Positions 1 to 43,932 of a DNA stretch of 43,932 bases are shown here, one piece after another (position 1 is the first letter of the stretch; every line of letters starts with the position of its first letter). The stretch is from a virus. A program made the position numbers and the translations under genes. The notes under the pieces were generated by a model. It ran no database searches. It saw nothing but the letters and a program-made list of their open reading frames with translations, and was not told the origin of the DNA. The DNA lies in the IMG/VR virus record IMGVR_UViG_3300048924_000317, positions 1 through 43,932 of that record; one strand, given 5' to 3'.

Positions 1-337
1 CATGCCGAAGGCTGGCGAGGACATCTTCCCCTACAGCCCTGAATCCATCTCCACGTCCTGGGCGAAAGCCTGCAAGTTCTTGACCATCGCGGACCTGCAC
101 TTCCACGACCTTCGCCATGAAGGCGTCAGCCGCCTGTTTGAGATGGATTGGGATATCCCCCGTGTGGCGAGTGTGTCCGGCCACCGGGATTGGAATTCGA
201 TGCGGCGGTACACCCACCTGCGTGGCAAGGGTGACCGTTATGTGGGTTGGGAGTGGCACGAAAAGATACTGAGGGCGCCGGTCCAACTCGGCGCCGCATC
301 AGAGAAGTGGCTCAAACGGCGCGTTTTATCCCGTTGA
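1..337 (+). CDS. int: Phage tyrosine integrase, C-terminal part (start outside window)
   Basis: This is the last ~111 residues of a tyrosine recombinase; the start and N-terminal arm-binding domain lie before the window. Visible catalytic signatures are HDLRH (residues ~35-39 of the visible part), the later GH of VSGHRDW and the nucleophile-type tyrosine in RRYTHLR, in the order normal for the family. It would integrate and excise the prophage at the tRNA-Ser att site whose remnant is at 36231. The ATG at position 2 is probably internal. Its 3' end overlaps the 3' end of the opposite-strand prtN-like gene by 26 bp. Family call is firm; the exact subfamily cannot be judged from the fragment. 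Confidence 0.93.
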   Translation, partial: MPKAGEDIFPYSPESISTSWAKACKFLTIADLHFHDLRHEGVSRLFEMDWDIPRVASVSGHRDWNSMRRYTHLRGKGDRYVGWEWHEKILRAPVQLGAASEKWLKRRVLSR

Positions 338-587
338 GCTGGTTGTGTTCCTTCACAGCGGCGGCGCGCTGCAAGTCGAGGTAGGCAGCGAGGTCGGTGA
401 GGTGGATGCCTTTGGCCGACTTCTGGCTCGGTTCCAGGCGTGTAATGGGCAACTTGATCTGACCGCTCATCACCTTGCGCTGGAACATGTCCGGCGTCAG
501 GTGCGTGAAGTAATCCCGGCACACCACTTCCAGCGAAATAATTGCCTGGCCATCGTACTGGGCCATGAGAATGAACGCGGTGTTCAT
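312..587 (-). CDS. PrtN-like pyocin/prophage activator
   Basis: 91-residue protein starting MNTAFILMAQYDG, with the run of hydrophobic and basic residues (VCRDYFTHLTPDMFQRKVMSG, then LPITRLE) typical of the pyocin activator PrtN family. That family contains a small winged or AlpA-like helix-turn-helix. In pyocin clusters PrtN activates transcription. In prophages, homologues sit beside int as here and may act as regulator or directionality factor; that role is inference. The start at 587 is chosen over an upstream in-frame ATG at 683 because GGGGAG lies just upstream and the family begins here. It is the last gene of the early operon, 10 bp after the preceding stop and tail-to-tail with int. 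Confidence 0.85.
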   Translation of the reverse strand: MNTAFILMAQYDGQAIISLEVVCRDYFTHLTPDMFQRKVMSGQIKLPITRLEPSQKSAKGIHLTDLAAYLDLQRAAAVKEHNQLNGIKRAV

Positions 588-597
588 GGTGCTCCCC

Positions 598-849
598 TCA
601 CATCCGAAACGATTGATGAATAAACGCCGGCAGCGCTTTGTGTTCTGCAGGCTTTGGTCCGTCGCCCTGGATCTCGCAAACAAACCGGTGGCGTTTCCGA
701 TTGGGCGCAGTCAGCGCCTCAGTCAGGCCTGGCACGACGTCGACGCATTGCTCGTAGGCGTGAGGACCATTCCAGCTATCTGCCCTCACCACCTGGCAGT
801 CCGTGCGGCTCGCATCAGCACACAGGTAAAGCAGTAAGAGAACGGTCAT
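598..849 (-). CDS. Small hypothetical protein with N-terminal hydrophobic segment
   Basis: 83-residue product not recognised as any family. It begins MTVLLLLYLCADAS, a short hydrophobic stretch that could be a weak signal peptide or membrane anchor, and contains three more cysteines in the remainder (TDCQ, EQCVD, FVCE), which could fit disulfides in the periplasm. Its ATG overlaps the stop of the upstream methyltransferase gene (ATGA), and its stop is 10 bp before the PrtN start. Translational coupling inside the operon is the main reason to believe it is real. Function unknown. Confidence 0.6.
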   Translation of the reverse strand: MTVLLLLYLCADASRTDCQVVRADSWNGPHAYEQCVDVVPGLTEALTAPNRKRHRFVCEIQGDGPKPAEHKALPAFIHQSFRM

Positions 850-1352
850 ATAGCCTCCGAAACGGTTTGAGGCTGGGATGCCTTGGCTTTCATGAAAACA
901 ATCCAGTGCGTACCACCCTTCTTACCGCTCGGGTGTCCGAATAGCGGCTGCTGATCGGTAAGCGACAGAATCTGACTGGTGCGGATCTGTGTTTCATTCC
1001 ATTTGAAAACCAACACACCATCGGTGGCCAACACACGAAAGCACTCTGCAAAGCCCCGCCGTAGGTCTTCCTGCCATGTGTTTGGGTTGAGTACTCCGTA
1101 TTTCGCCTTCATCCAGCTTTCAGCCCCGGCACGTACTAGGTGAGGCGGATCAAAGGAAACCAGCTTGAAGGCACCGTCTGCATACGGAAGGTCCCGAAAA
1201 TCAAGGGTGACATCGGGGCATACTGAAAGTGTCCTCCCATCACAAAGGGCCTTCTGCTCGGTCCTGATGTCACCGAAAATGACCGCCGGGTGTTTTTTGT
1301 CGAACCAAAACATCCGGCTCCCGCAGCATGGATCGAGGATTGTCTTGATCAT
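846..1352 (-). CDS. SAM-dependent DNA methyltransferase (N6-A or N4-C type)
   Basis: 168 residues. The N-terminus carries the SAM-binding motif DPCCGSRM (7-14), and a catalytic FDPPH motif lies at 67-71. The latter is a variant of the (D/N)PP(Y/F) tetrad of adenine-N6 or cytosine-N4 methyltransferases, with His in place of the aromatic. A later FKWNETQ strand fits the same fold. The start at 1352 overlaps the stop of the Dcm-like gene (ATGA); an in-frame ATG at 1406 would extend 54 bp into that gene and is less likely. It is short for a stand-alone enzyme, with no visible target-recognition domain. It probably modifies phage DNA against host restriction; substrate and target sequence unknown. 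Confidence 0.85.
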   Translation of the reverse strand: MIKTILDPCCGSRMFWFDKKHPAVIFGDIRTEQKALCDGRTLSVCPDVTLDFRDLPYADGAFKLVSFDPPHLVRAGAESWMKAKYGVLNPNTWQEDLRRGFAECFRVLATDGVLVFKWNETQIRTSQILSLTDQQPLFGHPSGKKGGTHWIVFMKAKASQPQTVSEAI

Positions 1353-3340
1353 GGCTGGTGCTCCAGCTGAGCCACGCTCAACGCAATTGCCACGGGCTGC
1401 ACCCAAACCGACACGTTGCTGAGCATGAACGTCTCCCCAGCCTCGGAAAGCAGCAGCGTCATGCCGAACACATCGGCCATCGCCCTTGCCGCCGCGCGCG
1501 GAACCGCATTGCCGATCCGCTCCCGGTGGCTGCCGTCGTTGATGCCGTCCAGTCGAAAGACTCCCGCCTGTTCAATCTTGCGAACCCGCTGCATACGCTC
1601 AATCTCATGAGCGGTCTGCGGATCTGCTGACCAGTGGTCCTCTGGATCAAACAACGATTGCAGTGCGGCCAGCTCCAGGGTGGTGAACGGACGGTGCCAG
1701 GTGCCGTCGAGGCTGGTGATCATGCAGGTCAACCGGTCGTTGGCCGCCGGCATGCGTTGGTCTGCAACCGACCACCGGCCATTGTCGTGGCATGCGCTGG
1801 CGGAAACGGCGCCGGCCGGGGTGTTGTAGTCGACCACGCCGTAATGCCCGCCGGTCAGGTAGGCGTCGCCCTTGGTGCGCGACATGCCCGGGCGCGGATC
1901 TGCGATCGATAACGCGCCGCTGGCAACCTGTTGTGAACCGGTCACGGTCTTGGCGCTCTCGCACCAGGGCGTGATTCGCAGCTTTTGCGTGCTGGCGTTC
2001 GGGTGCCAGTGTTTGTAGGCAGGATCGGCCACAGCAAAAGCGCCCTGGCCAGTGGTACTGCCGGCGATCACGGTGCCGGCCGGCTTGCTGTAGTCAGTGA
2101 CCAGGTATTTGCCGAAGCCCTTGGACGGTTGCCGAGGGTCGGCCACTGCCTGTCCGCCGGAGCTGGGGCCGTGCCCTGCCGTAACAGTGCCGGCGGTTTG
2201 GTCGTTGCGAACGACACGGAACACGTTGTTGTGCCGCTCGCCGCCCATGCGCGGATCCGCAACGCTGAATGTCCCTTGCCCTGGGCTACGTTGGCCGGTG
2301 ACCACGCCGCAATGACGGTCATAGGGCAGCACGCCATATTGGGTGTATTCGAATTTGCTGGTCGGTCGAGGGTCGGCAACCGAGAATTTGCCGTTGGTTG
2401 GGCTCGACCGCCCGGCGATTGTGCCGGCGGTGTCCTGCCAGTTGTGCACCCCCATGTAGCCGGCGCGGTACTCCGGCACGATCACGAAGTCGCGCAGATA
2501 CCCGTCCTCAATGGCAAACCGGCTCAGGCTGCGCCAATCCTTCCCAGCCTCGACCAGGGCCAGCCGCACCCAGGTTTTCCACTGCAACGCCGGCACCCGG
2601 TGCATCGGCCCTGCCTGATCGATATCACCTGCCAGCGGCATACGGCTCAGCACGTCACCGACGGCGCGCAGGCTGCGCTTTTCGGGTTCATACAAGAATG
2701 CAGGAACCTGCTCGACGTGCCTGGCCACCAGCAAGAAACGCTTGCGGCTCTGTGCCAACCCGCCAATTTCGCCACAGTCGTGGGTGGTTTCCGCCACCGC
2801 GTAGCCGTAATGACGGAGCAGCTTGGTGATTTGGTCCAGCAGGTAGCGGCCACGGGTTGCCAGGCGTGGCACGTTTTCGAACACGATCAGCTTCACCGGC
2901 TTGTGCTTCCAGGCTTCGCACATCAGCCACACACAGCGCAACGTCAGCTCGTTGAGCGCCCGGTACTTGGGCGTCTGGCTCATTGTCTCCGACAGCAAGC
3001 CCGAGGCGCCCTTGCAAGGGCTGCTGATGAAAACCGCGTCCGGGTCTTCGTTGCCGGCGGCGCGGCGCAGATCCTCGGCGGTGGCCTCTACCCAACCGGC
3101 GGGCGGCTGCTGGTCGTGGAACGCTATGTACTGCTCGCGGGTGAACAGGTCCATCAGCGTGCCAGGTACACCGGTCATCATCTGGAAGTCGCGCAAGCCG
3201 GCCGGGTCGACATCGACGCCGCCCAGGCAGCGCCATTCAGCTTGCACGGGACCCAGGACTGGTTTGGAGTCGCTGAAGCCTGCGGCGCCGCTGCCCAGGC
3301 CGCAGCAGAGGTGGAAGTGGGTGAAGGTGCGCTTGATCAT
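1349..3340 (-). CDS. C5-cytosine DNA methyltransferase with internal repeat domain
   Basis: 663 residues. Motif I (LCCGLGSGAAGF, 11-22), motif IV with catalytic Cys109 (SSPCKG), motif VI ENV (155-157), motif VIII QSRKR (197-201) and a C-terminal GNAVP motif are all present, so the enzyme looks catalytically intact. Between motif VIII and the C-terminal motifs lie about six degenerate ~32-residue units. Each ends in (F/S)(S/A)VADPR or similar and contains AGT(V/I)xxG; this is the place where the target-recognition domain normally lies. It transfers methyl from SAM to C5 of cytosine in DNA. The ATG overlaps the preceding stop (ATGA). The likely role is protection of phage DNA from host restriction. 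Confidence 0.92.
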   Translation of the reverse strand: MIKRTFTHFHLCCGLGSGAAGFSDSKPVLGPVQAEWRCLGGVDVDPAGLRDFQMMTGVPGTLMDLFTREQYIAFHDQQPPAGWVEATAEDLRRAAGNEDPDAVFISSPCKGASGLLSETMSQTPKYRALNELTLRCVWLMCEAWKHKPVKLIVFENVPRLATRGRYLLDQITKLLRHYGYAVAETTHDCGEIGGLAQSRKRFLLVARHVEQVPAFLYEPEKRSLRAVGDVLSRMPLAGDIDQAGPMHRVPALQWKTWVRLALVEAGKDWRSLSRFAIEDGYLRDFVIVPEYRAGYMGVHNWQDTAGTIAGRSSPTNGKFSVADPRPTSKFEYTQYGVLPYDRHCGVVTGQRSPGQGTFSVADPRMGGERHNNVFRVVRNDQTAGTVTAGHGPSSGGQAVADPRQPSKGFGKYLVTDYSKPAGTVIAGSTTGQGAFAVADPAYKHWHPNASTQKLRITPWCESAKTVTGSQQVASGALSIADPRPGMSRTKGDAYLTGGHYGVVDYNTPAGAVSASACHDNGRWSVADQRMPAANDRLTCMITSLDGTWHRPFTTLELAALQSLFDPEDHWSADPQTAHEIERMQRVRKIEQAGVFRLDGINDGSHRERIGNAVPRAAARAMADVFGMTLLLSEAGETFMLSNVSVWVQPVAIALSVAQLEHQP

Positions 3341-3603
3341 GAGTGGCCCTCCATGAGCATTCGCGTCAAGGCATTGGGCTGTCCTTCCGGTGTCAGCTTT
3401 CCGAGTGGTTTGGTAATGCTCCGACCTCTTGCGGTGCGCACGGTCGCAACGCTGCCATCGATCGCTTCAATGACGCCGGTGCGAGCGCTGAGACGGTATT
3501 CCTTGCCTCCACCGCTCATAGCGACGTAACTGACCTTGTCGCCGACAGCCAGCGCGGTTGTGGTAGCCTCTGCGGTGCCGCCTTTGGGTTGATTCACTTG
3601 CAT
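3337..3603 (-). CDS. Small hypothetical phage protein
   Basis: 88 residues, starting MQVNQPKGG. The start at 3603 follows AAAGGAGAAGCACC, a strong ribosome site; an upstream in-frame ATG at 3735 lies inside the neighbouring gene. The middle (LAVGDKVSYVAMSGG, then ARTGVIEAIDGSVATVRTARG) looks like a small beta-barrel, KOW or SH3-like fold, which would suit nucleic-acid binding, but this is inference only. Its TGA overlaps the ATG of the cytosine methyltransferase. Its 5' leader is nearly identical to the leader of the gene upstream (see the repeats at 3601 and 3971). Confidence 0.7.
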   Translation of the reverse strand: MQVNQPKGGTAEATTTALAVGDKVSYVAMSGGGKEYRLSARTGVIEAIDGSVATVRTARGRSITKPLGKLTPEGQPNALTRMLMEGHS

Positions 3604-3650
3604 GGTGCTTCTCCTTTGGGTGGTCGGTGTCGAGGGGTTGCAGCCCCTCG
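3601..3650 (-). repeat. Duplicated translation-initiation leader, copy 1
   Basis: Read on the minus strand, this leader contains AGGGGCTGCAACCCCT (a GGGG/CCCC hairpin), a short spacer, ACCACCCAAAGGAGAAGCACC and then ATG. The same block occurs at 3971-4018 before the next gene upstream. It looks like a tandem duplication of an RBS and hairpin cassette. Confidence 0.8.
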
Positions 3651-3661
3651 GCACCAGCTTC

Positions 3662-3973
3662 TTACTGGCTTTCGCCGGTTGGGTTTTGCTTGCGCACCAG
3701 GTGCAGCAGCAGGTTTTCAAACTCAACAACTTCATCGGTTGCTGACTGCCATTCCAGGACTGCCTGGATCTGATCCCGGCTGCACTCCAGCACCAGAATC
3801 TCTTTGTCGCTTACCGCACGAACTTCCAGAATCGCGACCAGGCCAGCAGGGTCGTAGGCTTCGGCGTGAACAATTTTCCCGGACTCGTTAAACCAGGCCT
3901 TCAGCTCTTTCAGGTGCCGAAGGCGGTTGGTTTCGCCCTGCTGGCCGTCACCTGTGATGATTTGTACGTGCAT
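3662..3973 (-). CDS. Hypothetical phage protein
   Basis: 103 residues beginning MHVQIITGDGQQGE. No family recognised. It looks like a compact alpha/beta protein: an early beta strand (VQIITG), an amphipathic helix (TNRLRHLKELKAWFNE), further strands (AILEVRAVSDKEILVLEC) and a C-terminal helix ending near the stop. The start follows AAAGGAGAAGCACC, the same leader as the next gene downstream. It lies between the primase-helicase and the methyltransferase block in the early operon, so a role in replication or host takeover is possible but unproven. Confidence 0.68.
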   Translation of the reverse strand: MHVQIITGDGQQGETNRLRHLKELKAWFNESGKIVHAEAYDPAGLVAILEVRAVSDKEILVLECSRDQIQAVLEWQSATDEVVEFENLLLHLVRKQNPTGESQ

Positions 3974-4018
3974 GGTGCTTCTCCTTTGGGTGGTTGATTT
4001 CGAGGGGTTGCAGCCCCT
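3971..4018 (-). repeat. Duplicated translation-initiation leader, copy 2
   Basis: Second copy of the leader described at 3601-3650. The first 24 bases from the start codon are identical, then 6-7 bases differ, then the hairpin GAGGGGTTGCAGCCCCT is identical. The hairpin overlaps the final codons and stop of the primase-helicase gene. Confidence 0.8.
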
Positions 4019-6740
4019 ACACGCACTGGAAGACCCAGCAGCGAATGGTTTTAGGTTTATCGAAGGCGTCGACCTGGCGGGCCGAGTTGACGGGCTTGTT
4101 CGATTCCAGAAATTTGGGTGACTTGCTGGTCTTCAGCAGGCGTTTCAGATCGCTCAGCGGCGGCACCTGCTGCCGTTTGTTGGCAGCCATTTCCACAAAC
4201 TCGTTGAGGTTCACGGCGATCATCCCATCGCGACGTGCATGGTTCAGCGCGGCTTTCTCGTCCATGCCATTGAGGAATTCGTACAGGTCCCAAAACTCGC
4301 GCACGGTCGGGTGGTCGGCGTTGATTGCCTGCTGCCGCTCCAGGGCCATGCGGCTGATTTCTGCATGTGCCAGCGCCTTGCGGCGGTCACCGAGGGGCAC
4401 GACACCGGCCAACGCATCCACCAGGCTGCGCAGCTGGGCGTGGTTCTTAGCGATACGCACGGTGCGAACGCCAGGCTGGGCCAGCAGCTCCTGTTCGTAG
4501 CCGGAGGTGTTTTCCTCCATCAGGCGCATGGTTTCGGCTTCGCGTTGCAGCGCCTTGACCAGGAAGCCGCTGATGCTGTCCATCGGCATGCGCTCCAACT
4601 GCTCGGCGTACTGCTTGGTTTCCGGGGTGTGGTGTTCGCGTGTCAGGTGGACGTGGCAGATACGCTGCAGGATGGGTTCCGAAGCGTTGACCGGGTTGTT
4701 CTGAGCGATCAGCAGGGCGGCGCGGAACGGTGGTTCGTGGGTGTCGTTGCCGTTGTTCTTCACGCCGGTGGAGCGAACGCTACGGCCGTTGTAGGCGGTT
4801 TTGAGTTCGTCCCAGTCGAAGTGCTTAACCGGCTGGCCTTCCTTTTGTTCACGCTCGGATTCGATCAGCACCACCGGCAAGTTGCTGACCTGCGAGAAGT
4901 TGCGCGCGCGGCTGGCGGCGGTGGCTTTGGACGGATCAAAGCCTTCGTAATCAGTACGCCCGACCGATTTCCACAGCAGCTCTACCAGGGTGGTCTTGCC
5001 CGAGCCGGCTTCGCCCACCAGTTCCAGGAACATCAGTGACTTGTGGATCTGGCGGATCTGCTCGGCGTGCAGTGCGCCCAGCCACCAGGCCAGCACCACC
5101 ACGCCCTGGACGCCAAAGCAGCGCCAGTAAATGTCGAACCAACCTTCGTTGTAGGCATTCAGGTCGGTATTGATATGCAGCACCGGTGACTGGCTCTGCG
5201 ACTTGATGCTCAGCTTGCCTAGGTCGAAAAAATCTTCCTTGTTGCGCACCTGCACCTTGCCGCCGTGAAACGCCAGGTCGTTGAAGACATAGGCGCCATG
5301 GTCGCGGCTGTAGCCGATCCATTCGATGGTGTTGACGGTTTTCAGGCAGTCGAGCTGAGGCGCCAGAATTCGTTTCAGTTGCTGGGCGCTACCCTCGAAC
5401 ATCGCGCCGTTGGAGACGTTGAGCAGGCGGTTGGCGAACTCAGGTGCCGACGTGAGCTGCTTGGCCGTGAACGTGCTCTTGATGGCTGGCCCTTGCGGGC
5501 GCTCGATGCGGAAGTAGTACCAGGCCTCGTCGGTCAGGTCGTTGCGCATGTAGTACAGCGCCTGGAAATTACAGTTGGCGATGCTGGTCACTGAGCCGGA
5601 TTGGCGCAGGGCCTTGTAGCGACGCTGTTCCTCAGTGAGTAACTGATCTTCATGTCGGTCAGAGCTTTCCAGATCGCCCATGGCTCGGTCGTACTTATCA
5701 AGGTCCAACCGAAACCAGTACAGGCGCTTGCGGAATGTGAAGTTGAATTCCTTGCGCTCGTCGCGCAGGTAGATCAGGAAGCCCTTTTCCTCCGCCGAGT
5801 CAGCCAGTAGCAAATCGCCGTGGTGACGGGCTTCGTCGATATCCTGCTCGATCCGCTCGAAGCGTTTGTCATCACCCTCGATCGGTTTCCAGCGTAGGTG
5901 TAGGTCGTTCCAATCAACCTTTTTGCCGTGGGGCTGTGGGATCACCGCCGCCTTGCAGGTGAAGCCCAGGTCGCGTGCCTCTTTCGCCCAGCGGCGCATG
6001 TTGGCCTTGGCGACAGGCTCATTATCCAGTGCCCACACCAGCAGCGGCAAAGGCTTGTCGGCGTCGTGGCGCAGTTTGGCCAGGGCCTTGAGTGAATCGA
6101 TCGGGCAGGGCGCGCTGGACATCATCGACACGGCCGAGATGTCGTTATGCAGCAACGCGATGGCGTCGAAGATGCCTTCAGTTATCCAGAGTTCGTCGAC
6201 CTCCAGCAGGTCCACGCTCGGCGGGCACCACCAGACACCCTTGTAACCCGTCAAACCTTCGCCGGTAGGGCGGAAGCGCGCTTTCATCTTGCCGAAGCGG
6301 TCTGGCCGATCGATCAGGCGCTCCCAGTACCCACCTTTCTCCAGGGCGAAACGCACCGTGGCGCTGCCGATGTTCAGCCGACCATCCCAGTAGTTGTCCT
6401 GGGTGAACCAACCGGTGATCAGCTCAAATTTGAAGCCCCGCGCAAACTCAAGGTAGGCACGTGCCGTGGCAAGGGGGTTATCCGGCGTCGACGGGGCGGT
6501 CTTGCTCCAGTCGTTGAACAAGTCGTCGTAAACGTCCTTCACGTGGACGCGGTGGTCGCATTTTTCCGGCCGTCCGCAGATCAGCGTCCAAGGCGATTCG
6601 TAGAAGGTGTACAGGGTCTTCTGGCCACAGGCAGGGCAAACGCCCTTACGCATATAGTCGGTACCGCGCATGTGCTTGAGCTGGTAATCCCGCTCAATGC
6701 GTTGGATGACGTCGGCGCGCAGCCTTTCTTTCATTTCCAT
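4017..6740 (-). CDS. Phage DNA primase-helicase (zinc finger, Toprim, P-loop)
   Basis: 907 residues. A CxxC...C...C zinc ribbon lies at Cys35, Cys38, Cys55 and Cys61. A Toprim-like segment DELWITEGIFDAIALL lies near 181-197 (the E of TEG is catalytic in Toprim primases). A Walker A motif GEAGSGKTTL lies near 573-582, followed by a Walker B-like VVLIESE and an arginine-rich tail. It would open DNA and make primers for phage replication. P2 itself uses the nicking initiator gpA; no gpA-like gene is seen here, so replication probably starts differently. ATG at 6740, with Met3 a possible alternative. It is the largest gene of the early operon. Confidence 0.88.
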   Translation of the reverse strand: MEMKERLRADVIQRIERDYQLKHMRGTDYMRKGVCPACGQKTLYTFYESPWTLICGRPEKCDHRVHVKDVYDDLFNDWSKTAPSTPDNPLATARAYLEFARGFKFELITGWFTQDNYWDGRLNIGSATVRFALEKGGYWERLIDRPDRFGKMKARFRPTGEGLTGYKGVWWCPPSVDLLEVDELWITEGIFDAIALLHNDISAVSMMSSAPCPIDSLKALAKLRHDADKPLPLLVWALDNEPVAKANMRRWAKEARDLGFTCKAAVIPQPHGKKVDWNDLHLRWKPIEGDDKRFERIEQDIDEARHHGDLLLADSAEEKGFLIYLRDERKEFNFTFRKRLYWFRLDLDKYDRAMGDLESSDRHEDQLLTEEQRRYKALRQSGSVTSIANCNFQALYYMRNDLTDEAWYYFRIERPQGPAIKSTFTAKQLTSAPEFANRLLNVSNGAMFEGSAQQLKRILAPQLDCLKTVNTIEWIGYSRDHGAYVFNDLAFHGGKVQVRNKEDFFDLGKLSIKSQSQSPVLHINTDLNAYNEGWFDIYWRCFGVQGVVVLAWWLGALHAEQIRQIHKSLMFLELVGEAGSGKTTLVELLWKSVGRTDYEGFDPSKATAASRARNFSQVSNLPVVLIESEREQKEGQPVKHFDWDELKTAYNGRSVRSTGVKNNGNDTHEPPFRAALLIAQNNPVNASEPILQRICHVHLTREHHTPETKQYAEQLERMPMDSISGFLVKALQREAETMRLMEENTSGYEQELLAQPGVRTVRIAKNHAQLRSLVDALAGVVPLGDRRKALAHAEISRMALERQQAINADHPTVREFWDLYEFLNGMDEKAALNHARRDGMIAVNLNEFVEMAANKRQQVPPLSDLKRLLKTSKSPKFLESNKPVNSARQVDAFDKPKTIRCWVFQCV

Positions 6741-6746
6741 CGTGGC

Positions 6747-6980
6747 TTACTTCGCTTCGTCGAGACTGTGTTTAAGGGCGCCTATCAGGCTTTTCCGTGC
6801 AGCCAACCCAGGGAAGGCCACCAGCAACGAGCCGTGCCGCAAACCCTCGGGAATCATGCGGAAACGGTCGTCATACCAATGCTCGTTGAACAGCACCGCG
6901 TACTGCGCACGCAGCTCAACGAGCAGTGCCTCGGCCTGGTCTCGGGGCAGTTTTGCGGTGATGGCGATGTTGATTTCCAT
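6747..6980 (-). CDS. Small hypothetical phage protein
   Basis: 77 residues starting MEINIAITAKLPRDQAEALLVELRAQY. The start at 6980 follows CCGAGGTGGACC; an in-frame ATG at 7010 is possible but less well placed. The stop is 6 bp before the primase-helicase ATG, so the two are probably translated together. A basic C-terminus (AARKSLIGALKHSLDEAK) follows a hydrophobic strand. No family recognised. Confidence 0.65.
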   Translation of the reverse strand: MEINIAITAKLPRDQAEALLVELRAQYAVLFNEHWYDDRFRMIPEGLRHGSLLVAFPGLAARKSLIGALKHSLDEAK

Positions 6981-7055
6981 GGTCCACCTCGGATTGCGGG
7001 CAAAGCTCACCCAAACCCATTGGGATGGGGCAGGGCTGGGGTTTAAAAGGGAGCG

Positions 7056-7427
7056 TTACTGAGGGTGTGGCTTGTACGTGGTGCTGTGCTGATCAAGCAG
7101 TTTCTGTGGGAGAAACCTGGCAGAAACCGGGAAGCGTTGATCCGCGAGAACATCCACCAGGTGGACGTGGGTGCTGTCCGACCCATTTGCCCAATCGATA
7201 CCAATCCAACGGCGCTTTTTGATGACCTGCAGTTCAGCCCAAGCGCTGTGCACCAGCTTGGGCGCCATGAACACCGGCACTTCCAAAGCAAGGGTCAGGT
7301 GACGAATGCAGCGATCGAACAGCAGATCGCAATCCACAAGGTATTCGGCCTCATGGCGTTGCAGGTAGGCGAAAGCAGCGTGTTGCATGCTGCTGCGGTA
7401 GTCATGAGTCTGTTGATCAAGGTTCAT
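7056..7427 (-). CDS. Hypothetical phage protein
   Basis: 123 residues beginning MNLDQQTHDYRSSMQHAAFAYLQRHEAEYLV. The ATG at 7427 overlaps the stop of the Ogr-like gene (TGATG) with GGAG upstream; a GTG one codon earlier is an alternative. Mostly helical in its first half, with a conserved-looking core WIGIDWANGSDSTHVHLV. The latter resembles the family of small phage proteins found beside Ogr in Pseudomonas prophages, but no function is known to me. Part of the early operon. Confidence 0.7.
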   Translation of the reverse strand: MNLDQQTHDYRSSMQHAAFAYLQRHEAEYLVDCDLLFDRCIRHLTLALEVPVFMAPKLVHSAWAELQVIKKRRWIGIDWANGSDSTHVHLVDVLADQRFPVSARFLPQKLLDQHSTTYKPHPQ

Positions 7428-7714
7428 CACGCACGCTCCATTTCCAGTTCGTCCAACAGATCGGGCTGATTGTTGGCGGTTTTCATTGCCTGGCGACGAA
7501 TGACCACGTCTGCAACTGGCAGCTTTACAGCCGGGTTAGGCATGCCGCTGGGGCTCAGTTCGTGGGTCATCTGAAACTCAGCACGCACCGCCCAGCCGCA
7601 CGCTTCGTTGGTGCATTGCATGTAGGTGATACGCAGGAAAATGTGCTGGCCCTCGCTTGTGCGAATACGCATGCGGCCGTGACAGTGGGGGCAGACCAGT
7701 TTGTAAGTACTCAC
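7427..7714 (-). CDS. ogr: Ogr/Delta-type zinc-finger activator of late genes
   Basis: 95 residues. Cysteines 8, 11, 34 and 39 give the spacing C-x2-C-x22-C-x4-C, exactly the zinc-binding pattern of P2 Ogr and P4 Delta. These proteins bind the dyad upstream of P2 late promoters and contact the RNA polymerase alpha subunit. It starts with GTG at 7714, overlapping the TAG of the CII-like gene by one base, with GGGAGC upstream. In P2, ogr follows gene D; here it sits inside the early operon, so late activation would follow directly from early transcription. Candidate target sites are at 17970, 22775 and 30189. Confidence 0.88.
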   Translation of the reverse strand: MSTYKLVCPHCHGRMRIRTSEGQHIFLRITYMQCTNEACGWAVRAEFQMTHELSPSGMPNPAVKLPVADVVIRRQAMKTANNQPDLLDELEMERA

Positions 7715-8184
7715 TAGACAGCTCCCTGGCTGTACAGCTGGATGGTCGCGAACACCTCGGCGTAGCGGGCGGACATGTAGGTGAGCAGGGCGGCGATGAT
7801 CGCGTCGGCCTCACGTCTTTCGATAACCCCATCGTCAAGGGCGGCAGACATGATCTGATCCACCTTGCCGCGCTTGGCCGAGGCCTTGAGCGATCGGCTG
7901 TACAACTCCACGTTGTCCAGGTTCTCCGGGAGGCTCAGCGGTACGAACATGCCGCCGTACATTGAAGCGATGTAGTCAGCCAGGAACGTGGTGCCGGCGA
8001 CTTGCTCCAGGCGGTGGATGTGTTCGTCGGTCAGCGGGCGGCTGCCGGCGTTTTCGTATGCTTGGTTGTCGAACTTCTTCAGAGGCATGCCGAGGTCTGC
8101 CGAGGCGTATTCCCGACCGCCTGGGTAGGCGCCGATGACGGCCATGACGACGCTCTTTCTGCTGTCTAGAACTGGGCGTTTCAT
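7714..8184 (-). CDS. CII/YmfL-like phage regulatory protein
   Basis: 156 residues. The N-terminal half (VVMAVIGAYPGGREYASADLGMPLKKFDNQAYENAG, split by a short turn) has the helix-turn-helix pattern of the phage CII/CP76 (YmfL-like) family. These are HTH proteins of P2-like and lambdoid phages that influence lysis-lysogeny or plasmid-like growth. The C-terminal half is helical (DQIMSAALDDGVIERREADAIIAALLTY). It is second in the leftward early operon, just after the BcepMu gp16-like gene, with AGGGG upstream of its ATG. Family call by pattern; the precise role is inference. Confidence 0.75.
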   Translation of the reverse strand: MKRPVLDSRKSVVMAVIGAYPGGREYASADLGMPLKKFDNQAYENAGSRPLTDEHIHRLEQVAGTTFLADYIASMYGGMFVPLSLPENLDNVELYSRSLKASAKRGKVDQIMSAALDDGVIERREADAIIAALLTYMSARYAEVFATIQLYSQGAV

Positions 8185-8213
8185 CTTCTGGTTTCCCCTT
8201 GGAGCCAGAGGCC

Positions 8214-8423
8214 CTAGTTTGTAATCACGCCGTCTTTGATCCCGAGCAGAACAGCTGCTCGGTGCGCTTCACCCCGACGACCTTTCTTGCGGCCGTTGAG
8301 CAGGTCGCTGACCAAATTTCTGTTCAGCTCATACATGCGGCAGAACTCGGCAATGCTGACGCCTTTGCGGTCAAGAGCCGCGCGGGCTTGCTCGGGTGTA
8401 AGGGGGGCGGGCATAGTGTTCAT
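8214..8423 (-). CDS. BcepMu gp16-like DNA-binding protein (Cox/Cro-like position)
   Basis: 69 residues from the ATG at 8423. The core GVSIAEFCRMYELNRNLVSDLL followed by GRKKGRRGEAHRAAVLLGI matches the small phage-associated BcepMu gp16 family, which carries a helix-turn-helix and a GxRGEAH segment. It is the first gene of the leftward early operon, opposite the repressor, which is where P2 cox or lambda cro sits, so a repressor-antagonist role is likely. Start uncertain: ATGs at 8453 and 8414 are also in frame and none has a clear Shine-Dalgarno. 8423 fits best with a promoter whose -10 lies at 8452-8457. Confidence 0.75.
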   Translation of the reverse strand: MNTMPAPLTPEQARAALDRKGVSIAEFCRMYELNRNLVSDLLNGRKKGRRGEAHRAAVLLGIKDGVITN

Positions 8424-8451
8424 GTGTGTTCGTTCGTGTTGGTGTGGGGTC

Positions 8452-8485
8452 ATTCTTGAATAGAAAAATGTTCAAGTCAATAAAG
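8452..8485. promoter_or_regulatory. Divergent early/repressor promoters with overlapping operator
   Basis: An inverted repeat CTTGAA-N10-TTCAAG spans 8455-8476. Leftward, TTGACT (8480-8475) and AAGAAT (8457-8452) with a 17-bp spacer could drive the early operon. Rightward, TTGAAT (8457-8462) and AATAAA (8480-8485), also with 17 bp, could drive the repressor. A direct repeat AAAAATGT(T/A)CA occurs at 8464-8474 and 8495-8505. The repeat overlaps both promoters as expected for a phage immunity switch. Read from sequence only; promoter scores were not computed. Confidence 0.5.
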
Positions 8486-8498
8486 GTTGATCAAAAAA

Positions 8499-8837
8499 AT
8501 GTACATTTCTGATGGGGTGGGCGATCGCCTAAAGGAAGAGCGCGACCGTTTGGGCCTGAATCAGACCGATTTCGGGACGCTGGGAAGCGTCAGTCGTGGG
8601 ACACAAAAGGCGTACGAACAGGGAACCAATTCGCCTGATTTACGCTACCTGGCAGCTCTTGAGGGGGCAGGGGTGGATGTTCAGTACGTGCTGACAGGCG
8701 TGAAGGCTGTGCTGTCAAAAGATGGGATCGACAGTGCAGAATCTCGAATTCTAGAAAATTACCGCACTCTCTCCGAAGGCGATAAAGCGTCAGTTCAACG
8801 ACTGACCGGCGCCTTGGCAAACTCCACAGCTACTTAA
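8499..8837 (+). CDS. Short XRE-family phage repressor
   Basis: 112 residues from the ATG at 8499; an in-frame TTG at 8487 would add four residues. Residues ~8-60 form an XRE-type helix-turn-helix (GDRLKEERDRLGLNQTDFG, then GSVSRGTQKAYEQG and a LRYLAAL helix). The C-terminal ~45 residues form a helical segment (ESRILENYRTLSEGDKASVQRL) typical of short phage repressors of P2-C-like or Pseudomonas type. There is no S24 peptidase domain, so it cannot be inactivated by RecA-stimulated self-cleavage. Likely the immunity repressor, binding the operator at 8455-8476. A GGCCG/CGGCC hairpin follows at 8854-8877. Confidence 0.85.
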   Translation: MYISDGVGDRLKEERDRLGLNQTDFGTLGSVSRGTQKAYEQGTNSPDLRYLAALEGAGVDVQYVLTGVKAVLSKDGIDSAESRILENYRTLSEGDKASVQRLTGALANSTAT

Positions 8838-9053
8838 ACTTTTATTTTGCTTTAGGCCGGTGGCAATCACTCGGCCTCAGTTCCTATGGACTACACCGAC
8901 TTACTTTCCTGCCCACAGCGTTCGTCGCCTTTTATTGCGTGGCGGGGGTGGTGGCACGCCAAAACATGCTGAGAATCGTTCGTTCGCCGGGTGTTTTCGA
9001 CGGCACTATTGATGGTGTCGGGCGCCCGTTACGTGTTGAAAAGGGAGCAGAAC

Positions 9054-9215
9054 ATGTTGGTGAACAGCGATGCAGAGACCAATCAACCGGCAAGTGGTGA
9101 AGACCAGCGATTGACGCGCGCTGAACAGCGCCTAGTGGAGGTGTTTCGGCAGTTGAGCGAAGAACACCAGAACGACATGCTTCGGTTTATTGATGCGCTC
9201 TTGAACGCTCAGTAG
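9054..9215 (+). CDS. 53-residue protein resembling a repressor C-terminus
   Basis: The ATG at 9054 follows AAAAGGGAGCAG, a good ribosome site; an in-frame ATG at 8991 is less likely. The product has a disordered start (SDAETNQPASGEDQ) and then one long helix EQRLVEVFRQLSEEHQNDML. This helix resembles the C-terminal helix of the neighbouring repressor (ILENYRTLSEGDKASVQRL). It has no DNA-binding domain. It is followed 6 bp later by a strong terminator at 9222. It may be a small phage regulator or a domain remnant; unproven. Confidence 0.6.
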   Translation: MLVNSDAETNQPASGEDQRLTRAEQRLVEVFRQLSEEHQNDMLRFIDALLNAQ

Positions 9216-9221
9216 GAGGAG

Positions 9222-9243
9222 AAGCCCGGTTCGCCGGGCTTTT
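9222..9243 (+). terminator. Intrinsic terminator of the repressor transcript
   Basis: Perfect 8-bp stem AAGCCCGG / CCGGGCTT with loop TTCG (9230-9233), followed by TTA. It closes the rightward repressor unit. Confidence 0.8.
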
Positions 9244-9272
9244 ATGTATTTGAGGTTTTGTTAGTGATCAAG

Positions 9273-10649
9273 TTAATCTTTTTCCGTTGGGGGGTCAGCT
9301 AATGGTGCAGTTTTTTCGTTTGTTGGCTCTACTTTGTTAGGTTGTTTCTGTGGGATAGGTGGTTCTGTGTTTGGCGTGTACTCAAAATCTTTTCCTAAAT
9401 CTTTGGATAAGTGACTTTTAAGAACTTCAACCTTTAGCTTTAACTGCTCTTGATAAATTACCTCGTTTGGGAGGTTGAGGTTTTTTGCGGAGGAGTGTGT
9501 GGCCTCTCGTGTTAAGACAAGAAGCTTGGCCAGCGCAAGCCTATCACCGTGAATAGTAAATATTCTTTGAATGATAGAGGTGGTCAGACGCCAACTATAG
9601 TATACGGCAAGTCCAAAAACGGCCGCGAAAGGGATGCGGAGAATAAAAGCTCCAGCAACTTCGCTTAAGGAACTGTGCTCGCTTGCTAAGATTTTGCTAG
9701 CTCCGGCATATAATTCATATACTGAAAAGAGAATAGTTAGAAGTGGTAGTGTTGCAATTAGTATATATATGAGAGCTTGTGATTTACCCTCTTTTACATA
9801 AGGTCCGTATTCGTCAGAGATCAAATTCTTGTCATTTGTTAATTTGCTTAGATTTTTGTTAAGGTCAGAAATTTCTTCATTAAGTTTTTTTGCGGTTTGT
9901 GTTAGTTGAGTCACATTGTTAGATGCGGCAATAGTTTTTTCTGATGTGATGTTGCTCTCGGTCTTTAGTTTATTTAGCTTTTCTTGTTCTTCGGCGTTTT
10001 TTGTTTTTAATGTGGTCGTTTCTTTGTTTAAGTTGTCAATGAGCTCTTGAGCCGCCGATATTTCATTCTGGATGTCGTCGGAGTGTTCTGAGGATTTTGT
10101 TATTTCTTCATTGAGGTCTGCAAGTTCTTTTTTTGTGGTGTTTTTGAATTCTTCAATTTTTGAGCGAAGGTCTATTATTGAGGTGATGTCTTTGGTGTAT
10201 TCATCTAGCTGACTTAAATCGCATCCGAAAATACTAACTTTGCTTATTAAGGGTTTATCCAGAATGACACTACTAGATATCTCGAACCACTCGCAAAAAC
10301 TGCGTGCGTGGCCAAAGCAAAAATTATCCGAAGTTGAGGGCAGGAAAAGCTTTAGTGAAAAGGCTGGTTTGCCAACAGGTTTTATGGTGACTTTTAAATT
10401 CCGAGAGGTTTTTTCCGGAAGGTTAGTATAAAAATAAATACAGTCGAGAAAAAACAAACCGTCAGGAGTAAAACGCTTTACAGAACTTGTTATTTTAACT
10501 GTTTTGTTGGGCGCTGGTGTTTGTGTAAGTAGCACTTGGCACTGTGCTGTTGTCTTCCAAAAAACATTTTGTATGGTGTTAAGACGCGGTATTTGTTGTT
10601 CAAGAATTGCTAAAGTCGCATCTAGTTCTTCCACTGATTCGATACTCAT
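9273..10649 (-). CDS. AT-rich coiled-coil protein with two membrane helices (moron candidate)
   Basis: 458 residues from the ATG at 10649, which has GGAGCAGTA upstream; an ATG at 10715 is an alternative. Residues ~1-160 look like a beta-rich soluble domain. Residues ~165-305 are a long coiled coil (repeated EEI, LNKE, KLN heptads). Two membrane helices follow near 313-335 (ALIYILIATLPLLTILFSVY) and 350-372 (LRIPFAAVFGLAVYYSW), with a charged, proline-rich tail. Base composition is visibly AT-richer than the flanking phage genes, and it lies against the repressor operon, a common moron slot. No family recognised; a role in superinfection exclusion or host defence is inference. Confidence 0.85.
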   Translation of the reverse strand: MSIESVEELDATLAILEQQIPRLNTIQNVFWKTTAQCQVLLTQTPAPNKTVKITSSVKRFTPDGLFFLDCIYFYTNLPEKTSRNLKVTIKPVGKPAFSLKLFLPSTSDNFCFGHARSFCEWFEISSSVILDKPLISKVSIFGCDLSQLDEYTKDITSIIDLRSKIEEFKNTTKKELADLNEEITKSSEHSDDIQNEISAAQELIDNLNKETTTLKTKNAEEQEKLNKLKTESNITSEKTIAASNNVTQLTQTAKKLNEEISDLNKNLSKLTNDKNLISDEYGPYVKEGKSQALIYILIATLPLLTILFSVYELYAGASKILASEHSSLSEVAGAFILRIPFAAVFGLAVYYSWRLTTSIIQRIFTIHGDRLALAKLLVLTREATHSSAKNLNLPNEVIYQEQLKLKVEVLKSHLSKDLGKDFEYTPNTEPPIPQKQPNKVEPTNEKTAPLADPPTEKD

Positions 10650-10817
10650 TACTGCTCCATCGCTGAATTTTTCAGTGACAATATCAGAATGATGGCTTTT
10701 TGAAATCCCCCACAAAAATTTACTTTGCGATCAATCATCCTGTTCGGTTATGTTTTTCGAGTTACGGATCGATCATGATTTATGGTCAAGCAGAAACGGC
10801 AAAAGGCGAAAGGTATC

Positions 10818-11276
10818 ATGGCGCAACATTTTCTCTGGATTTTGAGTATTTGCCTTGTACCCCTTTCATTATCTACCTCGCTCCACGCGCAACCGTGCGA
10901 TGACATACTGGTGGCCCTTCAGAAGGAACGCCACCTATCCAACGTCCAGCAAACCCAAGGCAAACAAACCATTGAGTACCGCGACGGCCCGAACATCGTG
11001 CTGTCCCTCAGTTGCGCGGTGGGCGCTCCCAACATTGCTGTCACGTGGGATGGCCCAGCCCCGGATCAGGCTTTCTATGAACTGGTTGGCCGTACCGGCA
11101 GCCTGGTATCAAGACGCACCGCAGCCGACGTTGTGAAGGCCTCCAAGCAATGCCGGCAACAGGCACTGAAAGACGAAAGTGAGATTGCCACTGTTGAGCA
11201 AAAAGGCCTGGCCATCGAATGCCAAGCATTTGCCCGCGACGGTGGTGGCACGACCATTACTGTGTTTGCTGAGTAA
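10818..11276 (+). CDS. Secreted/periplasmic hypothetical protein
   Basis: 152 residues from the ATG at 10818 (AAAGG upstream; an ATG at 10782 is also in frame). A clear signal peptide, MAQHFLWILSICLVPLSLS, ends with a likely cleavage after SLHA. The mature part begins QPCDDILVALQKE and carries four cysteines (PCDD, LSCAV, KQCRQ, IECQA), suggesting two disulfides. It resembles an exported small beta protein; no family recognised. It is isolated between the coiled-coil moron and the D gene on the opposite strand, so it probably has its own promoter and could be a lysogenic-conversion gene. Confidence 0.75.
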   Translation: MAQHFLWILSICLVPLSLSTSLHAQPCDDILVALQKERHLSNVQQTQGKQTIEYRDGPNIVLSLSCAVGAPNIAVTWDGPAPDQAFYELVGRTGSLVSRRTAADVVKASKQCRQQALKDESEIATVEQKGLAIECQAFARDGGGTTITVFAE

Positions 11277-11311
11277 CCTTCCTACATCTGGGGCCCACCG
11301 CCAGCAGTGCC

Positions 11312-12586
11312 TTACGCTTCGGCTTTCGCCGACTGTAACCGCTTCCACTCTCGATCCACTGCGCGCTTTGCCGTGTTCTTGTTGGCGTACAGCCAAAGCA
11401 GGCGCTGAGGCTTCGCCTGGTCACCGGCGGTCATGGTTTTCTCTTTCCCGGTGTTGTCATCGCGGTAGTAAGCGATGACGCCGGTGTAATTCAGTTTGTT
11501 CTCTTCTGCCAAGTCATCGACGCTGTCTTCCGGTAACTTGCTTTCCAGCTCGAGGCTCATGGTGTAGCCGTTATCCGGGCTCAGGTTGTGCTGAACGTTG
11601 CCCCCGTACCAGATGATCTCGTCGATTTCTTCTTTCACGCCTTGGAGCGTGTATGTCAGCTCGGGGATCAGATCCGGACGGCCCATTGCTAGGTTGTAGC
11701 TGAGGGTAGCGCTGCCGCGTTGTAGGCGCCGGAACTCAGCACGGGCGGCGCGCAAGGCCGACTGCTGGTCGCTGTACGTGTGGCGAAGGTCTTTGAGGTT
11801 GTCCCCGCCGCCGGCAATGGCTTCCTGTTTCTTGGCGCTGTTCACGTCGTAGTAATAGGCACGTACGCCGTCGTAGCTGTCGCGGTCGGCTTGCAGGTAT
11901 CGATGCTGGTCACCGTCCTCGCGGGTGAGGACGATGTGGGGCAGGTCCATGCCGCTGGCGGTCTTGCCGCCGCCCGCTGGCATGCACAGCAGGCAGCCGG
12001 CTTTGACGCTGGCCACCGCGTCGAATTCTTCGCCCAGGCGGCTGATCAGGTTGGCGTCGGACTCGTTGGCCTGGTCGAGCTGCAGGATGGGCAAACCATC
12101 AAGCGCACCGGCGATGGTGGCGGTGAGGCTGTTGCCGATGGCGATATCGCCCAGCACGTCGCCGAGGGTGGTGTTGCTCCAGCTGCGTTCGCGTTTGGTT
12201 TTGAGACCCTTGCGCAGGTCTGCCGATCGAGCGCGGATGCTGAGCACGTCCGGCGCGCCGCTGTGTTCGGTTTCGTCGACGGTGTAGGTACCTTTGTCCA
12301 CCAGGCCGGTATCACTCCAGCCCAGCCACAACCGCAGCACCGCGCCCTTGGGCGGGATGGTCAGCAGGCCGTCGTGGTCGCTGAGGGTGATGCTGAGCTG
12401 GTCGGCCTCTACGCCGCGGTTGTCGGTCAGCTCCAGGCTCATCAGCCGCGGGCTGATCAACTGGGCGATGTCCAGGCCGTCGACGGTGAGCCGGAACGCC
12501 GGCACCGGGTAGGCCGCGTCGCGGACGTAACGTTCGGCGGTGTTGCGCAGGTAGCCGGTGACCTTCGATATGACGGAGTCGATCAC
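11312..12586 (-). CDS. D: P2 gpD-like late tail protein (baseplate hub)
   Basis: 424 residues of the phage late control D family, related to T4 gp27 and VgrG. Recognisable are the N-terminal SLELTDNRGVEADQLSITLSD and the central SADLRKGLKTKRERSW, then ISRLGEEFDAVASVKAGCLL and QRGSATLSYNLAMGRPDLIP. The protein forms the central hub linking tail tube and spike. A P-loop-like GGGKTASG near residue 212 is a usual feature of this family and not a nucleotide-binding site. Its ATG overlaps the stop of U (ATGA). Last gene of the F-to-D late operon. Confidence 0.92.
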   Translation of the reverse strand: MIDSVISKVTGYLRNTAERYVRDAAYPVPAFRLTVDGLDIAQLISPRLMSLELTDNRGVEADQLSITLSDHDGLLTIPPKGAVLRLWLGWSDTGLVDKGTYTVDETEHSGAPDVLSIRARSADLRKGLKTKRERSWSNTTLGDVLGDIAIGNSLTATIAGALDGLPILQLDQANESDANLISRLGEEFDAVASVKAGCLLCMPAGGGKTASGMDLPHIVLTREDGDQHRYLQADRDSYDGVRAYYYDVNSAKKQEAIAGGGDNLKDLRHTYSDQQSALRAARAEFRRLQRGSATLSYNLAMGRPDLIPELTYTLQGVKEEIDEIIWYGGNVQHNLSPDNGYTMSLELESKLPEDSVDDLAEENKLNYTGVIAYYRDDNTGKEKTMTAGDQAKPQRLLWLYANKNTAKRAVDREWKRLQSAKAEA

Positions 12587-13023
12587 AGCAGGCCTCGCAG
12601 GATGTTGACGCCGATGCTGGTACCGGCGCCGAGCAAGTCGATGCGGTCGTCGTCGGTACGCTTCAGGCTGATGGTGAATTCAATACGCCGTGGGGTGCCG
12701 TCGCTGAAGAAAATGGTCTTGGTCTCGCTCAGGCTTTCGATTACCCAAAGCCCGTAGATCCGCCCGGTGCCCTCGACCATGGGCCAGGCCTTGCCGGTGT
12801 TAGCCATCAGGCGGATGGCGTCCAGGCTGAGCGCGCTGCCGGCCAGCTCGGGGAAGATGATGCCGGGTAGGGTGATGGCGTCATCACCACGTCCCACGAA
12901 CTGCCGTGCGGGAGCGGCGCCGATCCGGTTGTTTGTGGCGTGTCGCCAATCGGTCTGGCGCTGCAGTTCCTGGTAGGCGGCGGTTCTGAGGCTGAACACG
13001 AACATGCCGAGGGCCATCATCAT
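12583..13023 (-). CDS. U: P2 gpU-like tail completion protein
   Basis: 146 residues starting MMMALGMFVFSLRTAAYQELQRQTDWRH, the characteristic start of P2 gpU proteins. Later TDDDRIDLLGAG also fits the family. It is needed to finish the tail at the tape-measure end. Three consecutive ATGs (13023, 13020, 13017) make the exact start uncertain by two residues. It lies 5 bp after T and overlaps D by ATGA, matching P2 order. Confidence 0.92.
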   Translation of the reverse strand: MMMALGMFVFSLRTAAYQELQRQTDWRHATNNRIGAAPARQFVGRGDDAITLPGIIFPELAGSALSLDAIRLMANTGKAWPMVEGTGRIYGLWVIESLSETKTIFFSDGTPRRIEFTISLKRTDDDRIDLLGAGTSIGVNILRGLL

Positions 13024-13028
13024 GGTGG

Positions 13029-15650
13029 TTATTCCAGGTCAGAGAGTTTGCTGCGCTGGCGCGCTTTCTTTTCGTTTTCGATGCGGGCGAGGATGGCGCG
13101 CAGGCTCTTTTCCAGGCTTTGCAGGTCGGTACCAGGCCCTGCAGCGACGTCGATTTGGTACACGTCGTGGCTGTCGTAAACGACTGTAGGCGCCGCGCTA
13201 CTGATCGGCGGCTTGGTGTCGACGGCAAACGCCGGCATGGCAGTAGCGCCCAGGGCAAGCGTGCCGGCGGCCGTCATCTGCTTGGTCATGCTGGCCAGGG
13301 CGTCCAGCGGGCCTTTCTGCCCAACTTCCAGCCCCTGGGTCAGGCCCGCCATGGTGAACCCGCCCAGCTCGGCGAATACACGCGATGGGCTGTGGATACC
13401 GAGCTTTTCCTTGAACCATCCAATGCTGGAGTCGCCGATCGAGCTGATTGCCGTTTTGACGCTGCCCAGGCCTGCCATCAGCCCGTTGACCAGGCCGTTG
13501 ACGATCATGTTGCCGAACTCAGTAAAACGGTTGGGCAGATCCACGCCCAGGTAACTCAACACGGCGGCGAAGGCCTGGTAAATGAGCCCGATGGGGCTGA
13601 AGTTGGCCAGGGTGTTGATGATGCTGATGATCCCGCCATCGAACCCAGTTTTGATCTCTGTCCAGGCGTTGGCGAAGTAGCTCTTCACCGCGTCCCAGTT
13701 CTTGTAGATCAGGTAGGCACCACCCGCCAATGCCGCAACAACGGCGGCAATGACCAGGACAATCGGGTTGGCCGATAGGCCCCACAATGCGATGCCGACG
13801 GTTCGCAGTGCGGTCACAAGCGGGCCGATCAGAATGCCGCCCAGCGTTCGCAGCACCGTGCCGAACACCTTGAAAATACCGATGATGCCGGGCAGGCGCA
13901 GGCCGAATATAGCCAGGCCGAACCGCAGGAACAGGAACGGTCCCAGGATGCCGGCGAGTGTTAAGGCGAGCCCGCCGAAAGCAGCTGACAATACCACTAC
14001 ACTGGCTACGATCTTCAATAGGGTCGCGGTCAACGCGGGGTTGGCTTTGATCCATCCATTCACCTTATCCAGCACGCCGCCGATGGCGTCCATGACGTCG
14101 ACCATCGTGGCCCGAACCGATTCACCCGCGCCGCTTTTGGTGTTGAACAACTTGTTTTGCAGCACCTGCCAGCGACCTTCGATCGCGTCGGCGCGGATAT
14201 CCATCTCGCGTTGCATGGAGCCATTGGCGGCTGCGTCATTGACCAGGTCGAGCTGGCGTTTAAGCTCGTCCAGGTTATTCACCAACTTGCCCGCGTCCTT
14301 GCCGAACTCCTTGCCAAAAATCCGCGTCGACACCTCTGTCTGTTGCTCAGGCGACAGTTTTTTGATGCGGTTGAGGACGCCCATCAGCGTGCCCATGGCG
14401 TCCTTGCTCATGCCGCTTTGAACGGCTTTTGAGTCCAGGCCAACCATAGCCATGCCTTCCTGAAACTTTTTGCTCTGCATGGTGGCGATGGACAGTTCGC
14501 GAACCATGGCCCTGGAAGCGCTCGCGGCAACTTCAGGTGCAGAACCGAGGGACAGAAAGGTACTGCCTAGCGCCGCCGCTTTGCGGTAGTCGAGCTTGTC
14601 GGCCACATCGCTCATGCGAGTCAGGGTTTCAATGATGTCGCCGCCTTTGGAGCGGGTGTTGTCGTCCAGGTAGTTGAGCGCGTCACCCAGTGCGGAGATG
14701 TTCTTGATCGGCACCTTGTACAGGCCGGCTATCCGGCCCATGTCCTCGCCGACCTGCTCAGCCGGCAGGTCGAAGGCCACGGCAGCGGTGGCCGATACCT
14801 TCGCCATGGTCAGCAGGTTTTCCTTGCCCTGGATACCGGCCCGGGCCTGGGCTTCAACCAGGGCGGCAAACTCGGTGGTGGCGATGGGCATTTCGTTACT
14901 GGCCGCTTTGATCGCGTCAGCAAATTCGTAGTAGGTCGCGGTGAGCTTGCCGTTGTTGTCCCGTGCGCCGTCGACCTGCTTGGCGACACCCATCATGGCG
15001 CTTTCGAAGTCGACGTAATCCTTGACCACCCCGATGACCGGGCGGCTGGCCGCGTACGCCACGCCCAGGCTGGAGCCACCGGCCACCGCCGCGTTGCCCG
15101 CAAACTGTTTGCCTTTGTCATAGGCGCCACGGGTTTCCGCCATGCGCTTGTGGCGGGTGCTCAGGGCATTGAGGCGTTTGGTTTGTTCGCTGATACTGGT
15201 GTTGGCGGCGCTCATCTGCTCGCGCAGCTGGCGTTCGTGGGTACCCAGGTTCTTGGTGCTGATGCCGGCGTCGTAGAGTTTTGAACGCAGGCCCTGCAAC
15301 TGCACGCTCTGTTGCTGGTGCTGCTGCTTGAGCTTTGTGGCTTCGCGCACGGCCGCCTGAAACTCCCGCGTCATGGCCCTGGTAGGCGCGCCGGTTGCGG
15401 CGAATTGCTGGCTGAGGGCTTTGACCTTTTCGCGGGCGGCGGTGAGGGCGACACTGGTCAGTTCAGAGGCGGCTCGCTGGGTCCGCCAAGCGCTGACGTC
15501 TTTTTGCTGGGTGTTGAGTTCCTTCAGGCGGTCGCGGGCAGCCTTGAGCGCGCGGGCGGTCTCCATGCTGCCGTTGTTGATTTGCTTCAACGGGCGGGTG
15601 GCTTTGTCGATGGCGTCCAGCACCACCTGTAGCCGCAGATCATTTGCCAT
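13029..15650 (-). CDS. T: P2 gpT-like tape measure protein
   Basis: 873 residues from the ATG at 15650 (MANDLRLQVVLDAIDKATRP), with GGAG upstream; an ATG at 15674 is less likely. The N-terminal ~200 residues form a coiled coil. The central part has the TIGR01760-type tape measure pattern (FAALVEAQARAGIQG, TLTRMSDVADKLDYR), two hydrophobic helical segments follow (ATLLKIVASVVVLSAAF and ANPIVLVIAAVVAALAGGAYL), and the C-terminus has GIHSPSRVFAELGG. It sets tail length. Its start lies inside the E' reading frame (overlap 15640-15650). Confidence 0.94.
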   Translation of the reverse strand: MANDLRLQVVLDAIDKATRPLKQINNGSMETARALKAARDRLKELNTQQKDVSAWRTQRAASELTSVALTAAREKVKALSQQFAATGAPTRAMTREFQAAVREATKLKQQHQQQSVQLQGLRSKLYDAGISTKNLGTHERQLREQMSAANTSISEQTKRLNALSTRHKRMAETRGAYDKGKQFAGNAAVAGGSSLGVAYAASRPVIGVVKDYVDFESAMMGVAKQVDGARDNNGKLTATYYEFADAIKAASNEMPIATTEFAALVEAQARAGIQGKENLLTMAKVSATAAVAFDLPAEQVGEDMGRIAGLYKVPIKNISALGDALNYLDDNTRSKGGDIIETLTRMSDVADKLDYRKAAALGSTFLSLGSAPEVAASASRAMVRELSIATMQSKKFQEGMAMVGLDSKAVQSGMSKDAMGTLMGVLNRIKKLSPEQQTEVSTRIFGKEFGKDAGKLVNNLDELKRQLDLVNDAAANGSMQREMDIRADAIEGRWQVLQNKLFNTKSGAGESVRATMVDVMDAIGGVLDKVNGWIKANPALTATLLKIVASVVVLSAAFGGLALTLAGILGPFLFLRFGLAIFGLRLPGIIGIFKVFGTVLRTLGGILIGPLVTALRTVGIALWGLSANPIVLVIAAVVAALAGGAYLIYKNWDAVKSYFANAWTEIKTGFDGGIISIINTLANFSPIGLIYQAFAAVLSYLGVDLPNRFTEFGNMIVNGLVNGLMAGLGSVKTAISSIGDSSIGWFKEKLGIHSPSRVFAELGGFTMAGLTQGLEVGQKGPLDALASMTKQMTAAGTLALGATAMPAFAVDTKPPISSAAPTVVYDSHDVYQIDVAAGPGTDLQSLEKSLRAILARIENEKKARQRSKLSDLE

Positions 15651-15759
15651 CGGTGGAACTCCGCACCCTGGCACGCTCGCGCCAGTCCATCAGTTCTTGC
15701 AGGCCCAACTGATCCATGTCAGCCGGCGCCCAGTGAAAAACCACAGCCAAGTCGGCCAT
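15640..15759 (-). CDS. E': gpE' extension frame (made by -1 frameshift from E)
   Basis: 39 codons from an ATG at 15759: MADLAVVFHWAP then ADMDQLGLQELMDWRERAR, the typical GpE' pattern of P2-like phages (aliphatic start, FHW, MDWRERA). In P2 this frame is expressed only as an E+E' fusion by -1 frameshifting. Here the -1 frame is open without a stop from the TTTTTTG site at 15816-15810 through this segment, giving a fusion of about 154 residues (98 + 17 + 39). E+E' acts as a tail assembly chaperone with the tape measure. Confidence 0.82.
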   Translation of the reverse strand: MADLAVVFHWAPADMDQLGLQELMDWRERARVRSSTDGK

Positions 15760-15767
15760 GGCTTCCT

Positions 15768-16103
15768 CTACGCAACGAGGGATGCATCCGTCTTCGCCGA
15801 TTTCTGTAGCAAAAAATTGGTGATCTTCAGGCTCACCGCGACCAGATCGGCCGGGTCCATCGACGTGACTTCGATCGCCGTGAGCGAAGGGCTGCTGATA
15901 CGCGGTACCACCTTGATCAAGCTGTTGACGTCCATCTGCAGCAGCTCTGCCAGGCTCACGCCGCGCAGCTCGCCCGAGTTGGGTTTGCGCAGGGTGATGC
16001 TGTCGATGCTGGTGGTGCCACGGCGGATCGGCGTGTCGAGGGTGACGGTGTTGTCATCGGCCAGTGGCTGAACGTCGGGTTGTTCGGTAGCTGCGGTTTT
16101 CAT
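15768..16103 (-). CDS. E: P2 gpE-like tail assembly chaperone
   Basis: 111 residues starting MKTAATEQPDVQPLADD with AGGAG upstream. The core DTPIRRGTTSIDSITLRKPNSGELRG is typical of gpE (tail assembly protein E). Near its end, codons AAT TTT TTG form the slippery T6G used by P2 for -1 frameshifting into E'; the zero frame ends 13 codons later at TAG. It lies between FII and T as in P2. Confidence 0.9.
   Translation of the reverse strand: MKTAATEQPDVQPLADDNTVTLDTPIRRGTTSIDSITLRKPNSGELRGVSLAELLQMDVNSLIKVVPRISSPSLTAIEVTSMDPADLVAVSLKITNFLLQKSAKTDASLVA
15810..15816 (-). promoter_or_regulatory. Programmed -1 frameshift site TTTTTTG
   Basis: Minus-strand TTTTTTG, read as T TTT TTG in the E frame at codons 97-98. 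After a -1 slip the next codons GCT ACA GAA ATC and onward stay open into E'. The same heptamer is the known slip site of P2 E/E'. Confidence 0.8.
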
Positions 16104-16150
16104 GGGTAAAGCTCCTGATGATGAGTGGGGTTAGCGATCGATGCCGGCGA

Positions 16151-16666
16151 TCAAAGGCCGATGGCGTTGCGGTGTTTCTCCAGCATGTCGACGCCGCCGA
16201 CCTTCTCAATGAAGTTCAGCAGGTCGATTTCGATGATGTCTTCGTTGTCGACAGTCAGCTTGTAGTAGCTGCAGGTGGTGGTGATGGAGTGCTCGGTGTC
16301 TTCACCCGGCTGAGCGTCGCCCATCTCGATGGTTTCGTGACGGCCGCGTACGGTGATCTCCACCGCGCTGACTTCACCGGTGTCGTCTTGTTCGAACGAA
16401 CCAGCGAAGCGCAACGCAACGCCGGACGCATTGACCGCGCCAAACTGCTTGAGCACGACCAGGTCGAGCCCGCCGAGCTTCCACTCCAGCTGGATGCCGT
16501 CGTCGGAGAAGCCCAGGTCTGCCTTGACCGGACCGCTCATGCCGCCGCCCCGATACGCTTCCATTTTGCGGCCCAGGGAGGGCAGGGTGACGGTCTTCAC
16601 TTTGCCGGTGTAGCTACCGCCGTCGTTGAACAGGTTGAGGTGTTTCAGTTTGTGGGGCAGGGCCAT
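16151..16666 (-). CDS. FII: P2 gpFII-like major tail tube protein
   Basis: 171 residues beginning MALPHKLKHLNLFNDGGSYTGKV, the hallmark of P2 FII tube proteins. VNEDIIEIDLLNF-like sequence at the C-terminal side (DNEDIIEIDLLNFIEKVGG) also fits. It polymerises into the inner tube of the contractile tail. GGAG upstream of the ATG. A GC-rich hairpin (16701-16716) lies between FI and FII. Confidence 0.94.
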   Translation of the reverse strand: MALPHKLKHLNLFNDGGSYTGKVKTVTLPSLGRKMEAYRGGGMSGPVKADLGFSDDGIQLEWKLGGLDLVVLKQFGAVNASGVALRFAGSFEQDDTGEVSAVEITVRGRHETIEMGDAQPGEDTEHSITTTCSYYKLTVDNEDIIEIDLLNFIEKVGGVDMLEKHRNAIGL

Positions 16667-16700
16667 GGCGGTGTTCTCCGGGGTTATGGCACAGGGTTGA

Positions 16701-16716
16701 CTCCCCTCGCGGGGAG
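16701..16716. other. GC-rich hairpin between FI and FII
   Basis: CTCCCC-TCGC-GGGGAG, a perfect 6-bp stem with a 4-base loop and no T-run. It may stabilise or partly attenuate the FI transcript, so as to set sheath and tube ratios; inference. Confidence 0.5.
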
Positions 16717-16723
16717 GCCCGGT

Positions 16724-17893
16724 TTAAGCGTTGACGGCGGCGGCGAACTGCATCAGGTAGCGGTCGGTGATGCGCTGACGCAAGGTGAGGTCTTCCAGGG
16801 GCGGCACTGGGGTGTAGTCGTAGTCGAGGGTCAGCTTGCCGGCCTTGAGGGTATCTTTGTCGTTGATGTCTTCCGGGTACCAGCAGCTGCCGCCGATCAG
16901 GTAGCCCTGGGCGACCAGCTCGCGGAACTTGGCGTTGATCCCGTTGATGATGTCTTTGACCAGGGACGCGTGCAGTGGCTTGTCCATGGCCCACATGTGC
17001 GCCTCGGCCATGGTGTCGGCGAGGATCTGCGCGGTGCGGGTGTAGTTTTCAAACGCGAACAGCGGATCGTCGCTGCACGTCCGACTACCCCAGAAGCGAA
17101 AGCCGCCTTCGTTGATGAGGGTGGTGACCTCGTTGCTGTTGAGGTAGTTGGCGTCGGTGACCGGGTTTTGCAGGTCCCAGAACACATCGGCGCTTATGCC
17201 GGTCACGCCGTTGACGGCGACATTGGAGATGGTTTTGTGCCAGCCGATGTCTTTGTCGATCAGCGCCCGCAGGCCCAGCGCACGGGCTACTGCCGATGCT
17301 GTGACAGTGGCGTTGGTGACGGTGCTCCAGTTCATAAACTCCGGCCAGATCACCATGACTTCACGGGCTCCGAAGTTTTCGCGGTAGGCGACCACCTCTT
17401 CCTTGGTTTTGCAGCCCCACGCACTCACGTAGGCGAAGGCGCGTAGGTCCTTGGCAATCGATACCAGGGCGGTGGCCACCGGTTGGCTGTCGAGACCTGG
17501 CACACCGAGAATGCGCGGCGTCATGCCCACGCGGGCCTTGGCGGCGAGCAAGGCTTTCATGCCGGTGTACTTGCCGTCGGCGGTGGTGGTGCCGATCAGT
17601 GCGCTGGTGGTGGCGGCGTCGTCTGCACCTTCCTTCACTCGCACCACGATGGTGTAGGGCTTGGTTTGGTCGGCGATGGCTTGCAGGCTCTTCGCCAGGG
17701 TGCCTTTGACGCCGGCTTTGGCGATGGCAGTTTGCACGTTGGTCAGCAGGACGGGAGTGTCCAGCGGGAAAGCAAGCGGGTCTGCATCCTCAGCCGTACA
17801 TACCAGGCCGATGACTGCGGTTGCGATGGTGCGAATGGGACGGGTGCCGTCGTTGAGTTCGAGAACCCGCACGCCGTGGAGATAGTCGGCCAT
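16724..17893 (-). CDS. FI: P2 gpFI-like tail sheath protein
   Basis: 389 residues. The start MADYLHGVRVLELNDGTRPIR and the motif VIGLVCTAEDADP are typical of P2 FI sheath proteins; later FRFWGSRTCSDD and the C-terminal YLMQFAAAVNA complete the family pattern. It forms the contractile sheath. First gene of the F operon, with a candidate Ogr site 87 bp upstream of the ATG (centre 17980). Confidence 0.95.
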   Translation of the reverse strand: MADYLHGVRVLELNDGTRPIRTIATAVIGLVCTAEDADPLAFPLDTPVLLTNVQTAIAKAGVKGTLAKSLQAIADQTKPYTIVVRVKEGADDAATTSALIGTTTADGKYTGMKALLAAKARVGMTPRILGVPGLDSQPVATALVSIAKDLRAFAYVSAWGCKTKEEVVAYRENFGAREVMVIWPEFMNWSTVTNATVTASAVARALGLRALIDKDIGWHKTISNVAVNGVTGISADVFWDLQNPVTDANYLNSNEVTTLINEGGFRFWGSRTCSDDPLFAFENYTRTAQILADTMAEAHMWAMDKPLHASLVKDIINGINAKFRELVAQGYLIGGSCWYPEDINDKDTLKAGKLTLDYDYTPVPPLEDLTLRQRITDRYLMQFAAAVNA

Positions 17894-17969
17894 GGGTGGT
17901 TGCCTGCGCTGTGATGGAATGACAGTGCACAGGCTGCCGCGCGCGCGCCGGTTGGGCGAGCGCGCGGGC

Positions 17970-17990
17970 TTGTAGAAAGGCGGGGTACAG
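17970..17990 (-). promoter_or_regulatory. Candidate Ogr-type late activator site upstream of FI
   Basis: TTGTAGAAAGG then CGGGGTACAG: the pattern TTGTA-N11-TACAR. It matches almost base for base the site at 30189 and keeps the TTGTA/TACA arms of the site at 22775. P2 Ogr sites are dyads centred near -55, which would put the start of transcription near 17925 and leave a leader of about 30 bases before FI. Confidence 0.6.
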
Positions 17991-18001
17991 GTGCGAGTGC
18001 G

Positions 18002-18670
18002 TTACTGGAGGTGGTCAGCCAACCACGCGGGCTGCTCGGGCCTGTAATCGACTGCCGGGAAATGCTCCGATTCGGGCCAGTCGCGCAGATCCTGACGGTA
18101 GCCCTGCAACTGCTTGTACTGCTCGGCAGTGAGGGTTGTAGGGCGTTCGGCCTCCAGTTCGTCGCGGTGACGTGCGATCAGCGGATCGGTGAGCAACAAA
18201 ACCCTGTCACGAACAGCACGTTCCCGGCCTTTCAGTTCCTCCAAGGTCGGCCCTGGGGCATCAATAACGATTGGCCGGCCGTTCTCGCCCGCCGTAAAGG
18301 TTGAGCTACCAGTAGCAACAGCTCGAAATATGGCGTCATGGTCCGCTTGAGAGACTTCAACTATCTCATCTTCGGGCGGCAGTAAACATGCTGGGTTGGG
18401 GGCAGAAATCTCCGGCCACTTTGCTTCGTCATCTGGCACGTCAATCAGGGGCGCCTCTGCGTCCATATCAGGGATCAATATGAACTCAGGGACCAAACTG
18501 TCTTCGCTCCAGTCCGGGTTAGGCACCTCAGTAGTGGGGTGTTCCCACGCCGGATCTTGGACTTTTCGAGTCGGCCTCACCCATTCGGGATCCGGTATCT
18601 GGACAGTACGAGTTCCGTGGAAAACCTCATTGAAAAAAGCGTTTGCCTTTGCGCTATAGAAAATTTTCAC
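18002..18670 (-). CDS. Tail fibre assembly / tail assembly chaperone-like protein
   Basis: 222 residues beginning MKIFYSAKANAFFNEVFHG, a start found in Pseudomonas tail fibre assembly proteins. Residues ~20-56 contain three copies of a short unit: IPDPEWVRPT, VQDPAWEHPT and VPNPDWSED. The C-terminal part (LTAEQYKQLQGYRQDLRDWPESEHFP) matches the phage tail assembly chaperone pattern. It lies 3 bp after the tail fibre gene and would help fold or attach the fibre. The part from ~18300 to 18670 looks AT-richer than the rest, as does the adjoining end of H. Confidence 0.85.
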   Translation of the reverse strand: MKIFYSAKANAFFNEVFHGTRTVQIPDPEWVRPTRKVQDPAWEHPTTEVPNPDWSEDSLVPEFILIPDMDAEAPLIDVPDDEAKWPEISAPNPACLLPPEDEIVEVSQADHDAIFRAVATGSSTFTAGENGRPIVIDAPGPTLEELKGRERAVRDRVLLLTDPLIARHRDELEAERPTTLTAEQYKQLQGYRQDLRDWPESEHFPAVDYRPEQPAWLADHLQ

Positions 18671-18673
18671 AAT

Positions 18674-20293
18674 TCAGTTCCCCCTTGCTTCAATGATCGC
18701 CACCAAGCCACCTTGGACAATGCCCGCCCATTCCTCTATGTGAATAATGCAACCGTCTTTAGTCGGAGACAGGTAGTACGCCTGAACACACGCAGCCGCA
18801 CTCGTCGTTTTTCGCAGGGTTATCTGCGCGTTGATGAACTGATTCGGAAATTGAAACTGCCAGGCAACGTTAATTGCCTTGATCGATGAAAGATCATCAA
18901 AGGCAATTTCCTGCCACTGTTTGATTTCCCCCGTATCCGGGTTTTTGTTCCAGCCATTTGTAGAAAGCAGCGCCGTGTCTTTAGGGCGGTCTACTTGGAG
19001 AACGACAACGCTACCATCGGAGTGCTTCATGTAAGGCACAGCTTTTGAGCCGCCTGCGAAGCCAGCCTCACCGCAAGTATTCCCGGATATTTTGCTGGAC
19101 GGCTCAAAGTTGGCACTTGTCCAATACCTGAACCAATCACCACTACCATCTGCGTTGGTCTGTCGCCCCCACGACTCACGAGCAGTCATGGAACAAACAA
19201 AATCAAACCCCAGCTTGCCGCCGTTGTATTTGGCGCGGATCCCTGAGAAATACCCGACACTTGGCGGCCCATCTGTAGTGGTCGGGTTCCCATTGATAAA
19301 TCGCGCGCTGCCCACGTCGGCAATTTTCCCAGCAATGGCAATGTCATTGTTTGAACTTACTGCATCGGTAATGCCCGCACCGGCCAGCGTAGTCGGATTC
19401 GTCCCCGCGATAACGCGACCCAGCTTATCCACCGTCAAACTACGGTAGGTTCCCGCCACAATCCCCGTGCGGCCCGCGACAACCTCAAACGCCAGTGGCG
19501 TTGTGCCCAGTACGATGGGCGCATCCGTTACCAACTGCCAAACACTATCGCCGTTTGCCGTGCCTTTCTCGATGTCGACGAATAGTCCCGGTGTCACCTC
19601 AATGCTGACATCTGCATCCTGGGCACGCTTCCAGGCACCGCTTGCCGGCACGACGTAAATACCGTTGTCCTTCGCCTGGACTTGGTCTTTGACTAAAACC
19701 CGTGCATCCGCCGTCAGCAACACGCCGTCGACCGTCTGGATCCCGCTCAGAGCGATGTTTGCCGTGGTGGCCACCAACACCGAGTGCTTGAAGTCCAGCC
19801 GTGCCAGCGCCTCAATGACCGAGGTGTCCACGTACTCACGCGTCGCCAGCACCACGCTGGGATCAATTTTCAACTCGATGTTGCTGGTGCTGCTGACGAT
19901 GAGGTTGATCCGAATCACCTGCGTCCGGCCCGACCCTTGAGACAGCAGCGGCTTGAACGTGGGCGCGCAGTTGGCCACCGCAACCATGTCGCCATCCGCG
20001 TCGTACAACGCCAGTTCACGCACCCACCAACCGCCAACGTTCTCCGGGATGATCTGCTCGGCGATGATGACGCTGGCGTTGGTCGGGTCCACCTTCACCT
20101 GGTTGAGCGGAGCACGGCGGCGTTCGTTGATCAGCTTGGTCTGCGTGCGGCTGGGGATCGGGTCCGTGCCGTTGGCATCCCCCACGCCCATCTGGGCAAA
20201 GGTCCAGGGCGTACCAAGGGCGGCGGCGTTGGCCTGCTTGGCTTCGCCGACAGCGGTGAGGATCGCGAAGAACTGGCTGTTTTGGTCGGTCAT
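18674..20293 (-). CDS. H: P2 gpH-like tail fibre protein
   Basis: 539 residues. The N-terminal ~150 residues (MTDQNSQFFAILTAVGEAK, then AQMGVGDANG and ENVGGWWVRELALYDADGD) are the phage-tail-fibre DUF3751 region that attaches to the baseplate. The middle has two pectin-like or repeat segments (VLVKDQVQAKDNGIYVV, DKLGRVIAGTNPTTLAGAGITDA). The C-terminal ~180 residues are a distinct distal domain with AT-richer codons and no family I recognise; this part should bind the host receptor. Its ATG overlaps the I stop (ATGA). Confidence 0.9.
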   Translation of the reverse strand: MTDQNSQFFAILTAVGEAKQANAAALGTPWTFAQMGVGDANGTDPIPSRTQTKLINERRRAPLNQVKVDPTNASVIIAEQIIPENVGGWWVRELALYDADGDMVAVANCAPTFKPLLSQGSGRTQVIRINLIVSSTSNIELKIDPSVVLATREYVDTSVIEALARLDFKHSVLVATTANIALSGIQTVDGVLLTADARVLVKDQVQAKDNGIYVVPASGAWKRAQDADVSIEVTPGLFVDIEKGTANGDSVWQLVTDAPIVLGTTPLAFEVVAGRTGIVAGTYRSLTVDKLGRVIAGTNPTTLAGAGITDAVSSNNDIAIAGKIADVGSARFINGNPTTTDGPPSVGYFSGIRAKYNGGKLGFDFVCSMTARESWGRQTNADGSGDWFRYWTSANFEPSSKISGNTCGEAGFAGGSKAVPYMKHSDGSVVVLQVDRPKDTALLSTNGWNKNPDTGEIKQWQEIAFDDLSSIKAINVAWQFQFPNQFINAQITLRKTTSAAACVQAYYLSPTKDGCIIHIEEWAGIVQGGLVAIIEARGN

Positions 20294-20910
20294 GAGTAGA
20301 TGTCCATCGTGTCGATATGATGTTCGCGGCCGCCGAGGCGAAACGCGCCGCTGACGTCAATGTCGCGCTGTGTCGGTGGGTAAACGCTGAGTTCGTCGCC
20401 TTCGTACACGCAGGCCCCGATGAAGACCGAGCCGGTGCTCTCCAAGCTGATCGCCAGGCTGGTCAGGTGGCGGGTGAGTGGCTTGGCGTCATCGATCAGC
20501 CAGGTCAGTTCCAGGTACATTTCTTCGGTAATACCGGTGTCCAGCACACCCACCTTCAAGGCAAAAGTGGCGGGCACGCCTTCCGGCACGGTCTCCCACC
20601 ACTCCATCACCTCGATCAGATAGCCCAGTGGCTCCACCACGCGGCGCAGGGCGCCGATGGTGCCTTTGTGCGCGTGGATGTAGCGGGACGAGCGAATGGC
20701 GGCGCGCTTGGTGGCTTCGGTCCAGTTGCTGTCCCAGCGGTCGACCGAAAAGGCCCAGGCCAGGTAAGGCAAAACGTTCACCGGGCAGGTGTTCGGGTTG
20801 CACAGTTGACGCAGTGGAATCGGCACACGCTGAATCTGCGCGAGTGCTTGCGCTGCTTGTCGCTCAAGCGGCGTGGAGTTTCCCGGCAGCAACTGCTGGG
20901 CGCCCATCAC
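20290..20910 (-). CDS. I: P2 gpI-like baseplate protein
   Basis: 206 residues. LLPGNSTPLERQAAQALAQI and CNPNTCPVNVLPYLAWAFSVDRWD are the diagnostic start of the phage tail protein I family, followed by SRYIHAHKGTIGALRRVVEPLG. It is a baseplate wedge component next to J. ATGA overlaps with both J and H show tight coupling. Confidence 0.94.
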   Translation of the reverse strand: MMGAQQLLPGNSTPLERQAAQALAQIQRVPIPLRQLCNPNTCPVNVLPYLAWAFSVDRWDSNWTEATKRAAIRSSRYIHAHKGTIGALRRVVEPLGYLIEVMEWWETVPEGVPATFALKVGVLDTGITEEMYLELTWLIDDAKPLTRHLTSLAISLESTGSVFIGACVYEGDELSVYPPTQRDIDVSGAFRLGGREHHIDTMDIYS

Positions 20911-21818
20911 TCGGCACCCCGCGTCACAGTCACACCGGTGCAGTAGGGCGCCTGGGCTTTGGTGGCGACGATATCGACCCAGTTTTCCAGTACGACCTTG
21001 CGCACGCCCTCGACAAATAGCGCGGCGTGCAGGGCCGACTCCGACACTTCCATCGCCAGGCGCCGGCGTTGGCTGACGTAGGCCAACAAGCGCTGTTCAG
21101 CGGCCGCCAGAATCGGTTCTGACTCGGGACCGCTGGTCAGTAAATACAGTTTGGCTTTGACCTGGTAGCGGAGGATCTGCGCGCTCTGCACTGTCATGCG
21201 GTCACCCACCGGCCGGCGGTCATCGTCGCTCAGGTAGGTTTTGACTGCGGCGATCAGGTCAGGGGGTGCCGTGCCATCGCCAAGCAGCGATTGCACGGTG
21301 ACTACTGCCACCGCAGGTGATGGGCTTTCAGCCGTGGCATCGGCAACCCGACCGTCAGCGCCTCGGGCATGGAAGATGTAGCTGTTACGCGGGCCGGCGG
21401 TGCTCAGCCCTTCCCAGGACATTTGCGCACGCTCGCGCAAGCTGTCGTCGCTTTCCATGATCCTTGCGACAGGTGGGACCGCCAGGGGCTTGGCTTCCTG
21501 AACCACCAGGCGCTGAACATTGAAGTTGCCCGCCAGTTGGTCCAGGTCGGGGCCTTTGGCCAGGGCCAGCAGGTTTGCCATCGACGCTTCATTGACCCGC
21601 TGACGCCAGATGGTTTCGCGGTAGGCGTTCTCTTGCAGCAGCTTGGTCAGGGGCTCGGATTCCATTTCGAGGCGAGCGGCAATCTGCGGCTGTTCCTCGA
21701 TCGGCCACAGGCTGATCATGTAGGCCTTGCGCTCGGCCAGGATCACTTCGAAGTCGATCTGCTCGACGATCTGCGGCGCCGGGAGCTGGCTGAGGTCAAT
21801 CGCGGCAAAGGCGTTCAT
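20907..21818 (-). CDS. J: P2 gpJ-like baseplate assembly protein
   Basis: 303 residues of the baseplate J family: AAIDLSQLPAPQIVEQIDFE at the start, QAVNEASMANLLALA-like helix (RVNEASMANLLALAKG), and ARGADGRVADATAESPSPA with VTVQSLLGDGTAP near the centre. Baseplate wedge protein, homologous to T4 gp6. Overlaps W and I by ATGA. Confidence 0.95.
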   Translation of the reverse strand: MNAFAAIDLSQLPAPQIVEQIDFEVILAERKAYMISLWPIEEQPQIAARLEMESEPLTKLLQENAYRETIWRQRVNEASMANLLALAKGPDLDQLAGNFNVQRLVVQEAKPLAVPPVARIMESDDSLRERAQMSWEGLSTAGPRNSYIFHARGADGRVADATAESPSPAVAVVTVQSLLGDGTAPPDLIAAVKTYLSDDDRRPVGDRMTVQSAQILRYQVKAKLYLLTSGPESEPILAAAEQRLLAYVSQRRRLAMEVSESALHAALFVEGVRKVVLENWVDIVATKAQAPYCTGVTVTRGAE

Positions 21819-22159
21819 ACACTGCCCCCCAGTTGAAGCGGCAGACTCATGCTCAACGGCTCGTTGGTGTCGACGATGGTGCCTTCCAGCTCCAGCACGG
21901 ACTGACCTTGAAGGTTCGCGCCGAGAAACCGCACACGGCTTAGGCTGATGCGGGTTTCCCAGCGCATCAACGCCATGACGGTGCCCGCGTAAACACGCAG
22001 ACGTGTGACGTCGTTGAAGGGATGGTCGACCAGCTCGGGCAGCAGGCTGCCGTATTCGCGACGCATCACGCGGGTGCCGATGCGGGTGGTGAGGATGTCC
22101 GTGATGCTCTGGCCGATGTGGCCCAGGTCGCTGATGGCGCCGCCGGTTTCTCGGTTCAT
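21815..22159 (-). CDS. W: P2 gpW-like baseplate protein (gp25/GPW family)
   Basis: 114 residues with the family pattern HIGQSITDILTTRIGTRVMRREYGSLLPELVDHP and a later RVYAGTVMALMRWETRI. It is the lysozyme-like wedge protein homologous to T4 gp25 that initiates sheath attachment. Overlaps V and J by ATGA. Confidence 0.95.
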   Translation of the reverse strand: MNRETGGAISDLGHIGQSITDILTTRIGTRVMRREYGSLLPELVDHPFNDVTRLRVYAGTVMALMRWETRISLSRVRFLGANLQGQSVLELEGTIVDTNEPLSMSLPLQLGGSV

Positions 22160-22728
22160 TCTGGTTTACCCGTCTTCGCGCCGCCCACCAGCACGCCGCC
22201 GTGCAGATGCTTGACCAGGCTGATGTTGGCAGCCACCACGTCTTCGGAGACGGTCACCAGGCCGACCACGTTCTGGTTGCCGGTTTGGTTGTAATCGCCC
22301 TGGTGATTGATCGGCCCGATGATATTGATCCCGCCCTTGCTCACCAGGCTGGTGTTGCCGTTGTCGGGCAGTGTGGCGTTCAGGTGATGCCGGACACTGT
22401 CGTACTCGATCACCGCGCCGTCGACGTAGGTGCGACGATGCAGGCCGGGGCGGTTACCGTTGGCGGGGATGTGGTCACTGAATATGCCGGTTAAGACGAC
22501 GCCGTTGGCGAGCTGCCCGGATGGGCTGAACAGGATCACCTGTTCGTCGACGGTGGGCGGGTCCCACTCCCGATCAGCACCGGCGCGCAGGGCGAGCCAG
22601 GGTAGCCAGGCGGTGGTCAGTGAACCGGTTTTGACCTGCACACGCGGGGGCTCCATCTGCACGGCGGCGATGACGCCGAAGCGGATGAGGTTTTCGAGCA
22701 TGCGGGAGAGGGCGGCGAAGTCGTTCAT
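22156..22728 (-). CDS. V: P2 gpV-like baseplate spike protein
   Basis: 190 residues from the ATG at 22728 (MNDFAALSRMLENLIRFG), matching the start of P2 gpV. PRVQVKTGSLTTAWLPWL follows, with an OB-fold and a C-terminal beta-helix (NTSLVSKGGINIIGPIN, DYNQTGNQNVVGLVTVSED). It forms the membrane-piercing spike. An in-frame ATG at 22791 lies inside the candidate Ogr site and is rejected. No Shine-Dalgarno is visible before 22728, and the activator dyad centre is only 57 bp upstream, suggesting a leaderless or nearly leaderless message. Confidence 0.92.
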   Translation of the reverse strand: MNDFAALSRMLENLIRFGVIAAVQMEPPRVQVKTGSLTTAWLPWLALRAGADREWDPPTVDEQVILFSPSGQLANGVVLTGIFSDHIPANGNRPGLHRRTYVDGAVIEYDSVRHHLNATLPDNGNTSLVSKGGINIIGPINHQGDYNQTGNQNVVGLVTVSEDVVAANISLVKHLHGGVLVGGAKTGKPE

Positions 22729-22774
22729 GGCGCCGATGGTGATTACATGTGCGCACGAACGCAGCTTCAACGTC

Positions 22775-22795
22775 TTGTAATAATCCTGCATACAA
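22775..22795 (-). promoter_or_regulatory. Candidate Ogr-type late activator site upstream of V
   Basis: TTGTAATAATC then CTGCATACAA, i.e. TTGTA-N11-TACAA, the same 21-bp architecture as the sites before FI and between O and P. Centre at 22785, 57 bp upstream of the V start codon. Confidence 0.6.
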
Positions 22796-22902
22796 TTGGC
22801 GACCCGATGGTGAAAAAGATGGCCTTTGGCTATTTATGGCGCCGGCGGGGTATGATGTTTGTGTGATGATTATGATCAGACAGCGTCAAGGAGTAAGGGA
22901 CT

Positions 22903-23805
22903 ATGGATTTGAAAACTGATAAAGGATCATTGGATAGTGATGACTTTTATAAAGTGGTAATTCGAAAAAAGCACAACAGAAAACTAGAAATTAACCTTTG
23001 GTTTATCGCCAGCATTGTAATGGTGGGAGGGGTGGTTTTAGATTTTTTGTTTGGTAGGGATGTCGGCTTTATTTTGAGTGAGCGTTATAGTCAAGTGATA
23101 TTTGCGTTAATGGTTTTGTTGTTTCCGGTATTGTTCGATCTTATTTTTGGCGCCTACCCAATTGAGCATTTGAGACGCGCTCGAGAGTTAACTTTTGCAG
23201 TTGACGATTCAGAGAGGTCTAAATATGATCCGAAAAAAAGAAAGACAGATGTGCCTACTATTTCTGACTCTATTAGTGGCGGAGAATTTTCTAATTTCTC
23301 CGCTCTGGAACTTTTTGCATATTATGCGGCTAGTTCTAGGAGGCTTTCACAGAGCCTTTATAGTCGTTCCGGTGTCTACTTGTTGGTTGGCGTTTTTGTA
23401 GCGTTTACAGGTCTTGTGTTTTTTTATATGGAGACTTCAAGTTCTTCTGGCTATCAGGGTATTGAGCTTGTCATTGCTTTTGCACCAAAGTTTGGTATTT
23501 TGCTTTTTATAGAGCTTGTGGCGTTCTTCTTTCTCAGGCAACACCGATCTTCTATGGATGAGTTTAGATATTACGAAGCTGTGAAGCGTAAGCGAGAGGA
23601 AACAATGGCATTGATCCAGCTTACTTTTGAGAGCGGTAAGGGGAGTGAGGTTTTGGAGCTTGTAAAGAATGGGTCATTTTTCTCTGAAGGTAAACTTTTG
23701 AATAAAGATCAAACTACGGAAATTATTGAGTCGAGAAAGCTTGAGAAAAATGAGCTGGAAATACTTGAAAAGGTATTGGATGTGGTCTCTCGTAGCAAGA
23801 AATGA
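22903..23805 (+). CDS. AT-rich four-helix membrane protein (moron candidate)
   Basis: 300 residues; GGAGTAAGGG precedes the ATG. Predicted membrane helices lie near 30-49 (LWFIASIVMVGGVVLDFLF), 62-84 (VIFALMVLLFPVLFDLIFG), 157-177 (YLLVGVFVAFTGLVFFYME) and 188-209 (VIAFAPKFGILLFIELVAFFFL). A cytosolic stretch of ~70 residues lies between the second and third helices, and the C-terminal ~90 residues are charged and helical. Strongly AT-rich and on the opposite strand between V and S, so it is an insertion into the late region. No family recognised. A TATGAT box at ~22850 could give lysogenic expression. Confidence 0.85.
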   Translation: MDLKTDKGSLDSDDFYKVVIRKKHNRKLEINLWFIASIVMVGGVVLDFLFGRDVGFILSERYSQVIFALMVLLFPVLFDLIFGAYPIEHLRRARELTFAVDDSERSKYDPKKRKTDVPTISDSISGGEFSNFSALELFAYYAASSRRLSQSLYSRSGVYLLVGVFVAFTGLVFFYMETSSSSGYQGIELVIAFAPKFGILLFIELVAFFFLRQHRSSMDEFRYYEAVKRKREETMALIQLTFESGKGSEVLELVKNGSFFSEGKLLNKDQTTEIIESRKLEKNELEILEKVLDVVSRSKK

Positions 23806-23823
23806 GGGTTGCTTGATGAGATT

Positions 23824-24279
23824 TTAAATAAGGTGAGCAAACAGTTGATCTCGGATTACTACCTTGTCAGCCTCTGTAAATCCAAGTAATTCGCGCTGTT
23901 CATAGCGCACATCGGGAGCGCCCCTTTCTGCTCGGTCCTTCAAACCGTACTGGTGAACCCTGGCAATCCGGGCGATACGCCCGGTAAAGCCAACCGAAAC
24001 GCCATTGCTATCACCACGGACCTTCAGATACGACGTGGTCCGCAGCTTCTTGAACATTGCCAGCTTCCGCTTAACCCGCCCCTGTTTGCCACGTAGGTCC
24101 CTATGCTTCCGCGGCGCAAACTTGCTCCCGTCCGGGTTCTCCTGTGCCATCACTCGCTTCTGCTGACTACGGCGTAGCTCTTGCCCAATACTCCGGGCCA
24201 ATTTGCTGCGTTCCCCTGGTTCCAGCCGATCCAGCAGCACTGCCGCCCAGGTCTCCAGCGCCTCCAGGTTATTCGCCAT
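23824..24279 (-). CDS. S: P2 gpS-like tail completion protein
   Basis: 151 residues from the ATG at 24279, which has GGAGAG upstream; an ATG at 24297 is an alternative. The start NNLEALETWAAVLLDRLEPGERSKLAR and the C-terminal RIARVHQYGLKDR are diagnostic of the phage virion morphogenesis protein gpS family. It is needed for tail completion and head joining. Its start overlaps the end of R by 11 bp. Last gene of the O-to-S operon. Confidence 0.93.
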   Translation of the reverse strand: MANNLEALETWAAVLLDRLEPGERSKLARSIGQELRRSQQKRVMAQENPDGSKFAPRKHRDLRGKQGRVKRKLAMFKKLRTTSYLKVRGDSNGVSVGFTGRIARIARVHQYGLKDRAERGAPDVRYEQRELLGFTEADKVVIRDQLFAHLI

Positions 24280-24751
24280 CCGGCACTCTCCACTCACTGG
24301 TATTACCCTGGGCGCCAGGCTTCCATTTCGGATCGAGGTAGCCCGCCACGTACTGCGGTTCGTTCGGGTGCTTCACTGTGGTGTTGCCCTGGTCATCCTT
24401 ACCAACGATGACTTTCTCTGTCAGCGCCAGGGTAATGCTGAGGTCCACTTTGTCTTTGTCGAGGATGTCGGCTTCGAACTGGATGCCGTTTTTGACCTTG
24501 TCCAGATTCTCCAGCAGCTCGGACTGGTTGACGTTGAGCCAGGCCAGGATGGGCAGGAATACGCTGTCAGGGTGACCAGCGAACTCGGTGAGGATGATCT
24601 GCAGATCAAAGCTGTATTCAAATGACAGGGTGTGAGCGGCGGTGCAACGGACCTTACCGTTGTCGATGAAGATCAGCAGGCGGTCGGGGTCGTGCTTGAA
24701 GTCGGCGACGGTGGCCAGGAGGTGAGCGCGCAGGCTTTCGGGCTTGTTCAT
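24269..24751 (-). CDS. R: P2 gpR-like tail completion protein
   Basis: 160 residues: MNKPESLRAHLLATVADFKHDPDRLLIFIDNG is the typical start of P2 gpR, followed by FEYSFDLQIILTEFAGHPD. It works with gpS in tail completion. Its ATG overlaps the LysC stop (ATGA). Confidence 0.94.
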   Translation of the reverse strand: MNKPESLRAHLLATVADFKHDPDRLLIFIDNGKVRCTAAHTLSFEYSFDLQIILTEFAGHPDSVFLPILAWLNVNQSELLENLDKVKNGIQFEADILDKDKVDLSITLALTEKVIVGKDDQGNTTVKHPNEPQYVAGYLDPKWKPGAQGNTSEWRVPDGE

Positions 24752-25005
24752 GGGTTGGCCTGTTGGTGTTTGTAGACCATGTCGACCTGGGCGGCACAGT
24801 CGGCCCAGGCAGCTTCGGCGCGGTCCTGGTCGGTGAGTTGGTCGCCGTTACTGCGTGGGCTGGTCGCCGGCAGGACGCACGGTGTCACGGCCGGACAGCC
24901 AGTCACGATAAGCGGAGGCGCCGGTGAGGGCGGGACGCTCGCGCAACCGGCGAGCAGCGTCAGGCAAAGGCTGATCAGCCCAGTTCCGTAGTTCGTCGTT
25001 TTCAC
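24748..25005 (-). CDS. lysC: LysC/Rz1-like outer-membrane spanin lipoprotein
   Basis: 85 residues starting with GTG at 25005 behind GAGGAGCTGAAAC. It has a lipoprotein signal with lipobox LLAGC (Cys ~21), followed by a proline-rich stretch (ASVPPSPAPPL), as in Rz1 proteins. It would sit in the outer membrane and pair with LysB to fuse the membranes in the last step of lysis. Its frame overlaps lysB by 158 bp, the classical nested spanin arrangement. Confidence 0.88.
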   Translation of the reverse strand: MKTTNYGTGLISLCLTLLAGCASVPPSPAPPLIVTGCPAVTPCVLPATSPRSNGDQLTDQDRAEAAWADCAAQVDMVYKHQQANP

Positions 25006-25291
25006 GTTTCAGCTCCTCTATGGTTCGCTCACGATTCGCTAGGCCCTGGCGCAGTTGGTCCTGCTGGTTGCGTAGCTGGCTCTGTGCGTCACGCTCCTGT
25101 TTCAGGGTGCCTGTGAGGGTGTTGACGGTGGCAAGGTTGCGGTCAGCGTCGTCGCGGGCAGTTTTGGCCACAGCTTTCGCCAGATCGGTTTTGCCTTCAG
25201 CGACGTCGATGCGCGCTTCCTGACCCCATATCAGCAGCGCCAGTGCACCGAGAAGGGCGATACCGTACAAGGCTTGACGCAGGGGGCTCAC
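24848..25291 (-). CDS. lysB: LysB/Rz-like inner-membrane spanin
   Basis: 147 residues from a GTG at 25291 that overlaps the TGA of the gene upstream (GTGA). The open frame extends to 25390, but that part runs back through the neighbour. A membrane helix lies near 6-22 (ALYGIALLGALALLIWG). A long coiled coil follows (LKQERDAQSQLRNQQDQL, ELKRENDELRNWADQPLP), ending with a cytosol-distal region ARRLRERPALTG. That is the standard LysB plan in P2-like phages. It forms a spanin complex with LysC. Confidence 0.85.
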   Translation of the reverse strand: MSPLRQALYGIALLGALALLIWGQEARIDVAEGKTDLAKAVAKTARDDADRNLATVNTLTGTLKQERDAQSQLRNQQDQLRQGLANRERTIEELKRENDELRNWADQPLPDAARRLRERPALTGASAYRDWLSGRDTVRPAGDQPTQ

Positions 25292-25491
25292 GCGCGGTAC
25301 CAGCCGAGTTTGTTCATGGCGGCGGTGTCGAGCTGCTTGATGGGGCCGCGCACGATCACGGCTCGGGCACCGTTCATCAATTGAAGGCACTCGGCCAACA
25401 GCGCCATGTCGTCCTGTTCGGTCGACTCCGGTACCACCAGCAGATCACCGTCTTGCACACGTAATTTTTGCACCGCTTCAAAGTCGATCAT
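25288..25491 (-). CDS. Small hypothetical protein in the lysis cassette
   Basis: 67 residues from the ATG at 25491, which overlaps the lysozyme stop (ATGA). The sequence MIDFEAVQKLRVQDGDLLVVPE then ARAVIVRGPIKQLD looks like a small alpha/beta protein. Proteins of this kind recur between lysozyme and LysB in Pseudomonas P2-like phages. No function known to me. Confidence 0.75.
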   Translation of the reverse strand: MIDFEAVQKLRVQDGDLLVVPESTEQDDMALLAECLQLMNGARAVIVRGPIKQLDTAAMNKLGWYRA

Positions 25492-26330
25492 GCCGCCACC
25501 CCCTGTCCGCATTCGCAGCTGGCGTGCCGTTCGTAGGCGCGCTGAAGCTTGGTGTCGTAGAGATTCCGCAGGTAATCCGGCCCGTTATAGAGCCTGGCGA
25601 ACTCGGCCCATTTGCGGGCTTTGAGCGCCTTGTATAGCGCTGGATCGGTTTCCATGAAGCGGGTGAAGGCATCGAGCTGCTGCGACTCGCCCGCAGTCAT
25701 TGCCGCGACGAAGGCTTGAACGCTGGCATAGCCGAGGCGTTTCCAGTGGAAGCCCATGATCTGGAAGGCGCCCCAGGAAGCCGACTCCAAAGCAGCGGTG
25801 TCGTCGATCAGGCGGGCCATGGCCAGGCGCTGGTGCTCAGCGGTCCCGCCGATGTATCCGCCGGGTTTCGGGTTGACCAGGGCAGGGTTGGCGACGGCGA
25901 GTTGATCGGCGTGACGCTTGAGTTCCGCCGGGTCATCGCCGGCATGTCGAGCTGTAGCAAGCTGACGGTACATGATGTGCCGTTCGAACAGGATCACCGG
26001 CTTGCCATTGTCGAGGAAGCCCTTGCCCTTGGATTCCACCTCATTGACCGCATAGATGCTTGCCAGCGGGACGCCGAGGCGTTCGGCAGCGGCTACCAGG
26101 TCGTTGTTGCGCAGCAGCTGGGCGCAGTCGCCACCGGCCAGGCTGGTTTGGGTCTTGTTACCGGCGACGCCGTCGGCGACCAGGCCGACTTTGACCTGGT
26201 AGGCGCGGACAGCCGCTTCGGTGGCGTCGCCGTAGTGCCCATCCGGCTCCAGGTTCGCGCCATTCTTGTTGAGGTTCTTTTGCAGGATCAGCACCGCTTG
26301 CGAGCGGTCGCCGTGGCGGAGGGTAGTCAT
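25488..26330 (-). CDS. Endolysin: peptidoglycan-binding domain plus N-acetylmuramidase
   Basis: 280 residues from the ATG at 26330, which overlaps the holin stop (ATGA). Residues ~1-70 are a PG_binding_1 domain (VLILQKNLNKNGANLEPDGHYGDATEAAVRAYQ). The rest is a muramidase of the DUF3380 type, with the likely catalytic glutamate in VNEVESKGKGF and the conserved ILFERHIMYR, SWGAFQIMGFHW and WAEFARLYNGP. It cleaves the glycan strand once the holin opens the membrane. No secretion signal is visible, so export depends on the holin. Confidence 0.93.
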   Translation of the reverse strand: MTTLRHGDRSQAVLILQKNLNKNGANLEPDGHYGDATEAAVRAYQVKVGLVADGVAGNKTQTSLAGGDCAQLLRNNDLVAAAERLGVPLASIYAVNEVESKGKGFLDNGKPVILFERHIMYRQLATARHAGDDPAELKRHADQLAVANPALVNPKPGGYIGGTAEHQRLAMARLIDDTAALESASWGAFQIMGFHWKRLGYASVQAFVAAMTAGESQQLDAFTRFMETDPALYKALKARKWAEFARLYNGPDYLRNLYDTKLQRAYERHASCECGQGVAA

Positions 26331-26650
26331 AGCTGTTCTACCTTTCGGTTGAAAAACTTCTTGGCCGCCGCGCGGGTGCCCTCGACGCCGAGCAGCCCGA
26401 TGACCCCGCCGAAAAACGGCGCGGTGGACGTCGGAATGCCGAGCAGCGCCAGGCCGTGGCTTGCGGCCAGGGCCAACGTGCCGCACAACGGCGCCTCGAC
26501 CACCATGCGGCGCAAGGTGCCGCCGCCGTACATGATCCGCAGGGCCGCGATGATCAGGGCCAGGATTCCGGCGTATAGAGTCGGCCAGTTCTGTTCGAGC
26601 CAGGCGGCGAGCCAGGCCCATGTGTCGGGACGGTCAGGCATGCGCTTCAT
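26327..26650 (-). CDS. Lambda-type phage holin
   Basis: 107 residues from an ATG at 26650, with 26641 and 26677 as alternatives. The sequence shows three hydrophobic segments (TLYAGILALIIAALRIMY; LCGTLALAASHGLALLG; FFGGVIGLLGVEG) and a basic C-terminus KKFFNRKVEQL. This matches the phage holin lambda (class I) family and the pattern TLRRMVVEAPLCG. It forms the timing hole for endolysin release. The start may be dual, as in lambda S (MKRMPD), but no evidence decides this. Confidence 0.88.
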   Translation of the reverse strand: MKRMPDRPDTWAWLAAWLEQNWPTLYAGILALIIAALRIMYGGGTLRRMVVEAPLCGTLALAASHGLALLGIPTSTAPFFGGVIGLLGVEGTRAAAKKFFNRKVEQL

Positions 26651-26695
26651 TCCGTTGTCCAGGGTTGGTGGGTTCAAGGGCTCGGTGCCGCAGGG

Positions 26696-26908
26696 TCAGT
26701 TCCATAGCTGCACCATCTGCCGCTGGGGGGCGGTGGTTTGGGCTTCGGGCATGTTGACGACAAGGCCTTGCGGCAGGATTGGGCCGTGGTCGGCCAGGCC
26801 GGGGTTGGCTTCAAGCACGGCCTCGGTGACGCTGGCAGTGCGGCCGTAGAACCGCCAGCAGAGGGCGTCGACGGTGTCGTTTTGGATGGTGCGAATGGCG
26901 ACGGGCAT
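26696..26908 (-). CDS. X: P2 gpX-like tail protein
   Basis: 70 residues. IQNDTVDALCWRFYGRTASVTEAVLEANPGLAD is the LysM-like tail protein X signature, and ILPQGLVVNMPE ends the motif. A small baseplate or tail protein next to L. The ATG overlaps the L stop (ATGA). Confidence 0.94.
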   Translation of the reverse strand: MPVAIRTIQNDTVDALCWRFYGRTASVTEAVLEANPGLADHGPILPQGLVVNMPEAQTTAPQRQMVQLWN

Positions 26909-27369
26909 CAGATCAGCTCCACAGTGGTGCGGCTGATCCCGAGGAAGTCACGGACGGCCCAGCGCAGATCGCGGCGGTAGTCGTCGATGGTCGGGGTGGT
27001 TTCTTCGGCTTTGTCGCTGCCGGTGTTCGTCGCGCTGTAGTCGCGGTAGCGCTCGCAGACTTCGGCGCCGGTACCCGCCTCGATCGCACGGCGGTACAGG
27101 TGGGCTTGGACCGATACGTCGTTGATCTTATCGTCGGGTACGTCGGCCAATTTGGTGTAGCCGGCGGCCTGTTGCTTGGCCTTCCACAATCTCAGTTCAC
27201 GGTTGAGGTTGATGGCGGCGGCGATGACGGCAGTTTCCAGGCGGGCTGGGGTGACGCTGTTGTCGATGCGCAGGGTGGCCCGCAGCTGCTCAAGGTCGAT
27301 TGAGGGCCAGAACGGGTCGGTGTTGATATGGCCGCCGGGGACTGGGCCGCTGGCTACAAATGCGCTCAT
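26908..27369 (-). CDS. L: P2 gpL-like head completion protein
   Basis: 153 residues from the ATG at 27369 (MSAFVASGPVPGG); an ATG at 27411 is also in frame. The family pattern DPFWPSIDLEQLRATLRIDNSVTPARLE and the tail DYRRDLRWAVRDFLG are clear. It seals the packaged head before tail joining. Confidence 0.93.
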   Translation of the reverse strand: MSAFVASGPVPGGHINTDPFWPSIDLEQLRATLRIDNSVTPARLETAVIAAAINLNRELRLWKAKQQAAGYTKLADVPDDKINDVSVQAHLYRRAIEAGTGAEVCERYRDYSATNTGSDKAEETTPTIDDYRRDLRWAVRDFLGISRTTVELI

Positions 27370-27486
27370 GGAACGGCACTCAAAATAGATCGCCGGTGGT
27401 CGGGGCTTCACGTTCAGGAGGAGCGGCCTGGCCGATCCGCCCCGAGCCGGCGGGGTGCGTGGGGACGCTTGGTTAGCTGCATGCTT

Positions 27487-28188
27487 CTAGGTAGAAGGTG
27501 CAGCGTGTTTTTTCAGGAGGCGTTCGGCGCCGTCCAAATCTTTCTTGCCGCCGCAACTGTCGTGCAGTTCGATGGCGCGTTTGAGCAGATCAATACCGGC
27601 TTGAATCTGTCCCGGCTGGCCGGGTTCCTCTGCCGTAATGCCGTACACCGTGGCACGGCCCGTTGCCAGGTAGAGCTTGGCGCGGGCCTGGTCTGGCATG
27701 TCTTCTTCGTCGGTAAGTTCAATGGTGCGATGCAAGATGCTCAAGTCGAAACTGCCGTTGGTTTTCTGCGCCTTCAGTGCGGCGGTGGCGATTTCCTCCG
27801 CTACTAGGCAACCGGTGGTGCGCTCGAAACGGTCGGGCATGATCAGCTTGTGCTTGAGCACGTAGTCGGCGATGTCCAGAGCGCCGCTGTAATCACCGGC
27901 GTCGATCCGCCAGACCATGATGGTGGTCAGGACGTCATCCTGGGCGCCGTTGCCGCCTGCAAGTACCCCCTCGACATAAGGGACGTACTGAGGCAATAGC
28001 TGCGGCTTGAGCGCTTCCTTGGCGGCGGTGGACTGAATTGCCTTCAGGCGTAGCCGGTCCTGAAGCAGCTGATTCAACTGATGCTCGTAGGCGGTGGCAC
28101 CGGCCATTGATTGCTGCGGTGCCGTTTTCGCTGCCTCCATGGCCGCGCGTGCGCGGCGCTGGTGGGCTTGGGCGATACTGAGTGCCAT
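27487..28188 (-). CDS. M: P2 gpM-like terminase small subunit
   Basis: 233 residues from the ATG at 28188, four bases after the N stop; an upstream open frame runs through N and is rejected. The conserved phrase GDYSGALDIADYVLKHKLIMPDRF is typical of P2 gpM. It binds and cuts cos together with gpP, so its DNA targets should be the repeats next to 35581. The 117 bp between M and L hold no gene. Confidence 0.93.
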   Translation of the reverse strand: MALSIAQAHQRRARAAMEAAKTAPQQSMAGATAYEHQLNQLLQDRLRLKAIQSTAAKEALKPQLLPQYVPYVEGVLAGGNGAQDDVLTTIMVWRIDAGDYSGALDIADYVLKHKLIMPDRFERTTGCLVAEEIATAALKAQKTNGSFDLSILHRTIELTDEEDMPDQARAKLYLATGRATVYGITAEEPGQPGQIQAGIDLLKRAIELHDSCGGKKDLDGAERLLKKHAAPST

Positions 28189-28192
28189 GGGA

Positions 28193-29215
28193 TTAACCCT
28201 CGCTGCCTGCTTCTTCGACTGGAGTGATGTTTTCCAGCAGGCAACCCAGGCCGTATTCCTCGACCACATACGCCTCGTTCGACGATTCAAAGTTGCTGAC
28301 GCGGTTCCACTCCGGCTCTTCCTTGAGGTAGCGGCGGCGACCGCCGATCTGCCAGTACACCGACAGGTTGGCGAAGGTGGTGATGAGGATCGTGCCTTCG
28401 GGGATGTACGGCACCTCGTACAGCGGCAGGCCACCGACGCGGCGTTGCGAGATGATCAGGTCACTCGCCAGGGTGTTGGTGGCGTCCTGGTCCTTGTTGA
28501 CCAGGGCCAGGAACTTGTCGTGGACCAGTTCGCGGCCGGTCAGCACCACCAAGCCTGGGTTGCGGCGGTACCAAGGGTCGAGCAACTGGATGGCGTCGTA
28601 GACCAGGGCGTCGATGTTCTTGAAATCACCGGTTTTGCCAATGGTGATCTTGCCGGCGACGGCGCCTTCTTTCAGCACTCGGTCGGGTGCGTGGGTGCGG
28701 TACTGCTGGAGCCAGCCGATGTTGACGTCTTCCAGTAGCGGGTGCGCGGTGCGGTCGGTTTGTTCTGCGGCCGAAACGCCGTAGAAACCGATCTGGATAC
28801 GGTCGAGCGCCTGACGTTGGGCGATGGCGCTGGACAGGCGGGTTTGGAAGTCCGGGAACTTGGCCCAGGCGTCGAGCTGTTTGTAGCTGACGAAGGTATC
28901 GAAGTCGGTCTGCTCGGCCTTGTACTTATCGCTCGACAGAGTACCGATGCTGCGCGGCTCACGCTTTTTGACGTTGGTGTTGGTACGGCTGGCAACGGTG
29001 CCACCCACGCCCAAGCCGACCTTTTCGCCTTCCTGTTCATCGACGCCGATGACGTTGACCTTGCTCAGGAACTCGCTCGACTCCTGAATCTTGGTTTCCA
29101 AGCGCTGCTGGATGGTTGGGTCGACGCTGAACGTGGCGGTGGCCGATTCAACGCCGTTGAGCAGTGCGACCTGGCCGAGGTAGCCGGTAAAGAGTTTTCG
29201 AGTGTCGTTACGCAT
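28193..29215 (-). CDS. N: P2 gpN-like major capsid protein
   Basis: 340 residues. MRNDTRKLFTGYLGQVALLNGV is the characteristic N-terminus, followed by the IDEQEGEKVGLG-like GVDEQEGEKVGLGVGG and PWYRRNPGLVVLTGREL. It forms the icosahedral shell and is normally trimmed at its N-terminus by gpO. GGAGA precedes the ATG. Confidence 0.96.
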   Translation of the reverse strand: MRNDTRKLFTGYLGQVALLNGVESATATFSVDPTIQQRLETKIQESSEFLSKVNVIGVDEQEGEKVGLGVGGTVASRTNTNVKKREPRSIGTLSSDKYKAEQTDFDTFVSYKQLDAWAKFPDFQTRLSSAIAQRQALDRIQIGFYGVSAAEQTDRTAHPLLEDVNIGWLQQYRTHAPDRVLKEGAVAGKITIGKTGDFKNIDALVYDAIQLLDPWYRRNPGLVVLTGRELVHDKFLALVNKDQDATNTLASDLIISQRRVGGLPLYEVPYIPEGTILITTFANLSVYWQIGGRRRYLKEEPEWNRVSNFESSNEAYVVEEYGLGCLLENITPVEEAGSEG

Positions 29216-29255
29216 GGGTGTCTCCGATAGTGGGCTGGGCGGTGTAGGCCGCAGG

Positions 29256-30086
29256 TCAGAACTCAGCCAGGGCTTGGTTGCCGCCGCCGGTTACCGGTGG
29301 GCGCTGGGTTTGGGAGTGGTCTTGGGTTTTGCCGAGGGTGGTTTTCAGCTCGACCAGGTCTTTGCTGAGCTGCTCAAACTTGGTGTTTAACTCGCCGGAG
29401 AATTTTTTCTCGGCGGCCAGTTGCTCGGGCAGATCCTTGACGTGGTCGGCGATCGCTTCGACGGCCTGGCTGATCTGGGCGAACTCGGCATCGTCCTTTG
29501 CCTGCTTGCCGCCCAGGAGCGCCTGTACTTTGCTGAAGAGCTGGGCGCCGAGGCCGGGCTTGTCTTCGATTTCTTCGAATTGCAGCTCGGTTTCCACGGC
29601 CTCGGTGAACATCGAAGTGGTGGAGTAGTGACGATCCTTGAATGGGCTGGATTCAGGCTTTTGCGCGGAGAACGCCAGCACGTCGGTGCCCAGGCTGGCC
29701 GGTGAGTCGGTCACGGCCAGGCCGACGATGTAGGCTTCGCCGGTGTCGGCGAAGCTGTCGTCGATCTCGATCGAGGTGTAGACCTTCTGTTTCGCCTTGT
29801 TCATGGCGATCAGCTCAGGCGTCGGCTCGACCTGGGCGAACAGGGCCAGCTTCTTCTGGCCGTTGATTTCCACTTCATCGGTCTTGACCGCGAGCACGTC
29901 GCCGTAGGCTTTGAACGGACTGTCCGGCATCACGCTGCGGAAGTGCTCCAGCCAGATGCGGGCGCCGTAGGTCGACGGGTTGAAGTTCTTCGCGGCCTGT
30001 TCCAGCCAGCTGCGTTTTATGGTGCGCTTGTCGGAGGTAGCGCCCTCGACGGCGACGCGGAACCAATTGCTGCGAAATTTCTTCAT
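29256..30086 (-). CDS. O: P2 gpO-like scaffold and maturation protease
   Basis: 276 residues. The N-terminal half is the serine protease, with the P2-type triad apparent as Asp19, His48 (WLEHFRS) and Ser105 (VYTSIEI). The C-terminal half is the coiled-coil scaffold (EQLAAEKKFSGELNTKFEQLSKDL). It shapes the procapsid and cleaves N, L and itself. GAGGA precedes the ATG. First gene of the O-to-S late operon; the shared divergent Ogr site is centred 113 bp upstream. Confidence 0.95.
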   Translation of the reverse strand: MKKFRSNWFRVAVEGATSDKRTIKRSWLEQAAKNFNPSTYGARIWLEHFRSVMPDSPFKAYGDVLAVKTDEVEINGQKKLALFAQVEPTPELIAMNKAKQKVYTSIEIDDSFADTGEAYIVGLAVTDSPASLGTDVLAFSAQKPESSPFKDRHYSTTSMFTEAVETELQFEEIEDKPGLGAQLFSKVQALLGGKQAKDDAEFAQISQAVEAIADHVKDLPEQLAAEKKFSGELNTKFEQLSKDLVELKTTLGKTQDHSQTQRPPVTGGGNQALAEF

Positions 30087-30188
30087 GCCGGGAATCCTCA
30101 GTGCGTTGGGCGCATGCTCTGACGGAAGCGATGCGTTGCAATGAGGGGCATGGTCGTGACGCGCGCGAGTTGCGGCAACGGGACGGGA

Positions 30189-30209
30189 TTGTAGAGAGCG
30201 GGGCTACAA
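30189..30209. promoter_or_regulatory. Candidate Ogr-type late activator site between O and P
   Basis: TTGTAG-N9-CTACAA, a perfect 6-bp inverted repeat within the TTGTA-N11-TACAA pattern, centred at 30199. It lies in the divergent promoter region of O (minus) and P (plus), 57 bp before the P ATG and 113 bp before the O ATG. The symmetric site could serve both promoters. Confidence 0.65.
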
Positions 30210-30255
30210 GGGGCGGCGCTACTGACTCGCGGGCTTGGGCGGCAGCATCGCGGCC

Positions 30256-32013
30256 ATGACTACGACTGAACTGCTCCCAATCGATCCCCGGCGCCAATCC
30301 AAGTTTCTGTATTGGATGGGTTGGCGTATCTGCGAGATTGCCGAGGCTACGGGCGAAAAGGAAAAAACGCTACACAGCTGGAAGGCCCGCGACGAGTGGG
30401 ACCGGGCGGATAACGTTGAGCGCATCGGCGGGGCGCTGGAAGCGCGGTTGGTGCAACTGATCCTCAAGGAAGGCAAGAGCGGCGGGGACTTCAAAGAGAT
30501 CGACCTGCTGCATCGCCAGTTGGAACGTCAGGCGCGCATTCAACGTTTTCAAGGCGGTGGTACCGAAACTGAACTCAACCCCAACCTAGCTAAGCGCAAC
30601 GAAGGTCCGAAGAAAAAGACACCGAAAAACGACATCAGCGAAGAGCAAGTCGAGCTGCTACGCGAAGCGTTTATCGATGGGTGTTTCGACTACCAGAAAG
30701 ACTGGCACCGGGCCGGCAATCAGCGCACCCGCGTCATCCTTAAGAGCCGGCAGATCGGCGCTACTTACTACTTTGCCCGCGAGGCGTTCATTGATGCCCT
30801 GGAGACCGGGCGCAATCAGATCTTCCTGTCGGCTTCGAAGAACCAGGCCTATCTTTTCCGTGGGTATATCCAGGCGTTTGCCCGCGAGGTTATCGGCGTC
30901 GAGTTGACCGGTGATCCCATCGTGCTGCCGAACGGCGCCGAACTGTTCTTCCTCGGTACCAACGCGCGCACCGCCCAGGGTTACCACGGCAATTTCTACT
31001 TCGACGAATTCTTCTGGACGTTCAAGTTTGAGGAGCTGAACAAGGTTGCGTCGGGGATGGCGATGCACAAGAAGTGGCGCAAAACCTACTTCTCGACGCC
31101 GTCGACCATGGCCCATGAGGCCTACACCTTCTGGACGGGCGAACGCTTCAACAAGGGCAAGCCGGCCGCGCAACACACCAAAGTCGACGTATCCCACGGG
31201 GCACTCCAGCAGGGCCGGTTCTGTGAAGATCGGTTATGGCGGCAGATCGTCACCATCCTCGATGCGGAGCAGGGCGGTTGCGACCTGTTTGACATTGAAG
31301 AGCTGCGGCGGGAGTACAGCCCCGAGGCGTTCGCCAACCTGCTCATGTGCGAATTCGTCGACGACGGAGCGAGCATCTTCCCGCTGACGGTGCTTCAGCC
31401 TTGCATGGTCGACAGTTGGGTCGAGTGGGCAGAGGACTACAAGCCGTTTGCCATGCGGCCGTTCGGCGACCGCCAGGTGTGGGTGGGATATGACCCGGCG
31501 GAAACCGGCGATTGCTCGGGCCTGGTGGTGGTCGCGCCGCCACTGGTGCCAGGGGGTAAGTTCCGGGTACTGGAGCGTCACCAGTTCCGAGGTATGGACT
31601 TCGCGGCGCAGGCAAGCGTGATCAAAGCCGTCTGCGATCGGTATTGGGTGACGTACATCGGGATTGACGTCACCGGTCTGGGTAGCGGCGTGGCGCAGCT
31701 GGTGCGCCAATTCTTCCCCAATGTCACCACGTTCAGCTATTCGCCTGAGGTCAAGACCCGCCTAGTGCTGAAGGCCTACGACGTGATCCACCGGGGCCGG
31801 CTCGAGTTCGACGCCGGCTGGACCGACATGGCGCAGTCATTGATGGCGATCCGCAAGACCATCACCGCAGGCGGTCGCCAATTCACCTACACCGCCGGCC
31901 GCAACGACAACACCGGCCACGCCGACCTGGCGTGGGCGCTCTTTCACGCATTGCACAACGAACCGCTGGAGGGGCAGACCACTGCCAATACCGGGCGGAT
32001 GGAGATTTTTTGA
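30256..32013 (+). CDS. P: P2 gpP-like terminase large subunit
   Basis: 585 residues from the ATG at 30256; an in-frame TTG at 30235 is an alternative. The N-terminal HTH (IDPRRQSKFLYWMGWRICEIAEATG) is typical of gpP. The ATPase has a variant P-loop SRQIGATYY (~162-172) and Walker B YFDEFFW. The C-terminal RNase H-like nuclease begins around residue 410 with WVGYDPAETGDCSG. It cuts cos and pumps DNA into the procapsid. No Shine-Dalgarno is visible. Its stop overlaps the portal ATG (TGATG). Confidence 0.95.
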   Translation: MTTTELLPIDPRRQSKFLYWMGWRICEIAEATGEKEKTLHSWKARDEWDRADNVERIGGALEARLVQLILKEGKSGGDFKEIDLLHRQLERQARIQRFQGGGTETELNPNLAKRNEGPKKKTPKNDISEEQVELLREAFIDGCFDYQKDWHRAGNQRTRVILKSRQIGATYYFAREAFIDALETGRNQIFLSASKNQAYLFRGYIQAFAREVIGVELTGDPIVLPNGAELFFLGTNARTAQGYHGNFYFDEFFWTFKFEELNKVASGMAMHKKWRKTYFSTPSTMAHEAYTFWTGERFNKGKPAAQHTKVDVSHGALQQGRFCEDRLWRQIVTILDAEQGGCDLFDIEELRREYSPEAFANLLMCEFVDDGASIFPLTVLQPCMVDSWVEWAEDYKPFAMRPFGDRQVWVGYDPAETGDCSGLVVVAPPLVPGGKFRVLERHQFRGMDFAAQASVIKAVCDRYWVTYIGIDVTGLGSGVAQLVRQFFPNVTTFSYSPEVKTRLVLKAYDVIHRGRLEFDAGWTDMAQSLMAIRKTITAGGRQFTYTAGRNDNTGHADLAWALFHALHNEPLEGQTTANTGRMEIF

Positions 32014-33065
32014 TGTCGAACCGCCGCAGAAATACCAAGCAAGTGGCCCAGGCTTCCACGGTTGCCACGCAGGAATTTACCCCGCGAAGTGACAGCAAGA
32101 TGGAGGCGTTCAGCTTTGGCGATCCGTCACCGGTGCTGAGTGGCCGGGAGGTGTTTGATTATCTGGAGTGCTGGTTTAACGGGCGGTGGTACGAGCCGCC
32201 GCTGTCGCTGGATGGTCTGGCGCGGTCGGTGGGTTCCAGTGTGCATTTGCATTCGGGGCTGATGTTTAAGCGCAACCTGTTGAGTAAAACTTTTATACCG
32301 CATCCACTGCTGTCGCGAGCGTCGTTTGAACAGTTCACTCTAGATTTCCTATGCCTGGGCAACGGATACCTTGAAGCAAGGCGTTCGATGCTCGGCCCTA
32401 TCCGTGCATTAGTGCCACCGCTTGCGAAGTACATGCGCTCAGGCAGAGACGGTCGACAGTATATGGTCCAAGGCTGGAGGGAAGAGCATGAGTTTGAACC
32501 GGGCACGGTCTTTCACTTAAGGGAAGCGGATTTGCACCAGGAGGTATATGGTCTACCGGAGTGGATCAGCGCATTACAGTCAGCATTGCTAAATGAGTCG
32601 GCAACGTTATTTCGACGCAAGTACTACGAAAACGGAAGCCATGCTGGCTTCATTTTGTATATGACTGATGCTGCGCAAAACGAAGCTGATGTTGACTCTC
32701 TTCGAAAAGCGCTCAAAGACTCCAAAGGACCTGGAAATTTTCGCAATCTGTTCGTGTATTCGCCTAATGGAAAGAAGGATGGACTTCAAATTATCCCGGT
32801 CAGCGAAGTTACGGCCAAGGACGAATTCAACTCGATCAAAAACCAAACCCGCGAGGACGTGCTGGCCAGCTTGCGTATACCGCCGCAGCTGATGGGTATC
32901 GTGCCGCAGAACGCTGGTGGGTTTGGGTCGGTCCGGGAGGCGACGCAGATTTATGCGGCTAATGAACTGGAACCAATTCAGGCGAGAATGATGCAGTTGA
33001 ATGATTGGATTGGTGACGAGGTACTCAGGTTTAAAAAATATGAGCTTCCTGATTCAGGCATCTAG
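32013..33065 (+). CDS. Q: P2 gpQ-like portal protein
   Basis: 350 residues from the ATG at 32013. Family signatures include AFSFGDPSPVLSGREVFDYLECW, FLCLGNGYLEARR, VYGLPEWISALQSALLNESATLFRRKYYENGSHAG and SLRIPPQLMGIVPQN. It forms the dodecameric portal at the head vertex. The stretch from ~32280 to 32830 is visibly less GC-rich than both ends of the gene, which suggests mosaic recombination. The gene ends in a terminator that overlaps the 3' end of the opposite gene by 4 bp. A degraded copy of its 3' region exists at 36448. Confidence 0.95.
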   Translation: MSNRRRNTKQVAQASTVATQEFTPRSDSKMEAFSFGDPSPVLSGREVFDYLECWFNGRWYEPPLSLDGLARSVGSSVHLHSGLMFKRNLLSKTFIPHPLLSRASFEQFTLDFLCLGNGYLEARRSMLGPIRALVPPLAKYMRSGRDGRQYMVQGWREEHEFEPGTVFHLREADLHQEVYGLPEWISALQSALLNESATLFRRKYYENGSHAGFILYMTDAAQNEADVDSLRKALKDSKGPGNFRNLFVYSPNGKKDGLQIIPVSEVTAKDEFNSIKNQTREDVLASLRIPPQLMGIVPQNAGGFGSVREATQIYAANELEPIQARMMQLNDWIGDEVLRFKKYELPDSGI

Positions 33066-34120
33066 GCGCGTAGCGCGTCTCCTTTTTTCTGAAGTCCATC
33101 CGATGCTTTAACAGCTTCTGATTTGAGTGCCTCATGCCACATCCAAAAAACAGAAGTTTGTAAAAGACCTTCATGATCTGGAAACGCGGAAATGAGTGCG
33201 ATGGTGGCATGGCATACAGACAGGCTTGTGCACTGAATTGGTTCTAGTAATCCTTCGTTGGAAGGGCCGGCTAGAAGCAAATCCTTATTCGACATGGATG
33301 TCCCGAGTTTGTACCCTATGCTGTCTACCCCTGCGTGTATGTATTGATTGGCGAAGCTGTAATGGTTTCTAAGAAAACTGAGCCCGACAAACTTCTCAAT
33401 ATCTATAAAGTCTGCTTTCTTTTTTGGGGTGTTGTTTTCTCCCAATGCATTTAAAGCCCATCCTAATTTGTTTGCGAATTTTGGTTCGTACTTTTCTAAT
33501 GTTTCTTTGTGTGCTTGCTTGAATTCCTCTATTTGGCTAGTGGTAAAGCTTTCGAAGCCCAGGTCGTTATTGTCGTTATAACGATTTGCGCCTTCCAATC
33601 TTCGTATGTTCTGATAGTCAATAAACCTTTCAGAGAGGATCTCATCTCCCTCTGATAAAAACTTTAAAATTACTGCCGTCTCGTGCAGTGTCCTCCACCT
33701 AGCCAAAGCACCGTCTGCAAAACCTCCATGTAGTAGGTGGGATACCTCTCTAGCAACTAACATTGCTCGTGCATGTAGTCGGGTAGTGATGTTGAGTTTT
33801 GCTGTTATGTTGGTGGCGTCTCGAGTGTTAAGTGTTCTTATTCGGTCTGTAGTCTCGGTGCACATGTAAATTAACGAGTCTAGTCTTTCTATTGGACTTT
33901 TCCAGGTTTCAAAGAGTCGTCCCATAAAGTTGTTCATGAGCTCGTAATGGTCAGAGAGAAGGTTTTGTTTTTCGTTGTCGAGAATATTGAAAAGGTGCTG
34001 GGCAGAAATTTCATCAATATACTGTGAGTTCTCATTGATGAAACTCAATATTATTGCTTTGTCGATATGTTTTAGCTGGGGTAGATTTAGTAAGTAGTCG
34101 TGCCAGGTGCTGTTGGTCAT
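33062..34120 (-). CDS. DUF5677-like protein (moron candidate)
   Basis: 352 residues from the ATG at 34120; 34156 is an alternative and neither start has a clear ribosome site. The centre, ARWRTLHETAVILKFLSEGDEILSERFIDYQ, matches the helical core of DUF5677-like proteins. Later FLRNHYSFANQYIHAGVDS supplies further conserved His and Tyr. Helical and soluble, no membrane segment. AT-rich and placed tail-to-tail with the portal gene (4-bp overlap), which marks it as an inserted cargo gene. The biochemical role of DUF5677 is unknown to me; defence is possible. Confidence 0.78.
   Translation of the reverse strand: MTNSTWHDYLLNLPQLKHIDKAIILSFINENSQYIDEISAQHLFNILDNEKQNLLSDHYELMNNFMGRLFETWKSPIERLDSLIYMCTETTDRIRTLNTRDATNITAKLNITTRLHARAMLVAREVSHLLHGGFADGALARWRTLHETAVILKFLSEGDEILSERFIDYQNIRRLEGANRYNDNNDLGFESFTTSQIEEFKQAHKETLEKYEPKFANKLGWALNALGENNTPKKKADFIDIEKFVGLSFLRNHYSFANQYIHAGVDSIGYKLGTSMSNKDLLLAGPSNEGLLEPIQCTSLSVCHATIALISAFPDHEGLLQTSVFWMWHEALKSEAVKASDGLQKKGDALRA
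33065..33088 (+). terminator. Terminator of the P-Q operon
   Basis: GGCGCG-TAG-CGCGTC stem (one G-T pair) from 33065 to 33079, followed by TCC and six T. It overlaps the 3' coding end of the opposite-strand gene. Confidence 0.7.
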
Positions 34121-34193
34121 TGTTTGTTCTTCGTGGTTGATTGCTTGTTCATGCATTTTTTATTTCTAGTTTCAGAAAGTGCCTCTTGTACTG

Positions 34194-34871
34194 TTAGGTA
34201 GGCACTATTAAATTCTGACCTTGATTTTTAGCATTTCCGATAGCTGTTGTAACCCTAAACCATTCGAAGGCCTCAGTCGGTTCACCCTGATGAAACACCA
34301 TCTGCTCAGCACGCTGCAATGGCGTTGCCGGATCAATCCATTCCCGGGCCATCTTCGGTGCCAGTACCACCGGCCTTCGGTCATGAATGTCCACCATTCC
34401 ACCGGCACTGTTGGCGGTGATGATCACAAAGCCGTCATGCTCGCCTGGCCCTTCATCGGCGTCTGGTAATTGGCCGATGACCGCGCACAAGATTGGCGCA
34501 CCGTCCCGCCTGCGGATCAGATAAGGCTGTTTCTTCGGTCCACCTTCATCCACCCACTCAAACCAATTGTCGATAGGCGTGATCGCACGGTGCGGCCAGA
34601 TCGCCCGGAAGAATGGACCGTGGGCGACCTTCTCGACGCGTGCATTGATCGGTGCGGCGCGGTCTTTCGCCCAATGCGGTCGCCATCCCCAACGAACTGG
34701 ATCAGCGTGCAGCAGTTCACCTTGCAGGTGCAGCAATGCCACCTGAGTCGTCGGAGCAACGTTGTACCGCTCGATAGGTCGGTCACCCACCGAGTTTGCC
34801 AGGGCGTTAGGCATGCTCAGCGCCGCAACGAAGTCGTGGATTCCCCTGTACTGCGACAGCCTTCCGCACAT
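34194..34871 (-). CDS. SOS response-associated peptidase (SRAP, YedK/HMCES family)
   Basis: 225 residues from the ATG at 34871, giving the required MCGR start: Cys2 becomes the N-terminal catalytic residue that crosslinks to abasic sites in single-stranded DNA. YNVAPT, WGWRPHWAKD, INARVEKV and WFEWVD are all present; the active-site histidine lies in VDIHDRRPVV, a variant of the usual HxRMP. It is second in an operon under a LexA box at 35250. A phage-borne copy would protect replicating DNA after SOS induction. Confidence 0.93.
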   Translation of the reverse strand: MCGRLSQYRGIHDFVAALSMPNALANSVGDRPIERYNVAPTTQVALLHLQGELLHADPVRWGWRPHWAKDRAAPINARVEKVAHGPFFRAIWPHRAITPIDNWFEWVDEGGPKKQPYLIRRRDGAPILCAVIGQLPDADEGPGEHDGFVIITANSAGGMVDIHDRRPVVLAPKMAREWIDPATPLQRAEQMVFHQGEPTEAFEWFRVTTAIGNAKNQGQNLIVPT

Positions 34872-34896
34872 AGCCAAGCCCTCCTTCCGTTTGATC

Positions 34897-35235
34897 TTAG
34901 ACAATCGTGGTCGGTCGAGGTCTCATCTCGTTGACGATTCGCTTCAGGCCTTCGGCTTCACGCTGACTTACGTTCAGTGACGTCGTCAGGGTGTCGATCT
35001 GTTTTCGCATCTCAGCCGCTTCGCCGCCTCTCTGACGGAGGTATCCAGCGAACTCGGCGTTCTTCGCCTGGGTAGCCAGCAGCATCTGGCTGATTCCGAA
35101 GACATCCTCCCGCGCTTTGCGCAGTTGCACGTTCAGGTCCTGGATCTCGTTCTCCAGGAGGCGGCAGTGCTGTCGGTACATTTGCAATGGGGTAGGGAGG
35201 CCAAGCCAGCCGAGGGTGTCTTCATCGTTATTCAT
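34897..35235 (-). CDS. SOS-controlled coiled-coil hypothetical protein
   Basis: 112 residues. The N-terminus (DTLGWLGLPTPLQMYRQHCRLLENEI) is followed by a coiled coil (LNVQLRKAREDVFGISQML, MRKQIDTLTTSLNVSQREAEGLKRIV). No family recognised. It is the first gene after the LexA box at 35250 and ends 25 bp before the SRAP start, so both are presumably induced by DNA damage. Confidence 0.72.
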   Translation of the reverse strand: MNNDEDTLGWLGLPTPLQMYRQHCRLLENEIQDLNVQLRKAREDVFGISQMLLATQAKNAEFAGYLRQRGGEAAEMRKQIDTLTTSLNVSQREAEGLKRIVNEMRPRPTTIV

Positions 35236-35249
35236 GGGGGCGAATCCAG

Positions 35250-35269
35250 TACTGTATGCGCATACAGTA
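35250..35269. promoter_or_regulatory. LexA (SOS) box
   Basis: TACTGTATGCGCATACAGTA is a perfect 20-bp palindrome containing CTG-N10-CAG, the LexA consensus form. It lies 15 bp upstream of the coiled-coil/SRAP operon. A short plus-strand frame at 35284 (24 codons, MTRFEATN...) lies on its other side but has no further support. Confidence 0.85.
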
Positions 35270-35511
35270 ATCGAGGTTTACCCATGACGCGATTTGAGGC
35301 GACGAACTGTAGGAGAGAGCGGGGTTTTGGGTCAGAAAAAGTCAGCTGGGATAGATGAAAGTTTGCCCTTCAGCAGCATGAAAAAACCCAGTTCAACATA
35401 GCATTTGCAGGGTGTCACGGCAAGCCAAAGCGGCTGCGCGGACCAATAAACACGGGGCTTCGGAGGCTGCGGCGCTGACACCCAGGGAGCTGCCGACAAT
35501 GTGGGGGGATT

Positions 35512-35562
35512 GGCGTGCCACAAATCGGGCTACAGGCGTGCTACATCGGGGTAGTGGCGTGC
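35512..35562 (-). repeat. Three GGCGTGC repeats beside cos (cosB-like)
   Basis: GGCGTGC occurs at 35512-35518, 35535-35541 and 35556-35562, spacing 23 and 21 bp. On the minus strand the units read G(A/T)(A/G)GCACGCC then TA-CCCGAT in the first two. They lie 20-90 bp inside the left phage end, the position where lambda keeps the terminase-binding cosB sites. Likely gpM/gpP recognition; inference. Confidence 0.6.
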
Positions 35563-35580
35563 TTCACCACCCGGCGCGCG

Positions 35581-35601
35581 CCGTCGTCCCCCCACCTCGC
35601 C
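35581..35601 (-). other. cos site of the prophage
   Basis: Minus strand GGCGAGGTGGGGGGACGACG(G). P2 cohesive ends begin GGCGAGGCGGGG, and phiCTX-like phages carry similar GC-rich ends. Orientation and place agree with P2: read on the minus strand the next phage genes are Q, P, O. This is where terminase would nick to give cohesive ends. The region from 35284 to 35757 around it holds no convincing gene. Confidence 0.7.
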
Positions 35602-35757
35602 TGCGGGCTAAATGGGTCGTTTTTTCTGCGCCCCTGCGGACCACTCCCGGCGGCTTAGGCTGGACGCTTGCTTGGCGTTGTGGGGAGGTTGAAAGCCTGC
35701 GGAACCCTGCACCGAGGGGGTATTTCTTCGAAAGGTCTGGATGCGTTGCTGTGCAGG

Positions 35758-36073
35758 TAGAGGGGGGGATTTCAAAAAGAGTAATTTCAGTAACCACGTC
35801 TGGGCAATGGGCTGGAGGCCGCGTATTCCGTGGGGTTCGGTATTACAAAAAGGAGTAACAGAGAAGTAATTGAAAAGGTAATTTTTTGACAAGCTATTGT
35901 TTTTAAAGGGTTTTTATAAAAATGAGAATTACGTTTATAAAGAGTAATCAGATTACTTCAATATTACTTAAAAATTACCTTTTGGCCGAAATGCAAAACC
36001 CTTTAATTTCAATGGATTGAGCGTAAAAAATGGTCAAGATTACTTATGTTACTCTTTTTTTTGCCCCCCTCTA
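35758..36073. repeat. Symmetric array of GTAAY iterons around an AT palindrome
   Basis: Thirteen GTAA(T/C) motifs (either strand) occur in 272 bp. Ten of them form mirrored groups: a pair at 35781 and 35790, and a triplet at 35855, 35866 and 35878. The reversed triplet is at 35952, 35963 and 35974, and the reversed pair at 36039 and 36048. The gaps between pair and triplet are 60 bp on both sides. The exact centre is the palindrome TTTTTATAAAAA (35911-35922). The outer ends carry TAGAGGGGGG and its complement. No gene is visible. Likely a protein-organised site (origin, partition or packaging). Confidence 0.8.
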
Positions 36074-36230
36074 GATTTCCAATTCCAGCCCCCTATACGT
36101 GTGATGCGCACGCGTACTGAGGTGCAAGCTGATGCTCTTGGGAATGGCGTGGGAATGCTTTTGCGCAACTGGCACCCCTGGAGCCCTTGTATTCCGGGGC
36201 GTCGGCCGCGAGATTGAGGGTGCGGGTACT

Positions 36231-36253
36231 TTCGAATCTCTCCTTCACCGCCA
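36231..36253 (+). other. attR: Right attachment site: 3' end of a tRNA-Ser gene
   Basis: TTCGAATCTCTCCTTCACCG plus CCA is the T-loop, T-stem, acceptor strand, G73 discriminator and CCA of a serine tRNA. The 5' part of a tRNA is absent, and the T-stem does not pair with the bases to the left (GTACT against CTCTC). So this is the displaced 3' copy at the prophage edge. The intact tRNA should lie upstream of int, before the window. Confidence 0.8.
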
Positions 36254-36260
36254 AATTTAG

Positions 36261-36303
36261 AAAAGCCCGTGAATTCAGTTACTTAGAGTTCGCGGGCTTT
36301 TTC
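36261..36303 (+). terminator. Terminator of the displaced tRNA gene
   Basis: Stem AAAAGCCCGTGAA / TTCGCGGGCTTTT (36261-36273 with 36289-36301, one T-G pair) and a T-run. It is the normal tRNA terminator, now separated from its tRNA by the prophage. Confidence 0.85.
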
Positions 36304-36305
36304 GT

Positions 36306-36329
36306 TTGTACTACTCAATTGTACTACTC
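36306..36329 (+). repeat. Tandem TTGTACTACTC repeat next to the att site
   Basis: TTGTACTACTC occurs at 36306-36316 and 36319-36329 (13-bp period), directly behind the tRNA terminator on the non-phage side. It could be integrase arm sites left by an earlier element; inference. Confidence 0.5.
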
Positions 36330-36447
36330 TCGCTTTACGTCATATTCCTCTCGACACTATGCAGCCATGGCTGTTTTTAACATGCTCCAGAGTCTGACTA
36401 TCAAGAATTGATCGCACTTAATATTTTCTGCCAAACAAGAATGCAGA

Positions 36448-36593
36448 TCGATTAAAAATTAGACCCGCGACGACGTGCTGGCCAGTTTGCGCATTCCGCC
36501 GCAGCTGATGGGCATCGTGCCGCAGAACGCGGGTGGGTTTGGTTCGATCAGGGAGGCAGCGTAGATCTATGCCGCCAATGAACTGGAGCGAAT
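36448..36593 (+). pseudogene. Fragment of a second P2-like portal (Q) gene
   Basis: The frame reads SIKN-stop-TRDDVLASLRIPPQLMG, then IVPQNAGGFGSIREAA-stop-IYAANELERI. It matches residues ~275-320 of the resident portal (32830-32980) at roughly 88% of bases by eye, with two TAG codons. Homology stops sharply on both sides. A remnant of another P2-like prophage or of a recombination event, just outside the att site. Confidence 0.88.
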
Positions 36594-36619
36594 TTCCGTA
36601 AAGGGCGACTGAGATAATT

Positions 36620-36651
36620 ACTCGTTATCAACTCGAAAGCTAATAACGAGT
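36620..36651. terminator. Hairpin downstream of the protease gene
   Basis: ACTCGTTAT (36620-36628) and ATAACGAGT (36643-36651) form a perfect 9-bp stem just past the minus-strand protease stop at 36661. No clear T-run follows, so terminator function is likely but not certain. Confidence 0.5.
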
Positions 36652-36660
36652 TTGCATTGT

Positions 36661-37488
36661 TCATCTCCCTAGGATTTTTTTCTTAACAAGGGGTTCTAAA
36701 GTGGTTATTTCAGCCGATTTGATAACATTTCCCAAATGCATCATTGCTGCAACTTGTACTGTTGGCGTTTGACCTAAAACTATGGCTCCAGTGTTTGTAA
36801 TTAATGGGCCTGCGTATAGAATGCCTACTAGTTTGATTCGAGTGGCTCCCATCATGTAGTTATTTGTTTTTCGATCTAAATATCCGTTACGGTCAAAAAC
36901 GAATACTGGTGAACCCGAAGATCCTGGAAAGCAAGCCATATCCACCATGAACTCTCTCTTGCCGTTATAGTTTTTAGCGAGAGATGATGCCGTAATACCT
37001 TTGCGCGATATCGGTAGATTATTTATTTCATCTGAAATTCCATTCGGACACCCAATCATAGTGACTTCTTCTATGGCGTCAAAGTCGTTCCACTCATCAT
37101 TTTTAGGTATTAATGATGGATCTAAAGGAACAATGAATAGAGGTGTTTGAAGGGCAATTGCATTATTTACAATGTCGCCAAATAATATTGCGCAGAGATC
37201 AATGTTGGGGTCAGGGTGTCGAATAATCCTGTTTTCTTGGAGATCCATAGCAAGGGTAATGTGTCTTCCTGAGGGCCCATTGCCCTCTGCTAAGTGATAT
37301 GTGACGTTGATGGCTTCATTGCCGTTTATGACATGATTGTTAGTGATAATTGCTATTGCGTCCCGTTCCTTGTCAATGGAAAATTTAAAAAAAAAGCCAG
37401 TTCCTGTACTTGCTGCCTTGCCGCCTTTTAAAGCAGTCAGCTTAGCTGTTGAATACAGCATTTGCTCCGCTACTGTTAGTGCTGTCAC
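36661..37488 (-). CDS. Trypsin-like serine protease, cytosolic
   Basis: 275 residues. The triad is readable as His52 in TNNHVI, an Asp in PNIDLCAI (~96) and Ser in FPGSSGSPVF (~194). GTGFFFKF at the start and MIGCPNG before the serine are typical of the trypsin-like (S1/HtrA-type) fold. No signal peptide or PDZ domain, so it probably acts in the cytosol. AT-rich, with no obvious partner gene. Trypsin-like peptidases occur in several prophage and defence-island systems as effector domains. Whether this one is single-gene is unknown. Confidence 0.85.
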   Translation of the reverse strand: MTALTVAEQMLYSTAKLTALKGGKAASTGTGFFFKFSIDKERDAIAIITNNHVINGNEAINVTYHLAEGNGPSGRHITLAMDLQENRIIRHPDPNIDLCAILFGDIVNNAIALQTPLFIVPLDPSLIPKNDEWNDFDAIEEVTMIGCPNGISDEINNLPISRKGITASSLAKNYNGKREFMVDMACFPGSSGSPVFVFDRNGYLDRKTNNYMMGATRIKLVGILYAGPLITNTGAIVLGQTPTVQVAAMMHLGNVIKSAEITTLEPLVKKKILGR

Positions 37489-37683
37489 TATTAATTCCTT
37501 TTGGCTGGTTTGTTTTGTTTGGTTGTGTGCGTTGTTGGCGTGGGTTGATGGTGGATATATTTTTGTGTGTCGCTTGTAGTGAGTTAACTCCGTCTAGCAA
37601 TGTTTTTTACTCGGCTGGTGGTCGAAAGTCTTAGCGTGGCTAAAGCTCATTTCGATAACTGCTTTTTGGCCGAGAACTCCCAT

Positions 37684-37899
37684 TTATATGAGATCCGCGC
37701 CCCGGAGTCGAGCCAAACCTTGTTTGATATAGCCCGCATTTTCTCCAATTGTATTAAGCGCCCCCCTGACATTTTCACCCACTTCTGAAGCGTTTTTCCG
37801 CTCAGCCCAAAGAGTCAGCTCCATCACAGCCGCTTCCAGGGCCAGTTGATTTTGATAAAGCCGTTCCAGCACGTCAGTCAGTGAGTACTCGCTTGCCAT
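37684..37899 (-). CDS. Small helical Pseudomonas protein, function unknown
   Basis: 71 residues from an ATG at 37899 (an ATG at 37932 is also in frame): MASEYSLTDVLERLYQNQLALEAAVMELTLWAE, then RGALNTIGENAGYIKQGLARL. Two amphipathic helices, no domain I can name. Small proteins of this look recur beside mobile DNA in Pseudomonas; that impression is from memory and unchecked. No ribosome site stands out. The 195 bp between it and the protease hold no gene. Confidence 0.6.
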   Translation of the reverse strand: MASEYSLTDVLERLYQNQLALEAAVMELTLWAERKNASEVGENVRGALNTIGENAGYIKQGLARLRGADLI

Positions 37900-37932
37900 G
37901 GTATGCGACTCGTTTTCAAAGAAACCAAGCAT

Positions 37933-38373
37933 AGCAGTGGCATCTCTGGGATTTGCGAAAGCTAGCGAAAAAGGGGCAGGGGTTCGTGCGTGAGTGTCGT
38001 GCTGGTACGAAAGTGGTACAGATGGGTGGCGAAGGCGCTGCAGTGACCGTTCTGTGAGGCCTATAGGATTAGGCGTTCCAATCCATCATCGGGGCGACGG
38101 AGAAGCGGCGGGAGAGTGCCTGCGGCGGTGCTGAGTTTAGCTGCATTGGAATTTAAATTACATAAATCGAAGGGCAGCAGAATAGCAGGGATGGAAGAGG
38201 AGAGCATGGCTAGCCGTGTTCTATTGGTGCCGTACGAAGCAAATTAATCTTTCTTGTTGCTGAGATTTGGCGTGATGCGTAAAAAAAGCTATGCGCTATT
38301 GAAAGGCCATCATCATATGATTAACCTAGCAGCACCTAGCTCATAGGGAATCCACGAAAGGGACGAGTTCGTA
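37933..38373. other. Gene-free 441-bp stretch with repeat copy A
   Basis: No convincing gene. The stretch includes repeat copy A (38077-38116) and a hairpin GGATT / AATCC just before it (~38067-38085). It also has a 13-codon frame MASRVLLVPYEAN behind GAGGAG (~38206) and the promoter region of the ATPase gene. The part after ~38140 is AT-rich like the following genes. Confidence 0.5.
38077..38116. repeat. Interspersed repeat copy A
   Basis: Begins TCCAATCCATCATCGGGGCG and continues ACGGAGAAGCGGCGGGAGAG. 33 of 40 bases match copy B at 40289, and the first 22 match copy C at 41981 at 20 positions. A, B and C separate the ATPase/nuclease pair from the antitoxin/DUF4393 block and from the chromosome. 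Confidence 0.65.
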
Positions 38374-39672
38374 ATGGAAAAGCTGATAATTGAAGATTTT
38401 CTATCTATAAAAAAGGCTGAAGTTAATCTAAAAAGAATTAATATATTTATTGGTCCACAGGCTAAAGGGAAGAGTTTAATATCTAAGCTGATTAGCTATT
38501 TTAAAGAGGTTCCTGTAGCGCTGCAGGAGGCCGGCATCGATGAGAAGTCTAAGCGTCAGTTTGATGCTGACTTGAGAGCTAAGTTTGAAAGTATTTTTCC
38601 GAGATATGGTTGGGAGAAGTCAACTTTTAATATATCGTATACGTGCGGTAGTTACAGTATTTCGATTTCTCATGGGAAAGTAAATTCCCAGTATAAGTGG
38701 TGTGTAAAGTATTCTGAAAGTGTACTAAAGTCCTTGTCTTTGGCTAGAAAAATTTATAAAAAAGCAATGTCCTCAGAGGATGGGGATGGGAAGTATCTTT
38801 ACAAGATTAGGTCTAACGCTATTAGAGAGTTGCGAGATGCGATCGTTTCTTCGCTATATGCGGATGCGCCAGATAAAAAGCTAGAGCAGGTATTTTATAT
38901 TCCTGCGGGAAGGTCTTTTTTTGCAAATTTGCAAAAAAACGTATTTTCGTTTATATCTTCTAGTATACCGATAGATCATTTTTTAAAAGAGTTTGGTGCA
39001 ATATACGAAAGAACTCGAGAACGAGGTTTTTTAGAGTTTTCCATATCTAAGCGGCCTAAAAGTGTAGAGAAGATTGTCAACGATTTGATTTGTGGTAGCT
39101 ATCTTTCTGAGAAAGGGCAGGATTGGATTGTTAGTCCGCAAGGTAGGGTTAATCTTTCAAACTCAAGTTCTGGCCAGCAGGAGGTTCTACCTATGGCCAT
39201 GGTTCTGTCGACTTGGCCTTATGCTGTAGGGCCTAGCTTTACAAGAAGTTTTATAGTTGAAGAGCCCGAGGCGCACTTGTTTCCTATTGCGCAGGGGCAA
39301 ATAGTTTCATTAATTGCCTCTGCATATAATGCTCGCGATGGTTTGGGTAGTTACACCATTACTACTCATAGTCCATACATTTTGACGGCTTTTAATAATC
39401 TTATTCAGGCTGGTAATGTTTTAGCGAAATCAAGCGAGAAAGAACAGTTTGACAAGTTGTTTAGCGTTGTTCCGCCTGAGCAGGTGGTTAGGTTTCAGGA
39501 TGTCACTGCCTATTTTGTTGATAAGGGAGTTGTGAAAGAAATAATGGACCACGGAATGAGGTTGATAGACGCAAGTGCGATAGATAATGTCTCCGAACAT
39601 TTTGCACAGCGCTTTGAGACGTTGATTGATCTTGAAATGGAGTTGGAGCAGCATTCGGAGGGGGCTGAGTAA
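38374..39672 (+). CDS. AAA/ABC-type ATPase of a putative defence pair
   Basis: 432 residues. It begins MEKLIIEDFLSIKKAEVNL, the usual opening of AAA_15/OLD-like ATPases. Walker A is GPQAKGKS (27-34). A signature loop NSSSGQQEVLPM lies near 262-273, Walker B FIVEEPEAHLFP near 293-304 and the H-switch TTHSPY near 330-335. The ~240-residue insert between Walker A and signature is helical. There is no Toprim domain at the C-terminus, so it is not a complete OLD nuclease. Its TAA overlaps the ATG of the next gene, so the two are co-translated. AT-rich, typical of transferred defence genes. Confidence 0.88.
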   Translation: MEKLIIEDFLSIKKAEVNLKRINIFIGPQAKGKSLISKLISYFKEVPVALQEAGIDEKSKRQFDADLRAKFESIFPRYGWEKSTFNISYTCGSYSISISHGKVNSQYKWCVKYSESVLKSLSLARKIYKKAMSSEDGDGKYLYKIRSNAIRELRDAIVSSLYADAPDKKLEQVFYIPAGRSFFANLQKNVFSFISSSIPIDHFLKEFGAIYERTRERGFLEFSISKRPKSVEKIVNDLICGSYLSEKGQDWIVSPQGRVNLSNSSSGQQEVLPMAMVLSTWPYAVGPSFTRSFIVEEPEAHLFPIAQGQIVSLIASAYNARDGLGSYTITTHSPYILTAFNNLIQAGNVLAKSSEKEQFDKLFSVVPPEQVVRFQDVTAYFVDKGVVKEIMDHGMRLIDASAIDNVSEHFAQRFETLIDLEMELEQHSEGAE

Positions 39673-40094
39673 TGACTGCGCACTGCATTGTCCCAACAAA
39701 AAATCCAATTTTAACATTTGAAGAACAAAAGTCGGTTTTTCAAGTTTTAAATAAAGGGCGCAGAAATCTTGAGCGGCATCAGGTAGATGGGTGTTTGATA
39801 GTTGATGGTATTAAATGTGATTGGTTGCTGGTTGATACTGATAGTGGTAGGGAGATATATATAGAGCTAAAAGGGTCTGATATTAAACATGCGGTGGATC
39901 AGATTTGTGAAACTATAGGTGCTCTTACTAAGAGTGCAAAAGATGTAAAGTTGGGTTACGTTATTTGCACTAAGTGTCCTCTGGATTCTACTGCGGTCCA
40001 GCGATTAAAAAAAGCCGTACTGCTTAGTCATAAGTTAAGGTTGAGAGTCCAAAAGACAATTCATCGTGAGGATATTGAGGCAATGATCGCTTGA
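39672..40094 (+). CDS. Small PD-(D/E)XK-like nuclease paired with the ATPase
   Basis: 140 residues starting MTAHCIVPTKNPILTFEEQ. Asp50 (KCDWLLVD), then Glu65-x-Lys67 (YIELKG) and a following helix with Gln78 (AVDQICETIG) reproduce the PD-(D/E)XK nuclease core. This call is from the motif pattern only. It begins within the ATPase stop codon (TAATG), so the products are probably made together and may form a complex in which ATP state gates DNA or RNA cleavage. It differs from the HNH partner of Septu and from the Toprim partner of PARIS. Confidence 0.75.
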   Translation: MTAHCIVPTKNPILTFEEQKSVFQVLNKGRRNLERHQVDGCLIVDGIKCDWLLVDTDSGREIYIELKGSDIKHAVDQICETIGALTKSAKDVKLGYVICTKCPLDSTAVQRLKKAVLLSHKLRLRVQKTIHREDIEAMIA

Positions 40095-40385
40095 GGTTGT
40101 GGTTGCCGATTGGCTTGATTTTTCTTCTGAGGGAATAAGCTTCTCCGCATTTTTTGAAGAGTGTTTGCAAAATTCGGAGTAAGTTGTTGTGGCTCATGTT
40201 TCGTTGGCGAGGTAAGCGGGACAGATTTATTTGACGCCTAATGATCTGGTTTCAATTTTAAATAAATCCGTCTCGTTTATTCACTACTTCCATACCATCA
40301 TGGGGGCAACGGAGAAACGGCGAGATAGGGGATCGGTTTGAAGGGGCATGGGAGGGAGACTCAACCTGCATTCAGGCTCCAGCGC
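40095..40385. other. Gene-free stretch with repeat copy B
   Basis: No open frame with coding character. Copy B of the interspersed repeat is at 40289-40328. No toxin gene is visible downstream of the antitoxin on the minus strand, where one would be expected. Confidence 0.5.
40289..40328. repeat. Interspersed repeat copy B
   Basis: Begins TCCATACCATCATGGGGGCA and continues ACGGAGAAACGGCGAGATAG; 33 of 40 bases match copy A (38077). Confidence 0.65.
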
Positions 40386-40589
40386 CTAGCGCATCGTAGC
40401 TACTTGGTCATCGATGGCGAATTTGCCTTGATCGGCTTCTTTTACTGCCAGTTCGATCTGATCGGTCAGCGTTTTTTCGTGCTCAAAATAGTCGCGAAGA
40501 ATGTCCACTGCCTGGTGGGTCGCAGTCTGGTTTTCGGTTTTGAGCAGATCAGTGAGAGAGTCGGGCAGGTTTAAGGATATTCCAGTCAT
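40386..40589 (-). CDS. Orphan ribbon-helix-helix antitoxin-like protein
   Basis: 67 residues: MTGISLNLPDSLTDLLKTENQ looks like the strand and first helix of a short RHH domain. The C-terminus LAVKEADQGKFAIDDQVATMR resembles the toxin-binding tail of ParD/CopG-type antitoxins (EADxGxFA-D-EV). No toxin frame is present on either side, and the repeat copy B follows 57 bp downstream, so the toxin has probably been lost. It may still act as a DNA-binding antitoxin for another locus. Confidence 0.65.
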   Translation of the reverse strand: MTGISLNLPDSLTDLLKTENQTATHQAVDILRDYFEHEKTLTDQIELAVKEADQGKFAIDDQVATMR

Positions 40590-40926
40590 GATGGCCTCGA
40601 TGGTGCGAGCTTGTGGGGCATCTTACATCTTAGTGTGCTAGCTTGAATCGTCAGGTCGTCGAGAGTTGTATCTGGAAGTGATTCGTTCGCTGCTCCTCTT
40701 TCACCGTGGCGCTAGGATATCATGGTCTGACCCCTATATCTGCTTCGAAGGGTCGGGAGGACTGTTACCTCGTTGGGACTATCACTCATTGTCCCCTCGT
40801 CCTCTTGTTGGTTTCGAGCATTTAGGAGTTACGACCTAAGGTTAACGGATTTCTCCGTGTTAGATTTGAGAAGTATATTTTTACATTGTATCTCCAATAT
40901 ATTATTTAATAAGTAGGGGTGTAAAA
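40590..40926. other. Gene-free 337-bp stretch upstream of the DUF4393-like gene
   Basis: No convincing frame. The last ~70 bases are AT-rich with a TATATTATTTAAT stretch and the GTAGGGGTG ribosome site for the next gene, so they likely hold its promoter. The rest resembles neither phage nor the flanking genes. Confidence 0.45.
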
Positions 40927-41715
40927 ATGGATGTGCCTAAGATAGAGATTAAGTTGGACGCGACTAAAGTTGTTGAAGATGTATATGAGGATGGAGTGGC
41001 CGACGTATTAAAAGAGGTATCTACTATTGGCGTAGATGCCGTAAAAACGTTGAAGTTGGCGTTGTTTCCTCTTCAGTTGGGTGCTTTTTTTCAAGATAGA
41101 TTGACACGTTATTTTTCAGAGGCATTGCACAGGATTCCTTTGGAGCATCGAGTTGCTCCTATCGAATCAACAGTGCTCCAAATATCAGAAAAGCTGAGGG
41201 TGCAGGAAGAGGGAGGTATAATTACTGAGATGTACGTTGCACTGCTTGAATGTGCATTTGATAAGCGGCGTTTTGGCCAGGCTCATCCTTCGTTTGTGAA
41301 TATTGTTACGCAGCTTAGTGCTGATGAAGCAGTTTTGCTTGATCATATTTCTACTGCAAATGCCAAAATATACTTTGGGAGAGAGCCAATAGATTGGGCG
41401 CAGACGTCGAGCTCTATTGAGAGGCATTTTTCGGAAGTAATGTTTAAGTCCGTGAAATTGGATTGGCAGTTTTTTATAAATCCGGACGTCCTTGCTGAGC
41501 CTTCTTATTTGCAAATTTATATTGAGCACCTGGTATCAATGGGGCTTGTTAGTTATGACAACGATCGACCAACTGAATTGGCGCAGGCGTTTGAATCTAT
41601 CAATGGTCAATTGCAACCTGCGTGGGCAATACGGCTCTCGAGATTTGGGAAATTATTCCACCAGGCATGCACAGGAGAGGCGATCTTACGAGCAACTGCT
41701 TCAGATAGATTGTGA
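40927..41715 (+). CDS. DUF4393/Abi-alpha-like protein
   Basis: 262 residues. The opening VEDVYEDGVADVLKEVSTIG and GAFFQDRLTRYFSEALHRIP, then MYVALLECAFDKRRFGQAHPSFVNIVTQLSADEAVLL, follow the DUF4393 pattern (P-x-M-F--LL--S-D----AHPSF--I--QL--DEA). Members have been linked to abortive infection (Abi-alpha), though the mechanism is not known to me. No membrane helix beyond one weakly hydrophobic segment. AT-rich, single gene, with a probable own promoter. Sits between repeat copies B and C. Confidence 0.75.
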   Translation: MDVPKIEIKLDATKVVEDVYEDGVADVLKEVSTIGVDAVKTLKLALFPLQLGAFFQDRLTRYFSEALHRIPLEHRVAPIESTVLQISEKLRVQEEGGIITEMYVALLECAFDKRRFGQAHPSFVNIVTQLSADEAVLLDHISTANAKIYFGREPIDWAQTSSSIERHFSEVMFKSVKLDWQFFINPDVLAEPSYLQIYIEHLVSMGLVSYDNDRPTELAQAFESINGQLQPAWAIRLSRFGKLFHQACTGEAILRATASDRL

Positions 41716-42120
41716 GCATAAGGTAAAGCAAGCTAGGAGAAGAGTAGTACTGGGTATGTGTCGACCATTTCGGTAAGTCTCACTCTCATCCACTTCAAAA
41801 ATTTCCTCGCTCAAGCCAGCAGATGAATGCTCATCTGTGCCAATGAGGTGCAAGAGTTACCGCAAATCGCTGTGAATCGCGATGAGGCATATTACGGCGA
41901 TGGATGCTTAAAGTTTGCTACAAGGACAGCGCTGAGGTGCTTTGCGAGTAACATCTCTGGGAGCAAAGCGGACCTCTATGTCCAATCCATCATCGAGACG
42001 ACTAACACAGCATGGAGTGATCTCGGCACCGGGCTACAATCCATGGGAAACTTCCCACACTTTTCTCAGCTTGCCCCTCAGACTTCCCCTAGCTAACCTC
42101 CCCAAACCGCTGGAAACCCA
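41716..42120. other. Gene-free stretch with repeat copy C
   Basis: Open frames here (for example 41827-42096) show no coding character. Copy C (41981-42002) begins TCCAATCCATCATCGAGACG and shares its first 15 bases with copy A. It probably marks the edge between accessory and ordinary chromosome. Confidence 0.5.
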
Positions 42121-42333
42121 GCGGCCGGATGTGGAAGTCCGTACCAAGCTAAGACGCAATCGTCACAAACACCTACCGGCGTTTTTTTACGCCTGTATCA
42201 TGTGTTTCGGCGGCTGTGCGCGGGGCACTTCGGTGCGCCGGGTCCTTAGCCCTGGTCTTCCACACCTGCGTACGGCTGCCACCCTCATGTGGAAGTGAGT
42301 TTGGCAGTTCCTGAACAGTTAAGGAGCTTCGCC
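42121..42333 (+). ncRNA. Structured 5' leader of the DUF6124-like gene
   Basis: Contains a hairpin with a cUUCGg tetraloop (GCAC-TTCG-GTGC, 42225-42236, extended by CGG/CCG). Three complementary segments can switch partners: TGTGGAAG (42130-42137), CTTCCACA (42257-42264) and TGTGGAAG (42288-42295). AAGGAG for the gene lies at ~42321. The mutually exclusive pairings look like a regulatory leader. I believe similar leaders precede paralogues in other Pseudomonas genomes, but that is from memory. Confidence 0.5.
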
Positions 42334-42684
42334 ATGTACAAGGTCACACCTAACCCGCCTGACGCTTCAAACGCTGCACCTGCCGATACCCGGTTTCAAG
42401 CTGCCGCCCAACGCGCCATTCATCACTACCTGCCCCAACCTGACGCCGCTACCACCAACGAAAAGCCAAGCAGTAACCTGTTCTCCGTCAGCCACAACAT
42501 CGACACCGAAACCCTTCTAGCCAACGCCGCCGAAAACCTCGCATCCGCCAACCAAATGGCCGCCACCCTGGCCTTCGACCTCGAAGACCCGCATCGCGCA
42601 ATCGTCCTTGGCATCCAGCAACTCATCGACCTAAGCGCTCTACTCGTTGACCGAGTCCAGGAACAGGTCGGACCTGCCGCCTGA
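42334..42684 (+). CDS. DUF6124-like Pseudomonas protein
   Basis: 116 residues: MYKVTPNPPDASNAAPADTR is the standard opening of the small DUF6124 proteins found in many copies in Pseudomonas. The second half is helical (TETLLANAAENLASANQMAATLAFDLEDPHRAIVLGIQQLIDLSALL). AAGGAG lies 8 bp before the ATG. No function known. It follows a structured leader and marks return to chromosomal-type sequence. Confidence 0.85.
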   Translation: MYKVTPNPPDASNAAPADTRFQAAAQRAIHHYLPQPDAATTNEKPSSNLFSVSHNIDTETLLANAAENLASANQMAATLAFDLEDPHRAIVLGIQQLIDLSALLVDRVQEQVGPAA

Positions 42685-42694
42685 CACCCAGCCC

Positions 42695-42715
42695 GCCGCC
42701 TTACCCTGAGGCGGC
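42695..42715 (+). terminator. Hairpin after the DUF6124-like gene
   Basis: GCCGCCT-TACCCTG-AGGCGGC, a perfect 7-bp stem 10 bp after the stop. No T-run, so it may be a weak terminator or an mRNA-stabilising hairpin. Confidence 0.5.
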
Positions 42716-42829
42716 AACCTGAACCCATCCTGTCACGCCGCAATGTTTCATCATTCCCGGCGCTTTTGAGGTCTACGATCCTCTTCAAGAGAGGACTCTC
42801 GCGCCTCCATTCCACAGGGAACTGAAACC

Positions 42830-43051
42830 ATGATCTCGAACCTCGTTAAAGTCGTGATGGTTGCTGGCACGTTGCTGTTGGGCGCTTGTTCGACGGGGTC
42901 GGCCGGCGTCAGCAGTGACCCTTGCTTCTCAGGCGGATGCCAGGCGTTTGGGGACCATAGCCCCAGCAAAGCCGCCAAGATGAATTTTGGCGGCGGTGGG
43001 TTGGGGAGTAGTTATGGGGAGTATGGGGCGGGGTTGTTGCATGATGATTGA
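42830..43051 (+). CDS. Small lipoprotein
   Basis: 73 residues. A lipoprotein signal peptide (MISNLVKVVMVAGTLLLGAC) with lipobox LGAC and lipid-carrying Cys20 is followed by a short mature part rich in Gly and Ser (FGGGGLGSSYGEYG) with one further cysteine pair (DPCFSGGC). It would be anchored in the inner or outer membrane; no family recognised. Preceded by AGGGAACTG. Typical of conserved Pseudomonas small lipoproteins. Confidence 0.8.
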   Translation: MISNLVKVVMVAGTLLLGACSTGSAGVSSDPCFSGGCQAFGDHSPSKAAKMNFGGGGLGSSYGEYGAGLLHDD

Positions 43052-43092
43052 TGGGGTGGTGGGGCAGTCACTGGGATGGTGACTGACCCATT

Positions 43093-43120
43093 GCTATCGG
43101 GGGCAAGCCCCCTCCCACAT
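43093..43120. repeat. REP element
   Basis: GCTATCGGGGGCAAGCCCCC then TCCCACAT, the common P. fluorescens-group REP form with GGGGGC-AA-GCCCCC hairpin. Lies between the lipoprotein and the MFS gene ends. Confidence 0.85.
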
Positions 43121-43143
43121 TGGAATAGGGGGGGCGGGAAATG

Positions 43144-43932
43144 TCAGTGGCCGCCCTTCATGCGGCGGGCGATGAGGTAGATGCCCAGGCCGATCAACGC
43201 TGTAGCGGCGCCGATATAGCCGGTGCTGGTCCAGCCGTACCCGGCTGTAATCGCCATCCCGCCTAGCCACGGCCCCAGCGCGTTCGCCAGGTTGAACGCC
43301 GCGTGGTTCGACGCCGCCGCCAGGCTCGGGGCTTCGTGGGCGATGTCCATCAAGCGGATTTGCAGGGGGGCCGCCATGGCGATCATGGTGCCAACCAGGC
43401 CAATGCCCAGCAGTACGCTCCACAGCGAACTGGCGGCGAAGGTGAAGAAGATCAGCACGCCCATCGACCACACCATGATCCAACCCACGGCGCGAAATTG
43501 CAGGCGGTCGAACAGCTTGCCGCCGGCGATGTTGCCGATGATGCCGCCTGCCCCAAACGCGGCGAGGCCGAAGGGAATCCATTGCGGCGAGACTTTGGTC
43601 ACTTCGAGCATGGTCGGCGCCAAATAGCTGAACACGCAGAACATCCCGGCAAACCCGATCGCGCCAATCGACAACGCCATCCACACCTGCGGCTTAGTGA
43701 AGGCGCGCAGTTCCTTGCGCGGGTCGCTGCGTTGTTCGTCATGGCGGTGGGGCACGAATTGCCAGACCAGTAAGAGGGTGCACAGGGCAATCACGCTGAC
43801 CAGTGCAAACGCCGAGCGCCAGCCTAGGTGTTGGCCGAGGAAGGTGGCGATGGGGTTGCCGAGCAGCATGGCCAGGGTCAGGCCCATCATTACGCGGGCC
43901 ACGGCGCCGGCGCGTTTGTCGTTGGGGACCAT
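43144..43932 (-). CDS. MFS transporter, C-terminal part (start outside window)
   Basis: At least 262 residues of a major facilitator superfamily protein of the AraJ/DHA1 drug-efflux type. About eight membrane helices are readable (for example MMGLTLAMLLGNPIATFLG, LVSVIALCTLLLVWQFV, VWMALSIGAIGFAGMFCVFSYL, MVWSMGVLIFFTFAASSLW). A central charged cytosolic loop (RHDEQRSDPRKELRAFTK) separates the two halves. The ATG at 43932 is probably internal, since the first helices are missing. It ends in a basic tail (IARRMKGGH). Chromosomal gene; substrate unknown. Confidence 0.9.
   Translation of the reverse strand: MVPNDKRAGAVARVMMGLTLAMLLGNPIATFLGQHLGWRSAFALVSVIALCTLLLVWQFVPHRHDEQRSDPRKELRAFTKPQVWMALSIGAIGFAGMFCVFSYLAPTMLEVTKVSPQWIPFGLAAFGAGGIIGNIAGGKLFDRLQFRAVGWIMVWSMGVLIFFTFAASSLWSVLLGIGLVGTMIAMAAPLQIRLMDIAHEAPSLAAASNHAAFNLANALGPWLGGMAITAGYGWTSTGYIGAATALIGLGIYLIARRMKGGH

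Follow-up and report, generated by a model that had tools for sequence, protein, structure and literature searches.

The stretch of DNA analysed here (43,932 nucleotides of IMG/VR virus record IMGVR_UViG_3300048924_000317; hereafter the window) is a P2-like, Citexvirus-type Pseudomonas prophage. On the linear record, an array of short repeated sites lies at 35.8 kb and rep, the gene of a primase/helicase, at 4.0-6.7 kb. The array stands between a cos-like block, about 150-200 bp away, and a putative right att core, about 2 kb away. A first-pass annotation, made from the letters alone, had located it between cos and the right att site, and this location holds for the block and the putative core. 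The cos function is inferred; compared by eye, the block resembles the DNA at the corresponding position in Dobby, Sirocco and D14A. The att core is likewise an inference and is an isolated conserved block common to the window and loci L008, L018, L036, L043 and L065. The features used below are the following.

35570-35645, plus strand: cos-like block (cos function inferred)
35758-36073, no strand assigned: whole array, putative replication origin
35758-35767, plus strand: left flanking inverted repeat, TAGAGGGGGG
35781-35794, plus strand: left outer iteron pair (GTAAT 35781-35785, GTAAC 35790-35794), 9-bp spacing, positions conserved
35842-35846, minus strand: inverted iteron just outside the left triplet, asymmetric, conserved
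35855-35882, plus strand: left iteron triplet (35855, 35866, 35878), 11- and 12-bp spacing
35890-35902, minus strand: IHF-like site AAACAATAGCTTG, offset +109, one mismatch to WATCAANNNNTTR
35911-35922, no strand assigned: perfect central AT palindrome TTTTTATAAAAA, on the centre and within the least stable part of the array
35928-35932, minus strand: inner inverted iteron, asymmetric, conserved in the TAAY class
35944-35948, plus strand: inverted iteron just inside the right triplet, asymmetric, conserved
35952-35978, minus strand: right iteron triplet (35952, 35963, 35974), 11-bp spacing
36039-36052, minus strand: right outer iteron pair (36039, 36048), 9-bp spacing
36064-36073, minus strand: right flanking inverted repeat, CCCCCCTCTA as read on the plus strand (TAGAGGGGGG on the minus strand)
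38078-38118, plus strand: putative right att core CCAATCCATCATCGGGGCGACGGAGAAGCGGCGGGAGAGTG (inference)
4017-6740, minus strand: Rep, PHROG 1139 primase/helicase, proposed initiator, with Zn finger, Toprim, AAA-type helicase and C-terminal domain
4020-4310, minus strand: C-terminal domain of Rep (residues 811-907), proposed iteron-binding domain (binding inferred)

Several other features were recorded in the window. A gene for an SRAP (SOS response associated peptidase) domain protein (34194-34904, minus strand) lies between the portal gene and the cos-like block. A portal gene fragment with an in-frame stop (36430-36589), 87-91% identical to the 3' part of the portal gene of close relatives, has the array to its left and the putative att core to its right. 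The gene at 36661-37488 (minus strand) encodes a trypsin-like protein with a strong match to PDC-S45 (2.7e-101), a candidate defence family. Right of the putative att core are two defence-like genes, an AAA_15 gene matching PDC-M29A (38374-40094, plus strand), whose neighbour is weakly PDC-M29B-like, and an Abi_alpha/PDC-S47 gene (40927-41715, plus strand). A C4 antisense RNA, known from P1/P7-type phages, was identified at 42203-42286 (plus strand; Rfam RF01695, 54.2 bits). An integrase fragment (1-337) is truncated by the record start, so the left att end lies outside the window.

Sites and symmetry of the array

Thirteen GTAAY sites were counted within 35781-36052, starting at 35781, 35790, 35855, 35866, 35878 and 35944 on the plus strand and at 35842, 35928, 35952, 35963, 35974, 36039 and 36048 on the minus strand. 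The start and end coordinates of five mirrored pairs add up to 71833, 71833, 71833, 71833 and 71834, which places the centre of the array at 35916.5, with four pairs exact and one off by 1 bp. Both the centre and this fit had been proposed at first pass, and the remaining measurements were reproduced as well: the site positions give spacings of 9 bp in the outer pairs and 11-12 bp in the triplets, the two gaps between outer pairs and triplets both measure 60 bp, the centre is a perfect 12-bp AT palindrome, and the G-run ends form a perfect inverted pair. The count of sites had to be amended, the five mirrored pairs being real but the total being 13 and not 10.

No dinucleotide shuffle out of 20,000 produced five mirrored pairs (the maximum was 2), and neither did any of 20,000 sets of 13 randomly placed sites. 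The densest stretch of GTAAY elsewhere in the window holds 5 sites per ~316 bp, compared with 13 in the array, and the pattern of the left triplet occurs only once in the window. GC skew shows no clear inflection at the array. A stability profile identifies the centre as the most AT-rich part of the array, and the region of the central palindrome is likely an unwinding element.

Conservation of the site template

A DNA search with a 351-bp segment retrieved only Dobby and one other phage (Dobby-type records), at the homologous place, and no plasmid. The search against related phages and plasmids that had been suggested at first pass was therefore fruitful for phages of the Dobby type and empty for plasmids, and the array family is missed by DNA similarity alone. 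It was found by k-mer and template scans, in which site positions and not letters are compared. Dobby, Sirocco and D14A have the same site layout with the motif GGTAAT. Among 80 IMG/VR loci found via the portal protein, about 22 carry GTAAY at the same offsets, and other loci, with portals equally similar to the query, carry GGTTAG at these offsets.

The 13-position template is kept within 1-3 bp in Dobby and many IMG/VR relatives. Close relatives match 13/13 positions and all scored arrays of both classes match at least 7, with the +9 and -147 sites being weak or lost in the GGTTAG class. Three sites that break the exact mirror (-35842, -35928 and +35944) nevertheless recur in close relatives, so the array has polarity; because these relatives keep all 13 positions, what is conserved is a template with polarity rather than a perfect mirror. 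The first-pass annotation had named a lack of conserved spacing and symmetry as an outcome that would refute it, and the template shows the opposite. The sequences of the central palindrome and of the G-run ends are not conserved in relatives; an AT-rich centre and some flanking inverted repeat are kept. In L031, L033, L018 and others, the repeat sequence of the flanks varies and is still palindromic across both arms. At offset +109, the IHF-like site of several relatives matches the consensus perfectly, and 37% of 38 arrays have a perfect IHF consensus anywhere in the array, compared with 3% of block shuffles (related arrays counted separately).

These comparisons bear on the idea, also raised at first pass, of a non-autonomous transposon, here including a MITE, whose ends would each carry several transposase sites. 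The inverted ends are in line with such an element, but they are not conserved, and the multiple dispersed copies that mark a MITE are missing, the array being present as one copy in the record. Moreover, orthologous phages have it at the same place despite diverged sequence. Since a single copy is held in place in this manner, the idea is not supported and retains practically no credibility.

Several Rep-carrying relatives show no array, and most of those contigs stop near the portal gene. In L052 and L080, which have Rep and 4-5 kb of sequence beyond the portal, the array was not found. With tblastn against annotated phages, this Rep was recovered at identities as low as 31%; the records bear the names of Halomonas, Stenotrophomonas, Pseudomonas, Escherichia, Microcystis and others. 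De novo word scans revealed arrays with AGGTAA, TGACA, TCACA, GTAAC/GTTAC, GGAACA and TGGAAG, and the 13-position template also holds with GGTTAG, TGACA, TCACA, GTTAC and GGTAA. Template fits were 8/8 in Halomonas, 10/11 in UFJF, 9/12 in ESSI2, 12/13 in 2F_1, 12/12 in Dobby and 10/10 in a GGTTAG example, values unreached in 2,000 random placements each. The inner gap of ESSI2 is about one helical turn shorter, and Smp131 gives a good fit only in reverse (9/11). The better-fitting orientation of the array matches the strand of rep in 7/7 phages, in one of which the portal is turned. A scan for ESSI2-type loci found the array only in L163 and L164, probably because most such contigs end before the array.

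Members of the phi3 branch (Pseudomonas, Stutzerimonas, Microbulbifer, Hahella, Endozoicomonas and others) have their arrays, which use several further motifs, ~30-150 bp 3' of rep and away from the terminase genes. Exact mirror symmetry was observed in phi3, Hahella, Endozoicomonas and one Microbulbifer locus. For most CGGAACA and CCTTCCA arrays of this branch, mirror symmetry to ±1 bp is no better than random, and because it is often absent here, we do not claim strict mirror symmetry for the whole family. A viral scan with the phi3 Rep yielded one locus.

Co-inheritance of the array with Rep

Rep (PHROG 1139) is present in 47/50 relatives scanned. Trees of 24-31 records were used to compare the array with Rep and with other genes. 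For each Rep part, the tree shows a single change of motif class, compared with 6 changes on the portal tree, 7 on that of the large terminase and 3 on that of the integrase, and label shuffles on the Rep trees required at least 5. Array distance follows the Rep C-terminus (rho 0.58, Mantel 0/1000) and N-terminus (rho 0.56) and not the portal (rho 0.06), the terminase (0.03) or the integrase (0.06, among the 24 records with an integrase; range across these genes 0.02-0.06). Motif and array distance vary with the Rep encoded in cis and not with the other genes, which is the behaviour expected of a cognate initiator and its site, binding itself being inferred. Gene order implies a circular map in which the integrase gene sits between the array and rep, so that mere physical linkage explains the co-inheritance poorly.

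The motif switch among Citexviruses is one event on the Rep tree, and the N-terminal, helicase and C-terminal parts of Rep track the array about equally. With a single switch and with Rep parts that behave alike, the data do not single out the part that would contact DNA, nor do they separate Rep from a small rep-linked gene. The Rep C-termini of the window and Dobby are only about half identical and yet the motif is shared. A zinc-ribbon insertion (CxxC...CxxC) before the C-terminal domain was noted in L117, L152 and other Reps of 952-965 aa; this class of Rep goes with GGTTAG arrays.

The same trees inform on readings in which the array would serve another gene. Integrase arm-type sites together with the accessory DNA of attP could account for the array being att-proximal in Citexviruses, and repeated arm sites are used by integrases of the P2 type (PMC3931495). 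However, the co-variation with the integrase that arm sites call for is not seen, one motif class is found with different integrase types, ~2 kb separate the array from the putative att core, and the array adjoins rep in phi3-branch phages; we give this reading hardly any credence. A packaging or terminase-binding element near cos would agree with the short distance to the cos-like block, but the array tracks neither terminase nor portal and in the phi3 branch it is found beside rep, away from the terminase genes, and such a role seems extremely unlikely. Phased, facing sites would also suit a looped complex, that is, a partition centromere or an operator for regulatory looping to which some other DNA-binding protein of the early region binds, and a small rep-linked gene could co-segregate with the array. 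We consider this very unlikely, given that no ParA or ParB was seen among the window proteins scanned (not every ORF) and that the array directly follows rep in the phi3 branch. Centromere and packaging complex had both been listed at first pass; they remain without a co-varying partner, although experiment has not excluded them.

An AlphaFold2 model of Rep, built from 36 sequences, has a mean pLDDT of 83.4. Among solved structures, a fold search with this model ranked SCCmec Cch (E 8.6e-16) and SaPIbov1 Rep (2.1e-11) best, followed by DnaG primases, and the predicted fold matches structures 5dgk and 8tch. The last hundred or so residues are modelled as helix-strand-helix-helix-hairpin, resembling a winged helix; a fold search with the C-terminal part alone was not significant. 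Profile searches revealed no sequence link between Rep and SaPI Rep, and no sequence-level links from Rep to solved initiators were found. Pfam and PHROG results for Rep comprise PHROG 1139 and Toprim domains and name no P4 alpha family (without direct comparison). In G003, G025, G042, G046 and G047, a second ORF of ~280-320 aa beside rep matches Rep residues 528-795 and is a partial helicase copy.

A proposed replication origin and its known counterparts

Taken with the conserved geometry, the co-inheritance with Rep, the placement in the phi3 branch and the predicted Rep fold, it is very probable that the array is the replication origin of the phage, where Rep would bind and the AT-rich centre would open; these two steps and initiation itself are inferred. 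The suggestion of an initiator-bound origin made at first pass is supported to this extent. With its 13 repeated short sites beside an AT-rich region, the array fits the description of an iteron-type origin, and the comparative evidence for this reading is strong. P2 nicks an origin inside gene A for rolling-circle replication. We searched the window and 50 relatives for P2 gpA (PF05840) and detected none, in agreement with the earlier remark that this phage lacks gene A.

We propose that the GTAAY iterons are recognised by Rep, probably with its C-terminal domain, and that Rep assembles on the two iteron sets of opposite orientation. Bending of the centre may be aided by the IHF-like site, which lies within the left triplet. 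The AT-rich DNA that separates the triplets would melt, helicases would be loaded and synthesis would be primed by the same protein, Rep. Origin-specific replication of this kind would replace the gene-A rolling circle of P2. Binding, melting, loading of two hexamers, action of IHF and bidirectionality are all inferred.

A Rep-bound locus of another kind, with a control or secondary role (like an incompatibility locus) and with initiation elsewhere, would show the same co-inheritance, as would any locus bound by Rep. P4, which uses separate ori and crr elements, offers a precedent, and crr is named as the P4 site in the PICI literature (PMC6092414). However, a second cluster of the motif was looked for in the window and not found, and the AT-rich core between facing iteron sets is like that of tested PICI origins. 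We regard such a locus as very unlikely and retain the interpretation of the array as the origin itself.

It appears evenly balanced whether the family represents an undescribed, widespread class of two-sided phage origins, with positions and polarity fixed and letters free to change with the initiator, two Rep assemblies that face one another on a bent AT-rich core, and a replacement of the gpA rolling-circle origin in many P2-like phages. The portions of the open-access literature on Smp131, Dobby and P4-like satellites available to us do not describe the array, and an earlier description elsewhere is possible. The new aspect is the fixed multi-site geometry kept across changing motifs in full P2-like phages. 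A large group of P2-like phages without a gene A hit thereby gains a concrete origin that can be tested. The arrays also form a natural series in which one geometry is combined with many motifs and each member comes with a likely initiator; such a series lends itself to studying how origins are read by a primase/helicase, why letters vary when spacing and polarity do not, and how helicases are loaded at two-sided origins.

Compared with known systems, the gene A origin of P2 likewise serves as the replication start of a P2-like phage and is accompanied by a common morphogenetic module; the difference lies in gpA, which P2 has. The satellite phage P4 also belongs to the P2 world, but the window Rep remained unmatched to the P4 alpha protein (acting with ori/crr) in the searches run. 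SCCmec Cch is the top structural match to Rep, and Cch2 recognises short iterons downstream of its gene via its C-terminal domain (PMC7581432); unlike the mirrored 13-site array, the Cch2 site consists of three direct-repeat iterons.

The closest likeness is with the origins of PICIs and SaPIs, in which iteron sets flank an AT-rich region next to rep and are recognised by the Rep C-terminus (PMC6092414, PMC7581432). A PICI origin with rep has been shown to support plasmid maintenance (PMC6092414), and the C-terminus of SaPI Rep recognises iterons beside rep (PMC7581432). The array shares with them the two iteron sets flanking an AT-rich region (PMC6092414), a cognate Rep helicase with origin recognition placed in its C-terminus (PMC6092414, PMC7581432; inferred for our Rep), a primase with or fused to Rep and, among phi3-branch phages, a position directly 3' of rep. 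In the branch of the window, by contrast, the proposed origin is separate from rep, beyond int/att. The 13-site template also differs in that its spacing is kept across changing motifs and in full phages, not satellites, and the phage Rep has a DnaG-type primase half and is tied to SaPI Rep by predicted fold only. Because the window array is not 3' of rep and the link between the Reps is structural only, we do not claim PICI membership. By analogy, the best reading is that the array works like a PICI origin, which would link full phages with the way in which PICIs are described to replicate.

What the first reader, a model, noticed from the sequence alone, without database searches (positions are those of the whole stretch)
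38374..40094. Translationally coupled ATPase plus PD-(D/E)XK-like nuclease: candidate defence pair
An AAA/ABC-like ATPase with intact Walker A, signature, Walker B and H-switch is fused by TAATG overlap to a 140-residue protein with D50...E65-x-K67 and Q78. The pair is AT-rich, lies downstream of a tRNA integration site and sits among other defence-like genes. The composition differs from Septu (HNH), PARIS (Toprim), Gabija (OLD with UvrD) and stand-alone OLD. I cannot match it to a named system.
Basis: partly seen in the sequence, partly recalled or inferred. Interest (0 to 1): 0.78.

Follow-up and report, generated by a model that had tools for sequence, protein, structure and literature searches.

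The report
WonAB-type phage-defence gene pair in Pseudomonas
Two overlapping genes in a Pseudomonas genomic island encode an ATPase and a small nuclease that very probably form a WonAB anti-phage suicide system, a kind first described in cholera bacteria in 2025, so the pair is real and interesting but not a new type.

Summary
Window 38374-39672 encodes a 432-aa OLD/Septu-like ABC ATPase and 39672-40094 a 140-aa protein, overlapping by one base (TAATG). Of 80 relatives of the small protein in diverse phyla, 75 have the ATPase directly upstream; the other five are cut short. AlphaFold2 gives the small protein a confident (pLDDT 90) PD-(D/E)XK topology, with D50, E65 and K67 at adjoining strands and Q77 on the next helix. 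The pair is not unclassified. It corresponds to WonAB (V. cholerae WASA-1 prophage, PMC12137116), an abortive-infection system in which WonA licenses WonB, a nuclease that shuts down translation. The residues shown there to be essential (WonA K34, R182, E300, H333; WonB K71) have counterparts K33, R180, E297, H332 and K67. At 18 positions encoded by the paper's qPCR primers, the window pair scores highest (14/18) of 61 family members. PADLOC already lists the family as the unnamed candidate PDC-M29. The most likely mechanism is infection-triggered, ATPase-gated RNA cleavage that stops translation; target and trigger are unknown and nothing was tested experimentally for this copy. It is a new member of a known kind and of modest interest.

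The parts
38374..39672 (+). WonA-like ABC ATPase (432 aa), OLD/PtuA/AriA-type head with C-terminal helical extension (about residues 401-431)
   Evidence: Pfam AAA_15 E 2.3e-15; PADLOC PDC-M29A E 1.9e-32; AF2 pLDDT 90.3, pTM 0.90; Foldseek PtuA E 7e-11; VIA-align Z 17.7 to retron/Septu PtuA and 15.8 to AriA
39672..40094 (+). WonB-like PD-(D/E)XK nuclease (140 aa); active site D50, E65-x-K67, Q77; conserved D39, C49, D70
   Evidence: Alignment A4, conservation, AF2 pLDDT 89.8, pTM 0.86, VIA-align best rows Can2, Cdn1, EcoT38I, EndoMS, PspGI, PADLOC PDC-M29B E 2.6e-4
39670..39674 (+). TAATG stop/start overlap that couples the two genes
   Evidence: sequence
38452..38475 (+). Walker A GPQAKGKS (K33); the wonA-F primer of PMC12137116 encodes PQANGK here
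39253..39270 (+). Walker B IVEEPE (E296, E297)
39361..39378 (+). H-switch TTHSPY (H332)
39813..39881 (+). nuclease core KCDWLLVD ... IELKGSD (residues 48-70)

Best explanation
The pair is a Pseudomonas WonAB system: a two-gene abortive-infection defence. The ATPase (WonA) probably dimerises around two ATPs in the OLD/Septu manner and holds or licenses the small PD-(D/E)XK nuclease (WonB) through its C-terminal extension. When a phage infection is sensed (trigger unknown), ATP-dependent action of WonA lets WonB cut its target, most likely a tRNA or rRNA, so that translation stops and the phage cannot complete its cycle; the cell is sacrificed. Shown here: gene layout, motifs, folds (predicted), conserved pairing, and residue-level correspondence with WonAB. 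Shown in the paper for the V. cholerae homologue: both genes and the ATPase and nuclease residues are needed, WonB toxicity depends on WonA, genomic DNA stays intact, translation stops. Inferred: that the Pseudomonas copy works the same way, and that the substrate is RNA.
For: Pairing: 75 of 80 relatives have the ATPase directly upstream, the rest are truncated loci. Correspondence with WonAB (PMC12137116): WonA K34/R182/E300/H333 and WonB K71 = window K33/R180/E297/H332 and K67, near-invariant or invariant in the family. The published qPCR primers translate to PQANGK, PRYSWE and CDWILS; the window has PQAKGK, PRYGWE and CDWLLV and scores highest of 61 family members at these 18 positions (14/18). 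WonB is given as 16.1 kDa, close to what 140 residues would weigh. AF2 models: PD-(D/E)XK order of strands and helices in the small protein, best rows Can2/Cdn1/restriction enzymes; ATPase like PtuA, AriA, Rad50. PADLOC PDC-M29A/B match the family. Defence-type neighbours on both sides.
Against: I could not obtain the full WonA and WonB sequences (the primer has no match in viral contigs), so no whole-length identity to WonAB was measured; the comparison rests on 18 residues plus published residue numbers. One of the four primers (wonB-F, TTVSKD) falls in a poorly conserved N-terminal stretch and agrees only loosely. The nuclease fold matches are middling (Z 6.8, rmsd 3.5 over 122 residues; Foldseek E no better than 0.11), so the fold assignment rests on topology and conserved residues together. 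Nothing has been tested for this copy, and the RNA target is unproven even for V. cholerae WonAB.
Confidence: 0.87

Rival explanations
1. It is a member of the wider 'OLD-ABC ATPase + novel REase' group (of which WonAB is one branch) but outside WonAB proper, and its nuclease cuts DNA (phage or chromosome), like Gabija or restriction enzymes, rather than RNA.
For: The wider group is real and diverse; best fold rows for the nuclease are mostly DNA-cutting PD-(D/E)XK enzymes such as Can2, EcoT38I, EndoMS; the substrate of WonB itself is not proven.
Against: At the positions known for WonAB the window pair is the closest of all 61 family members; V. cholerae WonB activation leaves genomic DNA intact and stops translation.
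Confidence: 0.08
2. It is a PD-T4-4 system, or another named ATPase+nuclease pair (Septu, PARIS, Gabija, retron effector).
For: The ATPase matches PD-T4-4_A, AriA, GajA and PtuA profiles at lower scores and shares the PtuA/AriA fold; PD-T4-4 is also an ATPase + PD-(D/E)XK pair (PMC10952713).
Against: The best profile is PDC-M29A, and none of 79 family nucleases matches PD-T4-4_B, AriB, PtuB or GajB at E <= 1e-3. No HNH, Toprim, helicase or reverse transcriptase hit among the neighbouring genes tested.
Confidence: 0.03
3. A conserved pair that is not for defence (for example a DNA-repair or regulatory ATPase-nuclease couple), or a decaying copy without function here.
For: Neighbouring genes of relatives gave only a few matches to known defence families (methyltransferases, mads; 100 proteins, no control); one relative sits in a Bacteroides glycosyltransferase cluster.
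Against: Sparse distribution (2 strong and 3 weaker hits in 298 Pseudomonas genomes) suits accessory defence genes, not housekeeping; all catalytic residues are intact in the window; a homologue is proven defensive (PMC12137116).
Confidence: 0.02

Closest known systems
WonAB (V. cholerae WASA-1 prophage; PMC12137116)
   Same: Two-gene operon, OLD-type ABC ATPase then small PD-(D/E)xK protein; same catalytic residues at nearly the same positions; primer-encoded peptides nearly identical; carried next to or in a prophage
   Different: Pseudomonas host; next to a P2-like prophage rather than within WASA-1; no adjoining transcription regulator recognised; activity untested; full-length identity not measured
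PADLOC candidate PDC-M29 (A and B)
   Same: Best profile for the ATPase (E 1.9e-32) and only profile for the nuclease; 52 of 79 family nucleases match PDC-M29B
   Different: A computational candidate for which I found no tested function or name; its profiles fit Bacteroidota members better (178.7 and 190.7 bits for L002 and L019 ATPases against 111 for the window)
OLD-ABC ATPase + novel REase (in-silico group, cited in PMC12137116)
   Same: Same domain pair; the paper says it encompasses all WonAB hits
   Different: Wider group (0.96% against 0.43% of genomes in that paper), exemplar from Anaerovibrio
PD-T4-4 (E. coli)
   Same: ATPase + PD-(D/E)XK pair; ATPase profile match E 6e-13
   Different: Nuclease does not match PD-T4-4_B; paper reports different inserts and C-terminal extension
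Septu / retron PtuA and PARIS AriA
   Same: ATPase fold (Z 17.7 and 15.8)
   Different: Partner is HNH (PtuB) or Toprim (AriB), not PD-(D/E)XK

Membership tests
WonAB | Adjacent ABC ATPase and small nuclease genes, ATPase first | tested here: met
WonAB | WonA catalytic residues K34, R182, E300, H333 | tested here: met
   K33, R180, E297, H332 in the window; conserved across 61 relatives; residue numbers from PMC12137116
WonAB | WonB nuclease lysine K71 in a PD-(D/E)xK site | tested here: met
   K67 in E65-x-K67 with D50 and Q77
WonAB | Sequence similarity specific to WonAB rather than to the wider group | tested here: inconclusive
   Highest of 61 at 18 primer-encoded positions, 14/18; full WonAB sequences not available
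WonAB | C-terminal helical extension of WonA that binds WonB | tested here: inconclusive
   AF2 gives a long C-terminal helix 401-431; complex not modelled
WonAB | Abortive infection with translation shut-down and WonA-dependent WonB toxicity | not testable with these tools
   needs experiments
PD-(D/E)XK nuclease fold | Central sheet with D and E-x-K on adjoining strands followed by a helix | tested here: met
   E51-55, E61-66, H71-85, E93-99, H107-120, E122-128 at pLDDT about 90; top VIA-align rows are mostly PD-(D/E)XK enzymes but at Z 5-7 only
PD-T4-4 | Nuclease related to PD-T4-4_B | tested here: not met
   No match in 79 relatives at E <= 1e-3, nor for the window protein at E <= 1
Septu | HNH partner PtuB | tested here: not met
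   No HNH/PtuB match for the partner
PARIS | Toprim partner AriB | tested here: not met
   No Toprim/AriB match for the partner
Gabija / stand-alone OLD | C-terminal Toprim domain in the ATPase protein, UvrD-like partner in Gabija | tested here: not met
   432-aa ATPase ends in a helix, no Toprim match; partner is not a helicase

The most novel reading that the evidence does not exclude
This Pseudomonas branch uses the WonAB architecture with a different substrate or control step from V. cholerae WonAB, for example with the strongly conserved cysteines of the nuclease family (C49 in 81/81, C5 in 69/81, C41 in 59/81) forming a metal or redox site that gates the enzyme, which the parts of the WonAB paper read here do not mention.
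Probability: 0.12. Interest if true: 0.5.

Novelty: new member of a known kind. Interest (0 to 1): 0.3.

Why it matters
It links PADLOC's unnamed candidate PDC-M29 to an experimentally proven system (WonAB), shows by conserved gene order that the pair occurs in Pseudomonadota, Cyanobacteria, Bacteroidota, Bacillota, Planctomycetota, Verrucomicrobiota and Nitrospirota, and gives an 80-member alignment that points to untested conserved residues (D39, C49, D70). A Pseudomonas version that can be moved into a laboratory strain would be convenient for finding the RNA target of WonB, which is still open.

Tried and rejected
Single-sequence scans of genome contigs and viral contigs with the small protein found nothing, nor did the ATPase in viral contigs; a five-sequence profile then found 176 relatives in genome contigs (80 kept) and none in viral contigs. 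A primer of PMC12137116 was searched in viral contigs to fetch WonAB itself: no match. No PDB chain matches either protein by sequence. I then sent only plain translations, so the complex was not modelled. Nuclease-only rows misaligned against the fused rows. Neighbours of relatives gave only a few defence-family hits in 100 proteins, with no control, so I do not use this as evidence. I first took the C4 antisense RNA at 42203-42286 as a sign of a P4-like satellite; it occurs in many copies in most Pseudomonas genomes, so that reading was dropped.

Full report
WHAT IS THERE. Window 38374-39672 (+) encodes 432 aa and 39672-40094 (+) encodes 140 aa; the stop of the first and the start of the second share one base, TAATG. 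The region has about 41% GC, against about 60% in most of the rest of the window. The first protein has every motif of an OLD/Septu-type ABC ATPase: GPQAKGKS, IPAGRS, SSGQQE, IVEEPE, TTHSPY.

IT IS A CONSERVED PAIR. A profile from five first sequences found 176 further relatives of the small protein in GTDB genomes, 80 of which were fetched. In 75 of 80 the upstream gene is the ATPase; the five exceptions are loci with at most about 300 bases before the small gene. The genomes span Pseudomonas, Cyanobacteria, Bacteroidota, Bacillota, Planctomycetota, Verrucomicrobiota, Nitrospirota and others. Start codons in that script were chosen by a rule that favours short distances, so exact overlaps are approximate. 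In the small protein D39, C49, D50, E65, L66, K67, G68 and D70 are invariant or nearly so in 79-81 sequences, A74 and Q77 nearly so. ELKGxD was part of the search pattern, so its invariance is partly forced; that of D39, C49-D50 and Q77 was not.

FOLDS. AlphaFold2 with 79 sequences gives the small protein mean pLDDT 89.8 and pTM 0.86. Foldseek finds nothing significant (best E 0.11, MunI). VIA-align ranks Can2, VC1899, Cdn1, EcoT38I, FokI, EndoMS and PspGI near the top, at Z 5.5-6.8 (Can2: Z 6.8, rmsd 3.5, 122 aligned); unrelated rows such as acetyl-CoA carboxylase reach 5.7, so this alone would not prove the fold. The ATPase model (pLDDT 90.3, pTM 0.90) matches PtuA of Septu and retrons (Foldseek E 7e-11; Z 17.7, rmsd 4.4, 295 aligned) and AriA of PARIS (Z 15.8, rmsd 4.7, 262 aligned). 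It ends in a long helix, 401-431.

WHICH SYSTEM. PADLOC gives PDC-M29A (E 1.9e-32) for the ATPase and PDC-M29B (E 2.6e-4) for the nuclease; 52 of 79 relatives match PDC-M29B and none matches the nuclease of a named system at E <= 1e-3. No paper in the library names PDC-M29. Reading about PD-T4-4 led to WonAB: a two-gene operon of the V. cholerae WASA-1 prophage, ABC ATPase plus PD-(D/E)xK protein, both needed against phage ICP1 and active in E. coli against Vequintavirinae. K34A, R182A, E300A, H333A in WonA and K71A in WonB abolish protection. In the window these are K33, R180, E297, H332 and K67. E300 is matched to E297, the second Glu of EEPE: in the Pseudomonas relative L090 this residue lies 33 before the His, as in WonA; in the window it lies 35 before (counted by hand). 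I did not find WonAB itself in the collection I could still scan. As a substitute I translated the paper's qPCR primers: wonA-F gives PQANGK, where the lysine should be K34; wonA-R gives PRYSWE; wonB-R gives CDWILS. The window has PQAKGK, PRYGWE and CDWLLV. Of 61 family members compared at these 18 positions the window scores highest, 14, followed by Pseudomonas KNUC1026 and Pseudanabaena at 13 and other cyanobacteria at 11-12, while most others score 5-10. So the window pair belongs to the WonAB branch as far as the available residues can show.

HOW IT PROBABLY WORKS. From PMC12137116: excess WonB is toxic only if active WonA is present, DNA stays intact, translation stops, the authors suggest rRNA or tRNA as target, WonB is degraded by Lon, and the modelled WonB sits on the dimerised C-terminal extensions of WonA. 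I infer the same for the Pseudomonas pair. The trigger is unknown. Frequency: 5 of 298 Pseudomonas genomes match, two of them strongly; in the class 4 of 369, three only marginally. The paper reports 0.43% of bacterial genomes for WonAB.

SURROUNDINGS. About 4-33 kb is a P2-like prophage (terminase, portal, GPL, GPD, sheath, tape measure). The pair lies beyond it, past a 23-base tRNA-Ser-like 3' end (36231-36253), between a trypsin-like PDC-S45 gene and an Abi_alpha/PDC-S47 gene; an MFS transporter, probably chromosomal, follows at the right edge. That the host is a Pseudomonas is inferred from the closest relative (L006) and the genes around, not given by the record. Whether the pair is cargo of the prophage or of a separate island cannot be told from this record, which is a virus contig with no host genome held.

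VERDICT. Observation confirmed; defence reading supported by homology; novelty not supported. It is a new member of the WonAB kind. Interest 0.3.

Noticed in passing
window 36661-37488 (-): Trypsin-like protease gene that matches PADLOC's unnamed candidate PDC-S45 over its whole length (E 2.7e-101); a defence candidate in its own right.
   Followed up: no
window 40927-41715 (+): Abi_alpha (PF14337, E 1.2e-26) gene, also PADLOC PDC-S47, just downstream of the pair.
   Followed up: no
window 33062-34156 (-): DUF5677 protein right beside the P2-like portal gene, AT-rich; possible prophage cargo.
   Followed up: no
window 42093-42286 (+): C4 antisense RNA (RF01695, 54 bits) preceded by a c4-a1b1 target match (RF03163, below its cut-off). 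The same search finds C4 in 73 of 79 Pseudomonas genomes, up to 47 matches per genome where only 47 candidates are scored, so it looks like a dispersed multicopy RNA element in this genus rather than a phage immunity locus; the DUF6124 gene beside it is not seen near six other copies.
   Followed up: partly
window 36231-36253 (+): tRNA-Ser-like 3' end (TTCGAATCTCTCCTTCACCGCCA) without the rest of a tRNA, single copy in the window: possible attachment-site remnant.
   Followed up: partly
window 9273-10715 (-) and 22903-23805 (+): AT-rich islands (41-43% GC) inside the prophage; the first, 480 aa, has no PHROG match and no significant Pfam match, the second only phrog_5157 of unknown function: possible cargo genes.
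   Followed up: no
window 40386-40589 (-): 67-aa protein that reads like a lone antitoxin, with no significant Pfam match and no toxin partner seen.
   Followed up: no
L002 2204-3908: A WonAB-like pair lies inside a glycosyltransferase cluster on a Bacteroides finegoldii plasmid, an unusual place for a defence system.
   Followed up: no
L091, L092, L093: Three Pseudomonas genomes hold a longer, more distant relative of the nuclease (open frames of 172-179 aa, E 1e-9 to 1e-11), possibly another branch of the group.
   Followed up: no
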